NCBI GenBank assembly: GCA_031266805.1
Contig: JAISAH010000060.1
Location: 1 to 52,903, forward strand
Reading direction: 5' to 3'
Length of the DNA stretch: 52,903 bases
DNA from: Gracilibacteraceae bacterium
GTDB lineage: Bacteria > Bacillota > Desulfitobacteriia > Desulfitobacteriales > Syntrophobotulaceae
The position numbers and the translations under genes are program-made. How positions within the stretch are numbered: the stretch's first letter is position 1; each line of letters opens with the position of its first letter. Below are positions 1 through 52,903 of this stretch, one piece after another. A model generated the notes under the pieces. It searched no databases, was not told where the DNA came from, and saw nothing but the letters and a program-made list of their open reading frames with translations.

Positions 1-2
1 AA

Positions 3-140
3 AAACTAAAACGCACCTTGAAGGAAGGTCGAGTGGTGCGGAATCCTTTCGCCAAATTTTACAATGAAGGGGCTTCTGTGACAATCATCAAGGATATGGA
101 AGAACCCGGCATTACCGCGCCACTGAGACAATTGAGATAG
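3..140 (+). CDS. C-terminal end of an unidentified protein (partial)
   Basis: An open frame runs in from the left edge and stops at a TAG, giving 45 residues that include the stretch VVRNPFAKFYNEGASVTII. The composition looks protein-like, with a balanced charge and hydrophobic pattern, but I recognise no family. The start lies outside the window, so length and function cannot be judged. Its last 28 bases overlap the end of a possible small gene on the opposite strand, so at least one of the two may not be real. Confidence 0.35.
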   Translation, partial: KLKRTLKEGRVVRNPFAKFYNEGASVTIIKDMEEPGITAPLRQLR

Positions 141-262
141 ACTTCTGTGTTAACGCTTTGACCAGCGCCGCCAGAAGAAAAACCACCGCCATCGCGCCCA
201 GCAAAAGCAAAGCAAAACAAATGGCGGCCGTCTTACAAAAAAATCCGGCTCTGTTTTTTCAT
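113..262 (-). pseudogene. Possible small single-span membrane protein, frameshifted near its start
   Basis: On the minus strand an ATG sits five bases after an AGGAGG ribosome binding site, but its frame stops after nine codons. Moving by one base, at a run of six A or at a run of seven T just after the start, opens a frame of about 49 residues. That frame contains a strongly hydrophobic segment (AAICFALLLLGAMAVVFLL) and a short polar tail, the look of a small one-helix membrane protein. This is either a decayed gene, a homopolymer sequencing error, or chance. No family is recognised. Confidence 0.3.
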
Positions 263-336
263 GCCGCCCTCCTTATTTTTACATAAATTCACGGGGAGAG
301 ACCGCGGCAAACATGCGAAAAGAGCCTGAAAACAAC

Positions 337-365
337 TTGAATTACGGGGCTGTCCAAGTTATACT
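337..365 (+). promoter_or_regulatory. Sigma-A promoter of the coiled-coil/FHA/radical SAM/AAA+ cassette
   Basis: TTGAAT and TATACT are separated by exactly 17 bases and lie about 60 bases before the first start codon of the cassette. Nothing else in the 285-base gap before that gene looks like a regulatory element, apart from the ribosome binding site of the possible minus-strand small gene. Confidence 0.65.
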
Positions 366-425
366 GTAACCGTTAGCTCCAGCTATACCGGGTTAGTTTT
401 CAGACACCCTAAGGGGGCGGAAAAA

Positions 426-1619
426 ATGAGCGGTCCTAAAGTATCCGTATATGAAATCTCCGCCGAGCAGCGGCGTAATTTACAGGCCCAGCTGCACTGC
501 TCGCAGCAGAGCCTTGTTTGCCGTGAAGAAATAAAGGAGGCGGCCCGGTATCTGAACGGGGTCGGCGGCCAGATACAATCATTGCTCTCGATTTTTGAGC
601 TCGCTAATCGGCGGACAAACGACTGCTCGGCGGAGATTTCCATATTGACCGGTTATCAGAGCGCTTTGCCGCGGGAGAGTCAGTTGTTTTTGCGGGAGCT
701 GGCCGGGATACTGGTACTGCAAACGGACAAGTTCACCCCGTCCGAGACTGAACTGGCCAAGCGAAAGGAGACTCTGGCCAAGCTTCAAGCCTTGCGGAAC
801 AAGGCCGCCGCCAAACATCGGGAAATAGAAACGGCGTTGCCGTCTATGGAAAAAAAAGCCAAACAGGGGGCGGCGGCCGTCAAAGGCGCAATCGCTGACG
901 ACGTCGCCGGGGTTCGATCTTTCTTTGTCCGGCCGCCAGAAGCAGAAGACGAAAACTTCGCGGCGGACAAAAAGAAAGTGGAGGAGCTCATCGGCGAGGT
1001 CCTTGCCGCAGCGGCCGCCGCGAAAAGGATAAACACCAAAGAACAGCTTCAGACATTCCAGGCCGTGACCGTCCGTCCGCTGCAAAACCGGATCGAAGCC
1101 GCTGCTATGCGGAAGCGATACGACCTCGTGGCCCAGACTGAGCAAGCGTATATCAGTGACTGCGTAAACGAGGTCATGGCGGAGATGGGATATGACGTTA
1201 TCGGCAGCCGCACTGTGGTCAAGAGAAGCGGGAAACGGTTCCGAAACGCGCTTTTTTCCTACGGCGACGGAACGGCCATCAATATCACCTATGATCCCTC
1301 CGGGCAGATCGCCGTGGAACTCGGCGGGATCGACCGAACCGACCGAATACCGACCGCGGAAGAAGCGGAGGCTTTGCATGAGGATATGGAGTCATTTTGC
1401 TCTGATTTCCAAAATTTTGAAAAACGGCTCCAGGCCAAGGGCGTGATGATGAAATCCCGCGTGTCCCTGGCTCCTCCCGCGGCGGAATACGCTGCGATCA
1501 TAAACCTGACCGACTACACGGTAACGGCGGCCGCGCCGGTACAGGAGATCGCCGTTACCGGGAAACGCTCAAAAACGGCAAAAAAGCGCGCGATGCTAAA
1601 TGAAAAGGAGGGCGACTGA
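426..1619 (+). CDS. Coiled-coil protein with MSGPK N-terminus, first gene of a four-gene cassette
   Basis: This 397-residue protein opens with MSGPKVSVYEIS, a short block followed by a long helical, Lys/Glu/Ala-rich region (about residues 10-245) likely to form coiled coils. A more globular C-terminal third (about 250-350) is mixed alpha/beta and contains the stretch FSYGDGTAINITYDPSGQIAVEL. The tail is basic (KRSKTAKKRA). There is no signal peptide or membrane span, so it should be cytoplasmic. I do not recognise a characterised family. The stop codon overlaps the next start by one base, showing translational coupling with the FHA protein. A structural or scaffold role in a complex with the downstream AAA+ protein is inference only. 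Confidence 0.75.
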   Translation: MSGPKVSVYEISAEQRRNLQAQLHCSQQSLVCREEIKEAARYLNGVGGQIQSLLSIFELANRRTNDCSAEISILTGYQSALPRESQLFLRELAGILVLQTDKFTPSETELAKRKETLAKLQALRNKAAAKHREIETALPSMEKKAKQGAAAVKGAIADDVAGVRSFFVRPPEAEDENFAADKKKVEELIGEVLAAAAAAKRINTKEQLQTFQAVTVRPLQNRIEAAAMRKRYDLVAQTEQAYISDCVNEVMAEMGYDVIGSRTVVKRSGKRFRNALFSYGDGTAINITYDPSGQIAVELGGIDRTDRIPTAEEAEALHEDMESFCSDFQNFEKRLQAKGVMMKSRVSLAPPAAEYAAIINLTDYTVTAAAPVQEIAVTGKRSKTAKKRAMLNEKEGD

Positions 1620-2248
1620 TGGTGCTTAACAAATTCAAGGTATGCCCCGCCTGCGGCGAACATAATCCCCTCGCCTTACTGGAATGCAAAAAATGCGAGA
1701 CCGACCTTACCGGGGTCAAGGTCGTCGACGAGGCGCTGCTGGCCGCCCAGAGCGCCGCGCCGCGGAGCGCCGGCCCGCCCTCAGGCGAGCGCTTTCTGAT
1801 AAGGCTGTGTGACTGCGGCGCGGAAAATCCGCCGCAGGCGCGAAAGTGCGTCTCCTGCGGCGAGGATATATCCGACGTCCGGGCGGCGGAGAGCAGAGCT
1901 GGCCGCGCAGATCCCCCGGCGTCCGCTCTGCTGCGTTCTTTCGACGGAAGCTTTTCTTATGCGATCACAAAACCCGTGACGGTAATCGGGCGCGAAGGGG
2001 AAATGAGCGATTATCTCCAAGAAAAGACTTATGTCAGCCGCAAACACGCCAAGGTGATCATAGCCAACGGAGAGGTCTATATGGAAGACGTCAGCGGCAC
2101 GAACCACACTTTTGTCAACAACGCGCCGATTCCCGCCGGCTCGCCCACTCGGCTGAAAAACGGCGACGAGGTGGGCCTGGGCGGAAAGCTGGTCAACGGC
2201 GAAAGACAAACGCAGGCGGCGTATTTCGTAATTGAGGCGCCCGCGTGA
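1619..2248 (+). CDS. Double zinc-ribbon FHA-domain protein
   Basis: The 209-residue protein begins with two short zinc ribbons, CPACGEHNPLALLECKKC (about residues 9-26) and CDCGAENPPQARKCVSCG (about 64-81), and ends with a forkhead-associated (FHA) domain (about 105-207). The FHA hallmarks are visible: a GRE turn after the first strands, the SRKHAK motif, and a later GTNHTFVNN that replaces the usual NGT-type loop. FHA domains bind phosphothreonine, so this protein probably recognises a phosphorylated partner. No kinase is encoded nearby. The start ATG overlaps the upstream stop and has an AGGAGG site; its own end overlaps the radical SAM gene by four bases. Confidence 0.85.
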   Translation: MVLNKFKVCPACGEHNPLALLECKKCETDLTGVKVVDEALLAAQSAAPRSAGPPSGERFLIRLCDCGAENPPQARKCVSCGEDISDVRAAESRAGRADPPASALLRSFDGSFSYAITKPVTVIGREGEMSDYLQEKTYVSRKHAKVIIANGEVYMEDVSGTNHTFVNNAPIPAGSPTRLKNGDEVGLGGKLVNGERQTQAAYFVIEAPA

Positions 2249-2844
2249 ATATTGCAAGGATCTTATATCCGGTAAAGACGCTTGGGCCGGGAAACCGCGT
2301 GGGCATATGGGTTTGCGGCTGCCCGCGCCGATGCCGCGGCTGCGCTAATCCCGAGCTGTGGGAGCGGCGGCCGGAATTTGAAATCACCGTAGACCGATTG
2401 CGGGAAGTGATCTCCGGCATCGCCGCGGGGCGTCAGATCGACGGGTTCACCGTTTCCGGCGGCGAACCCATGGCTCAGCCCGAAGACCTCGGGGCGCTGG
2501 TCCGCTATTTGGGAACGGTCAGTGAGGACATCCTTGTTTATTCCGGATTCGAATACGGCGAACTGATGAAACAAGACTCGGAGATCATTCGAAGCGTTTT
2601 GACTTCGATTGCCGTATTGATTGACGGGCGGTACGTCGAAAAACTGAATAAGGATATCATACTTAGAGGTTCGGAAAATCAAAACGTTATTATCCTCAAC
2701 GAGCGGTTCAGAGCAAAATATGAAAACTATCTGGAGATTACGCGCAATCAAATACAGAATTTTACGACTGCGGACGGCGTCGTCTCGGTTGGAATACACA
2801 ATAAAGACTTTAAAAGCAAAATAAGATCGAAAATTAGGGGGTAA
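2245..2844 (+). CDS. NrdG-like radical SAM enzyme (4Fe-4S single-cluster type)
   Basis: A 199-residue protein that starts at a GTG overlapping the previous stop and preceded by GAGG. Residues about 29-36 carry the radical SAM cluster motif CPRRCRGC (CX3CX2C), and a GGEP motif that contacts S-adenosylmethionine follows near residue 73. Size and layout match activating enzymes of the anaerobic ribonucleotide reductase type, which make a glycyl radical on a partner protein. No glycyl-radical enzyme or nrdD is present in the window, and the gene sits inside an FHA/AAA+ cassette, so the substrate is probably something else. The role as a protein modifier is inference. Confidence 0.8.
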   Translation: MNIARILYPVKTLGPGNRVGIWVCGCPRRCRGCANPELWERRPEFEITVDRLREVISGIAAGRQIDGFTVSGGEPMAQPEDLGALVRYLGTVSEDILVYSGFEYGELMKQDSEIIRSVLTSIAVLIDGRYVEKLNKDIILRGSENQNVIILNERFRAKYENYLEITRNQIQNFTTADGVVSVGIHNKDFKSKIRSKIRG

Positions 2845-2850
2845 TTGAAA

Positions 2851-4731
2851 ATGACTGATTACATTCCAAAATGGCACCGCGAACTTGGCATCTTCAGCAA
2901 GATCAAACCGCTGATCATTGTGGAGGGCAACGTCCTCGACGTCTACCAATATCCGGCGGAAGGGGAGATTTCCAAAGGCAGCGTCCTTCGCCTGCCGGAG
3001 TATCTCCACTACTATTTTAAGGATATGGGATATCAAATCGTCGCCTTCTTTGACAGTCTGCAGGGCTTCTACAATACTTGCGGCGGCGGCAATATCGAAG
3101 CGTTCGCCAAACTGACAGACGCGAAACTCGATGGCGGCTATATCCGGGCGGAGTTCGGGGGCAGGAGCAATTCGGCGTCGGCGGCGTCGATCGTTAGGAG
3201 GGCGGTCAGCCAAAACGCGAGCGCGACGGCTGTCGTCATGTCGCTGGCCTCGCGTTACATCACCTCTCCGGACAATTTGGCGCAAGCGGAACTGGATAGT
3301 TTTACCAATCTTCTGCTCGCTTCGTTGGAGGGGAAAGACGTTCGCGCGGACAGCGGGATGCTCAAGAACATCGTGGTAATGATCGTCAACAAGCTGAACG
3401 ACGTCCCTGTTTGGTTTTACCATGACAATCCGAATGTCAGAACGATCCTGTTAGGGGCGCCGTCCCGCGAAGAACGGGAGCTGTTGGTCAAAGGCGAGAA
3501 TTTCCCCAGTTTTTTTGCGTCAGACGTCTATGAATCCGAGATCGGTTACTATAACGAGCATCCCGATGAACTCGACAAGGTGCAGGATAAATTCGTCGGG
3601 CTGACCGAAGGCTTTTGCTTTACCGAAATCAACGGTTTGCGACGGCTCTGCAAAAACGAGCGCTTCAGTATTCGGCAGATGCCGTCGGTGATCGATTTGT
3701 ACAAATACGGCATCAGGGAGAATCCGTGGGATAAATTGGATGAGAAGGAGCTGGCGACAGCGCACGACGACTTCAAAAAGAGAGTCAAAGGGCAGGACTA
3801 CGCGATAGTCAAGACGCTGGACGTCGTTAAGCGCGCCGTTACGGGCATGTCCGGCCTTCAACATTCTTCCCACACCAAACCCAAGGGCATATTGTTCTTT
3901 GCCGGTCCCACCGGCACCGGTAAAACAGAAACGGCTAAAACCCTCGCCGAAAAACTGTTCGGCGACGAAAGCCGCTGCATTCGCTTCGATATGAGCGAGT
4001 ACGGGCAAAGCCACAGCGACCAGAAATTACTCGGGGCGCCTCCGGGATATGTGGGATATGAAGCCGGCGGACAACTGACCAACGCCGTTAAGCAGAATCC
4101 TTTCTCCATCCTGTTGTTTGATGAAATAGAAAAAGCGCATCCGTCCATCTTCGATAAGTTCCTGCAAATACTTGAAGACGGCCGCATGACCGACGGGCAA
4201 GGCAATACGGTGTATTTCTCGGAGTGTATTATCATCTTTACGAGCAATCTGGGAATTTTCACCCGTAGCGACGCGGGGATCCGCGAGGCCAATGTGACGG
4301 AAAAGATGGAATACAGTGAAGTTCAGGCCAAAGTGCGCCTGGCCATAGAAAACTACTTCAAGCTGGAGCTTGGGCGGCCGGAGATCCTTAACCGCATCGG
4401 GGAAAACATCGTCGTCTTTGACTTCATCCGCCCGGCGGTGGCCGCGACTATTCTCGACGCGCAGATAGAGAAAATCATCAGTAATCTTTCGGGCGAGAAG
4501 CGGATAGAACTGACGATCAGCGAAAAAGCGCGGGCCGTTTTGCTGGAAAAATCATTGGGCAACCTTGCCAACGGGGCGCGCGGGATCGGCAATATAGTGG
4601 AAAGCCTGCTGATAAACCCGCTGTCGCGCTACCTCTTTGACAATGCCATTAAAAGCGACGAGCAAATTAGAATTAATTCTATTGACGCGAACAATATGCC
4701 TTTTTCGCTCAATTGTACAAGGGAAAAATAA
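2851..4731 (+). CDS. ClpB/ClpA-type AAA+ ATPase with a degenerate first AAA module
   Basis: The ATG at 2851 follows a GGGGG ribosome binding site by seven bases and is preferred over a TTG six bases earlier; it gives 626 residues. The C-terminal half is a typical second Clp/Hsp100 module: Walker A GPTGTGKT (352-359), pore-loop GYVGYE, Walker B LLFDEIEKAH (D424, E425), sensor 1 IFTSN and a C-terminal small domain. The N-terminal half (about 20-300) has AAA-like spacing, but the P-loop position reads VEGNVLDVY, so it should not hydrolyse ATP. There is no ClpP-docking loop that I can identify, so a remodelling rather than degradative role is likely. It is the last gene of the cassette. Confidence 0.85.
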   Translation: MTDYIPKWHRELGIFSKIKPLIIVEGNVLDVYQYPAEGEISKGSVLRLPEYLHYYFKDMGYQIVAFFDSLQGFYNTCGGGNIEAFAKLTDAKLDGGYIRAEFGGRSNSASAASIVRRAVSQNASATAVVMSLASRYITSPDNLAQAELDSFTNLLLASLEGKDVRADSGMLKNIVVMIVNKLNDVPVWFYHDNPNVRTILLGAPSREERELLVKGENFPSFFASDVYESEIGYYNEHPDELDKVQDKFVGLTEGFCFTEINGLRRLCKNERFSIRQMPSVIDLYKYGIRENPWDKLDEKELATAHDDFKKRVKGQDYAIVKTLDVVKRAVTGMSGLQHSSHTKPKGILFFAGPTGTGKTETAKTLAEKLFGDESRCIRFDMSEYGQSHSDQKLLGAPPGYVGYEAGGQLTNAVKQNPFSILLFDEIEKAHPSIFDKFLQILEDGRMTDGQGNTVYFSECIIIFTSNLGIFTRSDAGIREANVTEKMEYSEVQAKVRLAIENYFKLELGRPEILNRIGENIVVFDFIRPAVAATILDAQIEKIISNLSGEKRIELTISEKARAVLLEKSLGNLANGARGIGNIVESLLINPLSRYLFDNAIKSDEQIRINSIDANNMPFSLNCTREK

Positions 4732-4739
4732 TCCTTCGC

Positions 4740-4759
4740 GCGAGCAACTCGTTTTTATT
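4740..4759 (+). terminator. Weak intrinsic terminator after the four-gene cassette
   Basis: A short stem CGAG/CTCG with a three-base loop, extendable by one wobble pair, is followed by TTTTTATT. It lies just after the AAA+ stop codon. The stem is short, so termination may be partial. The rest of the gap up to about 4925 is AT-rich and I see no gene or riboswitch in it. Confidence 0.4.
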
Positions 4760-4925
4760 GTCGGGCTTCCGATCCTTGACGCAATAATTTCTTCTATATG
4801 TTGATAAAAAGTACGATAAATATTACAGGCGATAATTGCGTCAACTGACCAGTTATTTAACGTATATACCCATAATTTGTAACTAAGCATCCCGTCGCCC
4901 ATGCCCGCGCCGTGCCCGGCGCGTG

Positions 4926-4954
4926 TTGACAAACGGCGTCCAGAGAGTTATAAT
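4926..4954 (+). promoter_or_regulatory. Perfect consensus sigma-A promoter for the thiamine-binding protein gene
   Basis: TTGACA, a 17-base spacer and TATAAT match the consensus in all twelve positions. The expected transcription start is about 30 bases before the ATG, leaving a short leader that contains GGAGGG. Confidence 0.85.
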
Positions 4955-4991
4955 GCACATATCGCCGATGTTCGGCAACGGAGGGATATCT

Positions 4992-5294
4992 ATGGCAATC
5001 GTCGCAGTCAATATGGTTCCTTTAGGCAAAGGCACGAGCGTCAGCCGGTATGTGGCTGCCGCCGAGAGAGCCGTCGTGGGCCGCCCCGGCGTCAAACGCG
5101 ATCTAGGCCCTATGTTTACAACGCTGGAGGGCGATTTGGACGAAGTACTCGGCGCTGTCCGCGATATGCAGGAAGCTGTTTTTGCCGAAGGAGTGGAACG
5201 TCTTATTACCACAATAAAAATTGATGACCGCCGGGATAAAAAAGCTTCAATGGAAGATAAGCTGGCTTCTGTCAACAGCAAAATGGAAACGTGA
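4992..5294 (+). CDS. MTH1187-family thiamine-binding protein (DUF77)
   Basis: This 100-residue protein begins MAIVAVNMVPLGKGTSVSRY and keeps the ferredoxin-like beta-alpha-beta pattern and the GPMFTTLEGD stretch typical of the MTH1187/YkoF thiamine-binding group. Members of this family bind thiamine or a related ligand and form tetramers; the physiological role is poorly defined. The ATG is chosen because it follows GGAGGG, while the open frame extends upstream only through the promoter. There is no TPP riboswitch signature in the leader. The stop overlaps the next gene's GTG by four bases. Confidence 0.85.
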   Translation: MAIVAVNMVPLGKGTSVSRYVAAAERAVVGRPGVKRDLGPMFTTLEGDLDEVLGAVRDMQEAVFAEGVERLITTIKIDDRRDKKASMEDKLASVNSKMET

Positions 5295-6190
5295 ACGGTT
5301 TGGGGAAAGGCGATGGGGACGCCGGTCAGGGTGATTCCGGCAAGGATGCTGTCATGAAAAACCGATGGGGATGGGCGGCTGTTTTTTTACTTCTGCTCCT
5401 GTCACTGGTGTTCCAGATCTTCACCTGGATATATGTGCGGGAAATCAGGGAAGCCTCTCCGGCTCCGAGCAACCGCGCGTTATTGGAAGATCTGCAAACG
5501 GAACTGGCGGAAATGAATCAGACTTTAAACAGTTTGGCGCGGGAACAGCGCTGGTTGCAGGATTGTGTTTTTTTGCTGGATAAGGACAATTCGCGGCAGG
5601 AAAACATGGCGGTCAAAGCGGATGTCGTTTTCAGCCGCCTGAGCGAAGCGGAAACGCCGTTCATTCTGTACCGCCCCAAGGGAGAAACCGAATGGGTGGA
5701 AGAAGAACTGCGGCTCACGCAGGGTCTGGAATATACCACGCGTATTTTGCTGTCGCCCTATTATGAGTATGAATATATGATGACCGCGCGCGGCGCGATG
5801 GAGATTTCCAGCGATACGGCGCTGATTCCTTATAACGTGTACGGTCTGCCGCGCTGGAGTACGGACTTGAAAGTCGCTTTTGCCAGCGGTTCCAACGCCG
5901 TGGATTTTACGATTTTCGTCTTGGTCAGTCAAAACGCGCCGCTGCCGGAAATGCGGCCGGTCGGCGTGAAGCTCCGCGTGGAGAGCGAGGGTCTGGAGCC
6001 TGAATCGGTCAGTTTTACCGAAGACCGCAACGCGGCCGGCGCCTGGAGTACCACTTGGGCTTTGGCGGACGTTTCCGTCGTGAACGACATATCGGTTTTT
6101 ATTGACGTCACATATGAAAACGGGCTGACGCGCAGCGAACCGTTCGAACTGCTGAAAGACCGCGTGCGCTATGAAAGCAGCCGCACGTAA
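5291..6190 (+). CDS. Membrane-anchored protein of unknown function
   Basis: The 299-residue protein has a short Gly/Asp-rich cytoplasmic head, one transmembrane helix (about residues 28-49, WAAVFLLLLLSLVFQIFTWI), a coiled-coil stretch (about 60-95) and a beta-rich extracytoplasmic domain to the end. I recognise no family. The GTG start overlaps the upstream stop (GTGA), suggesting coupling, but an internal ATG at 5354 preceded by AAGGA is a reasonable alternative that would remove the polar head. The beta-rich part resembles surface or envelope sensor domains only in a general way. Confidence 0.75.
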   Translation: MNGLGKGDGDAGQGDSGKDAVMKNRWGWAAVFLLLLLSLVFQIFTWIYVREIREASPAPSNRALLEDLQTELAEMNQTLNSLAREQRWLQDCVFLLDKDNSRQENMAVKADVVFSRLSEAETPFILYRPKGETEWVEEELRLTQGLEYTTRILLSPYYEYEYMMTARGAMEISSDTALIPYNVYGLPRWSTDLKVAFASGSNAVDFTIFVLVSQNAPLPEMRPVGVKLRVESEGLEPESVSFTEDRNAAGAWSTTWALADVSVVNDISVFIDVTYENGLTRSEPFELLKDRVRYESSRT

Positions 6191-6214
6191 AACAGCGCGG
6201 AAAGGGCGGATATT

Positions 6215-7273
6215 ATGCCTGATGTCAGTGTCAGCGTGATCATGCCGGTGTATAACGCCGGCGTTTTTCTTGACCGCGCCGTGCGAAGCGTACTAGCTCA
6301 AACATTGGATGATTTGGAGCTTATTCTCATAGACGACGGTTCCACTGACGTATCGCCCGCTCGCTGCGATTTCTGGGCCGCCAATGACAAGCGGGTGCGC
6401 GTTCTGCACCGGGAGCATGGCGGGCCGGGGAGGGCGCGCAACGCCGGGGTAGCCGCCGCCGGCGGAAAATATATCGGTTTTGCCGACAGCGACGATTACG
6501 CGCTGCCGGAATTATACCGCGTTCTGTACGCCGCGGCGGCGGGAGAAAATCTGCCGGCGGTCAAATGCGGCGCTTTTATTTTGCCTGAGGCTTCTTTTGT
6601 TTCGCCCGGCCCGGGCAGCGAGGAAGAAACCCTCCGCCGCTGGCCGAGATCCCTGAGCGGGCAGTACCGCTACGCGGCCCAGGATATCGCCGGGCCGGAG
6701 ATCTTACGCTATTTAAGCAATAATCTGCTGGACAATTCGCTCTGGACTTTGCTGCTGCGGGAGGATATCTGCCGGGCTATCCCGTTCACCGCCCATGACC
6801 GCATGGAGGACTGTTATTATTTCATGGATCTGGCCCGGGATCTGGATGTTTTGCGGCTCTTGCCAGAGCGTCTGTACATTTACCTCACCCGCGCGGGCAG
6901 CGTCTCCCAAAGCGCGGGCGCCGCGCTGCTCCTAGAACGCGGCGCCCATGACATGGAGCTTTTTGACCGGGCGGCCGCTTCGCGCCAAACGAGTGCGATG
7001 ATGAACGCTTTCAACCGTCTGGCGCGCACGCTGACTCAGTATGGCGACAGCGGCCTTCAGCCGGCCACTCCGGAGGAATTACGGCTTTACATGGATTTGA
7101 TCGCCTTTTTCCGGCGGCATATGACTTTTTTCCGCCCCGCCCACCGCGCGCATCAGGCGGACGATCCCTTCAACATAGACTCTTTTTCTTTGCGGCAGGA
7201 AAACGGGACGGACGAAGTGCTGGATTTCGCCGCCGTGGAAAGTCTGGACTTGCTGCAAGATCCGGGGACCTAA
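6215..7273 (+). CDS. Family 2 glycosyltransferase
   Basis: A 352-residue GT-A fold glycosyltransferase. The N-terminal 110 residues show the family pattern: VSVIMPVYNAGVFLDRAVRS, then LILIDDGSTD, then GGPGRARNAG and the nucleotide-sugar metal motif in FADSDDY. The remaining part is helical and poorly conserved, as usual for acceptor-recognition regions. There is no transmembrane helix. The donor and acceptor cannot be told from sequence. It follows the membrane-anchored gene by 24 bases and converges on fixX with a five-base gap, so transcription from both sides must end inside or between these genes. Confidence 0.88.
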   Translation: MPDVSVSVIMPVYNAGVFLDRAVRSVLAQTLDDLELILIDDGSTDVSPARCDFWAANDKRVRVLHREHGGPGRARNAGVAAAGGKYIGFADSDDYALPELYRVLYAAAAGENLPAVKCGAFILPEASFVSPGPGSEEETLRRWPRSLSGQYRYAAQDIAGPEILRYLSNNLLDNSLWTLLLREDICRAIPFTAHDRMEDCYYFMDLARDLDVLRLLPERLYIYLTRAGSVSQSAGAALLLERGAHDMELFDRAAASRQTSAMMNAFNRLARTLTQYGDSGLQPATPEELRLYMDLIAFFRRHMTFFRPAHRAHQADDPFNIDSFSLRQENGTDEVLDFAAVESLDLLQDPGT

Positions 7274-7278
7274 TCCCG

Positions 7279-7560
7279 TCAGCCGTAGCGAAATTCGACG
7301 CCCATACCTCCATGGGGGAATTCCCATTTTTCCAGAACGGTTTCCCCGCCGAGCACCCGGCATGTGCCGCATTCCAGACACCCCGCGTAATCAAAGCGGC
7401 AGCCGTACTTATCGTCGAACTTGTATAATCCGGCGGGACAGGCCAGATGCAATTTATAAAACTCCGCCAGATCCGGATCGTTTTTGATAAAAATATGCGC
7501 GTTGTTTTCGTCCACGCGAAATTTATCGATCCCCAGTTTTTCCTCAACGTTCACACTCAC
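7279..7560 (-). CDS. fixX: FixX-like ferredoxin partner of FixC
   Basis: A 93-residue ferredoxin-like protein with the FixX pattern: ACPAGLY, then a second Cys in KYGCRFDY, then CLECGTC, providing the ligands of an Fe-S cluster. It starts at a GTG that overlaps the fixC stop. FixX normally works with FixC and the electron-transfer flavoproteins FixA and FixB, moving electrons from NADH or ferredoxin to the quinone pool or a reductase. No fixA or fixB is in the window, so the ETF partner must be encoded elsewhere or be different. Confidence 0.88.
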   Translation of the reverse strand: MSVNVEEKLGIDKFRVDENNAHIFIKNDPDLAEFYKLHLACPAGLYKFDDKYGCRFDYAGCLECGTCRVLGGETVLEKWEFPHGGMGVEFRYG

Positions 7561-8843
7561 AGAGAACGCACTCCTTTCATTCCGTCCAGCATCAAATTCA
7601 GCGCGCCTACTCCTTTTAAGCTGGAGGCGACTTTTTTGTACAAAGGCCGCGAAGGTTCCCCGTCAACGACAAAAAGCCGGGCCATGAGATCGCTGGCCAT
7701 CTCCGGATAGCCGGAAAAGATGCGCGGCGTTTTTTCCATAAAATGGGGGAATTTTCTGTATAGCTTCATGTCTTTCATAATAAAGCTGTCGTTCAGGGCG
7801 TTCTGGTAGGAGGCGCCGAGAGTCCCGGCCCCATAATCCCCCGCTCGTCTGGCCTGAAGTATCGCCCGCGCCGCGCAGTCTCCCGAGCCGACCGCCAGAT
7901 CCATGCCGCGCACCGTATAGCCCAGATTAAGACAGAATCCCGCCGCGTCCCCGACTACCAGAGCGCCGCCGGTAAACAGGCGGGGAACCATGTCGACGCC
8001 TCCCTCCGGAACAAGGTGAGCGGAATATTCCACCGTTTTGCCGCCCGCCAGCAAAGGCGCGACCGCAGGATGCCCTTTGAAATCCTCCAGCATCTGCGGC
8101 AATGTCGTCACGCCGGCCGCCAGTCCTTCCAATGTGCAGACCACGCCCAGGGAGAGACTTTCTTTGTTTGTATATAAAAAAGCGCCGCCGACCTTGCCGC
8201 CGGAAGGCTGCCCCGCGAAAAGCCAGGCCGTGCCTTCTTCGCCGCCGCATTGGAACCTGTCCTCAATGACCGCGGCCGGCAATTCAATAACTTCCTTTAC
8301 GCCAACCGCGACCTGAGCCGGCGACAGTTTGGCGCGCAGCCCTAGTTTTTTCGCCAGCAGCGCGTTGACTCCGTCCGCGAGGACCGTGACGTCCGCCGTC
8401 ATTTCATCGCCGGCGGCGACGCCGCGGACATTGCCGTCCCGCAGCAAAAGATCATCCACTTTGATGCCGGTCACTATCTGCGCTCCCGCTTCCTCGGCTT
8501 TGCCGGCCAGCCATTGATCAAAACCGACCCGCAGCACCGAATAAGAATCCCGGCCGGGCGCGCCAGGGCCCGGCGAGAAATAGTCCGCCGTGACGGCGCT
8601 GTCCGCGGTCAGCAGACTGATCTTTTCTCTCGTGATCCGGCGCTCCAGCGGCGCTTCGCCCGCAAAACCCGGTATGACTTTTTCCAAGCTGTGGCTATAG
8701 ATCCTCCCGCCGCTCACGTTTTTGGCGCCGGCAAAATTGCCCCGCTCGATCAGCAGAGTTTCCACGCCCTCTTTAGCCAATATATAGGCGGTCGTGAGTC
8801 CGGCCAGGCCTCCGCCGACAATAATAGTTTCAAAATCACTCAT
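7557..8843 (-). CDS. fixC: FixC-like FAD-dependent electron-transfer flavoprotein oxidoreductase
   Basis: The 428-residue protein opens with a Rossmann FAD site, IIVGGGLAGLTTAYILAKEG, followed by LIERG at the end of the second strand. The middle has the GG/VGDAAGF motif (ALVVGDAAGFCLNLGYTVRG) that binds the FAD ribityl phosphate. Length matches FixC/ETF-QO (about 430). The ATG follows GGGAGG. The fixC-fixX order with a GTGA overlap is the usual one. A TATAAT close to the start could serve as a -10, with no good -35. It diverges from the rubrerythrin gene, and the pair may serve electron flow in an anaerobe. Confidence 0.9.
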   Translation of the reverse strand: MSDFETIIVGGGLAGLTTAYILAKEGVETLLIERGNFAGAKNVSGGRIYSHSLEKVIPGFAGEAPLERRITREKISLLTADSAVTADYFSPGPGAPGRDSYSVLRVGFDQWLAGKAEEAGAQIVTGIKVDDLLLRDGNVRGVAAGDEMTADVTVLADGVNALLAKKLGLRAKLSPAQVAVGVKEVIELPAAVIEDRFQCGGEEGTAWLFAGQPSGGKVGGAFLYTNKESLSLGVVCTLEGLAAGVTTLPQMLEDFKGHPAVAPLLAGGKTVEYSAHLVPEGGVDMVPRLFTGGALVVGDAAGFCLNLGYTVRGMDLAVGSGDCAARAILQARRAGDYGAGTLGASYQNALNDSFIMKDMKLYRKFPHFMEKTPRIFSGYPEMASDLMARLFVVDGEPSRPLYKKVASSLKGVGALNLMLDGMKGVRSL

Positions 8844-8969
8844 TACTTAACCTCCCATGATTTAATTATATACGCCGGCGGGGCGCATCGGGTAGCAATC
8901 CTTGCTTGCCCGCGGCGGTAAGGTCTAAAGCGCCGGTTGATATTAAAGCGCCTCCAAATAAAAAAACTC

Positions 8970-8998
8970 TTGTCAAACGGCTAAAAGTAGTTTAGAAT
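8970..8998 (+). promoter_or_regulatory. Promoter of the reverse rubrerythrin gene
   Basis: TTGTCA and TAGAAT are 17 bases apart, about 40 bases before the rubrerythrin start. The divergent fixC gene starts about 130 bases upstream, so the two share this intergenic region. I see no obvious PerR-type inverted repeat. Confidence 0.6.
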
Positions 8999-9037
8999 AG
9001 TTCTGTAAAAATAATATATCTAAGAGGAGGCGGGATC

Positions 9038-9583
9038 ATGACAAAATGGGTATGCAGCGTTTGCGGCTATGTCCACAAAGGGGCCGAACCACCGGAGGCA
9101 TGTCCTTTATGCAAAGCCAAGAGGGAAAAATTCAACCGGGCGGAGGAAACCGAAATGGCCTGGGCGGATCAGCATGTGGTCGGCGTGGCCAAAGGCGTTG
9201 ACCAGAAGCTGCTTGAAAGCTTACAGGCGCATTTTATGGGCGAATGCACGGAAGTCGGGATGTATCTCGCCATGAGCCGCGTCGCCGACCGCGAGGGGTA
9301 TCCGGAAGTGGCGGAAGCCTACAAGCGTATCGCCTGGGAAGAAGCGGAACACGCCGCTAAATTCGGTGAACTGCTCGGCGAGGTCGTGACAGACTCGACG
9401 AAAAAAAATCTCCAGCTGCGCGTCGAGGCGGAACACGGCGCTTGCGCCGGCAAGAAGGAGATGGCTACTCTGGCCAAACAACTCGGTCTGGACGCTATCC
9501 ATGACACGGTCCACGAAATGTGCAAAGACGAAGCGCGCCACGGACAAGCTTTCCAGGGCCTGCTGCAGCGGTATTTCGCCTGA
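9038..9583 (+). CDS. Reverse rubrerythrin (N-terminal rubredoxin plus ferritin-like diiron domain)
   Basis: Domain order is reversed relative to classical rubrerythrin. A rubredoxin-like site comes first ([12 protein letters not shown], then [11 protein letters not shown]; about residues 5-35). The four-helix diiron domain follows, with [21 protein letters not shown], and later EAEHG and DEARHG supplying the carboxylate and histidine ligands. At 181 residues it matches the reverse rubrerythrins of clostridia, which act as NADH-dependent peroxidases against hydrogen peroxide and oxygen. The ATG follows GAGGAGG. It is preceded by its own promoter and appears monocistronic. This supports an anaerobic host that meets oxygen stress. 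Confidence 0.92.
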
Positions 9584-9689
9584 GCCCGCGGGCGGACCCT
9601 ATGGTTCGCCCTACATATTAAAATTTGAAAAAAAGGGTTTTCTCATTGGCGGCTCGAATTATAATAATTTGGATTGAGGAAGCAAAATT

Positions 9690-12497
9690 TTGGCGCCGAA
9701 AGGATATTCGCAAAAAATGAAAACTGTCGGTAAAATCATCTTGGTGATCATTGTCATATTCGTCGCCCTTTTTGCTATGAGCGGCTTTTACACCGATTGG
9801 CTCTGGTTCGGGGATTTAGGTTATCTCAGCCTGTTTTGGGTCCCGCTGATCAGCAAGCTGATCATCCAAGCTGTCAACGGGGTCTTGCTTTTCATCATCA
9901 TCGCGACTACCTTCCTGTCGGTGCGCCATGCTATTGCCACTTTTTACCAGGAAAAAGTGGGGCCTCATCTGCAAAACCCGCGTCTCCAGGCCATACTCGC
10001 TCAGTTTCGCCCCCAAAACCTGTCGCCGCGCCGCATGACGGCGCTGCTCCTGATCGTGGCCGCGGTTCTGAGTGTCGCTTTCAGCGCGGCGGCCGGGCTG
10101 ACCGGCTGGCTTGACGTACTCTCTTTTCTGAACGCCTCGGATTTCCATCACACCGACCCGGTCTTCGGTTTGGATCTCAGCTTCTTCGTCTTCCGTCTGC
10201 CGTTTCTCCAAACGGTGTACAGCGCTTTTTTCCCGCCGCTGCTGCTCCTGACTGTGTGTACGGCGGCGTTTTACGCGGTCACCGGTTTTATTTCCCTGCA
10301 CAATTCTAGGTTCTGGCAGAAAAACGCCATCCAGATCGACAGCGCCGCAAAAAAACACTTGAGCATCCTGTGCGCCGTCGTATACGCTTTGGCGGCTTTC
10401 GGCTTTTTCCTCCAGATGTATAGTCTGTTTTATTCCCAGCAAGGCACTGTAGTCGGCGCCGGTTACGCCCAAATCACTTTTACCTTGCCGGTCATCCGCC
10501 TGCTCATAGTTCTCGGCGTCGCCGCCACCGCTGCTTCGCTGCTGACTTTGTTCCGGCGCGACATCCGCCCCTTGATTTTCGCGCCCTTCATTTTGCTCGC
10601 CGTTTATTTTCTCGGCGCGGGCGTTCTGCCTTCCGCGGTGCAGTCTCTGGTGGTCGTGCCCAACGAACTGCAGAAGGAAACGCCTTATATTGAAAACGAA
10701 ATACAGATGACTCGTTTCGCCTACGGTCTGGACAGGATCGTGGAGCGCGATTATACAGGAACAGCGGATATCACTCTGGCGGCTCTGGAAAATGAAAAAG
10801 CTATCATCGACAATGTGCGCCTGAACGATCCTCGGCCCATGAAACAAATATACGGCCAAAAACAGGGGATCCGCCAGTATTATAAATTTAACGATATCGA
10901 TCTCGACCGCTATACCGTCGCCGGGGACTACCGCCAGACCATGCTTTCCGTGCGCGAATTGAGCGTCGCGGATCTGGACACGAGTACTTTTGTCAACACG
11001 CGGCTGAAATATACGCACGGCTTCGGCGCCGCCGCTTCTTTCGCCAACGAGGTCACATCCCAGGGCCTGCCATCCTTTGCCATAAACAATATCCCGCCGC
11101 AGAGCGAATTCCCGGAACTGGCGCTGCCGGAACCGCGCGTTTATTTCGGCGAGCTGACTGACCATTGGGTGATAGCCAACAGCAAATACATGGAATTCGA
11201 TTACCCCCGGGAAAACGATAACGCGGAAAATATGTACGCCGGCGCCACCGGCATCCCGTTCACCTTTTTCAACAAGCTGATGCTTTCTTTTAATCAGGCG
11301 ACTCTGCGCTTCTTCCTTTCCGGCGACGTGACCACGGAAAGCAAGATGCTGATGCATCGCAATATCATGGAGCGGGTGCGCAAACTGACGCCTTTCCTCT
11401 GGTTTGATCCCGACGCTTACGCGGTTGTTGACGAGGGCCGCATAAAATGGATCATAGACGGCTACACGACCGCGGCCACGATCCCTTACGCGGTGCAGTA
11501 CGGAGCCAACGGATTCAACTATATCCGCAATTCCGTCAAGGCTGTGGTGGACGCTTATCACGGCACGGTCGATTATTATGTCGTCGATCCGGAAGATCCG
11601 CTCTTGAACACCTACAGTAAAATATTCCCAGGAGTTTTTCATCCCCTGACGGAGCTTTCCGACTCGCTGCGCACGCATTTGCGCTATCCGGAGACCATGT
11701 TCCGCATCCAGACGGATATGCTCAATACTTTTCATATGACGAATCCGACCGTGCTGTATAATAAAGAAGATATGTGGGAAGTCGCCAAGGAAGTCTACCT
11801 TTCCGCGCCGATCAACGTCGACCCGTATTATGTCATCATGAAACTGCCGGAGGAGACGGAAGAAGAATTTGTGCTGATCCAGCCTTTTACGCCCGCTTCC
11901 AGCGAGACGAACGCGCGCAATAACATGATCGCCTGGCTGGCGGCCCGGATGGACGGGGAAAATTACGGCGATATTTTGCTGTATAAACTGCCCAAAAATA
12001 TTGAGACTTACGGACCGCTGCAGATAGAATCACGCATAGATCAGGATCCGATCATTTCGCCTCAATTGACGCTGTGGAATCAGCAGGGTTCGCAGGTCAT
12101 CCGCGGCAATCTGCTCGCGCTGCCCATCGCGGGGAGTTTCCTCTTTATAGAACCCGTGTACCTGCAATCAACTTCTTCGGGAAGTATTCCGGAGATGCGG
12201 CGGGTGATCGCCGCCTACAAAGATGAAGTGGTAATGACGGATACCGTGGACGAAGCCTTGGCCGCTCTGTTTGGTCTGGCGGAACCGCCCGGCGGTGAAA
12301 GCGGCGAAAGTTCCGGGACAGGAGAAACCGGCGCGGGCGGCGAAAGCGAGGGCGGCGAGGGCGGTTCGGTCAGTGGCGGTGAGGCGGTCGTCAGCCCGGA
12401 GGAATTACAGGCGAAAATAGACGAGATACGGACCTTGCTGGACGAAATGGAGACGGAGTTACAGAAGCTTTCCACTCCTGGAGAAGCCGGAGCCTGA
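9690..12497 (+). CDS. UPF0182 family large membrane protein
   Basis: A 935-residue protein of the UPF0182 (COG1615) family. About seven hydrophobic helices fill the first 340 residues, including GKIILVIIVIFVALFAMSGFY near the start and FYTDWLWFGDLGY, a typical family stretch. A large extracytoplasmic domain follows. The tail (about 865-900) is a Gly/Glu/Ser-rich linker and then a short coiled coil. The TTG start follows GAGGA by nine bases; an ATG at 9717 is the alternative. Function in the family is not established. The cardiolipin synthase gene begins five bases after its stop, so the two are probably cotranscribed. Confidence 0.9.
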   Translation: MAPKGYSQKMKTVGKIILVIIVIFVALFAMSGFYTDWLWFGDLGYLSLFWVPLISKLIIQAVNGVLLFIIIATTFLSVRHAIATFYQEKVGPHLQNPRLQAILAQFRPQNLSPRRMTALLLIVAAVLSVAFSAAAGLTGWLDVLSFLNASDFHHTDPVFGLDLSFFVFRLPFLQTVYSAFFPPLLLLTVCTAAFYAVTGFISLHNSRFWQKNAIQIDSAAKKHLSILCAVVYALAAFGFFLQMYSLFYSQQGTVVGAGYAQITFTLPVIRLLIVLGVAATAASLLTLFRRDIRPLIFAPFILLAVYFLGAGVLPSAVQSLVVVPNELQKETPYIENEIQMTRFAYGLDRIVERDYTGTADITLAALENEKAIIDNVRLNDPRPMKQIYGQKQGIRQYYKFNDIDLDRYTVAGDYRQTMLSVRELSVADLDTSTFVNTRLKYTHGFGAAASFANEVTSQGLPSFAINNIPPQSEFPELALPEPRVYFGELTDHWVIANSKYMEFDYPRENDNAENMYAGATGIPFTFFNKLMLSFNQATLRFFLSGDVTTESKMLMHRNIMERVRKLTPFLWFDPDAYAVVDEGRIKWIIDGYTTAATIPYAVQYGANGFNYIRNSVKAVVDAYHGTVDYYVVDPEDPLLNTYSKIFPGVFHPLTELSDSLRTHLRYPETMFRIQTDMLNTFHMTNPTVLYNKEDMWEVAKEVYLSAPINVDPYYVIMKLPEETEEEFVLIQPFTPASSETNARNNMIAWLAARMDGENYGDILLYKLPKNIETYGPLQIESRIDQDPIISPQLTLWNQQGSQVIRGNLLALPIAGSFLFIEPVYLQSTSSGSIPEMRRVIAAYKDEVVMTDTVDEALAALFGLAEPPGGESGESSGTGETGAGGESEGGEGGSVSGGEAVVSPEELQAKIDEIRTLLDEMETELQKLSTPGEAGA

Positions 12498-12501
12498 AAC
12501 C

Positions 12502-13974
12502 ATGCCGCAAGTGAACTGGACTGACATAGGCGTCCGTCTTTTGACCATTGCTTATGTAGTAAATCTGTTATTCACGATAATGATCGTGTTTCTTGAGCGC
12601 AAAAAACCGACCTCCACGCTGGTCTGGCTGCTCACGCTTTTTATTCTGCCGGGTCTGGGCGCGGTCATGTATTTCTTTCTGGCTCAAAATATCCTGCGGC
12701 GCAAATCCTTCGCCTTTGCGGCCCGGGACGACGACTACCGGCAGCGAAACTCGGATCTGCTGCAGTCAATCCGCCGTTTGCAAGCCGGCGGCAAGATCTT
12801 TCGCGATTCCCGTCTGGAGCCTTACCGCGATATAATCCAGTTCCTGCAGGTGCAGAGCCGCGCGCTTTATTCGGCGGACAACGAGTTGCGCGTTTTCTTG
12901 GACGGGCGAGAAAAATTCAACGATCTATTCGGGCAGATCCGGGCGGCGCGCGATCATATCCACGTCCTTTACTATATCCTGAAAAAAGACGAACTGGGCC
13001 GCGGTCTGCTTGATCTGCTGATCATGAAAGCGCAGGAAGGCGTGGAGGTGCGCCTGCTTGTCGACGCCATCGGCAACGCGATGTCCGGCCGCGATCTCAG
13101 GCGCTTGACACGGGCGGGCGGACATGTGGCGCGATTTTTCCCCTCGTTTTTCACTTTCATCAACCTGAAACTCAATTACCGCAACCACCGAAAAATTGTG
13201 GTCGTAGACGGTCAAACCGGCTATGTGGGCGGATTTAACGTCGGCAACGAATACCTCGGTTTGAAAAAAAGCATGGGCTATTGGCGGGACACCCATTTGC
13301 GCATACGGGGCAGCGCGGTCCACGATCTGCAGACCCGTTTTTTTCAGGACTGGCTGCTGGCGGCGCGGGAAAAACTGCCGGTCACTGACCGTTACTACCC
13401 CGCTCCCCAGACGGCAAACAGCGCCGCCGCCGGCGTCCAGATCGTTTCCTGCGGCCCTGACAGTGAGCATGAGGATATAAAACTGGGTTTTGTCAAGATG
13501 ATTCACGCCGCCAAAAAATCCATATATATCCAAACACCCTATTTTATTCCAGACGAGAGCATCAGCGAATCTCTGGCCATCGCCGCGCTCTCCGGCATAG
13601 ACGTCAATCTGATGATCCCATGCAAACCGGATCACCCGTTCGTTTATTGGGCCACGTGTTCCTTTGTCGGCGATCTGCTGCAATCAGGCGTAAAGGCGTA
13701 TATATACAAGGGCGGTTTCCTTCATTCCAAGACAATCGTCGTGGACGACCGCATCGCTTCCGTCGGCACGGCAAATTTCGATATCCGCAGTTTCCGTCTC
13801 AACTATGAAGTGAACGCCTTCATCTACGACGTGCCCACGGCCAAAACCCTGCAAACGGCTTTCATGAAAGACATCGCCGTCTGTGACGAGCTCACTCTCG
13901 AAACCTATCGCCGCCGCTCTCCTTTTACCAAGTTCAAAGAATCAATCAGCCGTTTACTGGCGCCGATTTTATAA
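12502..13974 (+). CDS. cls: Cardiolipin synthase (two HKD phospholipase D motifs)
   Basis: A 490-residue cardiolipin synthase. Two N-terminal transmembrane helices (about 10-30 and 40-60, the PLDc_N region) precede two phospholipase D modules. The catalytic motifs are NHRKIVVVDG with GGFNVG in the first and HSKTIVVDD with GTANFD in the second. It joins two phosphatidylglycerol molecules, or uses phosphatidylethanolamine, at the inner membrane face. Length fits ClsA/YwnE-type enzymes (about 480-500). It follows the UPF0182 gene almost directly. Its stop overlaps the end of the convergent ysxC gene by six bases. Confidence 0.93.
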   Translation: MPQVNWTDIGVRLLTIAYVVNLLFTIMIVFLERKKPTSTLVWLLTLFILPGLGAVMYFFLAQNILRRKSFAFAARDDDYRQRNSDLLQSIRRLQAGGKIFRDSRLEPYRDIIQFLQVQSRALYSADNELRVFLDGREKFNDLFGQIRAARDHIHVLYYILKKDELGRGLLDLLIMKAQEGVEVRLLVDAIGNAMSGRDLRRLTRAGGHVARFFPSFFTFINLKLNYRNHRKIVVVDGQTGYVGGFNVGNEYLGLKKSMGYWRDTHLRIRGSAVHDLQTRFFQDWLLAAREKLPVTDRYYPAPQTANSAAAGVQIVSCGPDSEHEDIKLGFVKMIHAAKKSIYIQTPYFIPDESISESLAIAALSGIDVNLMIPCKPDHPFVYWATCSFVGDLLQSGVKAYIYKGGFLHSKTIVVDDRIASVGTANFDIRSFRLNYEVNAFIYDVPTAKTLQTAFMKDIAVCDELTLETYRRRSPFTKFKESISRLLAPIL

Positions 13975-14562
13975 GGAGCCGCTCATCAGAGCGTCTATTT
14001 CCGCGCGCAGTTCGTCCTGGCCCGTGCCGTCCAGAGCGGAAAACGGCAAGATCAGTTTATGATCCTCGATAGCGAGGGTTTGGGCCAGCAGCCGCAATTG
14101 GCGCGTTCTGGCGCTACGGGCGATCTTATCCGCTTTTGTGGCTATGACCAGCACCGGGATACCCTGTTCCCGCAGCATGGTCAGCATGGTCAAATCTCCG
14201 TCCGTCGGTTTGTGGCGGATGTCGAGCAGCTGCACCGCGCCGCGCAGATTTTCCCGCTTGGAAAAATAAAGAGCCATCATTTTTCCCCATTCCGCCTGAG
14301 TCGCGCGGGAAACCTTGGCGAACCCATAACCTGGCAAGTCCACCAGATACCATTCTCCGTTGACGGCGAAAAAATTGATGAGCCGTGTTTTGCCCGGCGC
14401 TTTGCCTGTTTTTGCCAAGCCTTTCCGTTGCAGGAGCTTGTTGATGAGGGTCGATTTCCCCGCGTTTGACCGCCCGCATATGGCGACTTCCGGCAGAACC
14501 GGGGGGGGATACTGCTGAGGGCGCGTGGCGGACGTCAAAAATTCCGCCTGACGTATTATCAT
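13969..14562 (-). CDS. ysxC: Ribosome-assembly GTPase YsxC/EngB
   Basis: A 197-residue GTPase needed for large ribosomal subunit assembly. The G motifs are clear: G1 [10 protein letters not shown]2 region [11 protein letters not shown]3 DLPGYG, G4 TKAD, and a late SALDGTG. The start is set at [12 protein letters not shown] because this is the conserved family N-terminus and GAGG lies five bases before it; the open frame continues 19 codons upstream without family similarity. It lies seven bases after lon and is the last gene of the tig-clpX-lon block, an order known in Bacillus. Confidence 0.93.
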
Positions 14563-14569
14563 GCCGGCC

Positions 14570-16969
14570 TCACAAAACCGGCCCGTGTTCAAACGGCGCT
14601 TCCGTCGCCGCCGGGTCAAAAGAAGCGAAATCCCCCAGCCAGGGCGCCGCCGTCAGGGAAATTTCCGGAAGGAGCGCCGCCGCCAGCACATCGTCCACAT
14701 GCGCCGCCCAGATGAATTCCATCTCCTGCTGTATTTCCGCCGGGATTTCTTCCAGATCTTTCTCATTTTCCTGCGGGAGCAGCACCGTTTTTATCCCCGC
14801 CCGCCGCGCCGCCAGCACTTTTTCTTTCACGCCACCTATTGGCAGCACCTTGCCCCGGAGGGTTATTTCCCCTGTCATGGCCAGATCCGAACGCACGGCG
14901 CGCCGCGCTAAAGCGGAAGCCATCGCCGTCGTCATGGTGACGCCCGCCGACGGCCCGTCTTTAGGCGTAGCGCCTTCCGGCACATGGATGTGCAAATCAA
15001 CATGTTCATAAAAATCAGGCTCTATGCCGAGGGCGGCCGCGTGCGCGCGCACATAAGTCCACCCGGCCTGGGCGGACTCCCGCATCACTTCACCCAGCTT
15101 GCCGGTCAATACGAGTTTGCCCTCTCCTTTCAGAGGGGTCACTTCAATAAAAAGCACCTCGCCGCCGGTTTGCGTGTAGGCCAGTCCGGCGGCCACTCCG
15201 ACTTCCGGAACGGAAACCGCCTGGTCGCGGTGATAACGCGGCGCCCCCAGTATTTCCCGCGCCGCTTCCGCGTCAACGACCGGGATAAAGCGTTCTTTGC
15301 GCAATACCTTGACGGCAAGCTTCCGCAGGATATGAGCCAGTTCCCGTTCCAGCCCCCGCACGCCAGCTTCCCGCGTATATTCCCGGATAACGGTCAAAAA
15401 AGCATCCGTCTCAAAACGTATTTTTCGCCGGGTGAGACCGTGTTCTTTCAGCTGCTTGGGGAGGAGATGCCGGGCGGCGATTTCTGTTTTTTCATTTTCC
15501 GTATAGCCGCCGAGCCTGATAAGTTCCATCCGGTCCAATAGCGGCGCGGGAATAGTGTCCGCCATGTTGGCCGTGGTAATAAAAATAACCTGAGATAAAT
15601 CGAACGGCACTTCGAGATAGTGATCCGTAAAAGCGGCGTTCTGTTCCGGATCCAGCGCCTCGAGCAAGGCGGCGGCCGGATCGCCGCGAAAATCCACTTG
15701 CATTTTATCTATTTCATCGAGGAGAAATACGGGGTTACGAGCGCCGGCTCGGCGGATTCCCTGAATGACGCGGCCCGGCAGCGCCCCGATATATGTGCGG
15801 CGGTGTCCGCGTATTTCCGCTTCGTCTCTGATCCCGCCGAGGGACACGCGGACAAATTCCCGGCCTAACGCCCGCGCCACGGACTTAGCCAAAGAGGTTT
15901 TGCCAGTGCCCGGCGGGCCGACCAGACAAATTATCGGGCTGCGGCTGACCGGCGCCAGCCGCCGTACAGCCAAAAACTCAATCATTCTCTCCTTGATTTT
16001 GGTCAGACCGTAATGATCTTCATCCAAGATACGAGCGCAACGCCCGATATCCTTGCGATCATTTGTCATTTTTTGCCATGGCATGGACAGGAGCCAATCG
16101 ACATAGGTGCGGGAAACCGTGCCTTCCGCTGAAGCCGGGGGCATTTTTTCCAGCCGCTCCACTTCTTTGAGCGCTTGTTCCTCCGCCTGCGGGGAAAGCC
16201 GCGCTTCCTTTATCCTGCCGCGGTATTCTTCCGCTTCCGATTGGCGTTCGTCTTTTTCCCCGAGTTCTTTTTGGATGGATTTTATCTGTTCGCGCAAGTA
16301 ATACTCTTTTTGCGTTTTTTCCATCTGCCGGCGCACACGCAGACCTATACGCCGGTCTACCTCGATCACTTCCATCTCGCGCATTATGAGTTCAGTCACG
16401 TGTTCCAAACGGGCGGCGATATCCGAAGCCGCCAGAACGCGCTGTTTTTCCTCGGTTTTCAAATCAAGATGCGCGGCGATCAAATCCGCCATGCGGCCCG
16501 GATCCTTCGCGCCGGCCACGGCGGCGATCTGTTCCTGCGAAATTTTCTTGCTTTGCCGCCCCAATTCCTCAAATTTGCTTCGAGCGCTGCGCGCGAGCGT
16601 TTCCAGTTCCCCGAGCCGGGTACGTTCGTCCGGCAAAGGCGTGACGGCGGCGGAAAAATAAGTTTTATCCGCCGTCACCCGCGGCGCATTGGCGCGGTAA
16701 AGCCCCTCTACGAGTATACGCACGGCGCCGCCCGGCAGATACAATGTCTGCTTTATCTCCGCTACCGTGCCTACGTCATACAGATCTTCGCTTCGCGGAT
16801 CGTCTTCGGTCCGGTTGCTTTGCGTCAGCAGCAGCACTTTTTTCTCAGACGCCAGCGCCGCTTCGATCGCCATGACGGATTTTTCCCGGCCGACATCAAG
16901 GTGTATGTGCATATGGGGAAAAACGACCACTCCCCGTAAAGGCAGCACCGCGAGGATTATTTTCGGCAT
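14570..16969 (-). CDS. lon: ATP-dependent protease Lon
   Basis: A 799-residue Lon protease. It has the N-terminal substrate-binding LON domain (about 1-200), a helical region, the AAA+ module with Walker [14 protein letters not shown] and Walker [11 protein letters not shown], and a C-terminal protease domain. The catalytic Ser lies in [11 protein letters not shown] (S674) and the Lys in GGVKEK (K717). The second ATG is preferred because AGGGGG precedes it at a good distance, while the first ATG overlaps that site. Lon degrades misfolded and regulatory proteins in the cytoplasm. It sits between the SpoIIM-like gene and ysxC. Confidence 0.95.
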
Positions 16970-16985
16970 AGTTAACCCCCTCATT

Positions 16986-17630
16986 TCACAGGATCGCTTT
17001 CAGCGCCAGCGGCGTGAGCCATATTTCCGCTATTGCCGCGATAATGAGCAATGGTAAAATGAACAGCAAAAAAGTTTTCGCCGCGAATAAGGCTGTTTGG
17101 CGCGGCCCCCACCGGTTTTTTTCTTCTCCCTCGCCTTCGGCCGGTTTCGATTTGCCCAGCAGCGCCCCTGTCAGGCGCGCGCAGCAAAAAGAACCCAAAC
17201 TGGCGGCGATAAAGAGGGCCGGCAACTCAAATATGCCATGCGGCAGCAGCCCGGCCGCGGCGAACAAAACCCGGCTGCCCGTCGGCAAAGGAGCGGCGGC
17301 GATGACGACGCCGACCGCGAAGCCGTTCATGGCGATGATAAAATGCGGCAGGAAAAGAAACGGGATGAGACCGAAAACCAACAGCAGAAAACAAACCGTG
17401 AGATTGTTGCTGAAAATTATCCAGGCCTGCATTGGCGCTTCGGCCTCCAAAAGGCCTTTGGCGGCAAAATTCTGCGCGACCAGTTCGATGATATCTTTGG
17501 TCGAATCCGGATGGGCGGCGGCAAGACCGGCTCCGAACGCAAAAAGGGCGGCAAAAACCAAACAGGCCGCCCAAAAATGGCCGGCGGCCCGCTCCCGCCA
17601 CAAGCGCAAAAACTGCCGCACCGGCATCAT
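16986..17630 (-). CDS. SpoIIM-like multi-pass membrane protein
   Basis: A 214-residue protein with about five hydrophobic helices. It has features of the SpoIIM/DUF95 family: ten or so residues of basic N-terminus, a first helix, the stretch [20 protein letters not shown] (Asn pair in the second helix), and [19 protein letters not shown], which matches the family HGxxElpA motif. In sporulating Bacillus SpoIIM works with SpoIID and SpoIIP in engulfment, but the family also occurs in non-sporulators, so sporulation is not proven. It lies 21 bases after clpX and 16 bases before lon, and is probably cotranscribed with them. Confidence 0.8.
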
Positions 17631-17651
17631 CTCAATTCACTGCCGGTCGCG

Positions 17652-18923
17652 TCAGGCCGGCACTCCTTTGCGCATAGCTATATCCGCGGTGAAAAGTTCC
17701 GGCTCCAATTTCCGCAGCACGGAATCCTTGGTAATAACACATTTGGTCACGTCCTGGCGTTCCGGAATATCATACATCACGTTCAGCATGATGCTTTCCA
17801 GTATAGAGCGCAGCCCGCGCGCGCCGGTATTGCGCCGGATGGCTTCCCTGGCCACCGCCCGCAGGGCGTCCTCTCTGAATTCGAGCGAAACGCCGTCGAT
17901 TTCCAGCAGTTTCTGGTATTGCCTGACAAGCGCGTTGCGCGGTTGAATGAGTATTTTGATCAGAGCGTCCTCATCCAGCTCTTCCAAGCTGACGATGATA
18001 GGCAGCCGGCCGACGAATTCGGGGATGAGACCGAATTTAAGCAAATCTTCCGGCAGCGTCTGCTGCAAAAGTTCGCCCAGTTTCTGCTCGGAGCGGCTTT
18101 TGATTTCCGCGCCAAAGCCGATAACTTTCTGCCCGGTCCGGTTCTGGATTATCTTTTCGATACCGTCAAATGAACCGCCGACAATAAAAAGAACGTTTGT
18201 GGTGTCTATCTGAATGAATTCCTGATGCGGATGTTTACGTCCGCCTTGAGGCGGCACGCTGGCGACCGTGCCCTCGATAATTTTCAGCAAAGCCTGCTGC
18301 ACGCCCTCGCCGGAAACATCCCGCGTGATGGACGTATTTTCCGATTTGCGCGCTATCTTATCTATTTCATCAATATAAATGATGCCGCGCTGCGCCAATT
18401 CCGTGTCATAACCGGCGGCCTGAATGAGTTTGAGCAGGATGTTTTCCACATCCTCGCCCACATACCCCGCTTCAGTCAGCGAAGTCGCGTCGGCGATGGC
18501 GAAAGGGACTTTGAGAATTTTGGCCAAAGTAGCCGCGAGCAGCGTTTTACCGGAGCCGGTCGGCCCCAACATGACAATATTTGACTTTTGCAGTTCCACG
18601 TCGTCTATTTTCGCCCCGGCGTTTACCCGCTTATAGTGGTTGTAAACGGCGACCGACAGCGATTTTTTCGCCATTTCCTGACCGATGACGTATTGGTCAA
18701 GTATTTCCTTGATTTCCCGCGGTTTGGGCACCGCGTATAAATTCCATTCCCTGTCGCCTTGCAATTCCTCATCTACGATTTCATTGCACAGGGCGATACA
18801 TTCCTCGCAAATATAAACGCCCGGCCCGGCGACCAGCTTTTTGACCTGCTCCTGCGTCTTACCGCAAAACGAGCATTTCAATTTCTTATCATTATTACCG
18901 TTACCGCCTGTATACTGAGTCAC
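17652..18923 (-). CDS. clpX: ATP-dependent protease ATP-binding subunit ClpX
   Basis: A 423-residue ClpX. The N-terminal C4 zinc-binding domain is [11 protein letters not shown] with CEECI. The AAA+ module carries Walker A GPTGSGKT, Walker B YIDEIDKI, and the pore-loop GYVGED. A GTG start follows GAGGGGTGAG. ClpX unfolds tagged substrates and passes them to ClpP. No clpP gene lies between tig and clpX, where Bacillus-type genomes often have it nearby, so ClpP must be encoded elsewhere. The gene is 35 bases after tig. Confidence 0.95.
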
Positions 18924-18958
18924 GCGCTCACCCCTCTTCCGTATCGCGATGCAATTCT

Positions 18959-20467
18959 TCAGCCAGGATCACATTGCGGCCGAGGTTCATCTTCCAGCCT
19001 TGGTCCGTCTTCCGGCTTGGGTCCGTCTTCCGGCTTGGGTCCGTCTTCCAGCTTGGGCTCGTCTTCCGGTCGAGACTCGCTTTCCGGCCGAAGTTCTTCC
19101 TCCAGTTCGGATACTTCTTCCGGCTGAGGCTCGCTTTCCGACAGAAGTTCTTCTTTCGGCCCGGCGTCCAGCTCAGGCACAGGGAAGTTATTGGCCCGAA
19201 GTATGAGATCTACCGCTTTTTCTTTTCGCAGTCCCTGCAAAAAAGGCTCCATTCCATCCCGTTGCTGAAGAAGCTGTTTAAAAGCCTCCAGCTCACTCCC
19301 GGAACCGATTATCCTCGCCAGAGAGCCGTCCACTTCCTCTTCGCTTAACTGGATATCCTCGCGCGCGATGACCGCTTCATAAAACAAGTCAGCCTTGACA
19401 TGCCTTCCGGCCTGCTCTCCGTATCGCTCGCGCATCGCCTTGATAACCAGCTCGTAATTCTCGTAATAATCCTCCGGCGCGTATCCCAGCATGCGTATCC
19501 GCCTATCGGCATCCGCTATCATACTTTCCACCTTGGATTCGATCATACTCGGGGGGATATCCGTTAAAACCGCGTTATCCAAGGCTTTATCCAATATCTT
19601 TTCCCGCCACTCGTCTTTGCTTAAATCGAGGGCTTTTTTCAGCATAGCCTGACGCACGTCTTCTTTATACTCATCCATGGTGTCAAACTCGCTCACATCC
19701 TTGGCGAATTCATCATCCAGCGGCAGAAGTTCCGTCCGCTTGATGCCAAGCAGTTTGACATGCAACACGGCTTCCTTGCCGGCAAAATTTTCTTCATGAT
19801 ACGTAGCGGGAAGCGTGACGGTTATGTCTTTTTCCTCGCCTATAGACATGCCTTTCACCTGTTCCGCCAAACCGGGCGGAAAACTTTCCAGACCTATCGT
19901 CAGATCGCGATTTTCACTCTCGCCGCCCAACAGCGGTTCCCCGTCGACAGCGCCCGTATAATCGACTGTCGCCGAGTCGCCGTCCTCAGCCGCCCCTTCC
20001 TCGACATTGATCAGCTTGGCGTGTCTGCGCCGGCGCTCCTCTAATTCCGCTGCCAGTTCGTCCTCTGTTATGGATACTTGCGGCTCGTCGATACCCAAGT
20101 CCTTGTATTCGCCGAGTTCGATCTCCGGTTTGACGAACAGCTTGACTTTGAAAATAAATTCCTTGTCTGCTTCGATCTGTACAATATCGGCTTCCGGCAT
20201 GGACACGGGAGTAAGGCCCGCTTCCGCCACGGCTTTGGCGTATTCGGGATCCATGATTTCCTCCGCCGCCTCGTGCCAGATATATTCTTTTCCCAGTCGG
20301 GCCTCCAACAAACGCAGCGGCGCCTTCCCCTTGCGGAACCCCGGTATATTGACCTGACCGGCGAGCTTTTTTGTTGTTTTTTTCAGTTGCTCGTTAAAAA
20401 CAGTCTCCTCGACCGTGATCTCCAGTTCCACTTGGTTCGGGCCGATTTTTTCCACTTTGACCGGCAT
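18959..20467 (-). CDS. tig: Trigger factor with a repetitive acidic C-terminal tail
   Basis: A 502-residue ribosome-bound chaperone and prolyl isomerase. The N-terminal ribosome-binding loop GFRKGKAP is present. The FKBP-type isomerase domain follows (about 160-245, with [11 protein letters not shown]), then the helical chaperone arms. The ATG at 20467 is chosen because GGGAGG precedes it and [15 protein letters not shown] is the family start; twenty upstream codons are excluded. After the usual end (about residue 430) there is an extra 72-residue Glu/Pro/Asp-rich tail built partly from PKPEDG-like hexapeptides. The tail is unusual and may be disordered. Confidence 0.95.
18991..19080 (-). repeat. 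18-bp minisatellite in the trigger factor tail
   Basis: Five consecutive 18-bp units, two of them identical, encode degenerate hexapeptides of the form PKPEDG. The unit keeps the reading frame, so gain or loss of copies would change only tail length. Confidence 0.85.
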
Positions 20468-20570
20468 GTGTTCCTCCCTGGTAATTTTATCCTGAATATT
20501 GCCGCTCCGGCCGGCATAAGGGAACATATCGTATACTAACAGAAAACCGTGCCGGGCGCAAGTCCTTCCG

Positions 20571-20598
20571 AAAAAAAGCGGCGCGGCTAATCCGCCGG
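20571..20598 (-). terminator. Possible terminator at the end of the cyclophilin gene
   Basis: On the minus strand a GC-rich stretch that can fold (GGCG with CGCC, or GCGG with CCGC) overlaps the cyclophilin stop and is followed by seven T. The fold is not unique, so this is tentative. The trigger factor gene lies downstream; a TTGCGC/TAGTAT pair 17 bases apart after the T run could restart transcription. Confidence 0.4.
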
Positions 20599-21090
20599 CT
20601 GTTCCGTCTCCGTAACCGTGACTTTTTTCATCTTCTGCGGGCTGAGAGGTCTGTCGCTGCCGTCGCGCTCCGCCGTCACGATTTTGTCCGCCGCTTCCTG
20701 ACCGGAAAGGAGGCGGCCGAAAGCGGCATAAGCGCCGTCCAGATGCGAGGCGGCGGCCACCATGATGAAAAACTGCGAGCCGGCGGAGTCCGGATGGGCG
20801 CTGCGAGCCATGGACAGAACTCCTTTTGTATGTTTCAGATCATTCGTTACGCCGTTTCGGGCAAACTCGCCCTTGATGCTATGTCCGGGACCGCCTGTGC
20901 CGCTGCCCTGCGGACAGCCGCCCTGAATCATGAAGCCGGGAATGACGCGATGAAAAATCAGCCCGTCATAAAATCCTTTTCTGGCCAGATTCATAAAATT
21001 TTGCACGGTGAGGGGCGCAACGTCAGGAAAAAGTTCCGCCCGCATCGTCGCGCCGTCTTCCATCTCGATCGTCACTATCGGATTGGCCAT
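20587..21090 (-). CDS. Cyclophilin-type peptidyl-prolyl cis-trans isomerase
   Basis: A compact 167-residue cyclophilin. Catalytic and structural motifs are visible: FHRVIPGFMIQGG (with the active-site Arg), GTGGPGHSIKGEF, SMARSAHPDSAGSQFF, and a final region with LDGAYAAFGRLLSGQE. There is no signal peptide, so it is cytoplasmic. It catalyses proline isomerisation in protein folding. It lies upstream of tig on the same strand, forming a folding and proteolysis neighbourhood, but a likely terminator separates the two. Confidence 0.93.
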   Translation of the reverse strand: MANPIVTIEMEDGATMRAELFPDVAPLTVQNFMNLARKGFYDGLIFHRVIPGFMIQGGCPQGSGTGGPGHSIKGEFARNGVTNDLKHTKGVLSMARSAHPDSAGSQFFIMVAAASHLDGAYAAFGRLLSGQEAADKIVTAERDGSDRPLSPQKMKKVTVTETEQPAD

Positions 21091-21200
21091 CGCCCATACT
21101 TCCTCCGTCCTTCACTGAACTTTAATTTATTATACCACCGCCGCCGGTAAAATGCAAAACTTACGCCCGCTGTTGAAAGGTGAATTTACGTTTCACGTTT

Positions 21201-21875
<675 letters not shown>

Positions 21876-21933
21876 TTAGGACGCTGGCCGCGCGTAATTC
21901 GACGGGGGAGATGTACAAAAAAGGGTGTGATCG

Positions 21934-23238
21934 TTAGCCGGCAGTTCCTGACCGCGGCGCGTCCAGTTCCCGCATCGCGGCTTCCGCGGCCGCGACGGTG
22001 AGCCGCAAATCGGCGTCCGTATGCGCGGCGGAAATAAAAAGCGCTTCAAACTGCGAAGGCGCGACGTAGACGCCGCGGGCTAGCAAAGACGCGAAAAAGC
22101 GGGCGAAAAGGGCGGTGTCGCTTTGACGGGCATCCGCGTAACCCGCGACCGGGCCGGGGGTAAAAAATAGGGTCAAGAGGCTGCCGATCTGATGAACAGT
22201 GACTCGGCGCCCATTGTCCGCCGCCGCTTGCCGCAAGGCGCCGGCCAGCATCCGGCCTTTTTCCTCCAACCGGGCATAGACGGCGGAATCGCCTTGCAGA
22301 ATTTTCAAAGTCGTAAGTCCGGCGGCCATAGCTACAGGGTTCCCCGCCAGAGTGCCGGCTTGATACACCGGCCCCAGCGGCGCGACCTGCCGCATGAGTT
22401 CACGCCGCCCCCCGTAGGCGCCCACCGGCAAGCCGCCGCCGATGATCTTGCCCAGTATGGTCAGATCGGGACGGACGCCGTACAGAGTTTGGGCCCCGCC
22501 GTAAGCGACGCGGAAACCGCTGATGACTTCGTCGAAAATCAGCAGCGCCCCGTATTCGTCGGCGACGCGGCGCAAAAACGGTAAAAAATCAGGTTCGGGC
22601 GCCACCAGTCCCATATTGGCGGCGACGGGCTCCACGATGACGGCGGCGATCTCGGCGCCTTTCGCCGCGAAGAGTTCCCGCACCGAATCAGGATCATTGT
22701 AGCGCGCGACCAAAGTGGCGGCAGCTACTGCCGGCAGGATGCCAGCGGAATTGGGCGCTCCGGCCGTAGCGAGACCGGAGCCGGCTTCGACCAGCATACT
22801 ATCGCTATGACCGTGGTAACAACCGGAAAACTTTACGATATAAGGGCGGCCGGTACAGCCGCGGGCCAGGCGCAGCGCGCTCAGGACAGCCTCGGTGCCG
22901 GAATTGACCATGCGGATCATTTCCATCGACGGCAAAGCGGACGTGATTAGTTCCGCCATTTCCACTTCCCGTTCCGTCGGCGCCCCGAAACTGAGACCGT
23001 CTCGCGCCGCCCGCTCCACGGCCTCCACTACGGCCGGGTGGGCGTGGCCCAAGATCAGGGGGCCCCAGGAGCATACATAATCGATATATTCGCGGCCGTC
23101 AGCGTCAAAAATACGCGATCCGCCGCCGTAAGCGATAAAAGGCGGAGTGAGACCGACAGCGCCAAAGGAGCGCACCGGACTGTTGACCCCGCCGGGCATT
23201 AAAAATTGAGCCCGTCTGAGCAGATCCGCGGATTTCAT
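21934..23238 (-). CDS. hemL: Glutamate-1-semialdehyde 2,1-aminomutase
   Basis: A 434-residue PLP enzyme that converts glutamate-1-semialdehyde to 5-aminolevulinate in tetrapyrrole synthesis. Typical features are PGGVNSPVR near the start, MVNSGTEAVLSALRLARG, FSGCYHGHSDS, LIFDEVISGFR and the PLP Lys in ILGKIIGGGLPVGAYGG. The ATG at 23238 has AAGGA seven bases upstream and is preferred to one six codons earlier that lacks a site and would overlap cvpA. No other hem gene is close. It is the last gene of the aminotransferase-mdh-ABC-cvpA string. Confidence 0.93.
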   Translation of the reverse strand: MKSADLLRRAQFLMPGGVNSPVRSFGAVGLTPPFIAYGGGSRIFDADGREYIDYVCSWGPLILGHAHPAVVEAVERAARDGLSFGAPTEREVEMAELITSALPSMEMIRMVNSGTEAVLSALRLARGCTGRPYIVKFSGCYHGHSDSMLVEAGSGLATAGAPNSAGILPAVAAATLVARYNDPDSVRELFAAKGAEIAAVIVEPVAANMGLVAPEPDFLPFLRRVADEYGALLIFDEVISGFRVAYGGAQTLYGVRPDLTILGKIIGGGLPVGAYGGRRELMRQVAPLGPVYQAGTLAGNPVAMAAGLTTLKILQGDSAVYARLEEKGRMLAGALRQAAADNGRRVTVHQIGSLLTLFFTPGPVAGYADARQSDTALFARFFASLLARGVYVAPSQFEALFISAAHTDADLRLTVAAAEAAMRELDAPRSGTAG

Positions 23239-23252
23239 ATGATCATCCTTCG

Positions 23253-24023
23253 TCATATATTATTAAAATTTGGCAATAATTCACTCGGAGTTTCCGGCTG
23301 GTAAAGATGCACAAAAGAGAGAATAAAGTTGTATCCGGCGCACAGGATGGGATAGCTCATAGATTCCCGCACGGTGATCCAGCTCTCGTTGACGTCGATC
23401 ACAGGCGCCGCCGCGCCGACAATCAGCGATAAAAGGAGAAACGAGCCGCAAAGCCCCAGCATCAGCCCTCCGCCGCGGTTGGCTATGGAAAGGACGTCCG
23501 CCAGCGGTTGAATGATGAGAGCTACCAGTAAATTCACGATAATCGTGCAAATTATAAAGAGCAGGACAAGAGCCATGGAGTTCATGATGAAATCGGTGAG
23601 CTGAGTTTGCGCGGCCTCCAGCGGCGAACCGCCTCCCGGCATGGTAAACCCGTCCGGCAGAGTGAAACCTTCGGGCAGAGTAAAACCTTCCGGCAAAGTC
23701 GCGCCCTCCGGCAGGGTAATGTCATCCGGCAAAGTGAAATCCTCCGGCAGAGTAAAACCTTCCGGCAGGGTGAAAGTTCCTCCGCCGGAGCCGGAGAAGG
23801 CGCCGCCGGCGTTTTGCAGAAAAATTCCCACCCAAGGTTCCACCACGTCCCGCAGCGGATAAACGCCTTCGATCAGGCTTAAAAAAGGTTTGTAAAAGAG
23901 GAAGGAGACCGCGATAGCCGCTATTTTGCCGGCCAATTTTATGATCCCCGTCAGCAGGCCCTTGCGGAAGCCCATGAAAGCGCTCCATAATATAACGGCC
24001 AGTACGATCAAATCAAAAACCAT
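23253..24023 (-). CDS. CvpA-family membrane protein with a hexapeptide repeat insert
   Basis: A 256-residue protein with four hydrophobic helices and the CvpA-type start MVFDLIVLAVILWSAFMGFRKGLL. CvpA was first linked to colicin V production, and family members are now associated with envelope homeostasis; the mechanism is not settled. Between the second and third helices lies an insert made of eight consecutive six-residue units of the form FTLPEG, which the usual family (about 160-180 residues) does not have. By topology this loop is probably extracytoplasmic. The gene lies 5 bases after the LivF-like gene and 14 bases before hemL. Confidence 0.85.
   Translation of the reverse strand: MVFDLIVLAVILWSAFMGFRKGLLTGIIKLAGKIAAIAVSFLFYKPFLSLIEGVYPLRDVVEPWVGIFLQNAGGAFSGSGGGTFTLPEGFTLPEDFTLPDDITLPEGATLPEGFTLPEGFTLPDGFTMPGGGSPLEAAQTQLTDFIMNSMALVLLFIICTIIVNLLVALIIQPLADVLSIANRGGGLMLGLCGSFLLLSLIVGAAAPVIDVNESWITVRESMSYPILCAGYNFILSFVHLYQPETPSELLPNFNNI
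23631..23774 (-). repeat. 18-bp minisatellite inside cvpA
   Basis: Eight in-frame 18-bp units encode FTLPEG, FTLPED, FTLPDD, ITLPEG, ATLPEG, FTLPEG, FTLPDG and FTMPGG. The units vary at third positions and in a few residues, so the array is not newly formed, but the Leu-Pro core is kept in seven of eight. Confidence 0.92.
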
Positions 24024-24028
24024 AAATT

Positions 24029-24667
24029 TTACCCAAAACCCTCCTCCGTGACCTGCCCTTCCGCGAAAACATAGTATTTTTCGGCGGCGGCCAAAGCCAA
24101 AGTCATGTTTTGTTCCGCCAGCAAGATGGTGACGCCCAAGGCGTTAATCGCCGGGATACAGCGCATGATGGTCTCGGCCTGCGGCGGACCGAGACCGCGG
24201 GTCGGCTCATCCAGAAGCAGGAGCGCCGGCGCCAGCAGGAGAGCGCGGCCGATGACCAGCATCTGCTGTTCCTCACCGGGCAGGCAGCCGGCCAGCATGT
24301 GCTGCCTCTGGCGCAGCAGGGGAAAAACCCGCAGCACCGTTTCGATGCGCGCCGGGTATTCTTCCGGAAGGGAAGCGGTCACCTGGAGGTTTTCCAATAC
24401 AGTCATGCCGGCAAAGATCCGGCGTTCATCCGGTACGGCGACTATCCCCAATCTGTCCGCCCGTTCGCCGGCTATATCGACGCCGCGAAAAAAAACCGTG
24501 CCCGTGCGCGGGCGGATAGCGCCGGCAATCGCCTTGAGACAAGTGCTGCGCCCCGAACCGGCGCTGCCGCACAGCGCCGCCACCGAACCCTCCGCCACCC
24601 GGAGGGACACGTCTTTCAGAGCGTGGATCTCGCCGTAATACACATTGACTTTATTCAAACAGAGCAT
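24029..24667 (-). CDS. Orphan LivF-like ABC ATPase with altered Walker A and signature motifs
   Basis: A 212-residue ATP-binding protein of the branched-chain amino acid LivF type (MLCLNKVNVYYGEIHALKDVSL, LLLLDEPTRGLGP, LLAEQN). Two key motifs deviate. The Walker A reads GSAGSGRST with Arg where Lys is expected, and the ABC signature reads LPGEEQQ instead of LSGGEQQ. It is also shorter than the usual 230-240 residues. No LivG, LivH, LivM or binding-protein gene is nearby. It may have lost ATPase activity, or work as a regulatory subunit; this is inference. It lies between mdh and cvpA on the same strand. Confidence 0.85.
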   Translation of the reverse strand: MLCLNKVNVYYGEIHALKDVSLRVAEGSVAALCGSAGSGRSTCLKAIAGAIRPRTGTVFFRGVDIAGERADRLGIVAVPDERRIFAGMTVLENLQVTASLPEEYPARIETVLRVFPLLRQRQHMLAGCLPGEEQQMLVIGRALLLAPALLLLDEPTRGLGPPQAETIMRCIPAINALGVTILLAEQNMTLALAAAEKYYVFAEGQVTEEGFG

Positions 24668-24700
24668 TGCCCCTCCAAAAGGTTCCGGCGGCTCTCTACA

Positions 24701-25633
24701 TCAGACGTAAGCGGCTAATATACCCTTCACCTCTGCGGCTGATTTGTCGATCACCGCTTTTTCCGCCGGTGTCAGCGGCAGGTCTATGATCCGCTCGATG
24801 CCGCCGCGCCCCAGCACGGCCGGGACGTTCAGGGCCACATCCCGGTAGCCGTATTCGCCGTCCAGATTTGTGACGGTGGAAAACAGCTTGTTTTCATGCC
24901 GCAGAATCGACGAAGCCATGGCGGTCAGCGCCGCCGCCGGCGCGAAATAAGCGCTGCCGGTCCCCAGCAGGTTGACGATCTCAGCGCCGCCGCCTTTAGT
25001 GCGCCGGACGAGTTCTTCCAGCCGCTCCGGCGAGACAAGATTTTCCAGCGGGACGGAATTCACGGCGGATATCCGCGTCATAGGCAGCATGTCGTCGCCG
25101 TGTACGCCAAAAACCAACGTCGTCACATCTTCCGATTTCACATTCAGGTCGTCGGCGACAAAAGTGCGGAAGCGCGCCCCGTCCAGCACTCCGGCCTGGC
25201 CTAATACTTTGAGGCGCGGCAGGCCGGAATATTTATAAGCCAGATGAGTGATGATCTCCACCGGGTTGGTCAGCACCAGAATGATCGCGTTTGGCGAATA
25301 TTTCACCGCTTCGGTCACCACGCTCTTGATGACTTCCGCGTTAGCCTTGACAAGATCGTTGCGGGTCATGCCAGGTTTGCGGGGCAGTCCGGCTGTGATG
25401 ATCACAAGATCAGAAGCGGCGGTGTCCCGGTAGTCGCCTGTTCCGACGACGCGGGCGCCGGAGCCGAGCAGCGGCGCGGCCTCAAAAATATCCAGCGCCT
25501 TGCCTTTGACGGCGCCTGTGAACTGCGGCAGATCGATCACCACAACGTCGCCCAGATTTTTGAGCATGAGCAGGAAAGCGGTCGTGATACCCGTGTTGCC
25601 TCCGCCGACTACAGTGATTTTATTGACTCCCAT
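24701..25633 (-). CDS. mdh: LDH-type malate dehydrogenase
   Basis: A 310-residue NAD-dependent dehydrogenase. The Rossmann glycine motif is VVGGGNTGITTAF. The substrate loop is GLPRKPGMTRNDL, whose Arg at the specificity position indicates malate rather than lactate. Later come LTNPVEIIT, GQAGVLDGARFRTF and the catalytic His in GVHGDDM. It interconverts malate and oxaloacetate in central carbon metabolism. The ATG follows TAGGAGG. A TATAAT about 50 bases upstream, inside the end of the aminotransferase gene, could be an internal -10 without a good -35. It is 47 bases after the aminotransferase. Confidence 0.92.
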   Translation of the reverse strand: MGVNKITVVGGGNTGITTAFLLMLKNLGDVVVIDLPQFTGAVKGKALDIFEAAPLLGSGARVVGTGDYRDTAASDLVIITAGLPRKPGMTRNDLVKANAEVIKSVVTEAVKYSPNAIILVLTNPVEIITHLAYKYSGLPRLKVLGQAGVLDGARFRTFVADDLNVKSEDVTTLVFGVHGDDMLPMTRISAVNSVPLENLVSPERLEELVRRTKGGGAEIVNLLGTGSAYFAPAAALTAMASSILRHENKLFSTVTNLDGEYGYRDVALNVPAVLGRGGIERIIDLPLTPAEKAVIDKSAAEVKGILAAYV

Positions 25634-25660
25634 GTAACTATCCTCCTACATGTGTTAAAT

Positions 25661-25683
25661 TGTTTTCATTAATGTTTTCATTA
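25661..25683 (-). promoter_or_regulatory. Tandem 11-bp repeat in the mdh leader
   Basis: Two direct copies of TGTTTTCATTA (plus-strand reading) with a 12-bp period sit immediately after the TATAAT-like box before mdh. The spacing of about one helical turn suits a regulator bound to one face of the DNA. No regulator is identified. Confidence 0.35.
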
Positions 25684-26841
25684 TATATTGTAAAACGATA
25701 AGAACGCCTGCCGGGCCGCCGGGATGTCGGCGCTGAAGCCAAATTCGCTCAGCGTTTCGCCGATCAGCGAGATGGCCAGCAGGAATTCATCTTCCCGCGT
25801 ATTGCCCATATGCCCCAGTCGGAACCCTTTGCCGCTCAGCTCGCCCAGAAGGCCGGCGACGATGAGCTTTTTCGCCTTGAGCGCTTCGCGGAAAGAGAGG
25901 TCTTCCAGCCCTTTGGGGTATATAAAACATGATAAAGTCGGCGCTTCACTGCCCGGAGCCGTCAGCAAACCGAAGCCGTAACCGGTCAGCGCCGCCCGCA
26001 TACCGGAGCCGATGGCGGCGTGCCGGGCGCAGCGCGCCTCCAGACCTTCGCGTTCGATGATTTTCATGGCGGCGTGATAGGCGTAGATCAAGTTCACGGG
26101 ATGCGTGGCAAAATATTTGCTCGGCTCGCGCATGATGTCGCGCCAGTTGGCGATATCACAGTAATAGCTGCCGGTTTTGGGCAGCGCCGCGCGGGCCTGC
26201 AGGGCGGCCGGGCCGAAAACGGTAATCGCGAGACCGGGTGGGGCGCCGATCGCTTTTTGCGACGCCGTCAGCACAAGATCGATCCGGTAGTCCGGCGCGC
26301 CGTAGGAACGGGACATGTCTTCTTCCATCGCCGCCGCCGCGCAGACGCCGTCGAGCAAAAAAAGGGCGCCGTATTTTTTCACCGCCGGAACCAAGGCGTC
26401 CACATCCGCCATAACTCCGGTCGAAGTATCGACATGCGTCACAGTGACCGCCTTGAACCCGCCTTCTTGCAGCCGGGCTTCCACCGCCTCCGGCGTGACC
26501 CGCTCGCCAAGCGGCGCGGTGAGACGTTCCGTCCGGATGCCCAATGCCGCCGCCACCCCCATGAAGCGGTCACTGAAATAACCGTGGCTTATCACCAGCA
26601 GCTTTTCGCCGGGGGCGACGGTGTTCGTCAGAGCCATTTCCATGGCCAGCGTCCCCGATCCGGCCACGACATACGCTTCCCCGTCCGAGCGGAAGATATC
26701 TTTGGTCAGAGCCAGAGCTTCCTTAAACAGGGCCGCCAGACGGGTGTCCGTGTGCGACATCGTCTCGCGGCCCAGCGCCGCGTAAACTTCGTCCGTCACA
26801 GGCGTGGGGCCGGGGATTAGCAGCAGTTCCTTGTTAGGCAT
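25681..26841 (-). CDS. Class V PLP aminotransferase (alanine-glyoxylate/serine-pyruvate type)
   Basis: A 386-residue class V aminotransferase, starting at MPNKELLLIPGPTPV, the family's typical opening, with GGAAGGAAG just upstream; twenty upstream codons are excluded. AGSGTLAMEMAL binds the cofactor phosphate, LFLLDGVCAAAAM carries the aspartate that pairs with the pyridine nitrogen, and the PLP Lys is in LTASQKAIGAPPG. Relatives use alanine, serine or aspartate with glyoxylate or pyruvate, or act in purine catabolism (PucG). The precise substrate is not readable. It heads a same-strand string leading to mdh and hemL. Confidence 0.88.
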   Translation of the reverse strand: MPNKELLLIPGPTPVTDEVYAALGRETMSHTDTRLAALFKEALALTKDIFRSDGEAYVVAGSGTLAMEMALTNTVAPGEKLLVISHGYFSDRFMGVAAALGIRTERLTAPLGERVTPEAVEARLQEGGFKAVTVTHVDTSTGVMADVDALVPAVKKYGALFLLDGVCAAAAMEEDMSRSYGAPDYRIDLVLTASQKAIGAPPGLAITVFGPAALQARAALPKTGSYYCDIANWRDIMREPSKYFATHPVNLIYAYHAAMKIIEREGLEARCARHAAIGSGMRAALTGYGFGLLTAPGSEAPTLSCFIYPKGLEDLSFREALKAKKLIVAGLLGELSGKGFRLGHMGNTREDEFLLAISLIGETLSEFGFSADIPAARQAFLSFYNI

Positions 26842-26880
26842 ACGCAGGTTACTTCCTTCCCGTTTCTGTTGAACAAGGCT

Positions 26881-26908
26881 ATTATAGCATATTCGGCGCA
26901 AAATGCAA
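26881..26908 (-). promoter_or_regulatory. Promoter of the aminotransferase-mdh-ABC-cvpA-hemL string
   Basis: On the minus strand TTGCAT and TATAAT are 16 bases apart, with a TG one base before the -10 (extended -10). It lies 40 bases before the aminotransferase ATG. Confidence 0.7.
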
Positions 26909-27007
26909 AAAATTTTTATTTTATCGCCGCCGTATTAGACGAAGGTCAATAAAAACGTCAGGAACCGCGGAAACGGCAAATGTTCCATTAAATCTGACAA
27001 TTTGCTG

Positions 27008-27036
27008 TTGCATAAAAATTGCGCCTGTGCTAAACT
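27008..27036 (+). promoter_or_regulatory. Promoter of the lipoprotein gene
   Basis: TTGCAT and TAAACT are 17 bases apart, with TG before the -10. An ATG directly after the -10 cannot be the start if this promoter is right, which supports the GTG at 27085. Confidence 0.6.
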
Positions 27037-27084
27037 ATGCTTGTATCGCACGGGTTGTTCATCACTAAAAAGGGGGGCGCGAAA

Positions 27085-28875
27085 GTGAAAATGATTTGGG
27101 CAAAAAAACTGCTTGTTTTGTTCATGGCGGTTGTCTTTGCGTTCAGTGTTTCCGGCTGCGGCGAAACAGCCACCATCTTATCCCTAAACCGGGAATTCAG
27201 CGAGATGGAGATATATGAGCTGAATGAGGACGTCAAGCTGAATATCACTTTATCGGAAGAAATTTTAGCGGAAATGAATGAGGAAGAACGGGAGATCTTA
27301 GATAAGACGCTGGCTTTGCTGAGTGATTTTTCCGTTCGGGGCACGGTCGATACGCGAAAAATGGTTTTCGATCTGGCGATGGTTTATCGGGAGGACGGCG
27401 CGGAAAAACCTTTTGCCGCCATTATTCTGGACGCGCCCAGCCAGACGTGTTACGCCGATGTGAGGGGGATCCTCGACTGGCTCCGGGATTGGAAAAAGGA
27501 TTTTGTCGCGGCGGTGGAAGACGATCTTCAGGGCAAACAGTGGCTCAAGTTTGAGTTGAGCGAAGATATGGCGGAATTTTTGGATTATGAGCTGCAGGAA
27601 GAGTATAAACTTTTCCACAGCGTACTTTACAAGCTGGCGGCGGAGTATTTTTCCGGCATGGAAGACGACGTCTTTGGCGGATATGACAGCGGTTTGACGC
27701 AGCGGATCAGCGGCGGCGTCGAATTCCGGATCGAATATGAGCAGGCGGCGGACTATGTTGAGTCACTGGGTCTTTACGCTCTGAAACATCTGGACGAAAT
27801 AGGCGAATACACGACCGCTTTTTTGCAAAATATCACAGAGGAAGATCTGGAGATACTGGAACTTTCCGCTGACGACCGCGATGAAATGGTGGCGGGATTC
27901 CAGGAACTGCTAGCCGAAATCAAGGAAAATCAGGCGAAGTATGAAAACTATATCTATATCGCGGCCAGAGCGATCGAATTACCCGAGATCACTAAACTGC
28001 TCGGCGGCAGCTATGCGGCGCTGTCCATCAAGAAAAACGGCGACGTGTTTGAAAACAAATGCGACGTTCTCATCAACCTGAACACGAAAGACATGGCCTG
28101 GGGGGCGGCGGATTTCAATTACGGCGACAACTCCGTGCGGCTTACCCTGAGCGAGACCGCCAGACGCCAAAACGAGATGGTTCTGGATTTACCGGCGGCG
28201 GCTGATGTCGCCAATGCGGAGGATACGGTGTATTTCTCTGACTTCTTCTCCTATTACGGCCCGGAACGCCTGATGTACGAATGGGATGGTCTGGATTGGG
28301 AGGATTACGACTACGACTACGATTATAATTATGATGATGATTATAATTATGATGATTATGATTGGGACGACAGCAATTGGGATTACAGCGACGATGATTG
28401 GGATTATAACGACTACACGTGGGATTCGGATGACGGAAGACCGCACGGCGCCGAATACTCGGCCGTTTTGGGTGAGACGCTCACTAATCAGTTTTTTGAC
28501 TGGACGGTTGTTTCCTATGATGTGACGAGAGAATTCAAGGGACGCGCGTCATCCGCCGGCAGCAAATATGTGGTGGTGGACATTGAGGCGCTCAACATTA
28601 GCGACGAGGAAATACCCGTGGGCAATTTTGATTTTATGCTGGTCTATAAAGACAGCGACGGGAGCGAGACGACCGTGCCGGCTTATGAGGCGACTATCGC
28701 CGGTGAGATCGAAGGCATGTATCCGGATGAGGTCCCTTTGGCGCCCGGCGATTCGCTGGAGGGGTTCCTGCTGTTTGAGACCCCGGCGGAGGCGACGGAG
28801 GCCAGAGTGCTTTATCTGGAAATTTGGGACGATGATTTTGAGGGCGACACATACTACTATCAGCTTGATCTGTAA
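27085..28875 (+). CDS. Lipoprotein with an Asp/Tyr/Trp-rich linker and a DUF4352-like C-terminal domain
   Basis: Starting at a GTG behind GGGGGG, the protein has 596 residues. A signal peptide with a hydrophobic core (LLVLFMAVVFAF) ends in the lipobox VSGC, so the mature protein should be anchored to the outer face of the membrane. The central part (about 25-390) is helical, acidic and unrecognised. Residues about 399-450 are almost entirely Asp, Tyr, Trp and Asn. The C-terminal 130 residues resemble DUF4352 beta-sandwich domains (SSAGSKYVVVDIEALNIS, PVGNFDFMLVYKD). It is probably cotranscribed with the following gene, 40 bases away. Confidence 0.85.
   Translation: MKMIWAKKLLVLFMAVVFAFSVSGCGETATILSLNREFSEMEIYELNEDVKLNITLSEEILAEMNEEEREILDKTLALLSDFSVRGTVDTRKMVFDLAMVYREDGAEKPFAAIILDAPSQTCYADVRGILDWLRDWKKDFVAAVEDDLQGKQWLKFELSEDMAEFLDYELQEEYKLFHSVLYKLAAEYFSGMEDDVFGGYDSGLTQRISGGVEFRIEYEQAADYVESLGLYALKHLDEIGEYTTAFLQNITEEDLEILELSADDRDEMVAGFQELLAEIKENQAKYENYIYIAARAIELPEITKLLGGSYAALSIKKNGDVFENKCDVLINLNTKDMAWGAADFNYGDNSVRLTLSETARRQNEMVLDLPAAADVANAEDTVYFSDFFSYYGPERLMYEWDGLDWEDYDYDYDYNYDDDYNYDDYDWDDSNWDYSDDDWDYNDYTWDSDDGRPHGAEYSAVLGETLTNQFFDWTVVSYDVTREFKGRASSAGSKYVVVDIEALNISDEEIPVGNFDFMLVYKDSDGSETTVPAYEATIAGEIEGMYPDEVPLAPGDSLEGFLLFETPAEATEARVLYLEIWDDDFEGDTYYYQLDL
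28279..28437 (+). repeat. Low-complexity GAT/TAT-rich tract encoding Asp/Tyr/Trp
   Basis: Within the lipoprotein gene this tract is made mostly of gay and tay codons with tgg, coding for runs such as DYDYDYNYDDDYNYDDYDW. It differs sharply in base composition from its GC-rich surroundings and could slip during replication. Confidence 0.85.
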
Positions 28876-28915
28876 CGCGGCCGGGTCTGCCGCGCCGCGT
28901 CAAGGAGGAAATATT

Positions 28916-29488
28916 ATGCGAGAAGGGGGAATGATGAGCGTTGACGGCCTTGAAGAAATCAAGGATGAAATTTTGGCGTCGATGAAAGACAAATGGGAAT
29001 CAGCTGCGCGAGACACGCGTTCTAATGATAATAAAGCCAGAACTTTACTGGCTCTGGCTTTATCGGAATATCAAAATAAAGTTGACCTAGCGAATGACGA
29101 AATTTCTGTCTCAGAGTTACGGGAAGAATTCAACGCTTATTGTGACGATTTGAAAGCGCGGGATCAGCGGACAATTGATGAATTGTTCGCTGAATATGAG
29201 AACGTGAGTTCCAATAGAGAAAAACAGTATACCGATACAGAGCAGGAATATTTTGACAGATTCTCCGCCGCTGTAAATATGGGCGGGCGGGTGTACAAGG
29301 ATATAAAACGCTCCCGGGTATATTTCCCGAACGAGGGCGACGCTCTGAGTTACTGCGACGTACTGGACAGCAAAGATGTGAATCACGGGTATCCGGAATT
29401 ATGTGACAATGAATGGGAAACATGGGTCGAAAACACATCCGCCTCAGAATTATCCTTAAAATGGGTGAGGGCATTATTGGCGCGGTAG
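28916..29488 (+). CDS. Hypothetical helical protein
   Basis: A 190-residue soluble protein that follows AGGAGG by seven bases. The first two thirds are charged and helical (EEIKDEILASMKDKWE, SELREEFNAYCDDLKARDQ), likely coiled coil. The last third is more mixed (YFPNEGDALSYCDVLDS, CDNEWETWVENT). There is no signal peptide or membrane helix. I recognise no family. It lies downstream of the lipoprotein and upstream of the Ter operon, but a separate promoter before terD1 argues that it is not part of that operon. Confidence 0.7.
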   Translation: MREGGMMSVDGLEEIKDEILASMKDKWESAARDTRSNDNKARTLLALALSEYQNKVDLANDEISVSELREEFNAYCDDLKARDQRTIDELFAEYENVSSNREKQYTDTEQEYFDRFSAAVNMGGRVYKDIKRSRVYFPNEGDALSYCDVLDSKDVNHGYPELCDNEWETWVENTSASELSLKWVRALLAR

Positions 29489-29507
29489 CGCCCATGCAAT
29501 GTTCACT

Positions 29508-29603
29508 CGTCACTGCGAGGCGCGTAGCGCCGTGGCAGTCCAGTTTTACCGGGAAACTAAACTCCGGTTTTGCTGGATTGCTTCGCTTTGCTCGCAATGA
29601 CGG
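29508..29603. repeat. MITE-like dispersed repeat with imperfect 12-bp terminal inverted repeats
   Basis: A roughly 96-bp unit is bounded by CGTCACTGCGAG on the left and CTCGCAATGACG on the right; the ends are inverted repeats with one mismatch. The left half recurs near 37854 in the recombinase/surface-protein region. It has no coding capacity. Similar GTCATTGCGAGG units are common intergenic repeats in many bacteria. It fills most of the gap between the hypothetical gene and the Ter promoter. Confidence 0.75.
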
Positions 29604-29698
29604 GAATTAATCAGTGCTTCCGGGGTTGGCTATTTCCGTAATATTCAATAGGGCATGAAAGATTTTCAAGCAGGAAAATCGTGAATTGCAGCGAAGTA

Positions 29699-29727
29699 TT
29701 GTAACCGTTGATCACACGGAAAATAAT
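29699..29727 (+). promoter_or_regulatory. Promoter of the Ter operon
   Basis: TTGTAA and AATAAT are 17 bases apart, about 20 bases before the terD1 start. GAGGAG precedes the ATG. Confidence 0.5.
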
Positions 29728-29747
29728 ATGCGAAAGAGGAGACAGAC

Positions 29748-30326
29748 ATGGCGATCAATTTATCCAAAGGGCAGAAGGTTGACCTGACTAAAGGGAATGC
29801 GGGACTTGATCAGATCATGGCGGGGCTGGGCTGGGACACGAACAAATATGACGGCGGGCATGAATTCGACTTGGATGTTTCGGTTTTTCTGACCGGGGAA
29901 AACGACAAAGTGGCGAGCGACTCGGATTTTATTTTTTACAATAATCCGCAGGACGCGGCGGGCAGCGTCATTTACGGCGGCGATAACCGCACGGGCGAAG
30001 GCGAGGGCGACGACGAGAGCGTTAAGATCACGTTGAGCAAGACCCCGGCCGCCGTCCAGAAGATCGTCTTTACCGTCACTATCCATGACGCGGAGAGCCG
30101 CAGCCAGAATTTTGGCCAGGTATCGAACGCTTACATCCGCATAGTCAATCTGGCCAACAACGAGGAATTGATCCGCTATGATCTGGGAGAAGATTATTCG
30201 ATCGAGACGGCAATCGTGGTCGGCGAACTGTACCGCCACGGCGCCGAGTGGAAATTTTCCGCGGTGGGCAGCGGTTTCCAGGGCGGGCTGGCGGCGCTGT
30301 GCGGAAATTATGGCTTGAGCGTATAG
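29748..30326 (+). CDS. terD: TerD-family stress protein, copy 1
   Basis: A 192-residue TerD-type beta-sandwich protein. It shows the family pattern: [29 protein letters not shown] with the acidic calcium-binding positions, [37 protein letters not shown] and [19 protein letters not shown]. TerD proteins bind calcium and belong to operons giving tolerance to tellurite, oxidants and phage or colicin in various bacteria; the molecular role is not settled. It is the first gene of a seven-gene operon. Confidence 0.93.
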
Positions 30327-30342
30327 GAAGGAGGATAAGCGT

Positions 30343-30951
30343 ATGGCTATATCCTTACAAAAGGGCCAAAAGATTGATTTGAGCAAAAACGGCGCTCAAT
30401 TGACCAATCTGATGGTCGGTTTGGGCTGGAAAGAAGTCAAAGGCGGAGGCGGCGGTCTGTTCAGCGTGTTCAAGCAGAAGGTGGATGTGGATATCGACGC
30501 ATCCGTGCTGCTCATAGGCGAGAACGGAAAGATCGCTTCCCAGGAGGACCTGGTTTATTTTGGCAATAAAGACCATAAGAGCGGCGCCGTGCATCATTGC
30601 GGCGACAATCTGGTCGGCGGGACCACCGGCGGCATGGAAGATTCCGAACAGATCCTCATCGACCTGAACAAAGCGCCGGCGACGATTCACCGTCTCGTTT
30701 TCGTCGTCAACATTTATGACTGCGTGAAGCGTAAACAGCATTTCGGCTTGGTGGAAAGCGCCTATATCCGCATTGTGGACAAAAACGCCAATGAGGAGAT
30801 AGCGAGTTATAACCTGACGGAGGACTATGCGGGCAAAACGGCGATGGTGGTGGGGGAAATCTACCGTCACGACGGAGCGTGGAAATTCACCGCTATCGGG
30901 GAAGCGAATTATGACGCCGGTTTGAGCCAACTCGTCGGCCGTTATAATTGA
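30343..30951 (+). CDS. TerD-family stress protein, copy 2 (divergent)
   Basis: A 202-residue TerD paralogue that differs most from its neighbours. It keeps KGQKIDLSKN, VDVDIDASVLLIG and GEIYRHDGAWKFTAIG. It has an insert GGGGGLFSVFKQK after residue 30, HHCGDNLVGGTTGGMEDSE instead of the [13 protein letters not shown] calcium motif, and IYDCVKRKQHFGLVES instead of the HDA motif. The acidic cluster that binds calcium is therefore reduced, suggesting a different ligand behaviour or a heteromeric partner for the other two. The gap to copy 1 is 16 bases and GGAAGGAGG precedes its ATG. Confidence 0.92.
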   Translation: MAISLQKGQKIDLSKNGAQLTNLMVGLGWKEVKGGGGGLFSVFKQKVDVDIDASVLLIGENGKIASQEDLVYFGNKDHKSGAVHHCGDNLVGGTTGGMEDSEQILIDLNKAPATIHRLVFVVNIYDCVKRKQHFGLVESAYIRIVDKNANEEIASYNLTEDYAGKTAMVVGEIYRHDGAWKFTAIGEANYDAGLSQLVGRYN

Positions 30952-30979
30952 GACGCCGATATATTGAAAGGAGTTTAGC

Positions 30980-31552
30980 ATGGCTATTAATCTCTCAAAA
31001 GGGCAGAAAATCAGTCTGAGCAAGGAAGCGCCCAACCTGAAAACGGCGCTGGTCGGATTGGGCTGGGATGTCAAGCAGTTTGACGGCGGCGCGGAATATG
31101 ATCTGGACGCCTCGATTTTTCTGCTGAACGAAGGCGGCAAATGCCAGAACGACACGGATTTCATCTTCTACAACAACCTTTCCAGCGGCGGCGTGACCCA
31201 TTCGGGCGATAATCGCACCGGCGAGGGCGAAGGGGACGACGAAGCTATCACGATCGAATTTGAAAAAATCCCGGCCTATGTGGCTAAAATCGCCATTACG
31301 GTGACTATTCACGACGCGCCGAGCCGCGGACAGAATTTTGGCCAGGTGCAAAACGCTTATGTTCGTCTGGTGGACAAGCAAACAGGCGTCGAACTCCTTC
31401 GTTTTGATCTCGGTGAGGATTATTCAACGGAAACGGCGATCGTTTTCGCCGAAGTTTACCGGCATAGCGGCGAATGGAAATTCTCGGCGGTGGGCGCCGG
31501 CTTTAACGGCGGTCTGGAAGCCCTGTGCCGCAACTATGGCTTGAACATCTGA
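30980..31552 (+). CDS. terD: TerD-family stress protein, copy 3
   Basis: A 190-residue TerD protein close to copy 1, with [58 protein letters not shown] and [18 protein letters not shown]. The full calcium-binding pattern is present. Copies 1 and 3 look like a duplication with copy 2 lying between them. It is separated from copy 2 by 28 bases with AAAGGAG before the ATG, and from the lyase gene by 28 bases. Confidence 0.93.
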   Translation: MAINLSKGQKISLSKEAPNLKTALVGLGWDVKQFDGGAEYDLDASIFLLNEGGKCQNDTDFIFYNNLSSGGVTHSGDNRTGEGEGDDEAITIEFEKIPAYVAKIAITVTIHDAPSRGQNFGQVQNAYVRLVDKQTGVELLRFDLGEDYSTETAIVFAEVYRHSGEWKFSAVGAGFNGGLEALCRNYGLNI

Positions 31553-31580
31553 GGAGGAGAGGCTTTAATAAAACAAACAA

Positions 31581-32699
31581 ATGAAATATTTCGCTCACTT
31601 GGCGCCCGCGAAAGCTGACAGCTTGTTTTATTGCGCGCCGCAACAGTTCTTTCGCGATTCGCCCCGGGATTTGCTGCGTTTTGCGGTGGGCGCCCTGCTT
31701 TACACGCCGGCGACTGACCGGCGGATAGCGGAGATCGTGCGCCGTCCGCCTTGGCCGGGTCTGGGGGCGCTGGGACTCTGTCTGGAAGATTCGGTCGGCG
31801 AAGCGGAACGCCGGTCGGCGCAGAAAAATCTCATCCGTCAAGTGCGGCGGCTGACGCGGTTGGTGGCTGAGGGTGAATTGAGCCTGGAAGATCTGCCGCT
31901 GATTTTTGTGCGCGTCAAAGATTACGCGATGATGCAGGAATTACAGCCTTTTTTTCTGGAAAATGTTCCGCTTCTGACCGGCGCGATACTGCCCAAGGTC
32001 AATCTGGCGCGTCTGCAGGCTTATCTGCCGATAGCGGCGGAAATAAACAGGCGGACGGCGACCCCTTTTTATGTGATGCCGATTCTGGAAGACGAGGAAA
32101 TAGCGGCCTCCGCGGAGCGTTTGCTCGTATTGCGGCAAATACGGGAATTGCTGGATCAATATTATCCCTATGTGCTGAATATTCGCGTCGGCGCGACTGA
32201 TTGCTGCGGACTCTACGGTCTCCGCCGCTCGGTGGGCGCGTCCTCCGGGGACATTGGGCTCCTCACGTCTTATATCGCCGATATCACGCGGATTTTTGCC
32301 TTGCGGGACCGGTATACGATCAGCGCCCCTGTGTGGGAATATTTTCCACAAGAATCCGCTCAGGAGACGCAGCCAGAATTGGCCGGACTTTTTAAGGAAT
32401 GTCATTTGGATCTGCAAAACGGGCTGATTGGCAAAACCGCTATTCATCCTTCGCAATTGCTGCCGATCCAGGCTATGCACGCCGTGGATCGGGAAACATA
32501 CACTGACGCCGGCGAAATCGCGGAAGCCGCGGCCGCGGCCCGGGGCGTTTTTGCCAGCGCCGGCCGGAACAAGATGAACGAACCCAAGCCGCATGAGATT
32601 TGGGCGCGGCGCGTTTTGAAACAGGCTGCCGTTTACGGGGTTTTGCGCCGGGAGGTCAGCCGGCTTGATTTGTGGCGCGCGGCGAAAGGTGAGGTATGA
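31581..32699 (+). CDS. CitE-like C-C bond lyase of the Ter operon (HpcH/HpaI superfamily)
   Basis: A 372-residue TIM-barrel lyase related to the citrate lyase beta subunit. Visible motifs are LCLEDSVGEAERRSAQ with the metal-binding Glu/Asp, IFVRVKDY with the substrate Arg, GAILPKVN, IRVGATDCCGLYGLRRS and GKTAIHPSQL. This type is found in Ter-linked operons together with phosphoribosyltransferases and HAD phosphatases, where comparative genomics proposed synthesis of a nucleoside-like metabolite. GAGGAG lies rather far from the ATG (about 20 bases), with an A-rich stretch between. The stop overlaps the next start by four bases. Confidence 0.85.
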   Translation: MKYFAHLAPAKADSLFYCAPQQFFRDSPRDLLRFAVGALLYTPATDRRIAEIVRRPPWPGLGALGLCLEDSVGEAERRSAQKNLIRQVRRLTRLVAEGELSLEDLPLIFVRVKDYAMMQELQPFFLENVPLLTGAILPKVNLARLQAYLPIAAEINRRTATPFYVMPILEDEEIAASAERLLVLRQIRELLDQYYPYVLNIRVGATDCCGLYGLRRSVGASSGDIGLLTSYIADITRIFALRDRYTISAPVWEYFPQESAQETQPELAGLFKECHLDLQNGLIGKTAIHPSQLLPIQAMHAVDRETYTDAGEIAEAAAAARGVFASAGRNKMNEPKPHEIWARRVLKQAAVYGVLRREVSRLDLWRAAKGEV

Positions 32700-33964
32700 G
32701 CGAACATATTCTCCGGGCGGGTCCGCATTTGCGTCTGGCGCTGTCGATCCGCCGCGTCAGTTTTTGTTTGCGCTGGGAGCAGCTTTTTGGGCTGGCGGCC
32801 CGGCGCAATCCCCGGCGGGCTTTTCTTTTCGTCAGCCGCGTTCTGGGCAAACACCTGGCTATGCCGCCGCATAAACTGTTGGCGGCGGCGAAACTCTTGG
32901 CTCTGGAATATACCGGGCAGGGCGGAGCGGAGGATTATCTGCGCCTGCTCGACGCCGAAGCGTCGTTCCCGGCTTTAAACGCCGGTCTGATGACGGGGCG
33001 GGCGGATATCGCGGCGGCGGAGCGCACGGTTTTTATCGGGTTCGCGGAAACGGCCACCGGGTTGGGGCAAGCGCTGGCCAATTCGTTCCGGGGCGAGATT
33101 GCTTACGCTCATACGACGCGAGTCGTCCGGCCGGGCGAACCGGCGCTAAAATTTACGGAAGAACATTCCCACGCCAGCGAGCATTATTTATATTTGAATG
33201 AGATCGCTGATTTTATGACGTCATGCCGCTGCGCCGCCTTTGTTGACGATGAATTGACGACGGGGCGCACGGTGTTGGCCGGTATCCGCTGTTTGCGCGA
33301 AACTTACGGCTTGCGGCGGTTTTTGATCTTTTCGCTGCTTGATTGGCGCGACGCCGACGCTCGGCGGGCGCAGGCGGAATTGGCCGCGGAATTAGGCGCG
33401 GAGATCACCGCTGTTTCTCTGCTGCAGGGCGATTTTCGCGAAATCGGCGCGGGCGGCGCGGAGGAGAAAACAGCGACGGAGGATTATCGCGGGCAAGCCG
33501 GCGCCGACTACGCGGTGCTGGATCTGTCCGGTCTGGGGCTGCCGGGCGGCCGCGCGCCGCTTGACGCGGAGGAGCTAGCCGCGCGGCCGGGGCTATGCCG
33601 CCGGGCGGCGGAGACCGTAAAGAGTTTTTTGCCGGCAGGCGGCGGGCGGTTGCTGTATATCGGCACGGGAGAGCTGATTTACGCGCCGCTCATGTGCGCC
33701 GGTTATTTGGGCGGCGGCGACTTTCACTCGACGACGCAGAGCCCGATCATGCCGCTGGCCGGCTCGGCGATCGAAAGCGGCGTTTGTTTTGATTCGCCGG
33801 ATACTTACAGCCGGGCGGGCTATCTCTATAACGTGCCGGGCGGACGTTACGGGCAGGCGGTTATTTTCAGCGAAAAAAGCCTGACGCGCGAGCAGGGTAT
33901 CGGTCAGTTGGCCCTTTATCTGCGCCGTCAGGGGATCGGGCGGGTGACGGTGGTCCTGCTTTGA
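32696..33964 (+). CDS. Phosphoribosyltransferase with C-terminal TRSP domain
   Basis: A 422-residue two-domain protein. The N-terminal part (about 1-250) is a phosphoribosyltransferase of the Ter-operon type, with the PRPP-binding loop FVDDELTTGRT preceded by hydrophobic strands. The C-terminal part (about 300-422) fits the TRSP domain, including GTGELIYAPL, DFHSTTQSPI and FDSPDTYSRAGYLYN. The two domains typically occur together in Ter-associated biosynthetic operons. The start overlaps the lyase stop (ATGA) and follows AAAGG. Confidence 0.85.
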   Translation: MSEHILRAGPHLRLALSIRRVSFCLRWEQLFGLAARRNPRRAFLFVSRVLGKHLAMPPHKLLAAAKLLALEYTGQGGAEDYLRLLDAEASFPALNAGLMTGRADIAAAERTVFIGFAETATGLGQALANSFRGEIAYAHTTRVVRPGEPALKFTEEHSHASEHYLYLNEIADFMTSCRCAAFVDDELTTGRTVLAGIRCLRETYGLRRFLIFSLLDWRDADARRAQAELAAELGAEITAVSLLQGDFREIGAGGAEEKTATEDYRGQAGADYAVLDLSGLGLPGGRAPLDAEELAARPGLCRRAAETVKSFLPAGGGRLLYIGTGELIYAPLMCAGYLGGGDFHSTTQSPIMPLAGSAIESGVCFDSPDTYSRAGYLYNVPGGRYGQAVIFSEKSLTREQGIGQLALYLRRQGIGRVTVVLL

Positions 33965-35067
33965 CGGCGCGCGGATTGCAGCCGCCCGGAAGTTTCGCTC
34001 CGGAAGACGTGACCGTGCTCCTGCAGGACGTCAGCGGCCGGGTGGCGGAAAGGCCGGTAGCGGAGCGGGAAGACGCTGTCCAGCGCGGGCGTCATTACTC
34101 GGAAGATTTGCCGATAGAGCAATTGCCGGACGCCGAATATATGGATGTTTTTTTTCATTTGCTGCGCGCGGCCAGCCGTCGCGTGGCTCTTTACACCGGC
34201 GTATTGACGCGCCGGACGCTGCGGCGCCATAAACGTCCGGTGCTGGTTTCCCTCGCGCGTTCCGGCGTGCCCTGCGGCGTGCTCATGCGCCGTTATGCCC
34301 GCCGGGAATTGGGGGAGGATTTGCCGCATTTCGCCGTCAGCATCATTCGGGGCAAAGGATTGGATGAAAACGCCCTGCAGTGCATTCTGGCGGCTTACCC
34401 CGGCAGGCCGCTGGTTTTCGTGGACGGCTGGACGGGCAAAGGCGCGATCGCGCGGGAGTTGGCTGAGGCGTGCGCGGATTTCAGCCGCCGCCGTAATATT
34501 CCCTTGGCTCCCGTGTTAGCCGTGCTGGCCGACCCGGCCGGCGTCGCCGCGATCCGCGCGACCGGAGAAGATTTTCTCAACCCGTCATGCTGCCTGAACA
34601 GCACGGTCTGCGGCCTATTGAGCCGCACGGTGCATAACGCGGCGCTGGTTGGAGAGCGGGATTTTCACGGGGTACGCGTATATCGGGAGTTTGCCGGCGC
34701 GGACCAGACGGATTTTTATTTGCGGACGGTGGAATCGCATTTCGCGGAGCTGCGCGGGGAAACGGAAGCTTTGGCGCGCCGTCCGGCCGCCGCCGGTCCG
34801 GATACGGGCGGCTGGGCGGAAGCGGAACGTATCGGGCGCTTGTTCGGCGTGCGGGATATTCACCGCGTCAAGCCGGGTTTGGGGGAAACAACGCGGGTTT
34901 TGCTGCGCAGGGTGCCGGAGCGGATCTTGCTCCGGGAACCGGAACACCCGGATCTGGCGCATATTCGTTTGCTGGCTCTAAATAAAGGGGTCCCGACCGT
35001 CACTTTCCCGAACATGCCCTACCTTTGCTGCGGCTTGATCGCGGCGCGCGGAGAGAGTGAAGCGTGA
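33961..35067 (+). CDS. StiP/PRTase_1-type protein with a C-terminal PELOTA-like domain
   Basis: A 368-residue protein starting at a TTG that overlaps the previous stop (TTGA). The N-terminal 260 residues match the family annotated either as cysteine protease StiP or as a phosphoribosyltransferase. LVSLARSGVPCGVLMRR and FVDGWTGKG look like PRTase loops rather than a protease site. The C-terminal 100 residues (AERIGRLFGVRDIHRV to CCGLI) resemble a small PELOTA RNA-binding domain. The pairing with the TRSP-type protein is typical of Ter operons. The weak ribosome binding site suggests coupling to the upstream gene. Confidence 0.82.
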   Translation: MTARGLQPPGSFAPEDVTVLLQDVSGRVAERPVAEREDAVQRGRHYSEDLPIEQLPDAEYMDVFFHLLRAASRRVALYTGVLTRRTLRRHKRPVLVSLARSGVPCGVLMRRYARRELGEDLPHFAVSIIRGKGLDENALQCILAAYPGRPLVFVDGWTGKGAIARELAEACADFSRRRNIPLAPVLAVLADPAGVAAIRATGEDFLNPSCCLNSTVCGLLSRTVHNAALVGERDFHGVRVYREFAGADQTDFYLRTVESHFAELRGETEALARRPAAAGPDTGGWAEAERIGRLFGVRDIHRVKPGLGETTRVLLRRVPERILLREPEHPDLAHIRLLALNKGVPTVTFPNMPYLCCGLIAARGESEA

Positions 35068-35897
35068 TCATCACGGCGGATCTGGACGATACGCTGATTT
35101 TTTCGGCTCGCCGCCTCGCGGCCGCCGGGCTGTCGCCGGCCGGAGCCGTGCCTGTTGAGTACAAGGACGGCGAACCCGTCGCCTATATGACGGCGCCGGC
35201 TCTGGCGGCCCTGCGCGCGCTGCAGCGGCGCGCGGTGTTCGTTATCAACACTTTGCGCGGGGAGGAACAGGCGCGGCGGGTCGTTTTTATCCGGGACGGC
35301 GGCTGCCGCTATCTTTGCTGCCAGAACGGATTGTACATATATCGGGACGGCGCGCCGGACGCCGGTTGGGGGAAGGCGGTGGCCCAAGCCGCGGCCGCCC
35401 TGCCGCTGCGGCTGGAGGTTGCCGCGGCCTGGGTCCGGGCGCTGCCGGGGGTTTTGCTTCTCTCCCGCCGCTATGAATACATGGCGGTCTTCTTTGTCGA
35501 ACCGGCCGAATTTTCCGCGGCTCTCTACTTGGAACTGCGCCGGGATTTGGCGCGGCTGGGCTGGCGTCTGCAGCGCCAGCGGCGTAAGCTGTATCTCCTG
35601 CCTTTGGCGATCGACAAGGGACTGGCGCTGCTCCATATCTGCGGGCAGGAAGGAAGCGGCGGGCAGGGCGCGGTCGGTATCGGCGATTCGTATTTTGATT
35701 GGCCGTTCTTAGCTTTGTGCCGGCGCCGATTATCTTTGGCGGGCAGCTCTTTGGCGGCGACCGGAACGAAAGACGGGGAATTCGCGCCGGACGAGACTAA
35801 GCCGTCGGGGATAGAGTTTTCGCGGCGGCCGCTCTTGGCCGGGACGGAGGAGCTGTTGCTGCGCCTTTGCCATGAGATGGATTTAGAAGATCTGTGA
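35064..35897 (+). CDS. HAD-superfamily phosphatase of the Ter operon
   Basis: A 277-residue HAD hydrolase with the nucleophile motif ITADLDDTLIFS (the first Asp of DLDDT) at the very N-terminus, VINTLRGEE at the position of motif II, a Lys near DKGLALL, and motif IV GIGDSYFDWPF. A cap domain lies between motifs II and III. It probably removes a phosphate from the product made by the lyase and transferases; this is inference from operon position. It starts at a GTG overlapping the upstream stop and is the last gene of the operon, followed by a terminator. Confidence 0.85.
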   Translation: MIITADLDDTLIFSARRLAAAGLSPAGAVPVEYKDGEPVAYMTAPALAALRALQRRAVFVINTLRGEEQARRVVFIRDGGCRYLCCQNGLYIYRDGAPDAGWGKAVAQAAAALPLRLEVAAAWVRALPGVLLLSRRYEYMAVFFVEPAEFSAALYLELRRDLARLGWRLQRQRRKLYLLPLAIDKGLALLHICGQEGSGGQGAVGIGDSYFDWPFLALCRRRLSLAGSSLAATGTKDGEFAPDETKPSGIEFSRRPLLAGTEELLLRLCHEMDLEDL

Positions 35898-35904
35898 TCG
35901 CTGG

Positions 35905-35937
35905 AAACGCGCGGAGAAAAATTACCGCGTTTTTTTC
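35905..35937 (+). terminator. Intrinsic terminator of the Ter operon
   Basis: A 7-bp perfect stem AAACGCG/CGCGTTT with a 14-base loop runs directly into a T-rich tail. It lies just after the HAD stop codon. Confidence 0.75.
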
Positions 35938-35980
35938 CCCGGATCTGTAATTCCGGCGCCCTCTCCGGCATCTTATAAGT

Positions 35981-35999
35981 AACAATCAAAATTATTGTT
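35981..35999. promoter_or_regulatory. Short inverted repeat before the small zinc-finger gene
   Basis: AACAAT and ATTGTT form a 6-bp inverted repeat with a 7-base centre, just after a TATAAG box at 35974 and just before the GAGGAG ribosome binding site. Placement between a possible -10 and the start suits an operator. The -35 (TTCCGG, 17 bases away) is poor. Confidence 0.35.
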
Positions 36000-36014
36000 C
36001 GAGGAGTTGGGAGT

Positions 36015-36215
36015 ATGAGCGCAAAGATCTTACACTTGCCAAGGGGTACAGTCTCTCAGCCTGAATGCGCGCTGTGCGAAAATTCAGCCCCGGTGCATAT
36101 TTTTCGCGGCCTGCCGGTCTGCCAGTCCTGCATAGATTTATTTCGGAGGCGGACGGGCGCCGAGCTCGCCGTCGTTAGAGAACTTCACGGGACGGAAAGT
36201 TCCGTCCACAGCTGA
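36015..36215 (+). CDS. Small Cys4 zinc-finger protein, Gin/CsfB-like
   Basis: A 66-residue protein with two CXXC pairs, CALCENSAPVHIFRGLPVC and CQSCI, forming a treble-clef or zinc-ribbon site. The spacing and the hydrophobic residues between the pairs resemble Gin (CsfB), the small inhibitor of sigma-G in sporulating Bacillus, but the similarity is only to the zinc motif. GAGGAG precedes the ATG. It stands alone between the Ter terminator and the recombinase. If it is Gin-like it would support a sporulating host, but a role as a general zinc-finger cannot be excluded. Confidence 0.65.
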   Translation: MSAKILHLPRGTVSQPECALCENSAPVHIFRGLPVCQSCIDLFRRRTGAELAVVRELHGTESSVHS

Positions 36216-36239
36216 GCCGGCTTATGCCGGGAAAGGCGA

Positions 36240-36260
36240 GGGTTGGCTGTGAGCCAGCCC
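36240..36260 (+). terminator. Hairpin after the small zinc-finger gene
   Basis: GGGTTGGCT and AGCCAGCCC can form a 9-bp stem with one G-T pair and a three-base loop. There is no T run after it, so it may be a 3'-end stabiliser rather than a terminator. Confidence 0.4.
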
Positions 36261-36336
36261 ATTACATAAAAGTTATAAAATGGCAGGATCGTGCGAGGGG
36301 TGAAACGTCTCAGCATCTAGAATCAATCCCCTCGTC

Positions 36337-36357
36337 ATTCTGGGCTCGTCCCAGAAT
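36337..36357. repeat. Dispersed 21-bp palindrome, copy A
   Basis: Arms ATTCTGGG and CCCAGAAT surround the centre CTCGT. It is followed by CCATGTCCC. It lies in the 247-base gap before the recombinase gene, whose only other visible element is a TATAAT at 36411 without a good -35. Confidence 0.8.
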
Positions 36358-36462
36358 CCATGTCCCATTCTGAAGGATGAAGGAGTGGAAGGTGATTGCC
36401 AGCGATACGCTATAATATAGGACAGGACGGGAAAAATCCACGCGAAAGGCGGATGGATCAAG

Positions 36463-37341
36463 ATGGCAAAAATCATGACAACTTTGGAGGAGCGCATCCA
36501 GGCGTATTTGGCGTATCTGCGCGACGAGGAAAAAAGCCGGAACACTTTGAGTAAATACGAGCGGGATCTGCGGCGCTTCATCGGATTTCTCACCGCGGCT
36601 GGCGGAGGCGAGCCGGACAAGACCGGCGTACCGGCCGGGCTGACCAAGGAAATATTGCGGGCCTACAAGGATGAACTCTGCCAAAGCTACGCCGCCGTCA
36701 GCGTCAATTCCATGCTGGCCGCCGTGAACGGGTTTTTGAGTTTCCTGGGGCTGGGTCTGCGTCTCAAGCAATTGCGGATCCAGCGTCAGACGTTTTGCGA
36801 ACAGGACGAGGAGCTGAGCAGGGAGGAATATGGCCGCCTTCTGGAGGCGGCGGCGGAACAGAAGCAAAGCAATCTGAACCTGATCCTACAAGCGATCTGC
36901 GCCACGGGGATCCGCGTGGGAGAACTCGTCCACATCACCGTGGAGGCGGTCCGGGCCGGGCGGGCCGACGTCCTGAGCAAGGGCAAGGCGCGGCGGATCT
37001 TCATCCCCGCCGATCTGCGCCGCCTCCTGCTGGAGCATATCGAGCGGAAAAAGCTGACGACCGGTAGCATTTTCCTCACCCGGAACGGAAAACCCGTGCA
37101 TCGCAGCAATATCTGGCGCGGGATGAAAAACCTGAGCGCGGCGGCCGGGGTAGCGGCGGCCAAGCTGTTTCCCCATAATCTGCGCCGGCTGTTCGCTCGC
37201 GTTTACTATGACATGGAAAAGGACATCGCCCGGCTGGCCGATATCCTCGGGCACAGCGACGTCCGCACCACGCAGCTCTATGTCATGTCCAGCGGGCAGG
37301 AGCATGAGCGGCAGCTGAACGGCATGGATCTGGTCTCTTAA
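36463..37341 (+). CDS. Tyrosine recombinase (Xer/phage integrase type), proposed invertase of the adjacent switch
   Basis: A 292-residue tyrosine recombinase with an N-terminal core-binding SAM-like domain (about 1-100) and a full catalytic domain. The catalytic set is complete: R151 in ATGIRVGELV, K173 in SKGKARRIF, H238 and R241 in HNLRRLFARVYY, H264 in LGHSD, and the nucleophile Y273 in TTQLYV. The length fits XerC/D and phase-variation invertases such as FimB-type or RecV-type proteins. It is not beside a dif-like replication locus. Fifty bases after its stop begins the first of two inverted 24-bp core sites that enclose a promoter, so it probably acts on them; this is inference from position. 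Confidence 0.92.
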   Translation: MAKIMTTLEERIQAYLAYLRDEEKSRNTLSKYERDLRRFIGFLTAAGGGEPDKTGVPAGLTKEILRAYKDELCQSYAAVSVNSMLAAVNGFLSFLGLGLRLKQLRIQRQTFCEQDEELSREEYGRLLEAAAEQKQSNLNLILQAICATGIRVGELVHITVEAVRAGRADVLSKGKARRIFIPADLRRLLLEHIERKKLTTGSIFLTRNGKPVHRSNIWRGMKNLSAAAGVAAAKLFPHNLRRLFARVYYDMEKDIARLADILGHSDVRTTQLYVMSSGQEHERQLNGMDLVS

Positions 37342-37391
37342 CGATCCAGACCCGCGTCTGCGCTGGGGCGAACTGAGTGCCGAGACATAAA

Positions 37392-37415
37392 ACAACATAA
37401 TTCATATTATGTAGT
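37392..37415 (+). repeat. Left recombination core site of the invertible segment
   Basis: 24 bp: arm ACAACATAA, spacer TTCATA, arm TTATGTAGT. The arms are inverted repeats with one mismatch. Compared with the reverse complement of the right site, 23 of 24 positions are identical, including the spacer. The size (9-bp arms, 6-bp spacer) is that of tyrosine recombinase core sites such as dif. A TATGAAT just after it gives a second possible dyad. Confidence 0.8.
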
Positions 37416-37673
37416 ATGAATAGCACGTAAAAAGCGGCGGCGACCAGCGTTGAGACATATTTTGACATAATTATATGTAAAAACCGCAGAAATGTCAAGG
37501 ATAATGCTGGAAATATGACAAAAATTCAAATTTTGGCTAAAGCAAAGCAGACCTCCCTTTGTTTGCCTTTGCCCTGAATTGGCGGCGAGCCGGAAAGGGA
37601 CGAGTTTCTGCGCCTGAATTATACATATAAGGTGTTTGCTGGCAGGGAGAGAAGTTTCGGCGCTCATAAATTA
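37416..37673. other. Predicted invertible DNA segment carrying a promoter
   Basis: The 258 bases between the two inverted core sites contain no convincing gene. They hold a consensus sigma-A promoter on the minus strand and an AT-rich stretch behind its -35 that could act as an UP element. On the plus strand I see no promoter of comparable quality. Inversion through the two sites would reverse the promoter from leftward (towards the recombinase 3' end) to rightward (towards the surface-protein gene). This is the shape of a phase-variation switch of the fim or cwpV kind. Confidence 0.75.
37470..37498 (-). promoter_or_regulatory. Perfect consensus sigma-A promoter inside the invertible segment, now pointing left
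   Basis: On the minus strand TTGACA (37493-37498), a 17-base spacer and TATAAT (37470-37475) match the consensus in all twelve positions. In the present orientation the transcript would start near 37463, cross the left core site and run antisense into the recombinase 3' end. After inversion it would start near 37626 and run through the right core site towards the surface-protein gene about 690 bases away. Confidence 0.85.
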
Positions 37674-37697
37674 ACTACATAATATGAATTATGTAGT
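37674..37697 (-). repeat. Right recombination core site of the invertible segment
   Basis: 24 bp: arm ACTACATAA, spacer TATGAA, arm TTATGTAGT on the plus strand. The arms are a perfect 9-bp inverted repeat. The spacer is the reverse complement of the left site's TTCATA, so the two asymmetric sites are in inverted orientation, the arrangement that gives inversion rather than deletion. Confidence 0.82.
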
Positions 37698-37801
37698 AAA
37701 GGGCGGACCGGTCTCCGCCGCGGGAAATCACCTCAATAAGGGAAGGAGCGTTTGGTAAAATATGTAAAATATCCGGATCCCCAGAAAGGGCGGAGGCATG
37801 G

Positions 37802-37822
37802 ATTCCGGCATAAAGCCGGAAT
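37802..37822. repeat. Dispersed 21-bp palindrome, copy B
   Basis: Arms ATTCCGGC and GCCGGAAT with centre ATAAA. Confidence 0.8.
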
Positions 37823-37910
37823 GACGGAGAGGATCAGGGTTTCAGTCCCCTACCGTCATTGCGAGGCGCTCCCAGCGCCGCGGCAATCCATGTCCCATTG
37901 TCCCTCCTCC

Positions 37911-38014
37911 CGTCACTGTTGGCAAGAGCGCCTACTAAGCGCCTGCGGCGCAAGGCGCTCTAAGCCCCAGTACGGACTCGGGCTTCGCCGCTAAAGCGGC
38001 AGTCTCGTACCTGC
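37911..38014 (+). repeat. About 100-bp direct repeat, first copy
   Basis: Begins CGTCACTGTTGGCAAGA and ends GGCAGTCTCGTACCTGC. The second copy lies 260 bases downstream. The copies differ by small indels inside a GC-rich hairpin (GCGCC...GGCGC) and at scattered bases. After each copy or near it a CCCAGTGAA(A/T)CAAGC motif also repeats. No coding capacity is evident. Confidence 0.75.
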
Positions 38015-38137
38015 GCTCCTACCCAGTGAAACAAGCTCGCAGAGCGCAGTTGAACTGCGGGTAGGAGCCATGCAACAGGTTCCCAGTGAATCAAGCCGCG
38101 CAGCGGCGCAGATGAGCTGTTGGAACCGAACTGCTGC

Positions 38138-38158
38138 ATTCTGGGCTTGTCCCAGAAT
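38138..38158. repeat. Dispersed 21-bp palindrome, copy C
   Basis: Arms ATTCTGGG and CCCAGAAT with centre CTTGT; nearly identical to copy A and also followed by CCATG. Confidence 0.8.
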
Positions 38159-38170
38159 CCATGCCACCCG

Positions 38171-38270
38171 CGTCACTGTTGGCAAGACCGCCTAAGCGCC
38201 GCAGGCGCAAGGCGCTCTAGGCCATAGTACGGACTCGACTAGACCGCTGAAGCGGCAGTCTCGTACCTGC
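38171..38270 (+). repeat. About 100-bp direct repeat, second copy
   Basis: Same ends as the copy at 37911 (CGTCACTGTTGGCAAGA to GTCTCGTACCTGC), with a shorter central hairpin. It ends 46 bases before the surface-protein start. Confidence 0.75.
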
Positions 38271-38291
38271 ATTCCGGACTCGTTCCGGAAT
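38271..38291. repeat. Dispersed 21-bp palindrome, copy D
   Basis: Arms ATTCCGGA and TCCGGAAT around CTCGT, just before the ribosome binding site of the surface-protein gene. A hairpin here could affect translation. Confidence 0.8.
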
Positions 38292-38315
38292 CCAAAAAGG
38301 AAGGAGTTTTCAATC

Positions 38316-41300
38316 ATGAAGCAAACTAAAGGCCTGCTTGTCGTTTTAGTCGTTCTAATATTGCTGCTGACCCTGGTTCCGGCGGGCGCCGCGCTGGCGG
38401 CGGCGACGAAGACGAACATCACGGGCAGTTTCACCGATCCGAATTTCCTGGCTGCCTTGCGTGACGTATTGAGCAAAGACGCGTCCGAACCGATTTACAA
38501 CGTGGATATCGAGGGCATGAAGGGCTTAAGCCTCGACGGCTGGGATATCGCCAACCTGGACGGGATTGAGCTTTTCACCGACCTGGAGGTGCTTTGGTGC
38601 CATGACAATCAACTGACGACGCTGGACATGAGCCATAATCCCGCGTTGCGGACTCTTCACTGCCGCAACAACCAACTGACGGCGCTCAACGTGAGCAATA
38701 ATCCCGCGCTGGAAACCCTAATTTGTGACGGCAACCGACTGACGGCGCTGGGCGTGAGCAATAACACCGCGCTGTGGAATCTTCACTGCTCCAACAACCA
38801 ACTGGCGGCGCTGGACGTGAGCAAGAACGCCGCGCTGTGGACGCTTGACTGCAGTTACAATCAGCTGACGGCGCTGGATTTGGGCGAGAATACCGCGCTG
38901 GAGTCTCTTGTCTGCTTTGAAAATCGACTGACGGTGTTAGATGTGAGCAAAAACATTGCGCTGGCAGAGCTTTGGTGCGATAACAATCAACTGACGGCGC
39001 TGGGCGTGAACGGAGCTATCGCGCTGGAGACGCTTAACTGCTTTGAAAATCAACTGACGGAGCTGGACGTGAGCAATAACACCGCGCTGACGCGGCTTGA
39101 CTGCTCCGACAATCAACTGACGGCGCTGGTGGGCGTGAGCAAGAACACCGCGCTGGAGCAGCTTGACTGCGGTAACAATCAACTGACGGCGCTGGATGTG
39201 AGCAAGAACATTGCGCTGGATTATCTTGGCTGCCGCTACAATCAACTGACGGCGCTGGACGTGAGCAAAAACATTGCGCTGGCAGAACTTTGGTGCGATA
39301 ACAATCAGCTGACGGCGCTCGACGTGAGCCAGAACACCGCGCTGAACGGTCTTTATTGCCACAGCAATCAACTAATAGAACTGGACGTGAGCAAGAACGC
39401 CGCGCTGACAGGGCTTGTCTGCAACAACAATCAGTTGACGACACTGAATGTGAGCAATAACCCCGCGCTGAATTATCTTTATATTGACCACAACAAGCTG
39501 CCCTCCCTGAGCGCCATTGTCGGGTTAGACAACACACAGGTGATTACAGACGAGCTCGAGACGGACTTTTATGGTCAGCCCTACTTCCGCTACACGCCGC
39601 AAAACACGGGCGACGGCAAAGAATATTCGTACACAAACCTCAGCTATTCCTTTGAATGGGAAACAGGGTGGGGGACTAATTCGGACGCGGTTGGCGGATG
39701 CACACTCAGCTTCCGACTGTCAGGCGATTTGACTGGCATCGCTGCTGTGCTTATTGCGGTCGGCACACCAACAGCTGATTGGACGCCGACGTCCATCCAG
39801 GAGCAGACAGAGTTCATCATACCAATATGGAAAAACGCGGGCGTAATCTCTGGGGGCGGAACATTTGACGGTTATGTAACCAACGGCTTTCCTATTGATG
39901 AAGATGAATTAGGGATGGCTGGAGAAATCCTGTGCCTCGTTCTTGATCAAAATTGCGACGCGCTTGGTTATGTCTTGATCCCGGTGACTTTGCCCAGCGA
40001 GGTTGGCGGCGGCGGCACACCCGGCGGCTCTTTTACTTTGACCCAGGCCGGGATCACTTACGGCCAGACGCTGGCTGATCCCCGCGTCGCCGGTAGCGCC
40101 GTTGGCGCGGTCACTTATTCCTACTCCGGTACGCTATTGAGCGGCGCCGCTTACGGCCCCATAAGCGTCAAACCTTCCGAGGCCGGCCGATACACCGTCA
40201 CCGGCGCCGATACTTCCGGTCACACCGCTTCCGCCGATTTCACCATCGCGCCCAAAGCCCTGACCCTGAGTGGTCTGAGCGTCGTGACCAAGACCTATGA
40301 CCGCTCCGTCGACGCCGTTCTCACCGGTACGCCGGTCCTCACGGGCAAAGTGGGCACGGACGACGTTGCTGTGAGCGCGGGCACCGCCGTTTTTGACAGC
40401 GCCGTCGCCGGCGCAAACAAGAATGTGAGCGTGACGGGCCTGACCCTTACGGGCGCGAAAGCTTTCAACTATACCTTGCCCGCTACGCTTAGCCTGAAAG
40501 GTGAGATCAAGGCGCTGAGCGCGGGCGACGCCCCGTTAGTCACGCCAAATCTTTCCGGATCGGAACAGGTGAAACTGACAGACACCCCGCCGATCTACAA
40601 CGCCGACCCGGCGACTGACGCCGAACTATGGGATATGGTTTATAAACTGCGCGAGGACACGGCCTTCCGCTCTGTGACGCCGGAATCGTCCGCCAATCTG
40701 CTGTTTATGGATCTGACCCTCGTGCTGACCTCTGACGGGACGACGCCTTACACCCTGAAACCCGGGGAAAGCTTGAACGTGGTCTTCCCGTATCCCAGCG
40801 CCGCCGTCGCCCAGAATTACAAAAATTACCGTTTTGTGCTGCTGCATTATACCTCCGGCGACGAGACGGAAATCATCACTATAAAAGCCGAAAGCTACGG
40901 CATCGAAGCCACGCTGACCGAACTCTCGCCTTACGCTCTGGCCTGGACGCAGATCAGCTCCGGCAGCAGGAGCGGCGGCGGAGGCGGGGGCGCGCAGCCG
41001 CCGGTCGTACCGACCGCGCCGATCACGGTGAGCAAAGCCACACTCTCTTATATCTCCGGTATAAACCGGGTGGAAACCTCCGTCACCATCTCCCGTCAAG
41101 GCTGGACGAGCGCCGAGACGGTAATCCTCGCCCCCGGCGGACAGAACAATCTGATCGACGCCCTGACCGTCGCCCCTCTGGCCGGTCAGGAAAAAGCTCC
41201 GATTTTGCTTACCACCGGCAGCCTTGACCCCGCCATAGTCACGGAGATCCAGCGGCTCGGCGCGAAAAAGATCTACGCCGTAGGTGCGATAAGTCAGGAT

Positions 41301-41831
41301 GTGATTGACGCGTTGCAGGTGGCGCTGCCCGGCGTCACGGTGGAAGTATTGAAAGGAAGTAACAGGTTTGAGACCGCGAACTTGGTGGGCGCGAAACTGA
41401 CCGCGCCGCAGGGCACGTTTGTCGTTGGCTATAACGCCATCGCCGACGCCGTCAGCGCGGCCTCTTTCGCCGCCGCTAACGGCTACGTTATCCAAATAGC
41501 AAACCCGAACGGCAGCGTCAGCGCCGCGCCTACAGGGACAGCCTATGTTTTGGGCGGCCCGACTCTCGTGAGCGACGTGGCCGGAGCGACGCGGCTTTAC
41601 GGCGCGACGCGCTACGAGACGAACAAGGCCATCCGTGACGCCCTGACCTTTGAGTACACGAATATTTACACGGCGGACGGGAATACGCTGGTGGACGCCC
41701 TGACAGGCTCCGCCTTAGCCGCTCAGACCAAAGCCGCCATAGTCCTCCTGCCGGGGAATGATCCTACGGGCGTGGATTTTGGGAAGATCACCACAGAGAC
41801 TAAGGTGTATGCTTTTGGCGGCGCGAAGTGA
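38316..41831 (+). CDS. Large secreted LRR/CWB2 surface protein
   Basis: A 1171-residue exported protein. The signal peptide (1-30) has a Lys start, the core GLLVVLVVLILLLTLVPAG and an ALAA cleavage region. Residues about 90-395 form 15 leucine-rich repeats of 21 residues of the pattern NQLTALDVSKNTALxxLxC; one unit has an extra residue. Beta-rich MBG/YDG-like domains follow (about 570-735; TKTYDRSVDAVLTG). After a Ser/Gly linker, three cell-wall-binding repeats (CWB2, about 910-1171) carry the NRVET, SNRFET and ATRYET signatures. CWB2 repeats attach proteins to anionic cell-wall polymers in clostridia. LRRs usually bind partners, so adhesion is likely. ATG follows GGAAGGAG. It is the likely target of the invertible promoter. 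Confidence 0.9.
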   Translation: MKQTKGLLVVLVVLILLLTLVPAGAALAAATKTNITGSFTDPNFLAALRDVLSKDASEPIYNVDIEGMKGLSLDGWDIANLDGIELFTDLEVLWCHDNQLTTLDMSHNPALRTLHCRNNQLTALNVSNNPALETLICDGNRLTALGVSNNTALWNLHCSNNQLAALDVSKNAALWTLDCSYNQLTALDLGENTALESLVCFENRLTVLDVSKNIALAELWCDNNQLTALGVNGAIALETLNCFENQLTELDVSNNTALTRLDCSDNQLTALVGVSKNTALEQLDCGNNQLTALDVSKNIALDYLGCRYNQLTALDVSKNIALAELWCDNNQLTALDVSQNTALNGLYCHSNQLIELDVSKNAALTGLVCNNNQLTTLNVSNNPALNYLYIDHNKLPSLSAIVGLDNTQVITDELETDFYGQPYFRYTPQNTGDGKEYSYTNLSYSFEWETGWGTNSDAVGGCTLSFRLSGDLTGIAAVLIAVGTPTADWTPTSIQEQTEFIIPIWKNAGVISGGGTFDGYVTNGFPIDEDELGMAGEILCLVLDQNCDALGYVLIPVTLPSEVGGGGTPGGSFTLTQAGITYGQTLADPRVAGSAVGAVTYSYSGTLLSGAAYGPISVKPSEAGRYTVTGADTSGHTASADFTIAPKALTLSGLSVVTKTYDRSVDAVLTGTPVLTGKVGTDDVAVSAGTAVFDSAVAGANKNVSVTGLTLTGAKAFNYTLPATLSLKGEIKALSAGDAPLVTPNLSGSEQVKLTDTPPIYNADPATDAELWDMVYKLREDTAFRSVTPESSANLLFMDLTLVLTSDGTTPYTLKPGESLNVVFPYPSAAVAQNYKNYRFVLLHYTSGDETEIITIKAESYGIEATLTELSPYALAWTQISSGSRSGGGGGGAQPPVVPTAPITVSKATLSYISGINRVETSVTISRQGWTSAETVILAPGGQNNLIDALTVAPLAGQEKAPILLTTGSLDPAIVTEIQRLGAKKIYAVGAISQDVIDALQVALPGVTVEVLKGSNRFETANLVGAKLTAPQGTFVVGYNAIADAVSAASFAAANGYVIQIANPNGSVSAAPTGTAYVLGGPTLVSDVAGATRLYGATRYETNKAIRDALTFEYTNIYTADGNTLVDALTGSALAAQTKAAIVLLPGNDPTGVDFGKITTETKVYAFGGAK
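38580..39510 (+). repeat. 63-bp LRR repeat array inside the surface-protein gene
   Basis: About 15 tandem units. Two non-adjacent units, near 38941 and 39265, are almost identical at DNA level over about 60 bases, which points to recent duplication or gene conversion within the array. Confidence 0.85.
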
Positions 41832-41843
41832 CGAATCCTTTGG

Positions 41844-41864
41844 ATTCCGGCATAAAGCCGGAAT
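41844..41864. repeat. Dispersed 21-bp palindrome, copy E
   Basis: Arms ATTCCGGC and GCCGGAAT with centre ATAAA, the same as copy B and preceded by CCTTTGG. It lies 12 bases after the surface-protein stop. Confidence 0.8.
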
Positions 41865-41874
41865 GACGGGATGT

Positions 41875-41900
41875 GTATGGCGGTGATGTTCCAACGAGGA
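41875..41900 (+). repeat. 26-bp direct repeat, first copy
   Basis: Starts GTATGGCGGTGATG and ends CCAACGAGGA; identical to a copy 116 bases downstream. A reverse-complement fragment (CACCGCCAT) lies between them near 41956. Confidence 0.8.
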
Positions 41901-41990
41901 TAGACGCGCGACCGCGCGAGAAGCGAAACAGGGAGCGCGGCTATCGGCAGGAACACACCGCCATGAGAACAACTGAAGGTGATAACCCGC

Positions 41991-42016
41991 GTATGGCGGT
42001 GATGTTCCAACGAGGA
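41991..42016 (+). repeat. 26-bp direct repeat, second copy
   Basis: Identical to the copy at 41875. It lies just before the hairpin terminator. The 472-base gap between the surface-protein and dxr genes is made of these repeats, two palindromes, the terminator, a 20-bp palindrome and the dxr promoter; I see no gene in it. Confidence 0.8.
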
Positions 42017-42030
42017 ACCAAGTAATAGAG

Positions 42031-42071
42031 AAAACGAAGGGCAAGGGAATTACCCCCTTGCTCTTCGTTTT
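42031..42071. terminator. Strong bidirectional-looking hairpin terminator after the surface-protein gene
   Basis: AAAACGAAGGGCAAGGG pairs with CCCTTGCTCTTCGTTTT, giving a 17-bp stem with one G-T pair and a short loop. The A run on one side and T run on the other would let it work in both directions, though the T run has only four bases. Confidence 0.7.
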
Positions 42072-42082
42072 GAATCCTTTGG

Positions 42083-42103
42083 ATTCCGGAACAAGTCCGG
42101 AAT
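42083..42103. repeat. Dispersed 21-bp palindrome, copy F
   Basis: Arms ATTCCGGA and TCCGGAAT with centre ACAAG, preceded by CCTTTGG like copy E. Confidence 0.8.
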
Positions 42104-42163
42104 GACGGGGAGGGAAACCCGGAAGACGGGGAACCCGCCGGTATTCATCTCACCGCCGTAGGG

Positions 42164-42183
42164 GGGTTCAAAATTTTGAACCC
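42164..42183. repeat. Perfect 20-bp palindrome upstream of dxr
   Basis: GGGTTCAAAA followed by TTTTGAACCC with no spacer. It lies about 70 bases before the dxr -35. It could be a regulator site or a transcript hairpin from the left. Confidence 0.7.
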
Positions 42184-42232
42184 TACCCGTTCCCATTTCG
42201 AAAAGGAAGGGGACGTTTTTTCCGCGACGCTA

Positions 42233-42261
42233 TTGAAGAACGGGGCGGTAAGTGGTAGACT
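42233..42261 (+). promoter_or_regulatory. Promoter of the dxr operon
   Basis: TTGAAG and TAGACT are 17 bases apart, about 40 bases before the dxr GTG, followed by GGAGG. Confidence 0.6.
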
Positions 42262-42303
42262 GTAAGCAGGCGGGTAAAAGCGGGAGCGAAACGGAGGAAC
42301 TCT

Positions 42304-43488
42304 GTGGCGCAGCGCATAGCGATTATCGGTTCTACTGGTTCTGTGGGAACGCAAACATTGGCGGTGGTCGCCGCCGCGGGCAGACGTCTCTCTGTCGGCG
42401 CGCTGGCCGCCGGGGCGGACGCGGCGGCGCTGGAGGAGCAAGTTCGGCGTTTTCGCCCGGAGCTGGCGGTTTTGGCGGATGAAGAAAAAGCGACCGAATT
42501 ACGGGCGCGTTTGCGTGATTTGCCTGTGCGCGTGGCCGCCGGGCGGACGGGGATTTTGGAAGCCGCCGCTCTCCGGGACGCAGATACGACCGTCATAGCC
42601 GTGAGCGGCTGCGCCGGTCTGGACCCGACGCTTGCGGCCATAGAGGCGGGAAAACGGGTAGCTATCGCGAACAAAGAAACTTTGGTCGCGGCCGGCGAGC
42701 TCGTCATGGCGGCGGTCAAACGCAAAAAAACGGCGCTGCTGCCCGTGGACAGCGAACATTCCGCTGTTTTTCAGGCCTTGCGCGCCGGGAGACGCTCAGA
42801 AGCGGCCCGGTTGATTCTTACCGCTTCCGGCGGCCCGTTCCTCGGTTGGAGCGCGGAGGCGCTGGAGAAAGTCACGCCGGCGGAAGCTTTGCGGCACCCG
42901 CGCTGGCGTATGGGGCCGAAAATCACCGTGGATTCGGCTACGATGATGAATAAAGCGCTGGAAGTGATCGAAGCCCATTTTCTTTTCGACATGCCTTATG
43001 AAAAAATCGCGGTGCTGATCCATCCGCAAAGCTTTGTCCATTCGATGGTGGAATTCGTTGACGGCTCCGTATTGGCGCAAGCCGGCGAGCCGGATATGCG
43101 TCTGCCTATCCAATACGCGCTCAGTTATCCGCGGCGCTGGCCGCTTCGGCCGCAGCCCGCGGACTCTCCGGCGGAGCGAACGCTTACGTTCGTTTCCCCG
43201 GAAAAATATGAGTTTCCGGCCCTGGCTTTGGGCCGGCGCTGCGCTTTGGCGGGCGGCACTGTTCCCGCTGTGATGAACGCGGCCAACGAAGTGTTCGTCC
43301 GGGCGTTTCTGGCCGGGGATCTCCAGTTCAGTCAAATCGTGCCGCTGACGGGCCGGGTGGCGGACGCGCATCGGGCGGGACCGGCGGACACGCCGGAAGC
43401 TGTGTTCCGGGCGGAGGATTGGGCGAGGCGGCGCGCGGAGACGGAATTGGCGGCGGTCGGGACGGCCGTTCGCTCGGAAGTCTGGTGA
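42304..43488 (+). CDS. dxr: 1-deoxy-D-xylulose 5-phosphate reductoisomerase
   Basis: A 394-residue enzyme that converts 1-deoxyxylulose 5-phosphate to methylerythritol 4-phosphate, the committed step of non-mevalonate isoprenoid synthesis, using NADPH. Motifs are complete: GSTGSVGTQT for NADPH, ANKETLV, LPVDSEHSAVFQ with the metal ligands, TASGGPF, HPRWRMGPKITVDSATMMNK and the flexible loop with LIHPQSFVHSMVEF. It starts at a GTG after CGGAGG. It lies seven bases before the M50 protease, the classical dxr-rseP order. Confidence 0.95.
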   Translation: MAQRIAIIGSTGSVGTQTLAVVAAAGRRLSVGALAAGADAAALEEQVRRFRPELAVLADEEKATELRARLRDLPVRVAAGRTGILEAAALRDADTTVIAVSGCAGLDPTLAAIEAGKRVAIANKETLVAAGELVMAAVKRKKTALLPVDSEHSAVFQALRAGRRSEAARLILTASGGPFLGWSAEALEKVTPAEALRHPRWRMGPKITVDSATMMNKALEVIEAHFLFDMPYEKIAVLIHPQSFVHSMVEFVDGSVLAQAGEPDMRLPIQYALSYPRRWPLRPQPADSPAERTLTFVSPEKYEFPALALGRRCALAGGTVPAVMNAANEVFVRAFLAGDLQFSQIVPLTGRVADAHRAGPADTPEAVFRAEDWARRRAETELAAVGTAVRSEVW

Positions 43489-43495
43489 GGAAAAT

Positions 43496-44605
43496 ATGAT
43501 CAACGCAATCATCGTTATACTTGTGCTGGGACTGATGATCCTGGCGCATGAATTCGGGCATTTTATCATGGGACGTCTGGCCGGCGTCCGCGTGTTGGAA
43601 TTTGCTTTCGGCATGGGTCCGCGTCTCGGCGGCGTGCGGAAAAACGGCACGGATTATTCTCTGCGCGCCTTGCCTTTCGGCGGCTATGTGCGTTTTTTGA
43701 GCCGCGAGGAAATAGCGCTGCGGCGGGCGGAAGCGGAAGAAAACGCGGAAGAAGGCGATGAAGAATACGAGAACGGGCGGGAGGATGAACCGGAATACCC
43801 GGAAAGCGAAAGCATGGAAAGCAAGGGTTTTTGGCAGAAATTCTCCATCTATGTCGCCGGCCCAGTTATGAACCTGTTGTTGGGCGCGCTGATTTTCATT
43901 CTGGCTTACGCCTTTTTCGGCGTGACGGCTTCCAGCGGGGAAAACGTGATCGGCGCGGTCATAGAAGATATGCCGGCGCAGGCGGCCGGTCTGGAGGCGG
44001 GAGACCGGGTGGTGGCGGTAAACGGCGCGCCGACCGCCGACTGGGAGTCCATGACGCGGGAGATCCGCGCCGAAAACCAGACCGTTCTCGTTCTCAGCAT
44101 AGAAAAAACCGACGGACAGACGCGGCAGATAGAACTGACGCCGGTACTGGACGACAGCGGCGGCTATCCGGTCATCGGCGTCACGGCTCAGGTTTTCCAG
44201 AAAAAAGTAGGCGTCTCTCAAGCCGTGCGTTACGGTCTGCTGCGCACTTGGGAGTTTACCGGGCTCCTGCTGGATTATATCGCGGGCATGCTTACCGGAC
44301 GGGAAAAAGTCGACCTCGGCGGGCCGGTGGCTATCGCGGGCATTATCAGCGAGGGAGCGGAAGCGGGCGCGACGACGCTGCTGCCGATCATGGCTATCCT
44401 CAGTCTCCAGTTCGGCGTGCTGAATTTGCTGCCGATCCCGGCTCTGGACGGCGGCCAGCTCGTGGTGCTGATTTTCGAGCGCGTGCGCGGGCGGGAACTG
44501 AGCCCGGAAAAGAAAGGCATAATCCAGCTGACGGGATTTGCCCTGCTGCTCGCCCTGATGATAGCCGTCACTTATGCGGATATTTTGCGCCTGTTTGGAG
44601 ATTAA
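43496..44605 (+). CDS. rseP: Site-2 intramembrane metalloprotease (RseP/RasP family)
   Basis: A 369-residue M50 protease. The zinc site HEFGH (18-22) lies in the first helix, and the third ligand region NLLPIPALDGGQL in a later helix. A single PDZ domain (about 150-230) is between. It cleaves membrane-bound substrates such as anti-sigma factors and signal peptides. Between the second strand and the second helix there is an unusually acidic insert (about 83-114, rich in Glu with EEGDEEYENGREDEPEYPE). The gene follows dxr closely and precedes the aminotransferase by 24 bases. Confidence 0.93.
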   Translation: MINAIIVILVLGLMILAHEFGHFIMGRLAGVRVLEFAFGMGPRLGGVRKNGTDYSLRALPFGGYVRFLSREEIALRRAEAEENAEEGDEEYENGREDEPEYPESESMESKGFWQKFSIYVAGPVMNLLLGALIFILAYAFFGVTASSGENVIGAVIEDMPAQAAGLEAGDRVVAVNGAPTADWESMTREIRAENQTVLVLSIEKTDGQTRQIELTPVLDDSGGYPVIGVTAQVFQKKVGVSQAVRYGLLRTWEFTGLLLDYIAGMLTGREKVDLGGPVAIAGIISEGAEAGATTLLPIMAILSLQFGVLNLLPIPALDGGQLVVLIFERVRGRELSPEKKGIIQLTGFALLLALMIAVTYADILRLFGD

Positions 44606-44629
44606 AGCGGCGAAAGGATGATCGTCATA

Positions 44630-45478
44630 ATGCCGGATTTGGCTTGGCTGGATGGGAAAATCATGCCCTTGACCGAGGCCCGGGTCAGTTTCCTGGATCA
44701 CGGTTATTTTTACGGTTACGGCGTTTACGAGGCGTGTAAAGCCTTTGCCGGCAAAATTTACGCGTTGGAAGAGCATCTGGCCCGGCTGGACAGAAGTCTT
44801 CGGGCCTTGCGCATCACGCCCGGCCGGAGCGGGGCGGAACTCGCGCGCGCGATGAAAGATCTCGCTGTCCAAAGCGGGTACGAAGCGGTGTTTTTATATC
44901 TGCAAATCACGCGGGGCGTAGGGAAACGGGGGGCGGCGGCGCCGGAAAACGGGCCGGTGATCACGATGTTCGCGACGGAACTGGAAACTATGACGCCCGC
45001 GGACTGGAACGCCGGCGTCGCGGTAATCACGCTGCCGGACGAGCGCTGGGCGCATCCGGATATCAAATCGCTCAACCTCCTGCCGAATATTCTGGCTAAG
45101 GAAAAAGCGCTGGAGAAGGGCGCGCAGGAAGCGATTTTTTATAACGAACGAAACATCGTCACCGAGGCCGCTTCCAGCAACGTATTCGCCGTTTTGCCCG
45201 GGGAACGGCTGGTGACGCCGCCGCTTGACGGGCGTATTCTGGAAGGGGTCTCCCGGCTCATGATTTTACGCCGGGCCCGGGAAAACGATATCCGGATCGA
45301 GGAAACATATTTTACGCGCGCCGAACTCGCGCAGGCCACGGAAATATTCATAACCGGCACAAGCGAGGAGATAATCCCGGTCACAGGGCTGGACGGCGCG
45401 CGGGTCGGCGGCGGAACGACCGGGCCGTGGACGCGCCGGTTGTATGACATTTATTTGCGGGCGGAATTCTTAAAATAA
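44630..45478 (+). CDS. Class IV PLP aminotransferase (branched-chain or D-amino-acid type)
   Basis: A 282-residue fold-type IV aminotransferase. FLDHGYFYGYGVYE is the N-terminal pattern. The PLP Lys is in HPDIKSLNLLPNILAK (K146). TEAASSNVFAV and EGVSR follow, with TGTSEEI near the end. The motifs fit D-alanine aminotransferase as well as branched-chain aminotransferase; substrate is not certain. The ATG at 44630 is preferred because AAAGGAT lies at a usable distance; an ATG four codons earlier would overlap that site. It lies between the protease and pheS. Confidence 0.85.
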   Translation: MPDLAWLDGKIMPLTEARVSFLDHGYFYGYGVYEACKAFAGKIYALEEHLARLDRSLRALRITPGRSGAELARAMKDLAVQSGYEAVFLYLQITRGVGKRGAAAPENGPVITMFATELETMTPADWNAGVAVITLPDERWAHPDIKSLNLLPNILAKEKALEKGAQEAIFYNERNIVTEAASSNVFAVLPGERLVTPPLDGRILEGVSRLMILRRARENDIRIEETYFTRAELAQATEIFITGTSEEIIPVTGLDGARVGGGTTGPWTRRLYDIYLRAEFLK

Positions 45479-45490
45479 GGAGACGGAGCA

Positions 45491-46513
45491 GTGCGGGAAC
45501 AATTGGAAAACACGCGGGTCGAGGCGCTGGAGTTCATTGCGGCGGCGGACAGCGAAGAAAGGCTGCAGGAGATCCGGGTGCGTCTCTTTGGCAAAAAAGG
45601 CGTCCTGACCCAGTTGATGAAACAGCTGGGAACCTTGCCGCCGGCGGAAAGGCCGCGGGCCGGCGGTCTGGCGCACGAGACGCGCGCCGCGCTGGAGGGC
45701 GCCTGGGAGGACAAAAACAGGGCTTTGCAGGCGGAAGCGCTCACGGCGCGGCTGCGGCAGGAAACCGTTGACGTCACTTTGCCGGGAACGGCGCTGCCGG
45801 CCGGACATCGGCACCCGCTGAACACAGTCGTCACCGACATTGAGAATATTTTTCTCGGCATGGGTTTTTCCATCGCCGAAGGTCCGGAAATCGAGACGGA
45901 TTACTATAATTTTGAAGCCTTGAATTTGCCGCCGGATCACCCGGCTCGCGATATGCAGGACAGTTTTTATATCACGGAAGAATTTTTGCTGCGCTCACAG
46001 ACCTCGCCGGTGCAGATCCGCACGATGGAAAACATGTGTCCGCGCCTGCCCGTTAAAATCATAGCGCCGGGCAAGGTGTACCGCAACGACGACGACGCGA
46101 CTCATTCCCCCATGTTTCATCAGGTCGAAGGGCTGCTGGTGGACAAGGGCGCGCGCATGTCCGACCTGAAAGGAGTGCTGCTGCAGTTCATCAGGGAAAT
46201 GTTCGGCCCGGAGCGCGAAATACGGATGCGTCCCAGCTTTTTCCCTTTTACGGAACCGAGCGCGGAAATAGACGTCTCCTGTATGTTCTGCGGCGGCGAC
46301 GGCTGCCGGCTCTGCAAAGGAACGGGCTGGATAGAGATTCTCGGCTCCGGCATGGTGCATCCGCGGGTGCTGACGATGGGCGGCTACGACCCGGGCGCCG
46401 TGACGGGATTCGCTTTCGGCGTCGGCGTCGAACGGGTGGCGATGCTGAAATACGGTATAGACGACATGCGCCTTTTATTCGATAACGATATAAGGTTTTT
46501 GCGCCAGTTTTAA
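45491..46513 (+). CDS. pheS: Phenylalanyl-tRNA synthetase alpha subunit
   Basis: A 340-residue alpha subunit with the N-terminal coiled coil ([17 protein letters not shown]), class II motif 2 ([20 protein letters not shown]) and motif 3 ([20 protein letters not shown]). It forms an alpha2beta2 enzyme with PheT and holds the active site. It starts at a GTG after AAGGAG. No T-box leader is visible, and the short 12-base gap to the aminotransferase gene argues that it is transcribed from upstream. Confidence 0.96.
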
Positions 46514-46530
46514 CATAAGGAGAGAGAAAC

Positions 46531-48597
46531 GTGCGCGTTAGCAAAGAATGGCTGAGTGAATTCATCGAGCTGCGGGAAACCGGCGCGGAGCTGGCGGAGC
46601 TGTTTACGGCGGCCGGCGTGGAAGTGGCGGGCGTGGAGACGGCGGCGGCGGAAGAATGCGGCGGCCCGGGCGACGAGATACTTGACTTGGAATTATACCC
46701 CAATCGTCCCGACTGTCTGTGTATGGCAGGCATAGCCAGGGAAGCCGGCGCTCTGCTCGGCCGGCGTCCGGCGCTGAGCGGCTGGGCGAACGGCGAGGAA
46801 AAAATCTGGCCGGCGAGCCGGCAGCGCGTGGTGGTGGACGCGCCGGAACTCTGTCTGCGTTACGCCGGTCTCGTGACGGAAAACGCCGCGATAGCCCCGT
46901 CTCCCGCCTGGATGCGGAACCGCCTGTCGAAGGCTGGTGTGCGCCCGATTAACAATGTGGTCGATATCACGAATTATTGTATGCTGGAACTCGGCCAGCC
47001 GCTGCACGCTTTTGACGCCGATAAAGTGCGGGGGGATATTCATGTGCGTCTGGCGAGGCAGGGAGAAACCATCATAACTTTGGATGGGATCACGCGCGCT
47101 CTGGCGCCGGATATGCTGGTCATAGCCGACGACAGCGGGCCGGTCGCCATCGCGGGTGTTATGGGCGGACTGGCGACCGAAATAACGCCGGCGACGAAGA
47201 ACATTTTTTTCGAGTCGGCGCATTTTCTCGGCGCCAGTGTCCGGCGCGCCAGCCGTCGTCTGGGACTGCGCTCCGAATCCTCCGGCCGCTTTGAAAAAGG
47301 GGTGGATCCCCATCTCTGTCTGGCGGCGCTGGGGCGGGTAGCGGAACTGATGTCCGAACTCGCCGCCGGCCGGCCGGCCGCTCTAACGGAATACAAGGGC
47401 GAACTGCCCCCGCCCCGGCGCGTTACCCTGACTGAAGGCCGACTGGCGCTCGTTACAGGCGCTAGGTACGCGAAAACGGAAATAGCACGGGTGCTACGCG
47501 ATCTGGATTTTGCTTACACGGAAGCGGAGGGAATTTTTACGGTGGAAATTCCCTTTTATCGCCAGGATTTACACATTGAGGAAGATTTGATAGAGGAAAT
47601 AGCCCGAATAATCGGGTATGACCGCATACCGACCACTTTACCCCAAGGGGAAACGACGGTCGGGCGCCGTTCGCCGCGGCAGGATTTTCGCCTTCTCGTG
47701 CGCGATACGCTGACGCGGAGCGGGTTTTGCGAAGCGATCACTTATTCTTTTGTCAATCCCCAGCAGGACGCGCTGTGGGGCGGTAAACGGCGGATAGCGT
47801 TGCGCAATCCCCTGCGCGACGAATTGAGCGTCATGCGCACCTCGATCCTGCCGGGGCTCTTGGAAGCGGGCGCCCGCAACGCGGCCCGGCGCAACACGGA
47901 TTGGCTGTTGTTTGAAATGGGCAGCGTCTATCTGACGGAGGAGGACGATTTGCGTGAGCCGCCGCTGGAAGCGCCGCGCTTGGCCGGCGTCCTGCTGGGG
48001 GAAAGCGGGCGGCACTGGCGGGAAGCGCCCGGCGCTTATGATTTTTTTTATGGCAAAGGCGTGCTGGAAGCTCTCGCGCGCGCTTGCCGCGTGGTTTTTC
48101 ACTACGAGCGTCTGACGGAGGCGCGGTACGCGGATCTGCTCCATCCGGGCCGGGCGGCGCTTGTGCGCGTGGAGGGCGAGCGGCTGGGCGTGCTGGGAGA
48201 ACTGCATCCGAACCAGAATACTTGGGGAGGAGCGCGGCCGGTCGTGTTTGAACTGGATCTGGACGCGCTGTACCGGCACGCGAGCCGAAAAATCACAGCG
48301 GCGGGATATCCGCGCTTCCCCGGAATGTCACGGGATTTGGCCGTCGTGGTCGCGGAAGAGGTGGCGGCGGCGGATATTTTACGGAGGATCCGGGAACTGG
48401 GCGGCGATTTGCTGCGGGAGGCCGGAGTCTTTGACCTGTACCGCGGCGCGCCTGTGCCGCCCGGACGCAAAAGTCTGGCCTTTCATCTTTATTATCAATC
48501 GCCGGAACGGACGCTGACCGAGGAGGAAGCCGGCGCCATGACCGCGGAAATATTGATGGAAGTCGAGCGGGAATTCGGCGCCGCCAGGCGCCAATGA
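46531..48597 (+). CDS. pheT: Phenylalanyl-tRNA synthetase beta subunit lacking the N-terminal tRNA-binding domain
   Basis: A 688-residue beta subunit; typical bacterial PheT is about 790-810. The first 45 residues match the family start (MRVSKEWLSEFIEL... GVEVAGVE). The sequence then goes directly to DEILDLELYPNRPDCLCMAG, which normally follows the OB-fold (EMAP/Trbp111-like) tRNA-binding domain. About 100-110 residues that should lie between are absent. The B3/B4 editing region (KAGVRPINNVVDITNY, ETIITLDGI), B5 (EEIARIIGYDRIPTTLP) and the C-terminal anticodon-binding domain (PRFPGMSRDLAVVV) are present. The GTG start follows AAGGAGAG. The stop overlaps the U32 gene by four bases. Confidence 0.93.
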   Translation: MRVSKEWLSEFIELRETGAELAELFTAAGVEVAGVETAAAEECGGPGDEILDLELYPNRPDCLCMAGIAREAGALLGRRPALSGWANGEEKIWPASRQRVVVDAPELCLRYAGLVTENAAIAPSPAWMRNRLSKAGVRPINNVVDITNYCMLELGQPLHAFDADKVRGDIHVRLARQGETIITLDGITRALAPDMLVIADDSGPVAIAGVMGGLATEITPATKNIFFESAHFLGASVRRASRRLGLRSESSGRFEKGVDPHLCLAALGRVAELMSELAAGRPAALTEYKGELPPPRRVTLTEGRLALVTGARYAKTEIARVLRDLDFAYTEAEGIFTVEIPFYRQDLHIEEDLIEEIARIIGYDRIPTTLPQGETTVGRRSPRQDFRLLVRDTLTRSGFCEAITYSFVNPQQDALWGGKRRIALRNPLRDELSVMRTSILPGLLEAGARNAARRNTDWLLFEMGSVYLTEEDDLREPPLEAPRLAGVLLGESGRHWREAPGAYDFFYGKGVLEALARACRVVFHYERLTEARYADLLHPGRAALVRVEGERLGVLGELHPNQNTWGGARPVVFELDLDALYRHASRKITAAGYPRFPGMSRDLAVVVAEEVAAADILRRIRELGGDLLREAGVFDLYRGAPVPPGRKSLAFHLYYQSPERTLTEEEAGAMTAEILMEVEREFGAARRQ

Positions 48598-51080
48598 GCG
48601 AAAACCGCGTGGAACTTCTGGCGCCGGCCGGCAGCGAGGAAGCGTTGCGGGCGGCGATCGCTGGCGGCGCGGACGCCGTGTATCTCGGGGGGCAGGCTTT
48701 TAACGCCAGAGCGGGAGCGGATAATTTCACCGACGCCGGGCTGGCGGCGGCGGTGCGTTACGCGCATGACCGCCGGGCGCGCGTTTATGTGACCATGAAT
48801 ATTTTGCTGGCGGAGGAGGAAACGGACGCTTTCGCCGCTTTCGCCCGGCGGGTCTACGCCGCCGGGGCCGACGCGGTCATCGTCCAGGATATGGGAGCGA
48901 TCAGCCTTTTGCGCGCTTTGCTGCCGGATCTGCCTGTCCACGCCAGCACCCAGGCGACTTTGACCGGCGGGGGCGGGGCGCGGCTGCTGGCGGATATGGG
49001 GGTGACGCGGGCTATTTTGGCCCGGGAGGTTTCCTTGGCCGAGATAAAAGAGACGCGGGCGGAGACGGACATGGAGCTGGAGGTTTTTGCCCATGGCGCT
49101 CTCTGCGTCTGCTATTCCGGCCAATGTTTGTTTTCCAGTTATATCGGGGCGCGCAGCGGCAACCGCGGCCGCTGCGCGCAGCCCTGCCGCCTGCCTTACG
49201 CGCTGGAGGACGAAGGAGGCCGAGATCTGCTGGCCGGCCAAAAGACGGGCAATCATCTTTTAAGCACCCGCGATCTGAATATGCTGGAACATTTGCCAGC
49301 GCTGGCCGCGGCCGGGGTCAGCGCCTTGAAAATTGAAGGGCGGATGAAAAGGCCGGAATATGTGGCGACCGTGACGCGCGTTTACCGCAAGGCTCTGGAC
49401 GGGGAAACGCTGACGGCGGAAGACCGCCGCGGTCTGGAACAGATTTTCAACCGGGAATTTACGACCGGTTATTATTTTGGCGGCGGCGGGCGGGAGATCA
49501 TGAGCTGGCAGCGGCCCAACAACCGGGGAACGCGGTTGGGCCGCGTGACGGACTGCGCGCGGGGAAGGCTCGGTCTGAGGCTTGAGACTTCGCTGGCTCC
49601 CGGCGACGGGATCGAAGTTTGGACGGGGCGGGGACGGGACGGGGCGACGGTCCGCGTTTTATTTGACGCGGAAGGGCGGGAACTCGCGGCGGCGCAGGCG
49701 GGCATGACCGTTTGGCTGCCTTTTGCCGGGCAGGCCGGAGTGGGCGACCGGGCGTTCAAAACCGCGGACGCCGCGCTGCTGCGGGAGGCGCGTCTCTCGT
49801 TTCGAGCGGGAGCGGCGGCGCGGCCGCGCTCTCTTTTTATGAGCGTGAGCGGGGGCGCCGGGGAGAGACTGCGTTTGACCGCTGCGGAAGAAGGCGGCGT
49901 GACCGCCGAGGTTTTTTCCCTCTCTCCGGCTGTCCCCGCCCGCAATCGGCCGCTGACGCCGGAGTATCTGCGCCGGCAGTTGGGCCGTCTGGGTGATACG
50001 CCTTTCGCCTTGGCCGGCCTGACGGCGCGGCTGGACGGCGATATAATCATCCCGGTCAGCGAGCTGAATGAGATGCGGCGGGCCGTCACGGCCCGATTGC
50101 TGGCGGCGGAGGCCCGCCCGGCAGTCGGCGCGGATGAGGCGGCGCGCCGGCTGGATACTTGGCGGCGCGGCGCGGGGGATTCCCCCGCCGCGGATTGGCC
50201 GCCGGAGGGCGTCGGCGCTCTGGTGGCCAACGCCGCCCTGGTGCGCCCGCTGGCGCGGCAGGGGCTGCGCCGCCTGATTTTAAGCGGGGAATGGCGGCGC
50301 TTTCCGGCCTGCGGGCCGGAAAGTTTGCGGGAGCTGAGCGTCTGGTGCCGGGAGCGTGACATTGATTTTGTCTGGCGCTTGCCGCGGATCATCCACGCCG
50401 GTGAAGCGGCGGCCCTGCGTCGCCGGCTGGCGGCGATGGCCGTCTGGCCGGAACGGCCGGCGATTATGGCCGCCGGTTGGGAGGGGCTTGCCGCGCTGCG
50501 GGAGACGGATCCGGATTGGCCCTGGGAAAGCGATCATTCTTTGCCGGTTTTCAATAACGGCGCCCTGCGTCTCCTGCTGAAAATGGGCGCTCGGCGCGTC
50601 GCCCTCTCCCCGGAACTGAATCTGCAACAGATAGAGCGGCTCGCGCCGCTGGGCCGAACGGAGGCCGTCGTTTTCGGCGATATGGAGATGATGGTGACGC
50701 GCGTTTGCTTGCCGGCCGCGGCGCTGGGCTGCGGGGAAACCGGGGAGAGGGCGGAAGCGGGCCGCGTCTGCGCCGGCGGCTTATATTTGCGGGACCGTTT
50801 GGGATTTCGCTTTCCGCTGGAAACCGACCGCTCCTGTCGTATGCATCTGTTCAACAGCCGCCGCCTGCATCTGACCTCCGGCCTGCGGGAACTGACGGCG
50901 GCCGGCGTTGCCGGCGTTCGGCTGGATCTCATCCGCGCCACTGCCGCTCAGGCCGCACGGGCGGCGGCCTATTATCTGGAAGCCTGGGAGCGGCCGCCGG
51001 GAGCGGCGCTGGCCGCCGGGCTGGCGGCCGCTTTCCCCGAAGGATTTACTAAAGGACATTTTTATCGCGGCGTGCTGTAA
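48594..51080 (+). CDS. U32 peptidase-family protein with DUF3656 region
   Basis: An 828-residue U32-family protein. The N-terminal half is the peptidase U32 region, with ELLAPAGSEEALRAAIAGGADAVYLGG (written in part), QDMGAISLLR, ALCVCYSGQCLFSS and the signature GRCAQPCRLPY (Cys ligands). A long C-terminal half fits DUF3656-type extensions. Although named collagenase-like, characterised relatives such as RlhA and TrhP modify RNA by hydroxylation, so proteolysis should not be assumed. It starts in an ATGA overlap with pheT, which supports a tie to translation. Confidence 0.88.
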   Translation: MSENRVELLAPAGSEEALRAAIAGGADAVYLGGQAFNARAGADNFTDAGLAAAVRYAHDRRARVYVTMNILLAEEETDAFAAFARRVYAAGADAVIVQDMGAISLLRALLPDLPVHASTQATLTGGGGARLLADMGVTRAILAREVSLAEIKETRAETDMELEVFAHGALCVCYSGQCLFSSYIGARSGNRGRCAQPCRLPYALEDEGGRDLLAGQKTGNHLLSTRDLNMLEHLPALAAAGVSALKIEGRMKRPEYVATVTRVYRKALDGETLTAEDRRGLEQIFNREFTTGYYFGGGGREIMSWQRPNNRGTRLGRVTDCARGRLGLRLETSLAPGDGIEVWTGRGRDGATVRVLFDAEGRELAAAQAGMTVWLPFAGQAGVGDRAFKTADAALLREARLSFRAGAAARPRSLFMSVSGGAGERLRLTAAEEGGVTAEVFSLSPAVPARNRPLTPEYLRRQLGRLGDTPFALAGLTARLDGDIIIPVSELNEMRRAVTARLLAAEARPAVGADEAARRLDTWRRGAGDSPAADWPPEGVGALVANAALVRPLARQGLRRLILSGEWRRFPACGPESLRELSVWCRERDIDFVWRLPRIIHAGEAAALRRRLAAMAVWPERPAIMAAGWEGLAALRETDPDWPWESDHSLPVFNNGALRLLLKMGARRVALSPELNLQQIERLAPLGRTEAVVFGDMEMMVTRVCLPAAALGCGETGERAEAGRVCAGGLYLRDRLGFRFPLETDRSCRMHLFNSRRLHLTSGLRELTAAGVAGVRLDLIRATAAQAARAAAYYLEAWERPPGAALAAGLAAAFPEGFTKGHFYRGVL

Positions 51081-51094
51081 TTTTTCACCTCCGA

Positions 51095-51122
51095 TTTACG
51101 TCATTATAGTAAAGGGTATTAT
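51095..51122 (+). promoter_or_regulatory. Possible weak promoter before the yifB-like gene
   Basis: TTTACG and TATTAT are 16 bases apart, 15 bases before the ATG, so the leader would be very short. Confidence is low. Confidence 0.3.
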
Positions 51123-51137
51123 TCGGAGGCTGATCAT

Positions 51138-52643
51138 ATGTTCGCTGTCGTTCTCGGTTTGGCTATAGACGGATTGAAGGCTCATCTGGTCAAGGTGGAA
51201 ATCGACGTCGCCAACGGTTTGCCGGTTTTTGATCTTGTCGGGCTGCCCGCCACGGCGGTGCGCGAAGCCAAAGACCGCGTCCGGGCCGCCCTGCGCAATT
51301 CCGGCTTTCCTTTTCCAATGCAAAGGATCACGGTCAATCTGGCCCCGGCCGATCTGCGCAAAGACGGCTGCGGTTATGATCTGCCAATCGCCTTGGGCGT
51401 TCTGGCGGCGGAGCAGATTATTTCCCAGGATATCCTCAGAGGCTGCGTTTTTTCCGGCGAGTTGTCCTTGGAGGGGGAAATTCGTTCCGTGCCTGGCGTT
51501 TTGACGATGGCGACGGCGCTGCGGAAAACAGAGCGGGATCATGTCCTGATTATTCCGCCGGCCAATCTGCCGGAAGCCCGCATGGTCGAGGGCGTGCGCA
51601 GCGAGAGCGCTCCCTCCCTTATTGCTCTGATCGAGGCTCTGCGCAAGCCGGACGGTTTTCCCCACGTTCGCTGCGAAGCGGCCGCAGTCTCTCCGCCCTC
51701 CCCCTGTCCGGATTTCAGCGATATCAAGGGGCAGGGGCATGTCAAACGGGCTTTGGAGATTTGCGCGGCCGGAGGTCACAATCTGCTGATGACAGGGCCG
51801 CCCGGTTCGGGTAAAACGCTTTTGGCGCGGACGCTGCCCGGGATACTGCCCCCGCTTTCCCAAGAAGAAAGTCTGGAAGTCAGCCAACTGCACAGTCTGG
51901 CCGGTATTCTCCCCGCCGGCGCTCTGGTGCACGAACGCCCTTTCCGCAATCCGCACCACACGATTTCCCGTCCCGGTCTATTGGGCGGCGGCCAGAAATT
52001 AAAACCGGGCGAACTGGTTTTGGCCCACCACGGGGTCTTGCTGCTGGATGAGATGGCGGAATTCGATAAAATGACGCTGGAGTCTTTGCGCCAGCCTATG
52101 GAGGATAAACAGGTCTCCATAGTGCGGGTGCGGGAAAAGATGACTTTTCCCTGCCGGGTGCTGCTGGTGGGCGCGACCAATCCCTGCCCCTGCGGCTATT
52201 ACGGGCATGAAGGGCGGGTGTGTTCCTGCACGCCGCAGCAAGTGGATCGCTATCGGCAAAAATTGTCCGGGCCTTTGCTGGACCGTTTTGATTTGCATGT
52301 GCAGGCGCCGCGGCTGCCCTACGCGGTTTGGCGGGACGAAGCGCCAGCGGAAAAAAGCGCCGCCGCGCGAGTCAGGGTGGTGGCGGCACGGGAAACCCAG
52401 GCGGCCCGTCTCGGATCCGGCCGCGTGAACACGATCATGAGCGCCGAAGAAATAAAGAGACACTGCGCGTTAGATGAAACAGGCGCCGCCTTGCTGCGCC
52501 GCGTATTTGACCGCAAAGGCATGAGCGGGCGCGCTTATCACCGCATACTCATGGTGGCGCGCACGATAGCCGATCTGGCGGCGGCGGCGAGCGTCGGCCC
52601 CGCTCATCTGGCGGAAGCCCTGCAATACCGCCCCTTGGAGTAA
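51138..52643 (+). CDS. YifB/ComM-family Mg-chelatase-like AAA ATPase
   Basis: A 501-residue protein with an N-terminal ChlI/Lon-S5-like domain (MFAVVLGLAIDGLKAHLVKV), the AAA+ module with Walker [14 protein letters not shown] and Walker B LLLDEMAEF, a zinc-type Cys group (CPCGYYGHEGRVCSC) and a C-terminal Mg-chelatase helical region (ARTIADLAAA). Relatives include ComM, a branch-migration helicase that helps integrate DNA during transformation. The name YifB reflects the same family. It is not next to dprA, so its link to uptake here is not shown. The ATG follows GGAGG. Confidence 0.92.
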   Translation: MFAVVLGLAIDGLKAHLVKVEIDVANGLPVFDLVGLPATAVREAKDRVRAALRNSGFPFPMQRITVNLAPADLRKDGCGYDLPIALGVLAAEQIISQDILRGCVFSGELSLEGEIRSVPGVLTMATALRKTERDHVLIIPPANLPEARMVEGVRSESAPSLIALIEALRKPDGFPHVRCEAAAVSPPSPCPDFSDIKGQGHVKRALEICAAGGHNLLMTGPPGSGKTLLARTLPGILPPLSQEESLEVSQLHSLAGILPAGALVHERPFRNPHHTISRPGLLGGGQKLKPGELVLAHHGVLLLDEMAEFDKMTLESLRQPMEDKQVSIVRVREKMTFPCRVLLVGATNPCPCGYYGHEGRVCSCTPQQVDRYRQKLSGPLLDRFDLHVQAPRLPYAVWRDEAPAEKSAAARVRVVAARETQAARLGSGRVNTIMSAEEIKRHCALDETGAALLRRVFDRKGMSGRAYHRILMVARTIADLAAAASVGPAHLAEALQYRPLE

Positions 52644-52668
52644 AACGGTTACAATTGAGGAATTGCGA

Positions 52669-52700
52669 ATTGCGATGGCGCAACACATTGCGATGGCGCA
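52669..52700 (+). repeat. 14-bp direct repeat upstream of rpsO
   Basis: Two copies of ATTGCGATGGCGCA with an 18-bp period, followed by a related TTGCGC that is the -35 of the rpsO promoter. The repeats may be a regulator site or a short tandem duplication. Confidence 0.65.
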
Positions 52701-52704
52701 GCAC

Positions 52705-52733
52705 TTGCGCGGCGCGTATCCGTATGATATAAT
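52705..52733 (+). promoter_or_regulatory. Extended -10 promoter of rpsO
   Basis: TTGCGC and TATAAT are 17 bases apart with TG one base before the -10, which should make a strong promoter, as expected for a ribosomal protein gene. Confidence 0.7.
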
Positions 52734-52739
52734 ATTCCA

Positions 52740-52822
52740 AAAGGAACCTCCGGCTCGGTCGGCCGAATCTCCGACGGCCCACTTAGCGGCAGGTCTAAAT
52801 CATTAAAACGGAGGGAACAAAA
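52740..52822 (+). promoter_or_regulatory. rpsO leader, possible S15 autoregulatory RNA
   Basis: The leader contains GGTCGG and CCGAC that can pair around CCGAATCT, and GGAGGG at the end for translation start. S15 represses its own mRNA through structured leaders in several bacterial groups, but the structures differ between lineages, so this assignment is tentative. Confidence 0.4.
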
Positions 52823-52903
52823 ATGTTAAACGCCGAGAAGAAGAAAGAAATCATCGTCAGATTTCAACAGCACGAAGGGGATACCGGTTCGCCGGAAGTG
52901 CAG
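52823..52903 (+). CDS. rpsO: Ribosomal protein S15, N-terminal part (cut by window end)
   Basis: The first 27 codons read [20 protein letters not shown] and then TGSPEVQ, the conserved N-terminus of S15, which binds 16S rRNA and primes central-domain assembly of the small subunit. The ATG follows GGAGGG by six to seven bases. The full protein should be about 89 residues, so roughly two thirds lie beyond the right edge. Confidence 0.95.

Follow-up and report, generated by a model that had tools for sequence, protein, structure and literature searches.

A radical SAM enzyme and a ClpB-like AAA+ motor as the constant part of a probable conflict cassette

The threonine phosphorylation pathway of the type VI secretion system (T6SS) consists of PpkA, PppA, Fha and ClpV. 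A second group of described systems, the vWA-MoxR ternary and FtsH ternary conflict systems, combines an AAA+ motor with modular effectors, and in one variant a radical SAM protein is thought to modify a peptide effector (PMC7159879). Two PADLOC candidates, Hhe and PDC-S37, have in common a protein with the layout DUF4011-SF1 helicase-MTES_1575-DUF3320. Here we compare with these systems a four-gene cassette from a Gracilibacteraceae bacterium, lying within a window of 52,903 nucleotides, the whole stretch of DNA that was analysed. The window is an entire contig, which begins 425 bp upstream of the cassette, within a repeat (positions 1-119) that is 100% identical to the end of contig C93 and marks an assembly break upstream of the cassette.

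Four open reading frames occupy positions 426-4731 of the forward strand, on which all features given below also lie. In order, their products are a coiled-coil protein (MSGPK), an FHA protein with zinc ribbons, a radical SAM enzyme resembling NrdG and an AAA+ protein of ClpB-D2-like type. The initial annotation had described four overlapping or abutting genes, and all four were found there with coupled junctions: TGATG (1617-1621) joins the MSGPK and FHA genes, GTGA (2245-2248) joins the FHA and radical SAM genes, and 6 bases separate the radical SAM stop codon from the AAA+ ATG at 2851, with a TTG at 2845 as alternative start. A ribosome-binding site, AGGGGGC (412-418), is seen directly in the sequence before the MSGPK gene. 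The claim that the cassette has its own promoter was borne out in part: a promoter-like site, TTGAAT-17-TATACT (337-365), is kept in a congener and resembles the promoter of a serine-recombinase gene on contig C73, but matches the consensus at just 9 of 12 positions. The weak terminator that had been proposed did not hold up, as stems with a T run like that at about 4740-4757 are no more frequent than expected by chance (6 found, 7.1 expected). The neighbours of the cassette inside the window are non-defence genes.

The AAA+ protein (626 aa, 2851-4731; open reading frame, profiles and structure model) matched the AAA_2 (2.6e-49) and ClpB_D2-small profiles, and its model aligned with ClpA/B/C across both modules. 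The first module (2851-3720; alignment and model), which is NBD1-like, had been said to lack a P-loop, and this was confirmed: none of 23 homologues has GxxxxGK[ST] in this module, where GNxxD stands in its place. The second module, which resembles ClpB NBD2, is intact, with Walker A (GPTGTGKT, 3904-3927) and Walker B, a pore loop (APPGYVGYE, 4036-4062), an arginine finger, sensor 2 and the D2-small domain, and is 39-40% identical to solved ClpB NBD2. The pore loop resembles that of ClpB/ClpA NBD2. The IG[LF] loop of ClpP-partner unfoldases was absent after sensor 1 in the 23 homologues. The protein shares with ClpB and ClpA/ClpC two AAA+ modules and the NBD2, but differs from them in having neither an NBD1 P-loop nor an IGL/IGF loop.

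The radical SAM protein (199 aa, 2245-2844; profiles, motifs and clade) belongs to the NrdG core family by profile (Fer4_12, 1.6e-27; NrdG, 6.4e-30) and by its CxxxCxxC, GGxP and RGSxNQ motifs. The first of these, the [4Fe-4S]/SAM motif (2320-2343), was invariant in 22 aligned cassette proteins. A C-terminal extension carries the motif SVGIH (2785-2799; alignment), which takes the form G-[IWLV]-[HP] among relatives and is missing from the genome's own NrdG. At 104.1 bits the cassette enzyme did not reach the curated NrdG cut-off (126.1 bits); the genome's own NrdD-linked NrdG also fell below it (119.4 bits), so the low score says little by itself. It is by clade, by the C-terminal GI[HP] extension and by the absence of an NrdD partner that the cassette enzyme differs from NrdG, the activase of anaerobic ribonucleotide reductase. 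Cassette enzymes formed a clade of their own, distinct from NrdD-linked NrdG, and the NrdD of this genome lies on contig C151 with a separate NrdG beside it, which leaves the cassette enzyme without a local glycyl-radical partner, as the initial annotation had proposed.

These observations bear on a housekeeping role, in which the NrdG-like protein would activate a glycyl radical enzyme (NrdD or PFL-type) and the Hsp100 motor would reactivate or dismantle that enzyme. Such a role would suit an NrdG fold bearing CxxxCxxC and RGSxNQ, and many hosts are anaerobes that have glycyl radical enzymes. Four genomes (G020, G322, G285 and G377), however, have a cassette-type enzyme and no NrdD, NrdD is absent from Desulfosporosinus, and neither the Gly_radical nor the NRDD family was matched in hosts G322 (98% complete), G377 (97%) and G285 (95%). 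In these three hosts, therefore, the cassette enzyme is not simply the activase of a member of either family. Together with the separate clade, the NrdG already adjoining NrdD in this genome, and the nucleases and kinases encoded in the operons, this makes the housekeeping role highly unlikely.

Conservation of the cassette was followed in other genomes. The same four genes occur in a congener, in Desulfosporosinus, in Aristaeella (on a plasmid) and in Lachnospiraceae, and fuller versions add kinase, PP2C and helicase genes. Carriers were sporadic: an HMM of the first AAA module detected them in 13 of the 398 genomes examined from the phylum, and within the order they numbered 3 of 73. By tblastn, plasmids from three proteobacterial classes (alpha, beta and gamma) and from a cyanobacterium proved to carry relatives. 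At 27 of 28 loci the AAA+ gene shared its cluster with an NrdG-like gene of a single clade; at the remaining one, in Geminocystis, the two lay about 9 kb apart. Divergence of the AAA and radical SAM proteins was correlated (r = 0.91, 22 loci), and identity to Desulfosporosinus was 89% for the AAA protein versus 65% for GyrA. On proteobacterial plasmids the AAA+ protein and the radical SAM enzyme are accompanied by a coiled-coil protein, a PIN protein and a helicase, and FHA protein and kinase are absent; five-gene operons of this PIN type occur in Polaromonas and Photobacterium. The constant part of the system is the AAA+ protein plus the NrdG-like enzyme, and the phospho-module is dispensable. 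The four genes are conserved as a unit, as had been suggested. The initial reading was incomplete in that a system-type kinase and a helicase-nuclease, whose link to the cassette in this genome is presumed, lie on another contig (C45).

The dispensable module includes the FHA protein (209 aa, 1619-2248; open reading frame and family profiles), which has two zinc ribbons (CPxC...CxxC at 1643-1696, by motif; the second at 1808-1861, by motif and profile) and an FHA domain at residues 121-188 (1979-2182; E = 5.9e-14). With the reader motifs GR, SRxH (SxxH) and TN (N) all in place, it is predicted to read phosphothreonine, in keeping with the initial annotation. The MSGPK protein (397 aa, 426-1619; open reading frame and alignment of relatives) has an N-terminal strand, a long coiled coil and a conserved C-terminal alpha/beta domain (residues about 240-365). 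It matched no family profile and no PDB sequence, and its structure model (pLDDT 69) had no Foldseek match at E <= 0.001. Comparison of the model using VIA-align returned KA1-like domains with Z of about 8 (5wi2, rmsd 2.5 over 86), a value that the tool rates as borderline, and so is no more than a hint of the N-terminal SGPK strand joining a C-terminal kinase-associated-like sheet. The coiled-coil forms at loci L032 and L033 match MSGPK (hhalign probability 97). The Rhizobium form scored lower (67), yet its N-terminus is MSGPK, while homology to MSGPK was unsupported for the coiled-coil protein encoded in PIN-type operons (0.1). A scan of genome contigs with the MSGPK alignment yielded only six loci because its patterns were strict.

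The additions seen at variant loci are a Ser/Thr kinase with PP2C, a helicase-nuclease of the DUF4011 type, or a PIN protein together with a helicase. Gating by phosphorylation, which had been offered as a plausible reading, is strongly suggested by the genes for Ser/Thr kinase and PP2C in relatives' operons; that the phospho-module is dispensable lay outside that reading. On contig C45 a system-type kinase (79.6% to the Desulfosporosinus kinase) adjoins the helicase-nuclease, an adjacency also seen in the congener; a search of this genome for a system-type PP2C found none. In Rhizobium, a 2086-aa kinase-DUF4011-helicase-nuclease fusion lies beside the AAA, radical SAM and MSGPK genes, and the layout in Caballeronia is the same. 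Profile matches to FHA in the Rhizobium fusion were discounted, as the iterated profile had absorbed the fusion and Pfam finds no FHA there. Among PADLOC candidates, the helicase-nuclease matches PDC-S37 at 1333 bits and Hhe at 555 bits.

Several relatives are carried on conjugative plasmids; as the plasmid matches came from a plasmid collection, the apparent mobility is partly due to selection. Shedu SduA and YhcG lie closely downstream of one relative's operon. Relatives of the core were absent from phage records, IMG/VR and E. coli genomes, the E. coli matches being ClpB or other Clp ATPases. A part in conflict, raised in the initial annotation, draws contextual support from the PADLOC helicase match, the Rhizobium fusion and the Shedu/YhcG neighbours. 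The cassette might instead be a kinase-regulated stress chaperone, serving disaggregation under oxidative or other stress: its Hsp100 architecture has no ClpP loop, and in one genus four complete or near-complete genomes have a chromosomal kinase/FHA/PP2C form with no helicase within reach. We consider this unlikely in view of the helicase-nuclease or PIN partners, the fusion of helicase-nuclease to kinase, plasmid carriage and the Shedu/YhcG neighbours. Another route would resemble that of viperin, the radical SAM enzyme making a modified nucleotide that blocks invaders. One cassette enzyme has weak similarity to the pVip profile, and one operon has as neighbours a second radical SAM gene and a gene resembling thymidylate kinase; the best family is nevertheless NrdG, not viperin, and the constant partner is a protein unfoldase, leaving this route with very little probability.

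With the genes, motifs, linkage, fusion, plasmid carriage and defence-gene association described above, we think it probable that a mobile conflict system, most likely anti-phage or anti-plasmid and organized in three layers, has the cassette as its core. The constant core would pair a dedicated NrdG-like enzyme with an Hsp100 motor in which one ATPase ring is dead and the other live; a phospho-switch in the Bacillota form would comprise the kinase, the PP2C phosphatase, the zinc-ribbon FHA protein as reader and the MSGPK coiled-coil protein as adaptor; and the nucleic-acid arm would be the DUF4011-SF1 helicase-MTES_1575 nuclease or, in other forms, a helicase and PIN protein. We infer that the cassette modifies and remodels proteins enzymatically, and propose a trigger, a phosphorylated protein, a radical target, a motor substrate and an effect on invaders as follows. 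The helicase or kinase would sense invasion, the kinase would phosphorylate the MSGPK adaptor or an effector, and the FHA protein would dock the motor on whichever is phosphorylated. The radical SAM enzyme would alter one of the system's proteins by radical chemistry, and the motor, working without ClpP, would thread and remodel the held complex so that the nuclease arm is released or reset. Doubtful but possible is a new immune mechanism, a radical-licensed switch that would turn nucleic-acid attack on and off, in which the radical SAM enzyme places a radical-based modification on one component of a kinase- or PIN-linked helicase-nuclease complex and the half-dead Hsp100 reads or reverses that state through unfolding.

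Should the cassette serve defence, prokaryotic immunity would gain both radical protein chemistry and protein unfolding driven by ATP, a prospect that the plasmid-borne five-gene form opens to direct testing in laboratory strains. Otherwise it remains a machine conserved across phyla with no assigned function, whose radical SAM clade acts, in at least three hosts, on a substrate other than a recognised glycyl radical enzyme.

The initial annotation had matched the set to no system known to it, and no description of it was found in PADLOC or the literature searched, a scope that excludes preprints and newer defence catalogues; nor did that search reveal a system built on a fixed core of dedicated radical SAM enzyme plus Hsp100 unfoldase. 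In PADLOC-DB 2023, genes 1-3 (MSGPK, FHA and radical SAM) had no match, and gene 4 showed similarity over the AAA core only, as in its match to Dodola DolB. The Hhe and PDC-S37 profiles cover the single helicase-nuclease protein. The system resembles the T6SS pathway in uniting kinase, PP2C, FHA and Hsp100 genes in a single set, and the agreement of these four functional categories would favour a T6SS-like threonine phosphorylation pathway. That reading is contradicted, and scarcely credible, since the sheath gene VipA/TssB was found in 0 of 15 hosts with a positive E. coli control; the T6SS pathway comes with secretion genes, whereas the cassette system has radical SAM and MSGPK proteins. No vWA component was recognised in the loci read, and where the ternary conflict systems use MoxR or FtsH, the motor here is a ClpB-like AAA+ protein. 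The surrounding components (kinase, FHA protein, PP2C, helicase and nuclease) all belong to familiar types; what appears to be new is the core of radical SAM enzyme and Hsp100.

All four open reading frames of the initial annotation were present, encoding the MSGPK coiled-coil protein, named for its N-terminal residues (426-1619), a double zinc-ribbon FHA protein (1619-2248), an NrdG-like radical SAM (rSAM) enzyme (2245-2844) and an Hsp100-like AAA+ protein (2851-4731). The overlaps among genes 1-3 are 1-4 bases long, and a 6-base gap precedes gene 4, in agreement with the overlapping or abutting arrangement first described. Genes 2-4 are supported by family matches in Pfam and NCBIfam, where gene 1 has none, and the FHA protein keeps its GR, SRxH and TN motifs. 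The window spans all of contig C83, and its first 119 bases are a repeat with a second copy at the end of C93, another contig of this genome, so the contig break lies only ~300 bp upstream of the cassette promoter. Downstream is an unrelated gene for an MTH1187-family thiamine-binding protein (4926-5294), preceded by a perfect sigma-70-type promoter match (4926-4954).

In a comparison of 23 AAA+ homologues, the second module retained both Walker motifs (A and B), a pore loop of the GYVG type, an Arg finger and sensor 2. No P-loop was found in the first module of any homologue, as had been claimed for the window's protein, and an invariant GNxxD occupies the equivalent place; the IGL/IGF ClpP loop was also absent from all 23. 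Both modules of an AlphaFold2 model of the window's protein (pLDDT 82) align to ClpA, ClpB and ClpC; one such alignment covers 508 residues at Z 29.8, with an rmsd of 10.9 because the modules are shifted. The second module of the model matches ClpB NBD2 at 40% identity. Together, the motifs and structural alignment identify an Hsp100-like protein with a degenerate NBD1. At two loci the AAA+ protein carries a cysteine-rich, zinc-ribbon-like insert immediately after sensor 1 (L032, 6004-7953; L033, 9325-11382).

The four genes do co-occur in other genomes, a point the initial annotation had left to be checked. Their order is kept in a related genome (the congener), an Aristaeella lactis plasmid and Lachnospiraceae. 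Desulfosporosinus sp. HMP52 keeps it with one small gene added, and Selenomonadaceae likewise with an insertion; in the Selenomonadaceae operon, rSAM and AAA+ are separated by a 765-aa protein (L013, 3465-5762) that has repeats of the type 'IGEYAF..LTSITIPNSV'. A search with the AAA+ first module found carriers in 13 of 398 genomes of the phylum, their neighbourhoods holding the same parts in shuffled order. The NrdG-like gene lay within the AAA+ gene's cluster at 27 of 28 loci (26 from one neighbourhood survey, one further locus and L098); at the 28th, on a cyanobacterial (Geminocystis) plasmid, it lies ~9 kb away. On this plasmid a double-GTPase (DO-GTPase1/2) gene sits between the two (L092, 1557-2465). 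AAA+ and rSAM distances were correlated over 22 loci (r = 0.91, permutation p = 0.0002), as expected if the pair were inherited jointly.

The rSAM enzyme shares CxxxCxxC, GGxP and RGSxNQ with NrdG, and continues into a C-terminal extension bearing the motif G-[I/W/L/V]-[H/P], which the genome's own NrdG does not have. In a tree, 22 cassette rSAM proteins cluster apart from proteins of NrdD loci (support 95/87), with an outgroup of only four proteins and some long branches. In three carriers, 95-98% complete, no Gly_radical or NRDD family was found, and NrdD is missing from Desulfosporosinus as well; the window's genome encodes an NrdD and a separate NrdG to go with it. Judged by these two families in draft genomes that may have gene losses, the cassette enzyme is probably not the glycyl-radical activase of a known enzyme.

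A second form of the operon has the order helicase, PIN_4 protein, coiled-coil protein, AAA+, rSAM, and is carried by plasmids of Moellerella, Polaromonas, Photobacterium, Acinetobacter and Leisingera and by one Bacillota genome (G382). Since FHA and kinase genes are absent from these operons (five plasmid genera and G382), the AAA+/rSAM pair is the constant core, with phospho-control as one of two wirings. The coiled-coil protein occupies a position equivalent to that of MSGPK, homology between them not being demonstrable by comparison. Further radical SAM genes adjoin three PIN-type operons (L096, 12355-13856; L095, 1-1514; L041, 12221-15230); in Acinetobacter, one of them follows a thymidylate-kinase-like gene, and the pVip profile matches there are weak.

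Full Bacillota operons comprise a DUF4011-SF1 helicase-MTES_1575 nuclease, Ser/Thr kinase, MSGPK, FHA, rSAM, AAA+ and PP2C. In the window's genome, a helicase-nuclease (1707 aa) adjoins a system-type kinase (564 aa; 79.6% against that of Desulfosporosinus) on C45, a contig separate from that of the cassette, where 116 bp lie between the pair and the contig end; the same split occurs in the congener. The window's genome yielded no system-type PP2C. In Rhizobium, a single 2086-aa protein (Pfam) unites kinase, DUF4011 domain, helicase and nuclease, and its gene adjoins those for AAA+, rSAM and a protein likewise starting MSGPK. This fusion links the C45 gene pair to the cassette; its layout recurs in Caballeronia and a second Rhizobium. 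Among 1,648 ORFs of at least 100 aa in the loci examined, MSGPK starts were confined to this gene family. Elsewhere in the window's genome, a type VII secretion-like locus (L079, contig C72, 38000-54264) includes a separate FHA protein and Ser/Thr kinase besides an FtsK/SpoIIIE-type ATPase and WXG100-size proteins; another (L078, contig C36) combines one match to FHA and two to PP2C with a protein similar to VgrG-type spikes, although the genome yielded no T6SS VipA.

The initial annotation had suggested a defence-island or kinase setting as a check. Besides the kinase of full Bacillota operons, the Lachnospiraceae operon has Shedu SduA and YhcG closely downstream; in the window itself the cassette is surrounded by ordinary genes, which counts against a role in conflict. 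The helicase-nuclease matches PADLOC candidates PDC-S37 and Hhe, the Moellerella operon has ArdA, a PDC-S26 match and an integrase nearby, several carrier plasmids are typed conjugative, and within the order the cassette occurs only sporadically (in 3 of 73 genomes). Identity to the Desulfosporosinus counterpart is 89% for AAA+ against 65% for GyrA, suggesting transfer, strong constraint, or both. The MSGPK genes of the window's genome and the congener each have their own promoter-like site, similar to that of a serine-recombinase gene on contig C73, a likeness that may hint at past mobility. The recombinase gene carries an 86% copy of the cassette promoter (L088, ~6443-6485), and the congener's cassette leader holds an apparent remnant of the recombinase start. 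On balance, we lean towards a conflict system.

In such a system, a kinase or helicase would sense invasion, phosphorylation would mark MSGPK or the effector, and the FHA protein would dock the AAA+ motor; the rSAM enzyme would then modify a system protein by radical chemistry, and the complex would be threaded and remodelled, without proteolysis, by the one active AAA+ ring, releasing or resetting the nuclease. That the steps follow this particular order is doubtful; what we observe is the parts and their linkage, from which each working step is inferred. The claim that the set matches no known system held for PADLOC, which has no model covering genes 1-3, and for the literature, in which, preprints and newer catalogues lying outside its scope, no account of an Hsp100-like AAA+/rSAM pairing was found. 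The nearest idea is that of the FtsH ternary conflict systems (PMC7159879), which, like the cassette, include a radical SAM protein, but differ from it in motor and partners.

Follow-up and report, generated by a model that had tools for sequence, protein, structure and literature searches.

A Predicted Promoter-inversion Cassette with Its Own XerD-like Recombinase before a Cell-wall Protein Gene of a Gracilibacteraceae Bacterium, and Its Relatives in Clostridia

The window analyzed here, a stretch of 52,903 nucleotides that forms contig C83 of its genome, contains a locus that we interpret, with a probability of about 0.9, as a self-contained phase-variation cassette operating by fim-like inversion of a promoter, which should turn a large surface protein on and off at random in a gut-type Clostridia bacterium. 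The mechanism, fim-type promoter inversion, is already known and the locus is a further instance of it; the analysis takes a single locus to a defined and sequence-recognizable family of portable promoter switches across Clostridia, whose members stand before surface proteins, GGDEF/EAL proteins, chemotaxis proteins, transcription regulators, and a type VII secretion system.

Organization of the Switch

The components of the locus, in window coordinates, are as follows.

36463 to 37341, plus strand: XerD-like tyrosine recombinase of 292 aa, the presumed invertase (Pfam PF00589 and PF02899)
37392 to 37415, plus strand: left recombination site, ACAACATAATTCATATTATGTAGT, parsed as ACAACATAAT TCAT ATTATGTAGT
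37416 to 37673, no strand: predicted invertible segment of 258 bp, with homologous segments in contigs C79, C104, and C32
37470 to 37498, minus strand: sigma-70 promoter of perfect consensus, TTGACA-17-TATAAT, at present directed toward the recombinase (surface gene OFF)
37618 to 37645, minus strand: second, weaker promoter-like element, CTGCCA-16-TATAAT, with the polarity of the main promoter
37674 to 37697, plus strand: right recombination site, inverted, ACTACATAATATGAATTATGTAGT, parsed as ACTACATAAT ATGA ATTATGTAGT
37698 to 38315, plus strand: leader of 618 bp with palindromic repeats
38316 to 41831, plus strand: putative regulated gene, encoding a secreted LRR/YDG/triple CWB2 cell-wall protein of 1171 aa (Pfam)

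After one of the two sites is reverse-complemented they are identical at 23 of 24 positions, and their crossover centre, TTCATA, is the same in both in inverted orientation; the only other inverted pair of 24-mers in the 52.9-kb window with at least 22 of 24 matches within 1 kb is a one-base shift of this pair. The main promoter matches the consensus at 12/12 positions and, lying on the minus strand from 37498 to 37470, points left; the weaker element scores 11/12 in its paralogue on C79. No plus-strand promoter scoring at least 9/12 was found between 37698 and the start codon at 38316, and a computed flip of the segment puts the main promoter at 37591–37619, pointing right. The original prediction of two inverted 24-bp sites 258 bp apart is thus confirmed base for base, together with a recombinase gene that stops 50 bp short of the left site, a consensus promoter between the sites in the OFF orientation, and a surface gene with no visible promoter of its own; the start site that it placed near 37626 in the inverted form fits the computed position of the promoter.

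The recombinase is composed of a Phage_integrase domain (Pfam, 1.7e-21) and a SAM-like N-terminal domain. It is intact and has the full R-K-H-R-H-Y catalytic set; Arg151, Lys175, His238, Arg241, His264, and Tyr273 are invariant in an alignment of seven family members. The product of the gene at 38316–41831 contains LRR_4, YDG, and three CWB2 domains. In the proposed mechanism, the adjacent recombinase would bind both 24-bp sites, in which inverted arms of 9–10 bp surround an asymmetric crossover centre of 4–6 bp, and would flip the 258-bp segment, so that expression of the surface gene would depend on orientation. In the ON form, the outward promoter would read through the right site and the leader into the CWB2 surface-protein gene, whereas in the OFF form, which is the one assembled, it would face the 3′ end of the recombinase gene. 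Identical centres would make inversion the result, and not deletion, and would limit each site to a partner in the same locus. It should be noted that the 618-bp leader is long, which was counted against the switch model, and that some expression might persist in the OFF state.

Three other features of the region deserve mention. Downstream of the right site, at 37740–37790, there is a strong ribosome-binding site with a very short open frame (TTGGTAAAATATGTAAAAT, or GGAGGTGATGGCGGCGGTAAGC), a possible leader peptide, and a similar arrangement is present in C79 (9166–9205), C104, and C144. The leader is filled from 37792 to 38296 with palindromic intergenic repeats of the type CATTCCGG...CCGGAATCCATG, which also occur at 36336–36362. 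Slightly to the left of the recombinase, at 33961–35067, lies a StiP/PELOTA stress-resistance gene of the tellurite-resistance-associated type.

Evidence for Inversion

In the comparison of related loci, sites were located by their arms alone (no more than 2 mismatches) within 650 bp downstream of a recombinase, blind to the centre, under which motif sites are expected by chance at 0.06 per region. The 6-bp centres are identical in inverted orientation in 71/71 loci with two sites and in direct orientation in 0/71, in a set that includes the window genome's own loci and counts one genome twice (G004, which is also L054). There are 59 different centres across the loci (a set with C32 in place of G004), none of them palindromic. 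In sites that do not recombine with each other, the match would be lost as centres drifted apart from locus to locus, and the matched centres are therefore the signature of a crossover region. Among promoters within 110 bp of the segment ends that score at least 10/12, 37 point outward and 7 inward, and the outward ones score higher (Wilcoxon p = 2.6e-10).

Inverted forms were also encountered among relatives, the place where the original prediction had proposed that they be sought. In Gemmiger An50 (L091) and An87 (L099) the flanks are co-linear and 91% and 85% alike; the segments between them are 44% alike as assembled and 73% alike after one is flipped. A third locus, from Fournierella (L128), has its segment in the orientation of An50, opposite to that of An87. 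Homologous segments in opposite orientation also occur in L098 and L103 (87% over 239 bp, minus strand) and in L056 and L124, pairs in which the right flanks are less well conserved. Homologous segments in opposite orientations between co-linear flanks demonstrate, at the level of assembled genomes, that inversion takes place in nature in this family, and they make flipping at the window's own locus the likely behavior. The view that inverted sites with an asymmetric spacer lead to inversion is accordingly supported by the matched centres, the outward promoters, and the flipped relatives. One other candidate for flipping, G070 C22/C240, was set aside: a centre is shared at the starts of these contigs, with no inner sequence in common.

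Paralogous Switches in the Same Genome

The anatomy given in the original prediction stands, with the addition that the locus does not occur alone: this genome has at least seven such switches, and Clostridia have hundreds. A DNA search with the window locus gave strong matches on three other contigs, and a search of the whole genome with the core pattern ACATAATNNNNATTATGT, at no more than one mismatch, gave 9 matches, all at switches, compared with 0 for the reversed control. The recombinase and both sites are on one contig in five switches, C83 (the window), C79, C104, and the divergent pair C72/C144. The six further switches share the site layout of the window, with near-identical arms in four and related arms in the C72/C144 pair. 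The seven differ from one another in centre, and within each the left copy matches the right one in inverted orientation; the four-base centres are TCAT, TCAG, CCAT, TGTA, ATTT, GCAA (C89/C24), and GTGT (C32). All seven promoters are TTGACA- or TTGACG-17-TATAAT and face the recombinase side, so that 7/7 switches are assembled OFF and the ON form is present in none of the seven assemblies.

Two of the seven are damaged or divided. The sixth switch lies half on contig C89 and half on C24, two parts that we infer to be joined as one; it is apparently split by a multicopy insertion element inside the invertible segment (C89 end, C24 start; L038 and L043), as the roughly 118 bp next to either break are found again both at other contig ends and in the interior of other contigs. 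The switch on C32 (24060–24434, L037) has both sites and no recombinase; its left site is damaged and partly lost, and its promoter and centre are intact. About 40 bp to the left of this damaged site align to the middle of a recombinase gene with a score of 41 (against the C104 gene), compared with a maximum of 28 for 300 shuffles aligned to the window gene, suggesting that the C32 recombinase gene was deleted. Two more recombinases are truncated at contig ends (C35 and C49), and a fragment on C136 has only 52 codons and contains a stop. The contig breaks were considered as signals of mixed orientation and rejected, that of C89/C24 being due to the multicopy element and that of C35/C49 to a shared stretch of 119 bp. 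In a tree of the recombinases, the enzymes of this genome fall in two separate clades, suggesting that they were acquired at least twice and then duplicated.

The genes downstream of the switches are varied. The switch in the window precedes the CWB2 surface protein with LRR; that of C79, a CWB2 protein with WG/YDG repeats followed by a second CWB2 protein; that of C104, a CWB2 surface protein with List_Bact repeats; the half on C24, a VWA-domain protein with a signal-peptide-like start; and that of C144, a 397-aa protein of unassigned function. On C32 the contig ends before the downstream gene. The switch on C72 (34515–46000, L042; centre TTGTAA, promoter OFF) stands directly before a type VII secretion cluster of YukD, an EssC-like FtsK/SpoIIIE ATPase, and two WXG100 proteins, and from this arrangement the secretion system is possibly phase-variable. 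Among the papers listed in literature searches, none matched on type VII secretion made phase-variable by inversion or on invertons of termite-gut bacteria.

Paralogous switches whose recombinases are 79–90% identical have their arms in common. Given the shared arms, action of one recombinase at the sites of another is plausible and, given the distinct centres, recombination between switches would be unlikely. In an informal comparison, nearly all modules within one genome differ in centre; Butyricicoccus has one centre repeated (G069, C12 and C39). However, selection for insulation by distinct centres is unsupported, since centres are so varied overall that a difference within a genome is expected. 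A wider proposal sees in the genome a set of parallel switches that can be addressed independently, each with its own recombinase and a private 6-bp centre that bars recombination with paralogues, self-stabilized in the OFF state by antisense transcription, through which surface proteins and type VII secretion would be varied combinatorially (2^7 or more states); we consider this conjectural and, taken as a whole, doubtful.

Distribution and Site Rule

A scan of GTDB with a single recombinase as query gave no matches, whereas a query with the recombinase alignment gave 309 relatives; the best 80 of the 309, which were read, are 46–63% identical and nearly all labelled Clostridia. Among 298 other genomes across the phylum, a relative at E ≤ 1e-50 is present in 5, and in 56 relatives from other genera of the family and order none was found at 1e-30. 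Of the named relatives the nearest is L054, which is the same as the genus mate G004, a Gracilibacteraceae MAG. As in the window, where a full-length homologous recombinase is followed on its 3′ side by paired ACATAA-N6-TTATGT sites, a site lies 3′ of the recombinase in 65/72 testable GTDB loci, in most cases no more than about 60 bp away. The rule given by this motif, matching inverted centres, and a recombinase just upstream finds switches in assemblies without reads. Forty first downstream genes in relatives were scanned; many have no Pfam match, and the others include 4 SLH, 3 GGDEF, 2 LRR_5, 2 chemotaxis signalling, and 2 response-regulator genes. The near-identical arms and many centres constitute a natural test of how the centre sets the choice of partner, and the sites are a possible source of orthogonal recombination sites.

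Several individual loci depart from the simple arrangement. In the genus mate G003 (L051, 1500–1605), a lone site, ACAGAATATACATTATGT, is found beside an outward TTGACA-17-TATAAT promoter directed toward the gene of a zinc-ribbon membrane protein; no second site was found, and the locus is perhaps a locked switch. At G061 (C10, 165255–165303 and 187113–187173), G071 (C14, 1355107–1355448), and L084, three or four sites have a common centre, and alternative endpoints for inversion or deletion therefore exist at some switches. A contig of viral class, L160 (IMGVR_UViG_3300022660_000109, 3830–4103), carries the same recombinase, paired sites with the centre TTGCGA, and a promoter. A match in G004, at C26, is inside a coding region and was taken as chance.

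Alternative Interpretations

In nearly all loci the left site follows closely on the recombinase stop codon, so that a promoter in the OFF orientation would transcribe antisense into the recombinase gene, and no terminator-like site was found between promoter and gene in the window. It is possible, though we would put the odds against it, that the switch is real and that its promoter feeds back on it: antisense RNA, or collision with the convergent recombinase gene, would lower the level of enzyme in the OFF form and make OFF a sticky default. The 3′ location in the GTDB loci given above is consistent with such feedback, as is the bias in orientation, with 31 loci whose clear promoter faces the recombinase against 9 in which it faces the downstream gene, and 7/7 in the window genome; however, the loci are not independent, and selection for OFF in culture or in the host could account for the bias equally well. 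Stabilization of OFF by feedback is offered as a testable idea and not as a result.

That the window switch has decayed or become locked, its sites intact and inversion either ended or carried out only in trans by a paralogous recombinase, is improbable. Decay is seen in the same genome, on C32 and C136, and the similarity of the paralogues and their common arms might allow action in trans, but the window recombinase retains all catalytic residues and its two centres match exactly, as they do in relatives known in both orientations. Far less probable still is that the sites serve integration or resolution of a mobile element to which the promoter is incidental: the enzyme is XerD-like and relatives occur on four large plasmids and some IMG/VR contigs, but the sites are inverted and never direct (71/71 loci), the segment has no genes and a conserved outward promoter, flipped forms occupy the same chromosomal place in relatives, and no empty or excised sites were seen in related genomes.

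Comparison with Known Systems

A self-contained promoter switch, the preferred reading, can be compared with several characterized systems. Among solved structures, those of XerD and XerA are closest to the recombinase (best, XerD 1a0p, 3e-23), but its scores with the NCBIfam equivalog models for XerC, XerD, and XerA (103–119 bits) are far below their cut-offs (220–335 bits), and by this test it is not a chromosome dimer resolvase. The fim system of Escherichia coli (FimB/FimE and fimS), with its relatives in UPEC, is similar in having a tyrosine recombinase beside an invertible promoter segment of about 300 bp that controls a surface structure; at the window locus, likewise, inverted sites with identical inverted centres flank an intergenic segment with an outward promoter, beside an intact recombinase. 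Fim-type enzymes are about 200 aa long and consist of the catalytic domain only, whereas the window enzyme has the length of XerD and an additional SAM-like domain, and its kinship with the Fim-type NCBIfam models (198–200 positions) is weak (E = 2.6e-6, far below the cut-off). There is one recombinase per switch here; UPEC CFT073 has five fim-type recombinases (PMC6083910).

The cwpV/RecV system of Clostridium difficile, likewise in a clostridium, also combines a tyrosine recombinase with an inversion of about 200 bp ahead of a cell-wall protein. However, cwpV is controlled by a terminator and has its promoter outside the part that inverts, and recV is not a neighbouring gene (PMC2784873), in contrast to the window, where the promoter is inside the segment and the recombinase adjacent. 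Of the two parallels originally drawn, fim is therefore the better mechanistic match and cwpV/RecV a loose one. Another close counterpart is inverton group 139, which comprises 33 invertons, 32 of them from Clostridia, linked to invertase group 35 (PMC11892184). As far as the main text of that study goes, it gives no crossover spacers, and the study does not cover the window genome; it describes human gut Clostridia invertons of about 200–230 bp with short inverted repeats, nearly all near a tyrosine-type recombinase, and reports read-level flipping in Clostridium sp. D5 and Intestinimonas butyriciproducens (PMC11892184). By a likeness in taxon, size, and adjacency only, the family defined here probably overlaps with this group.
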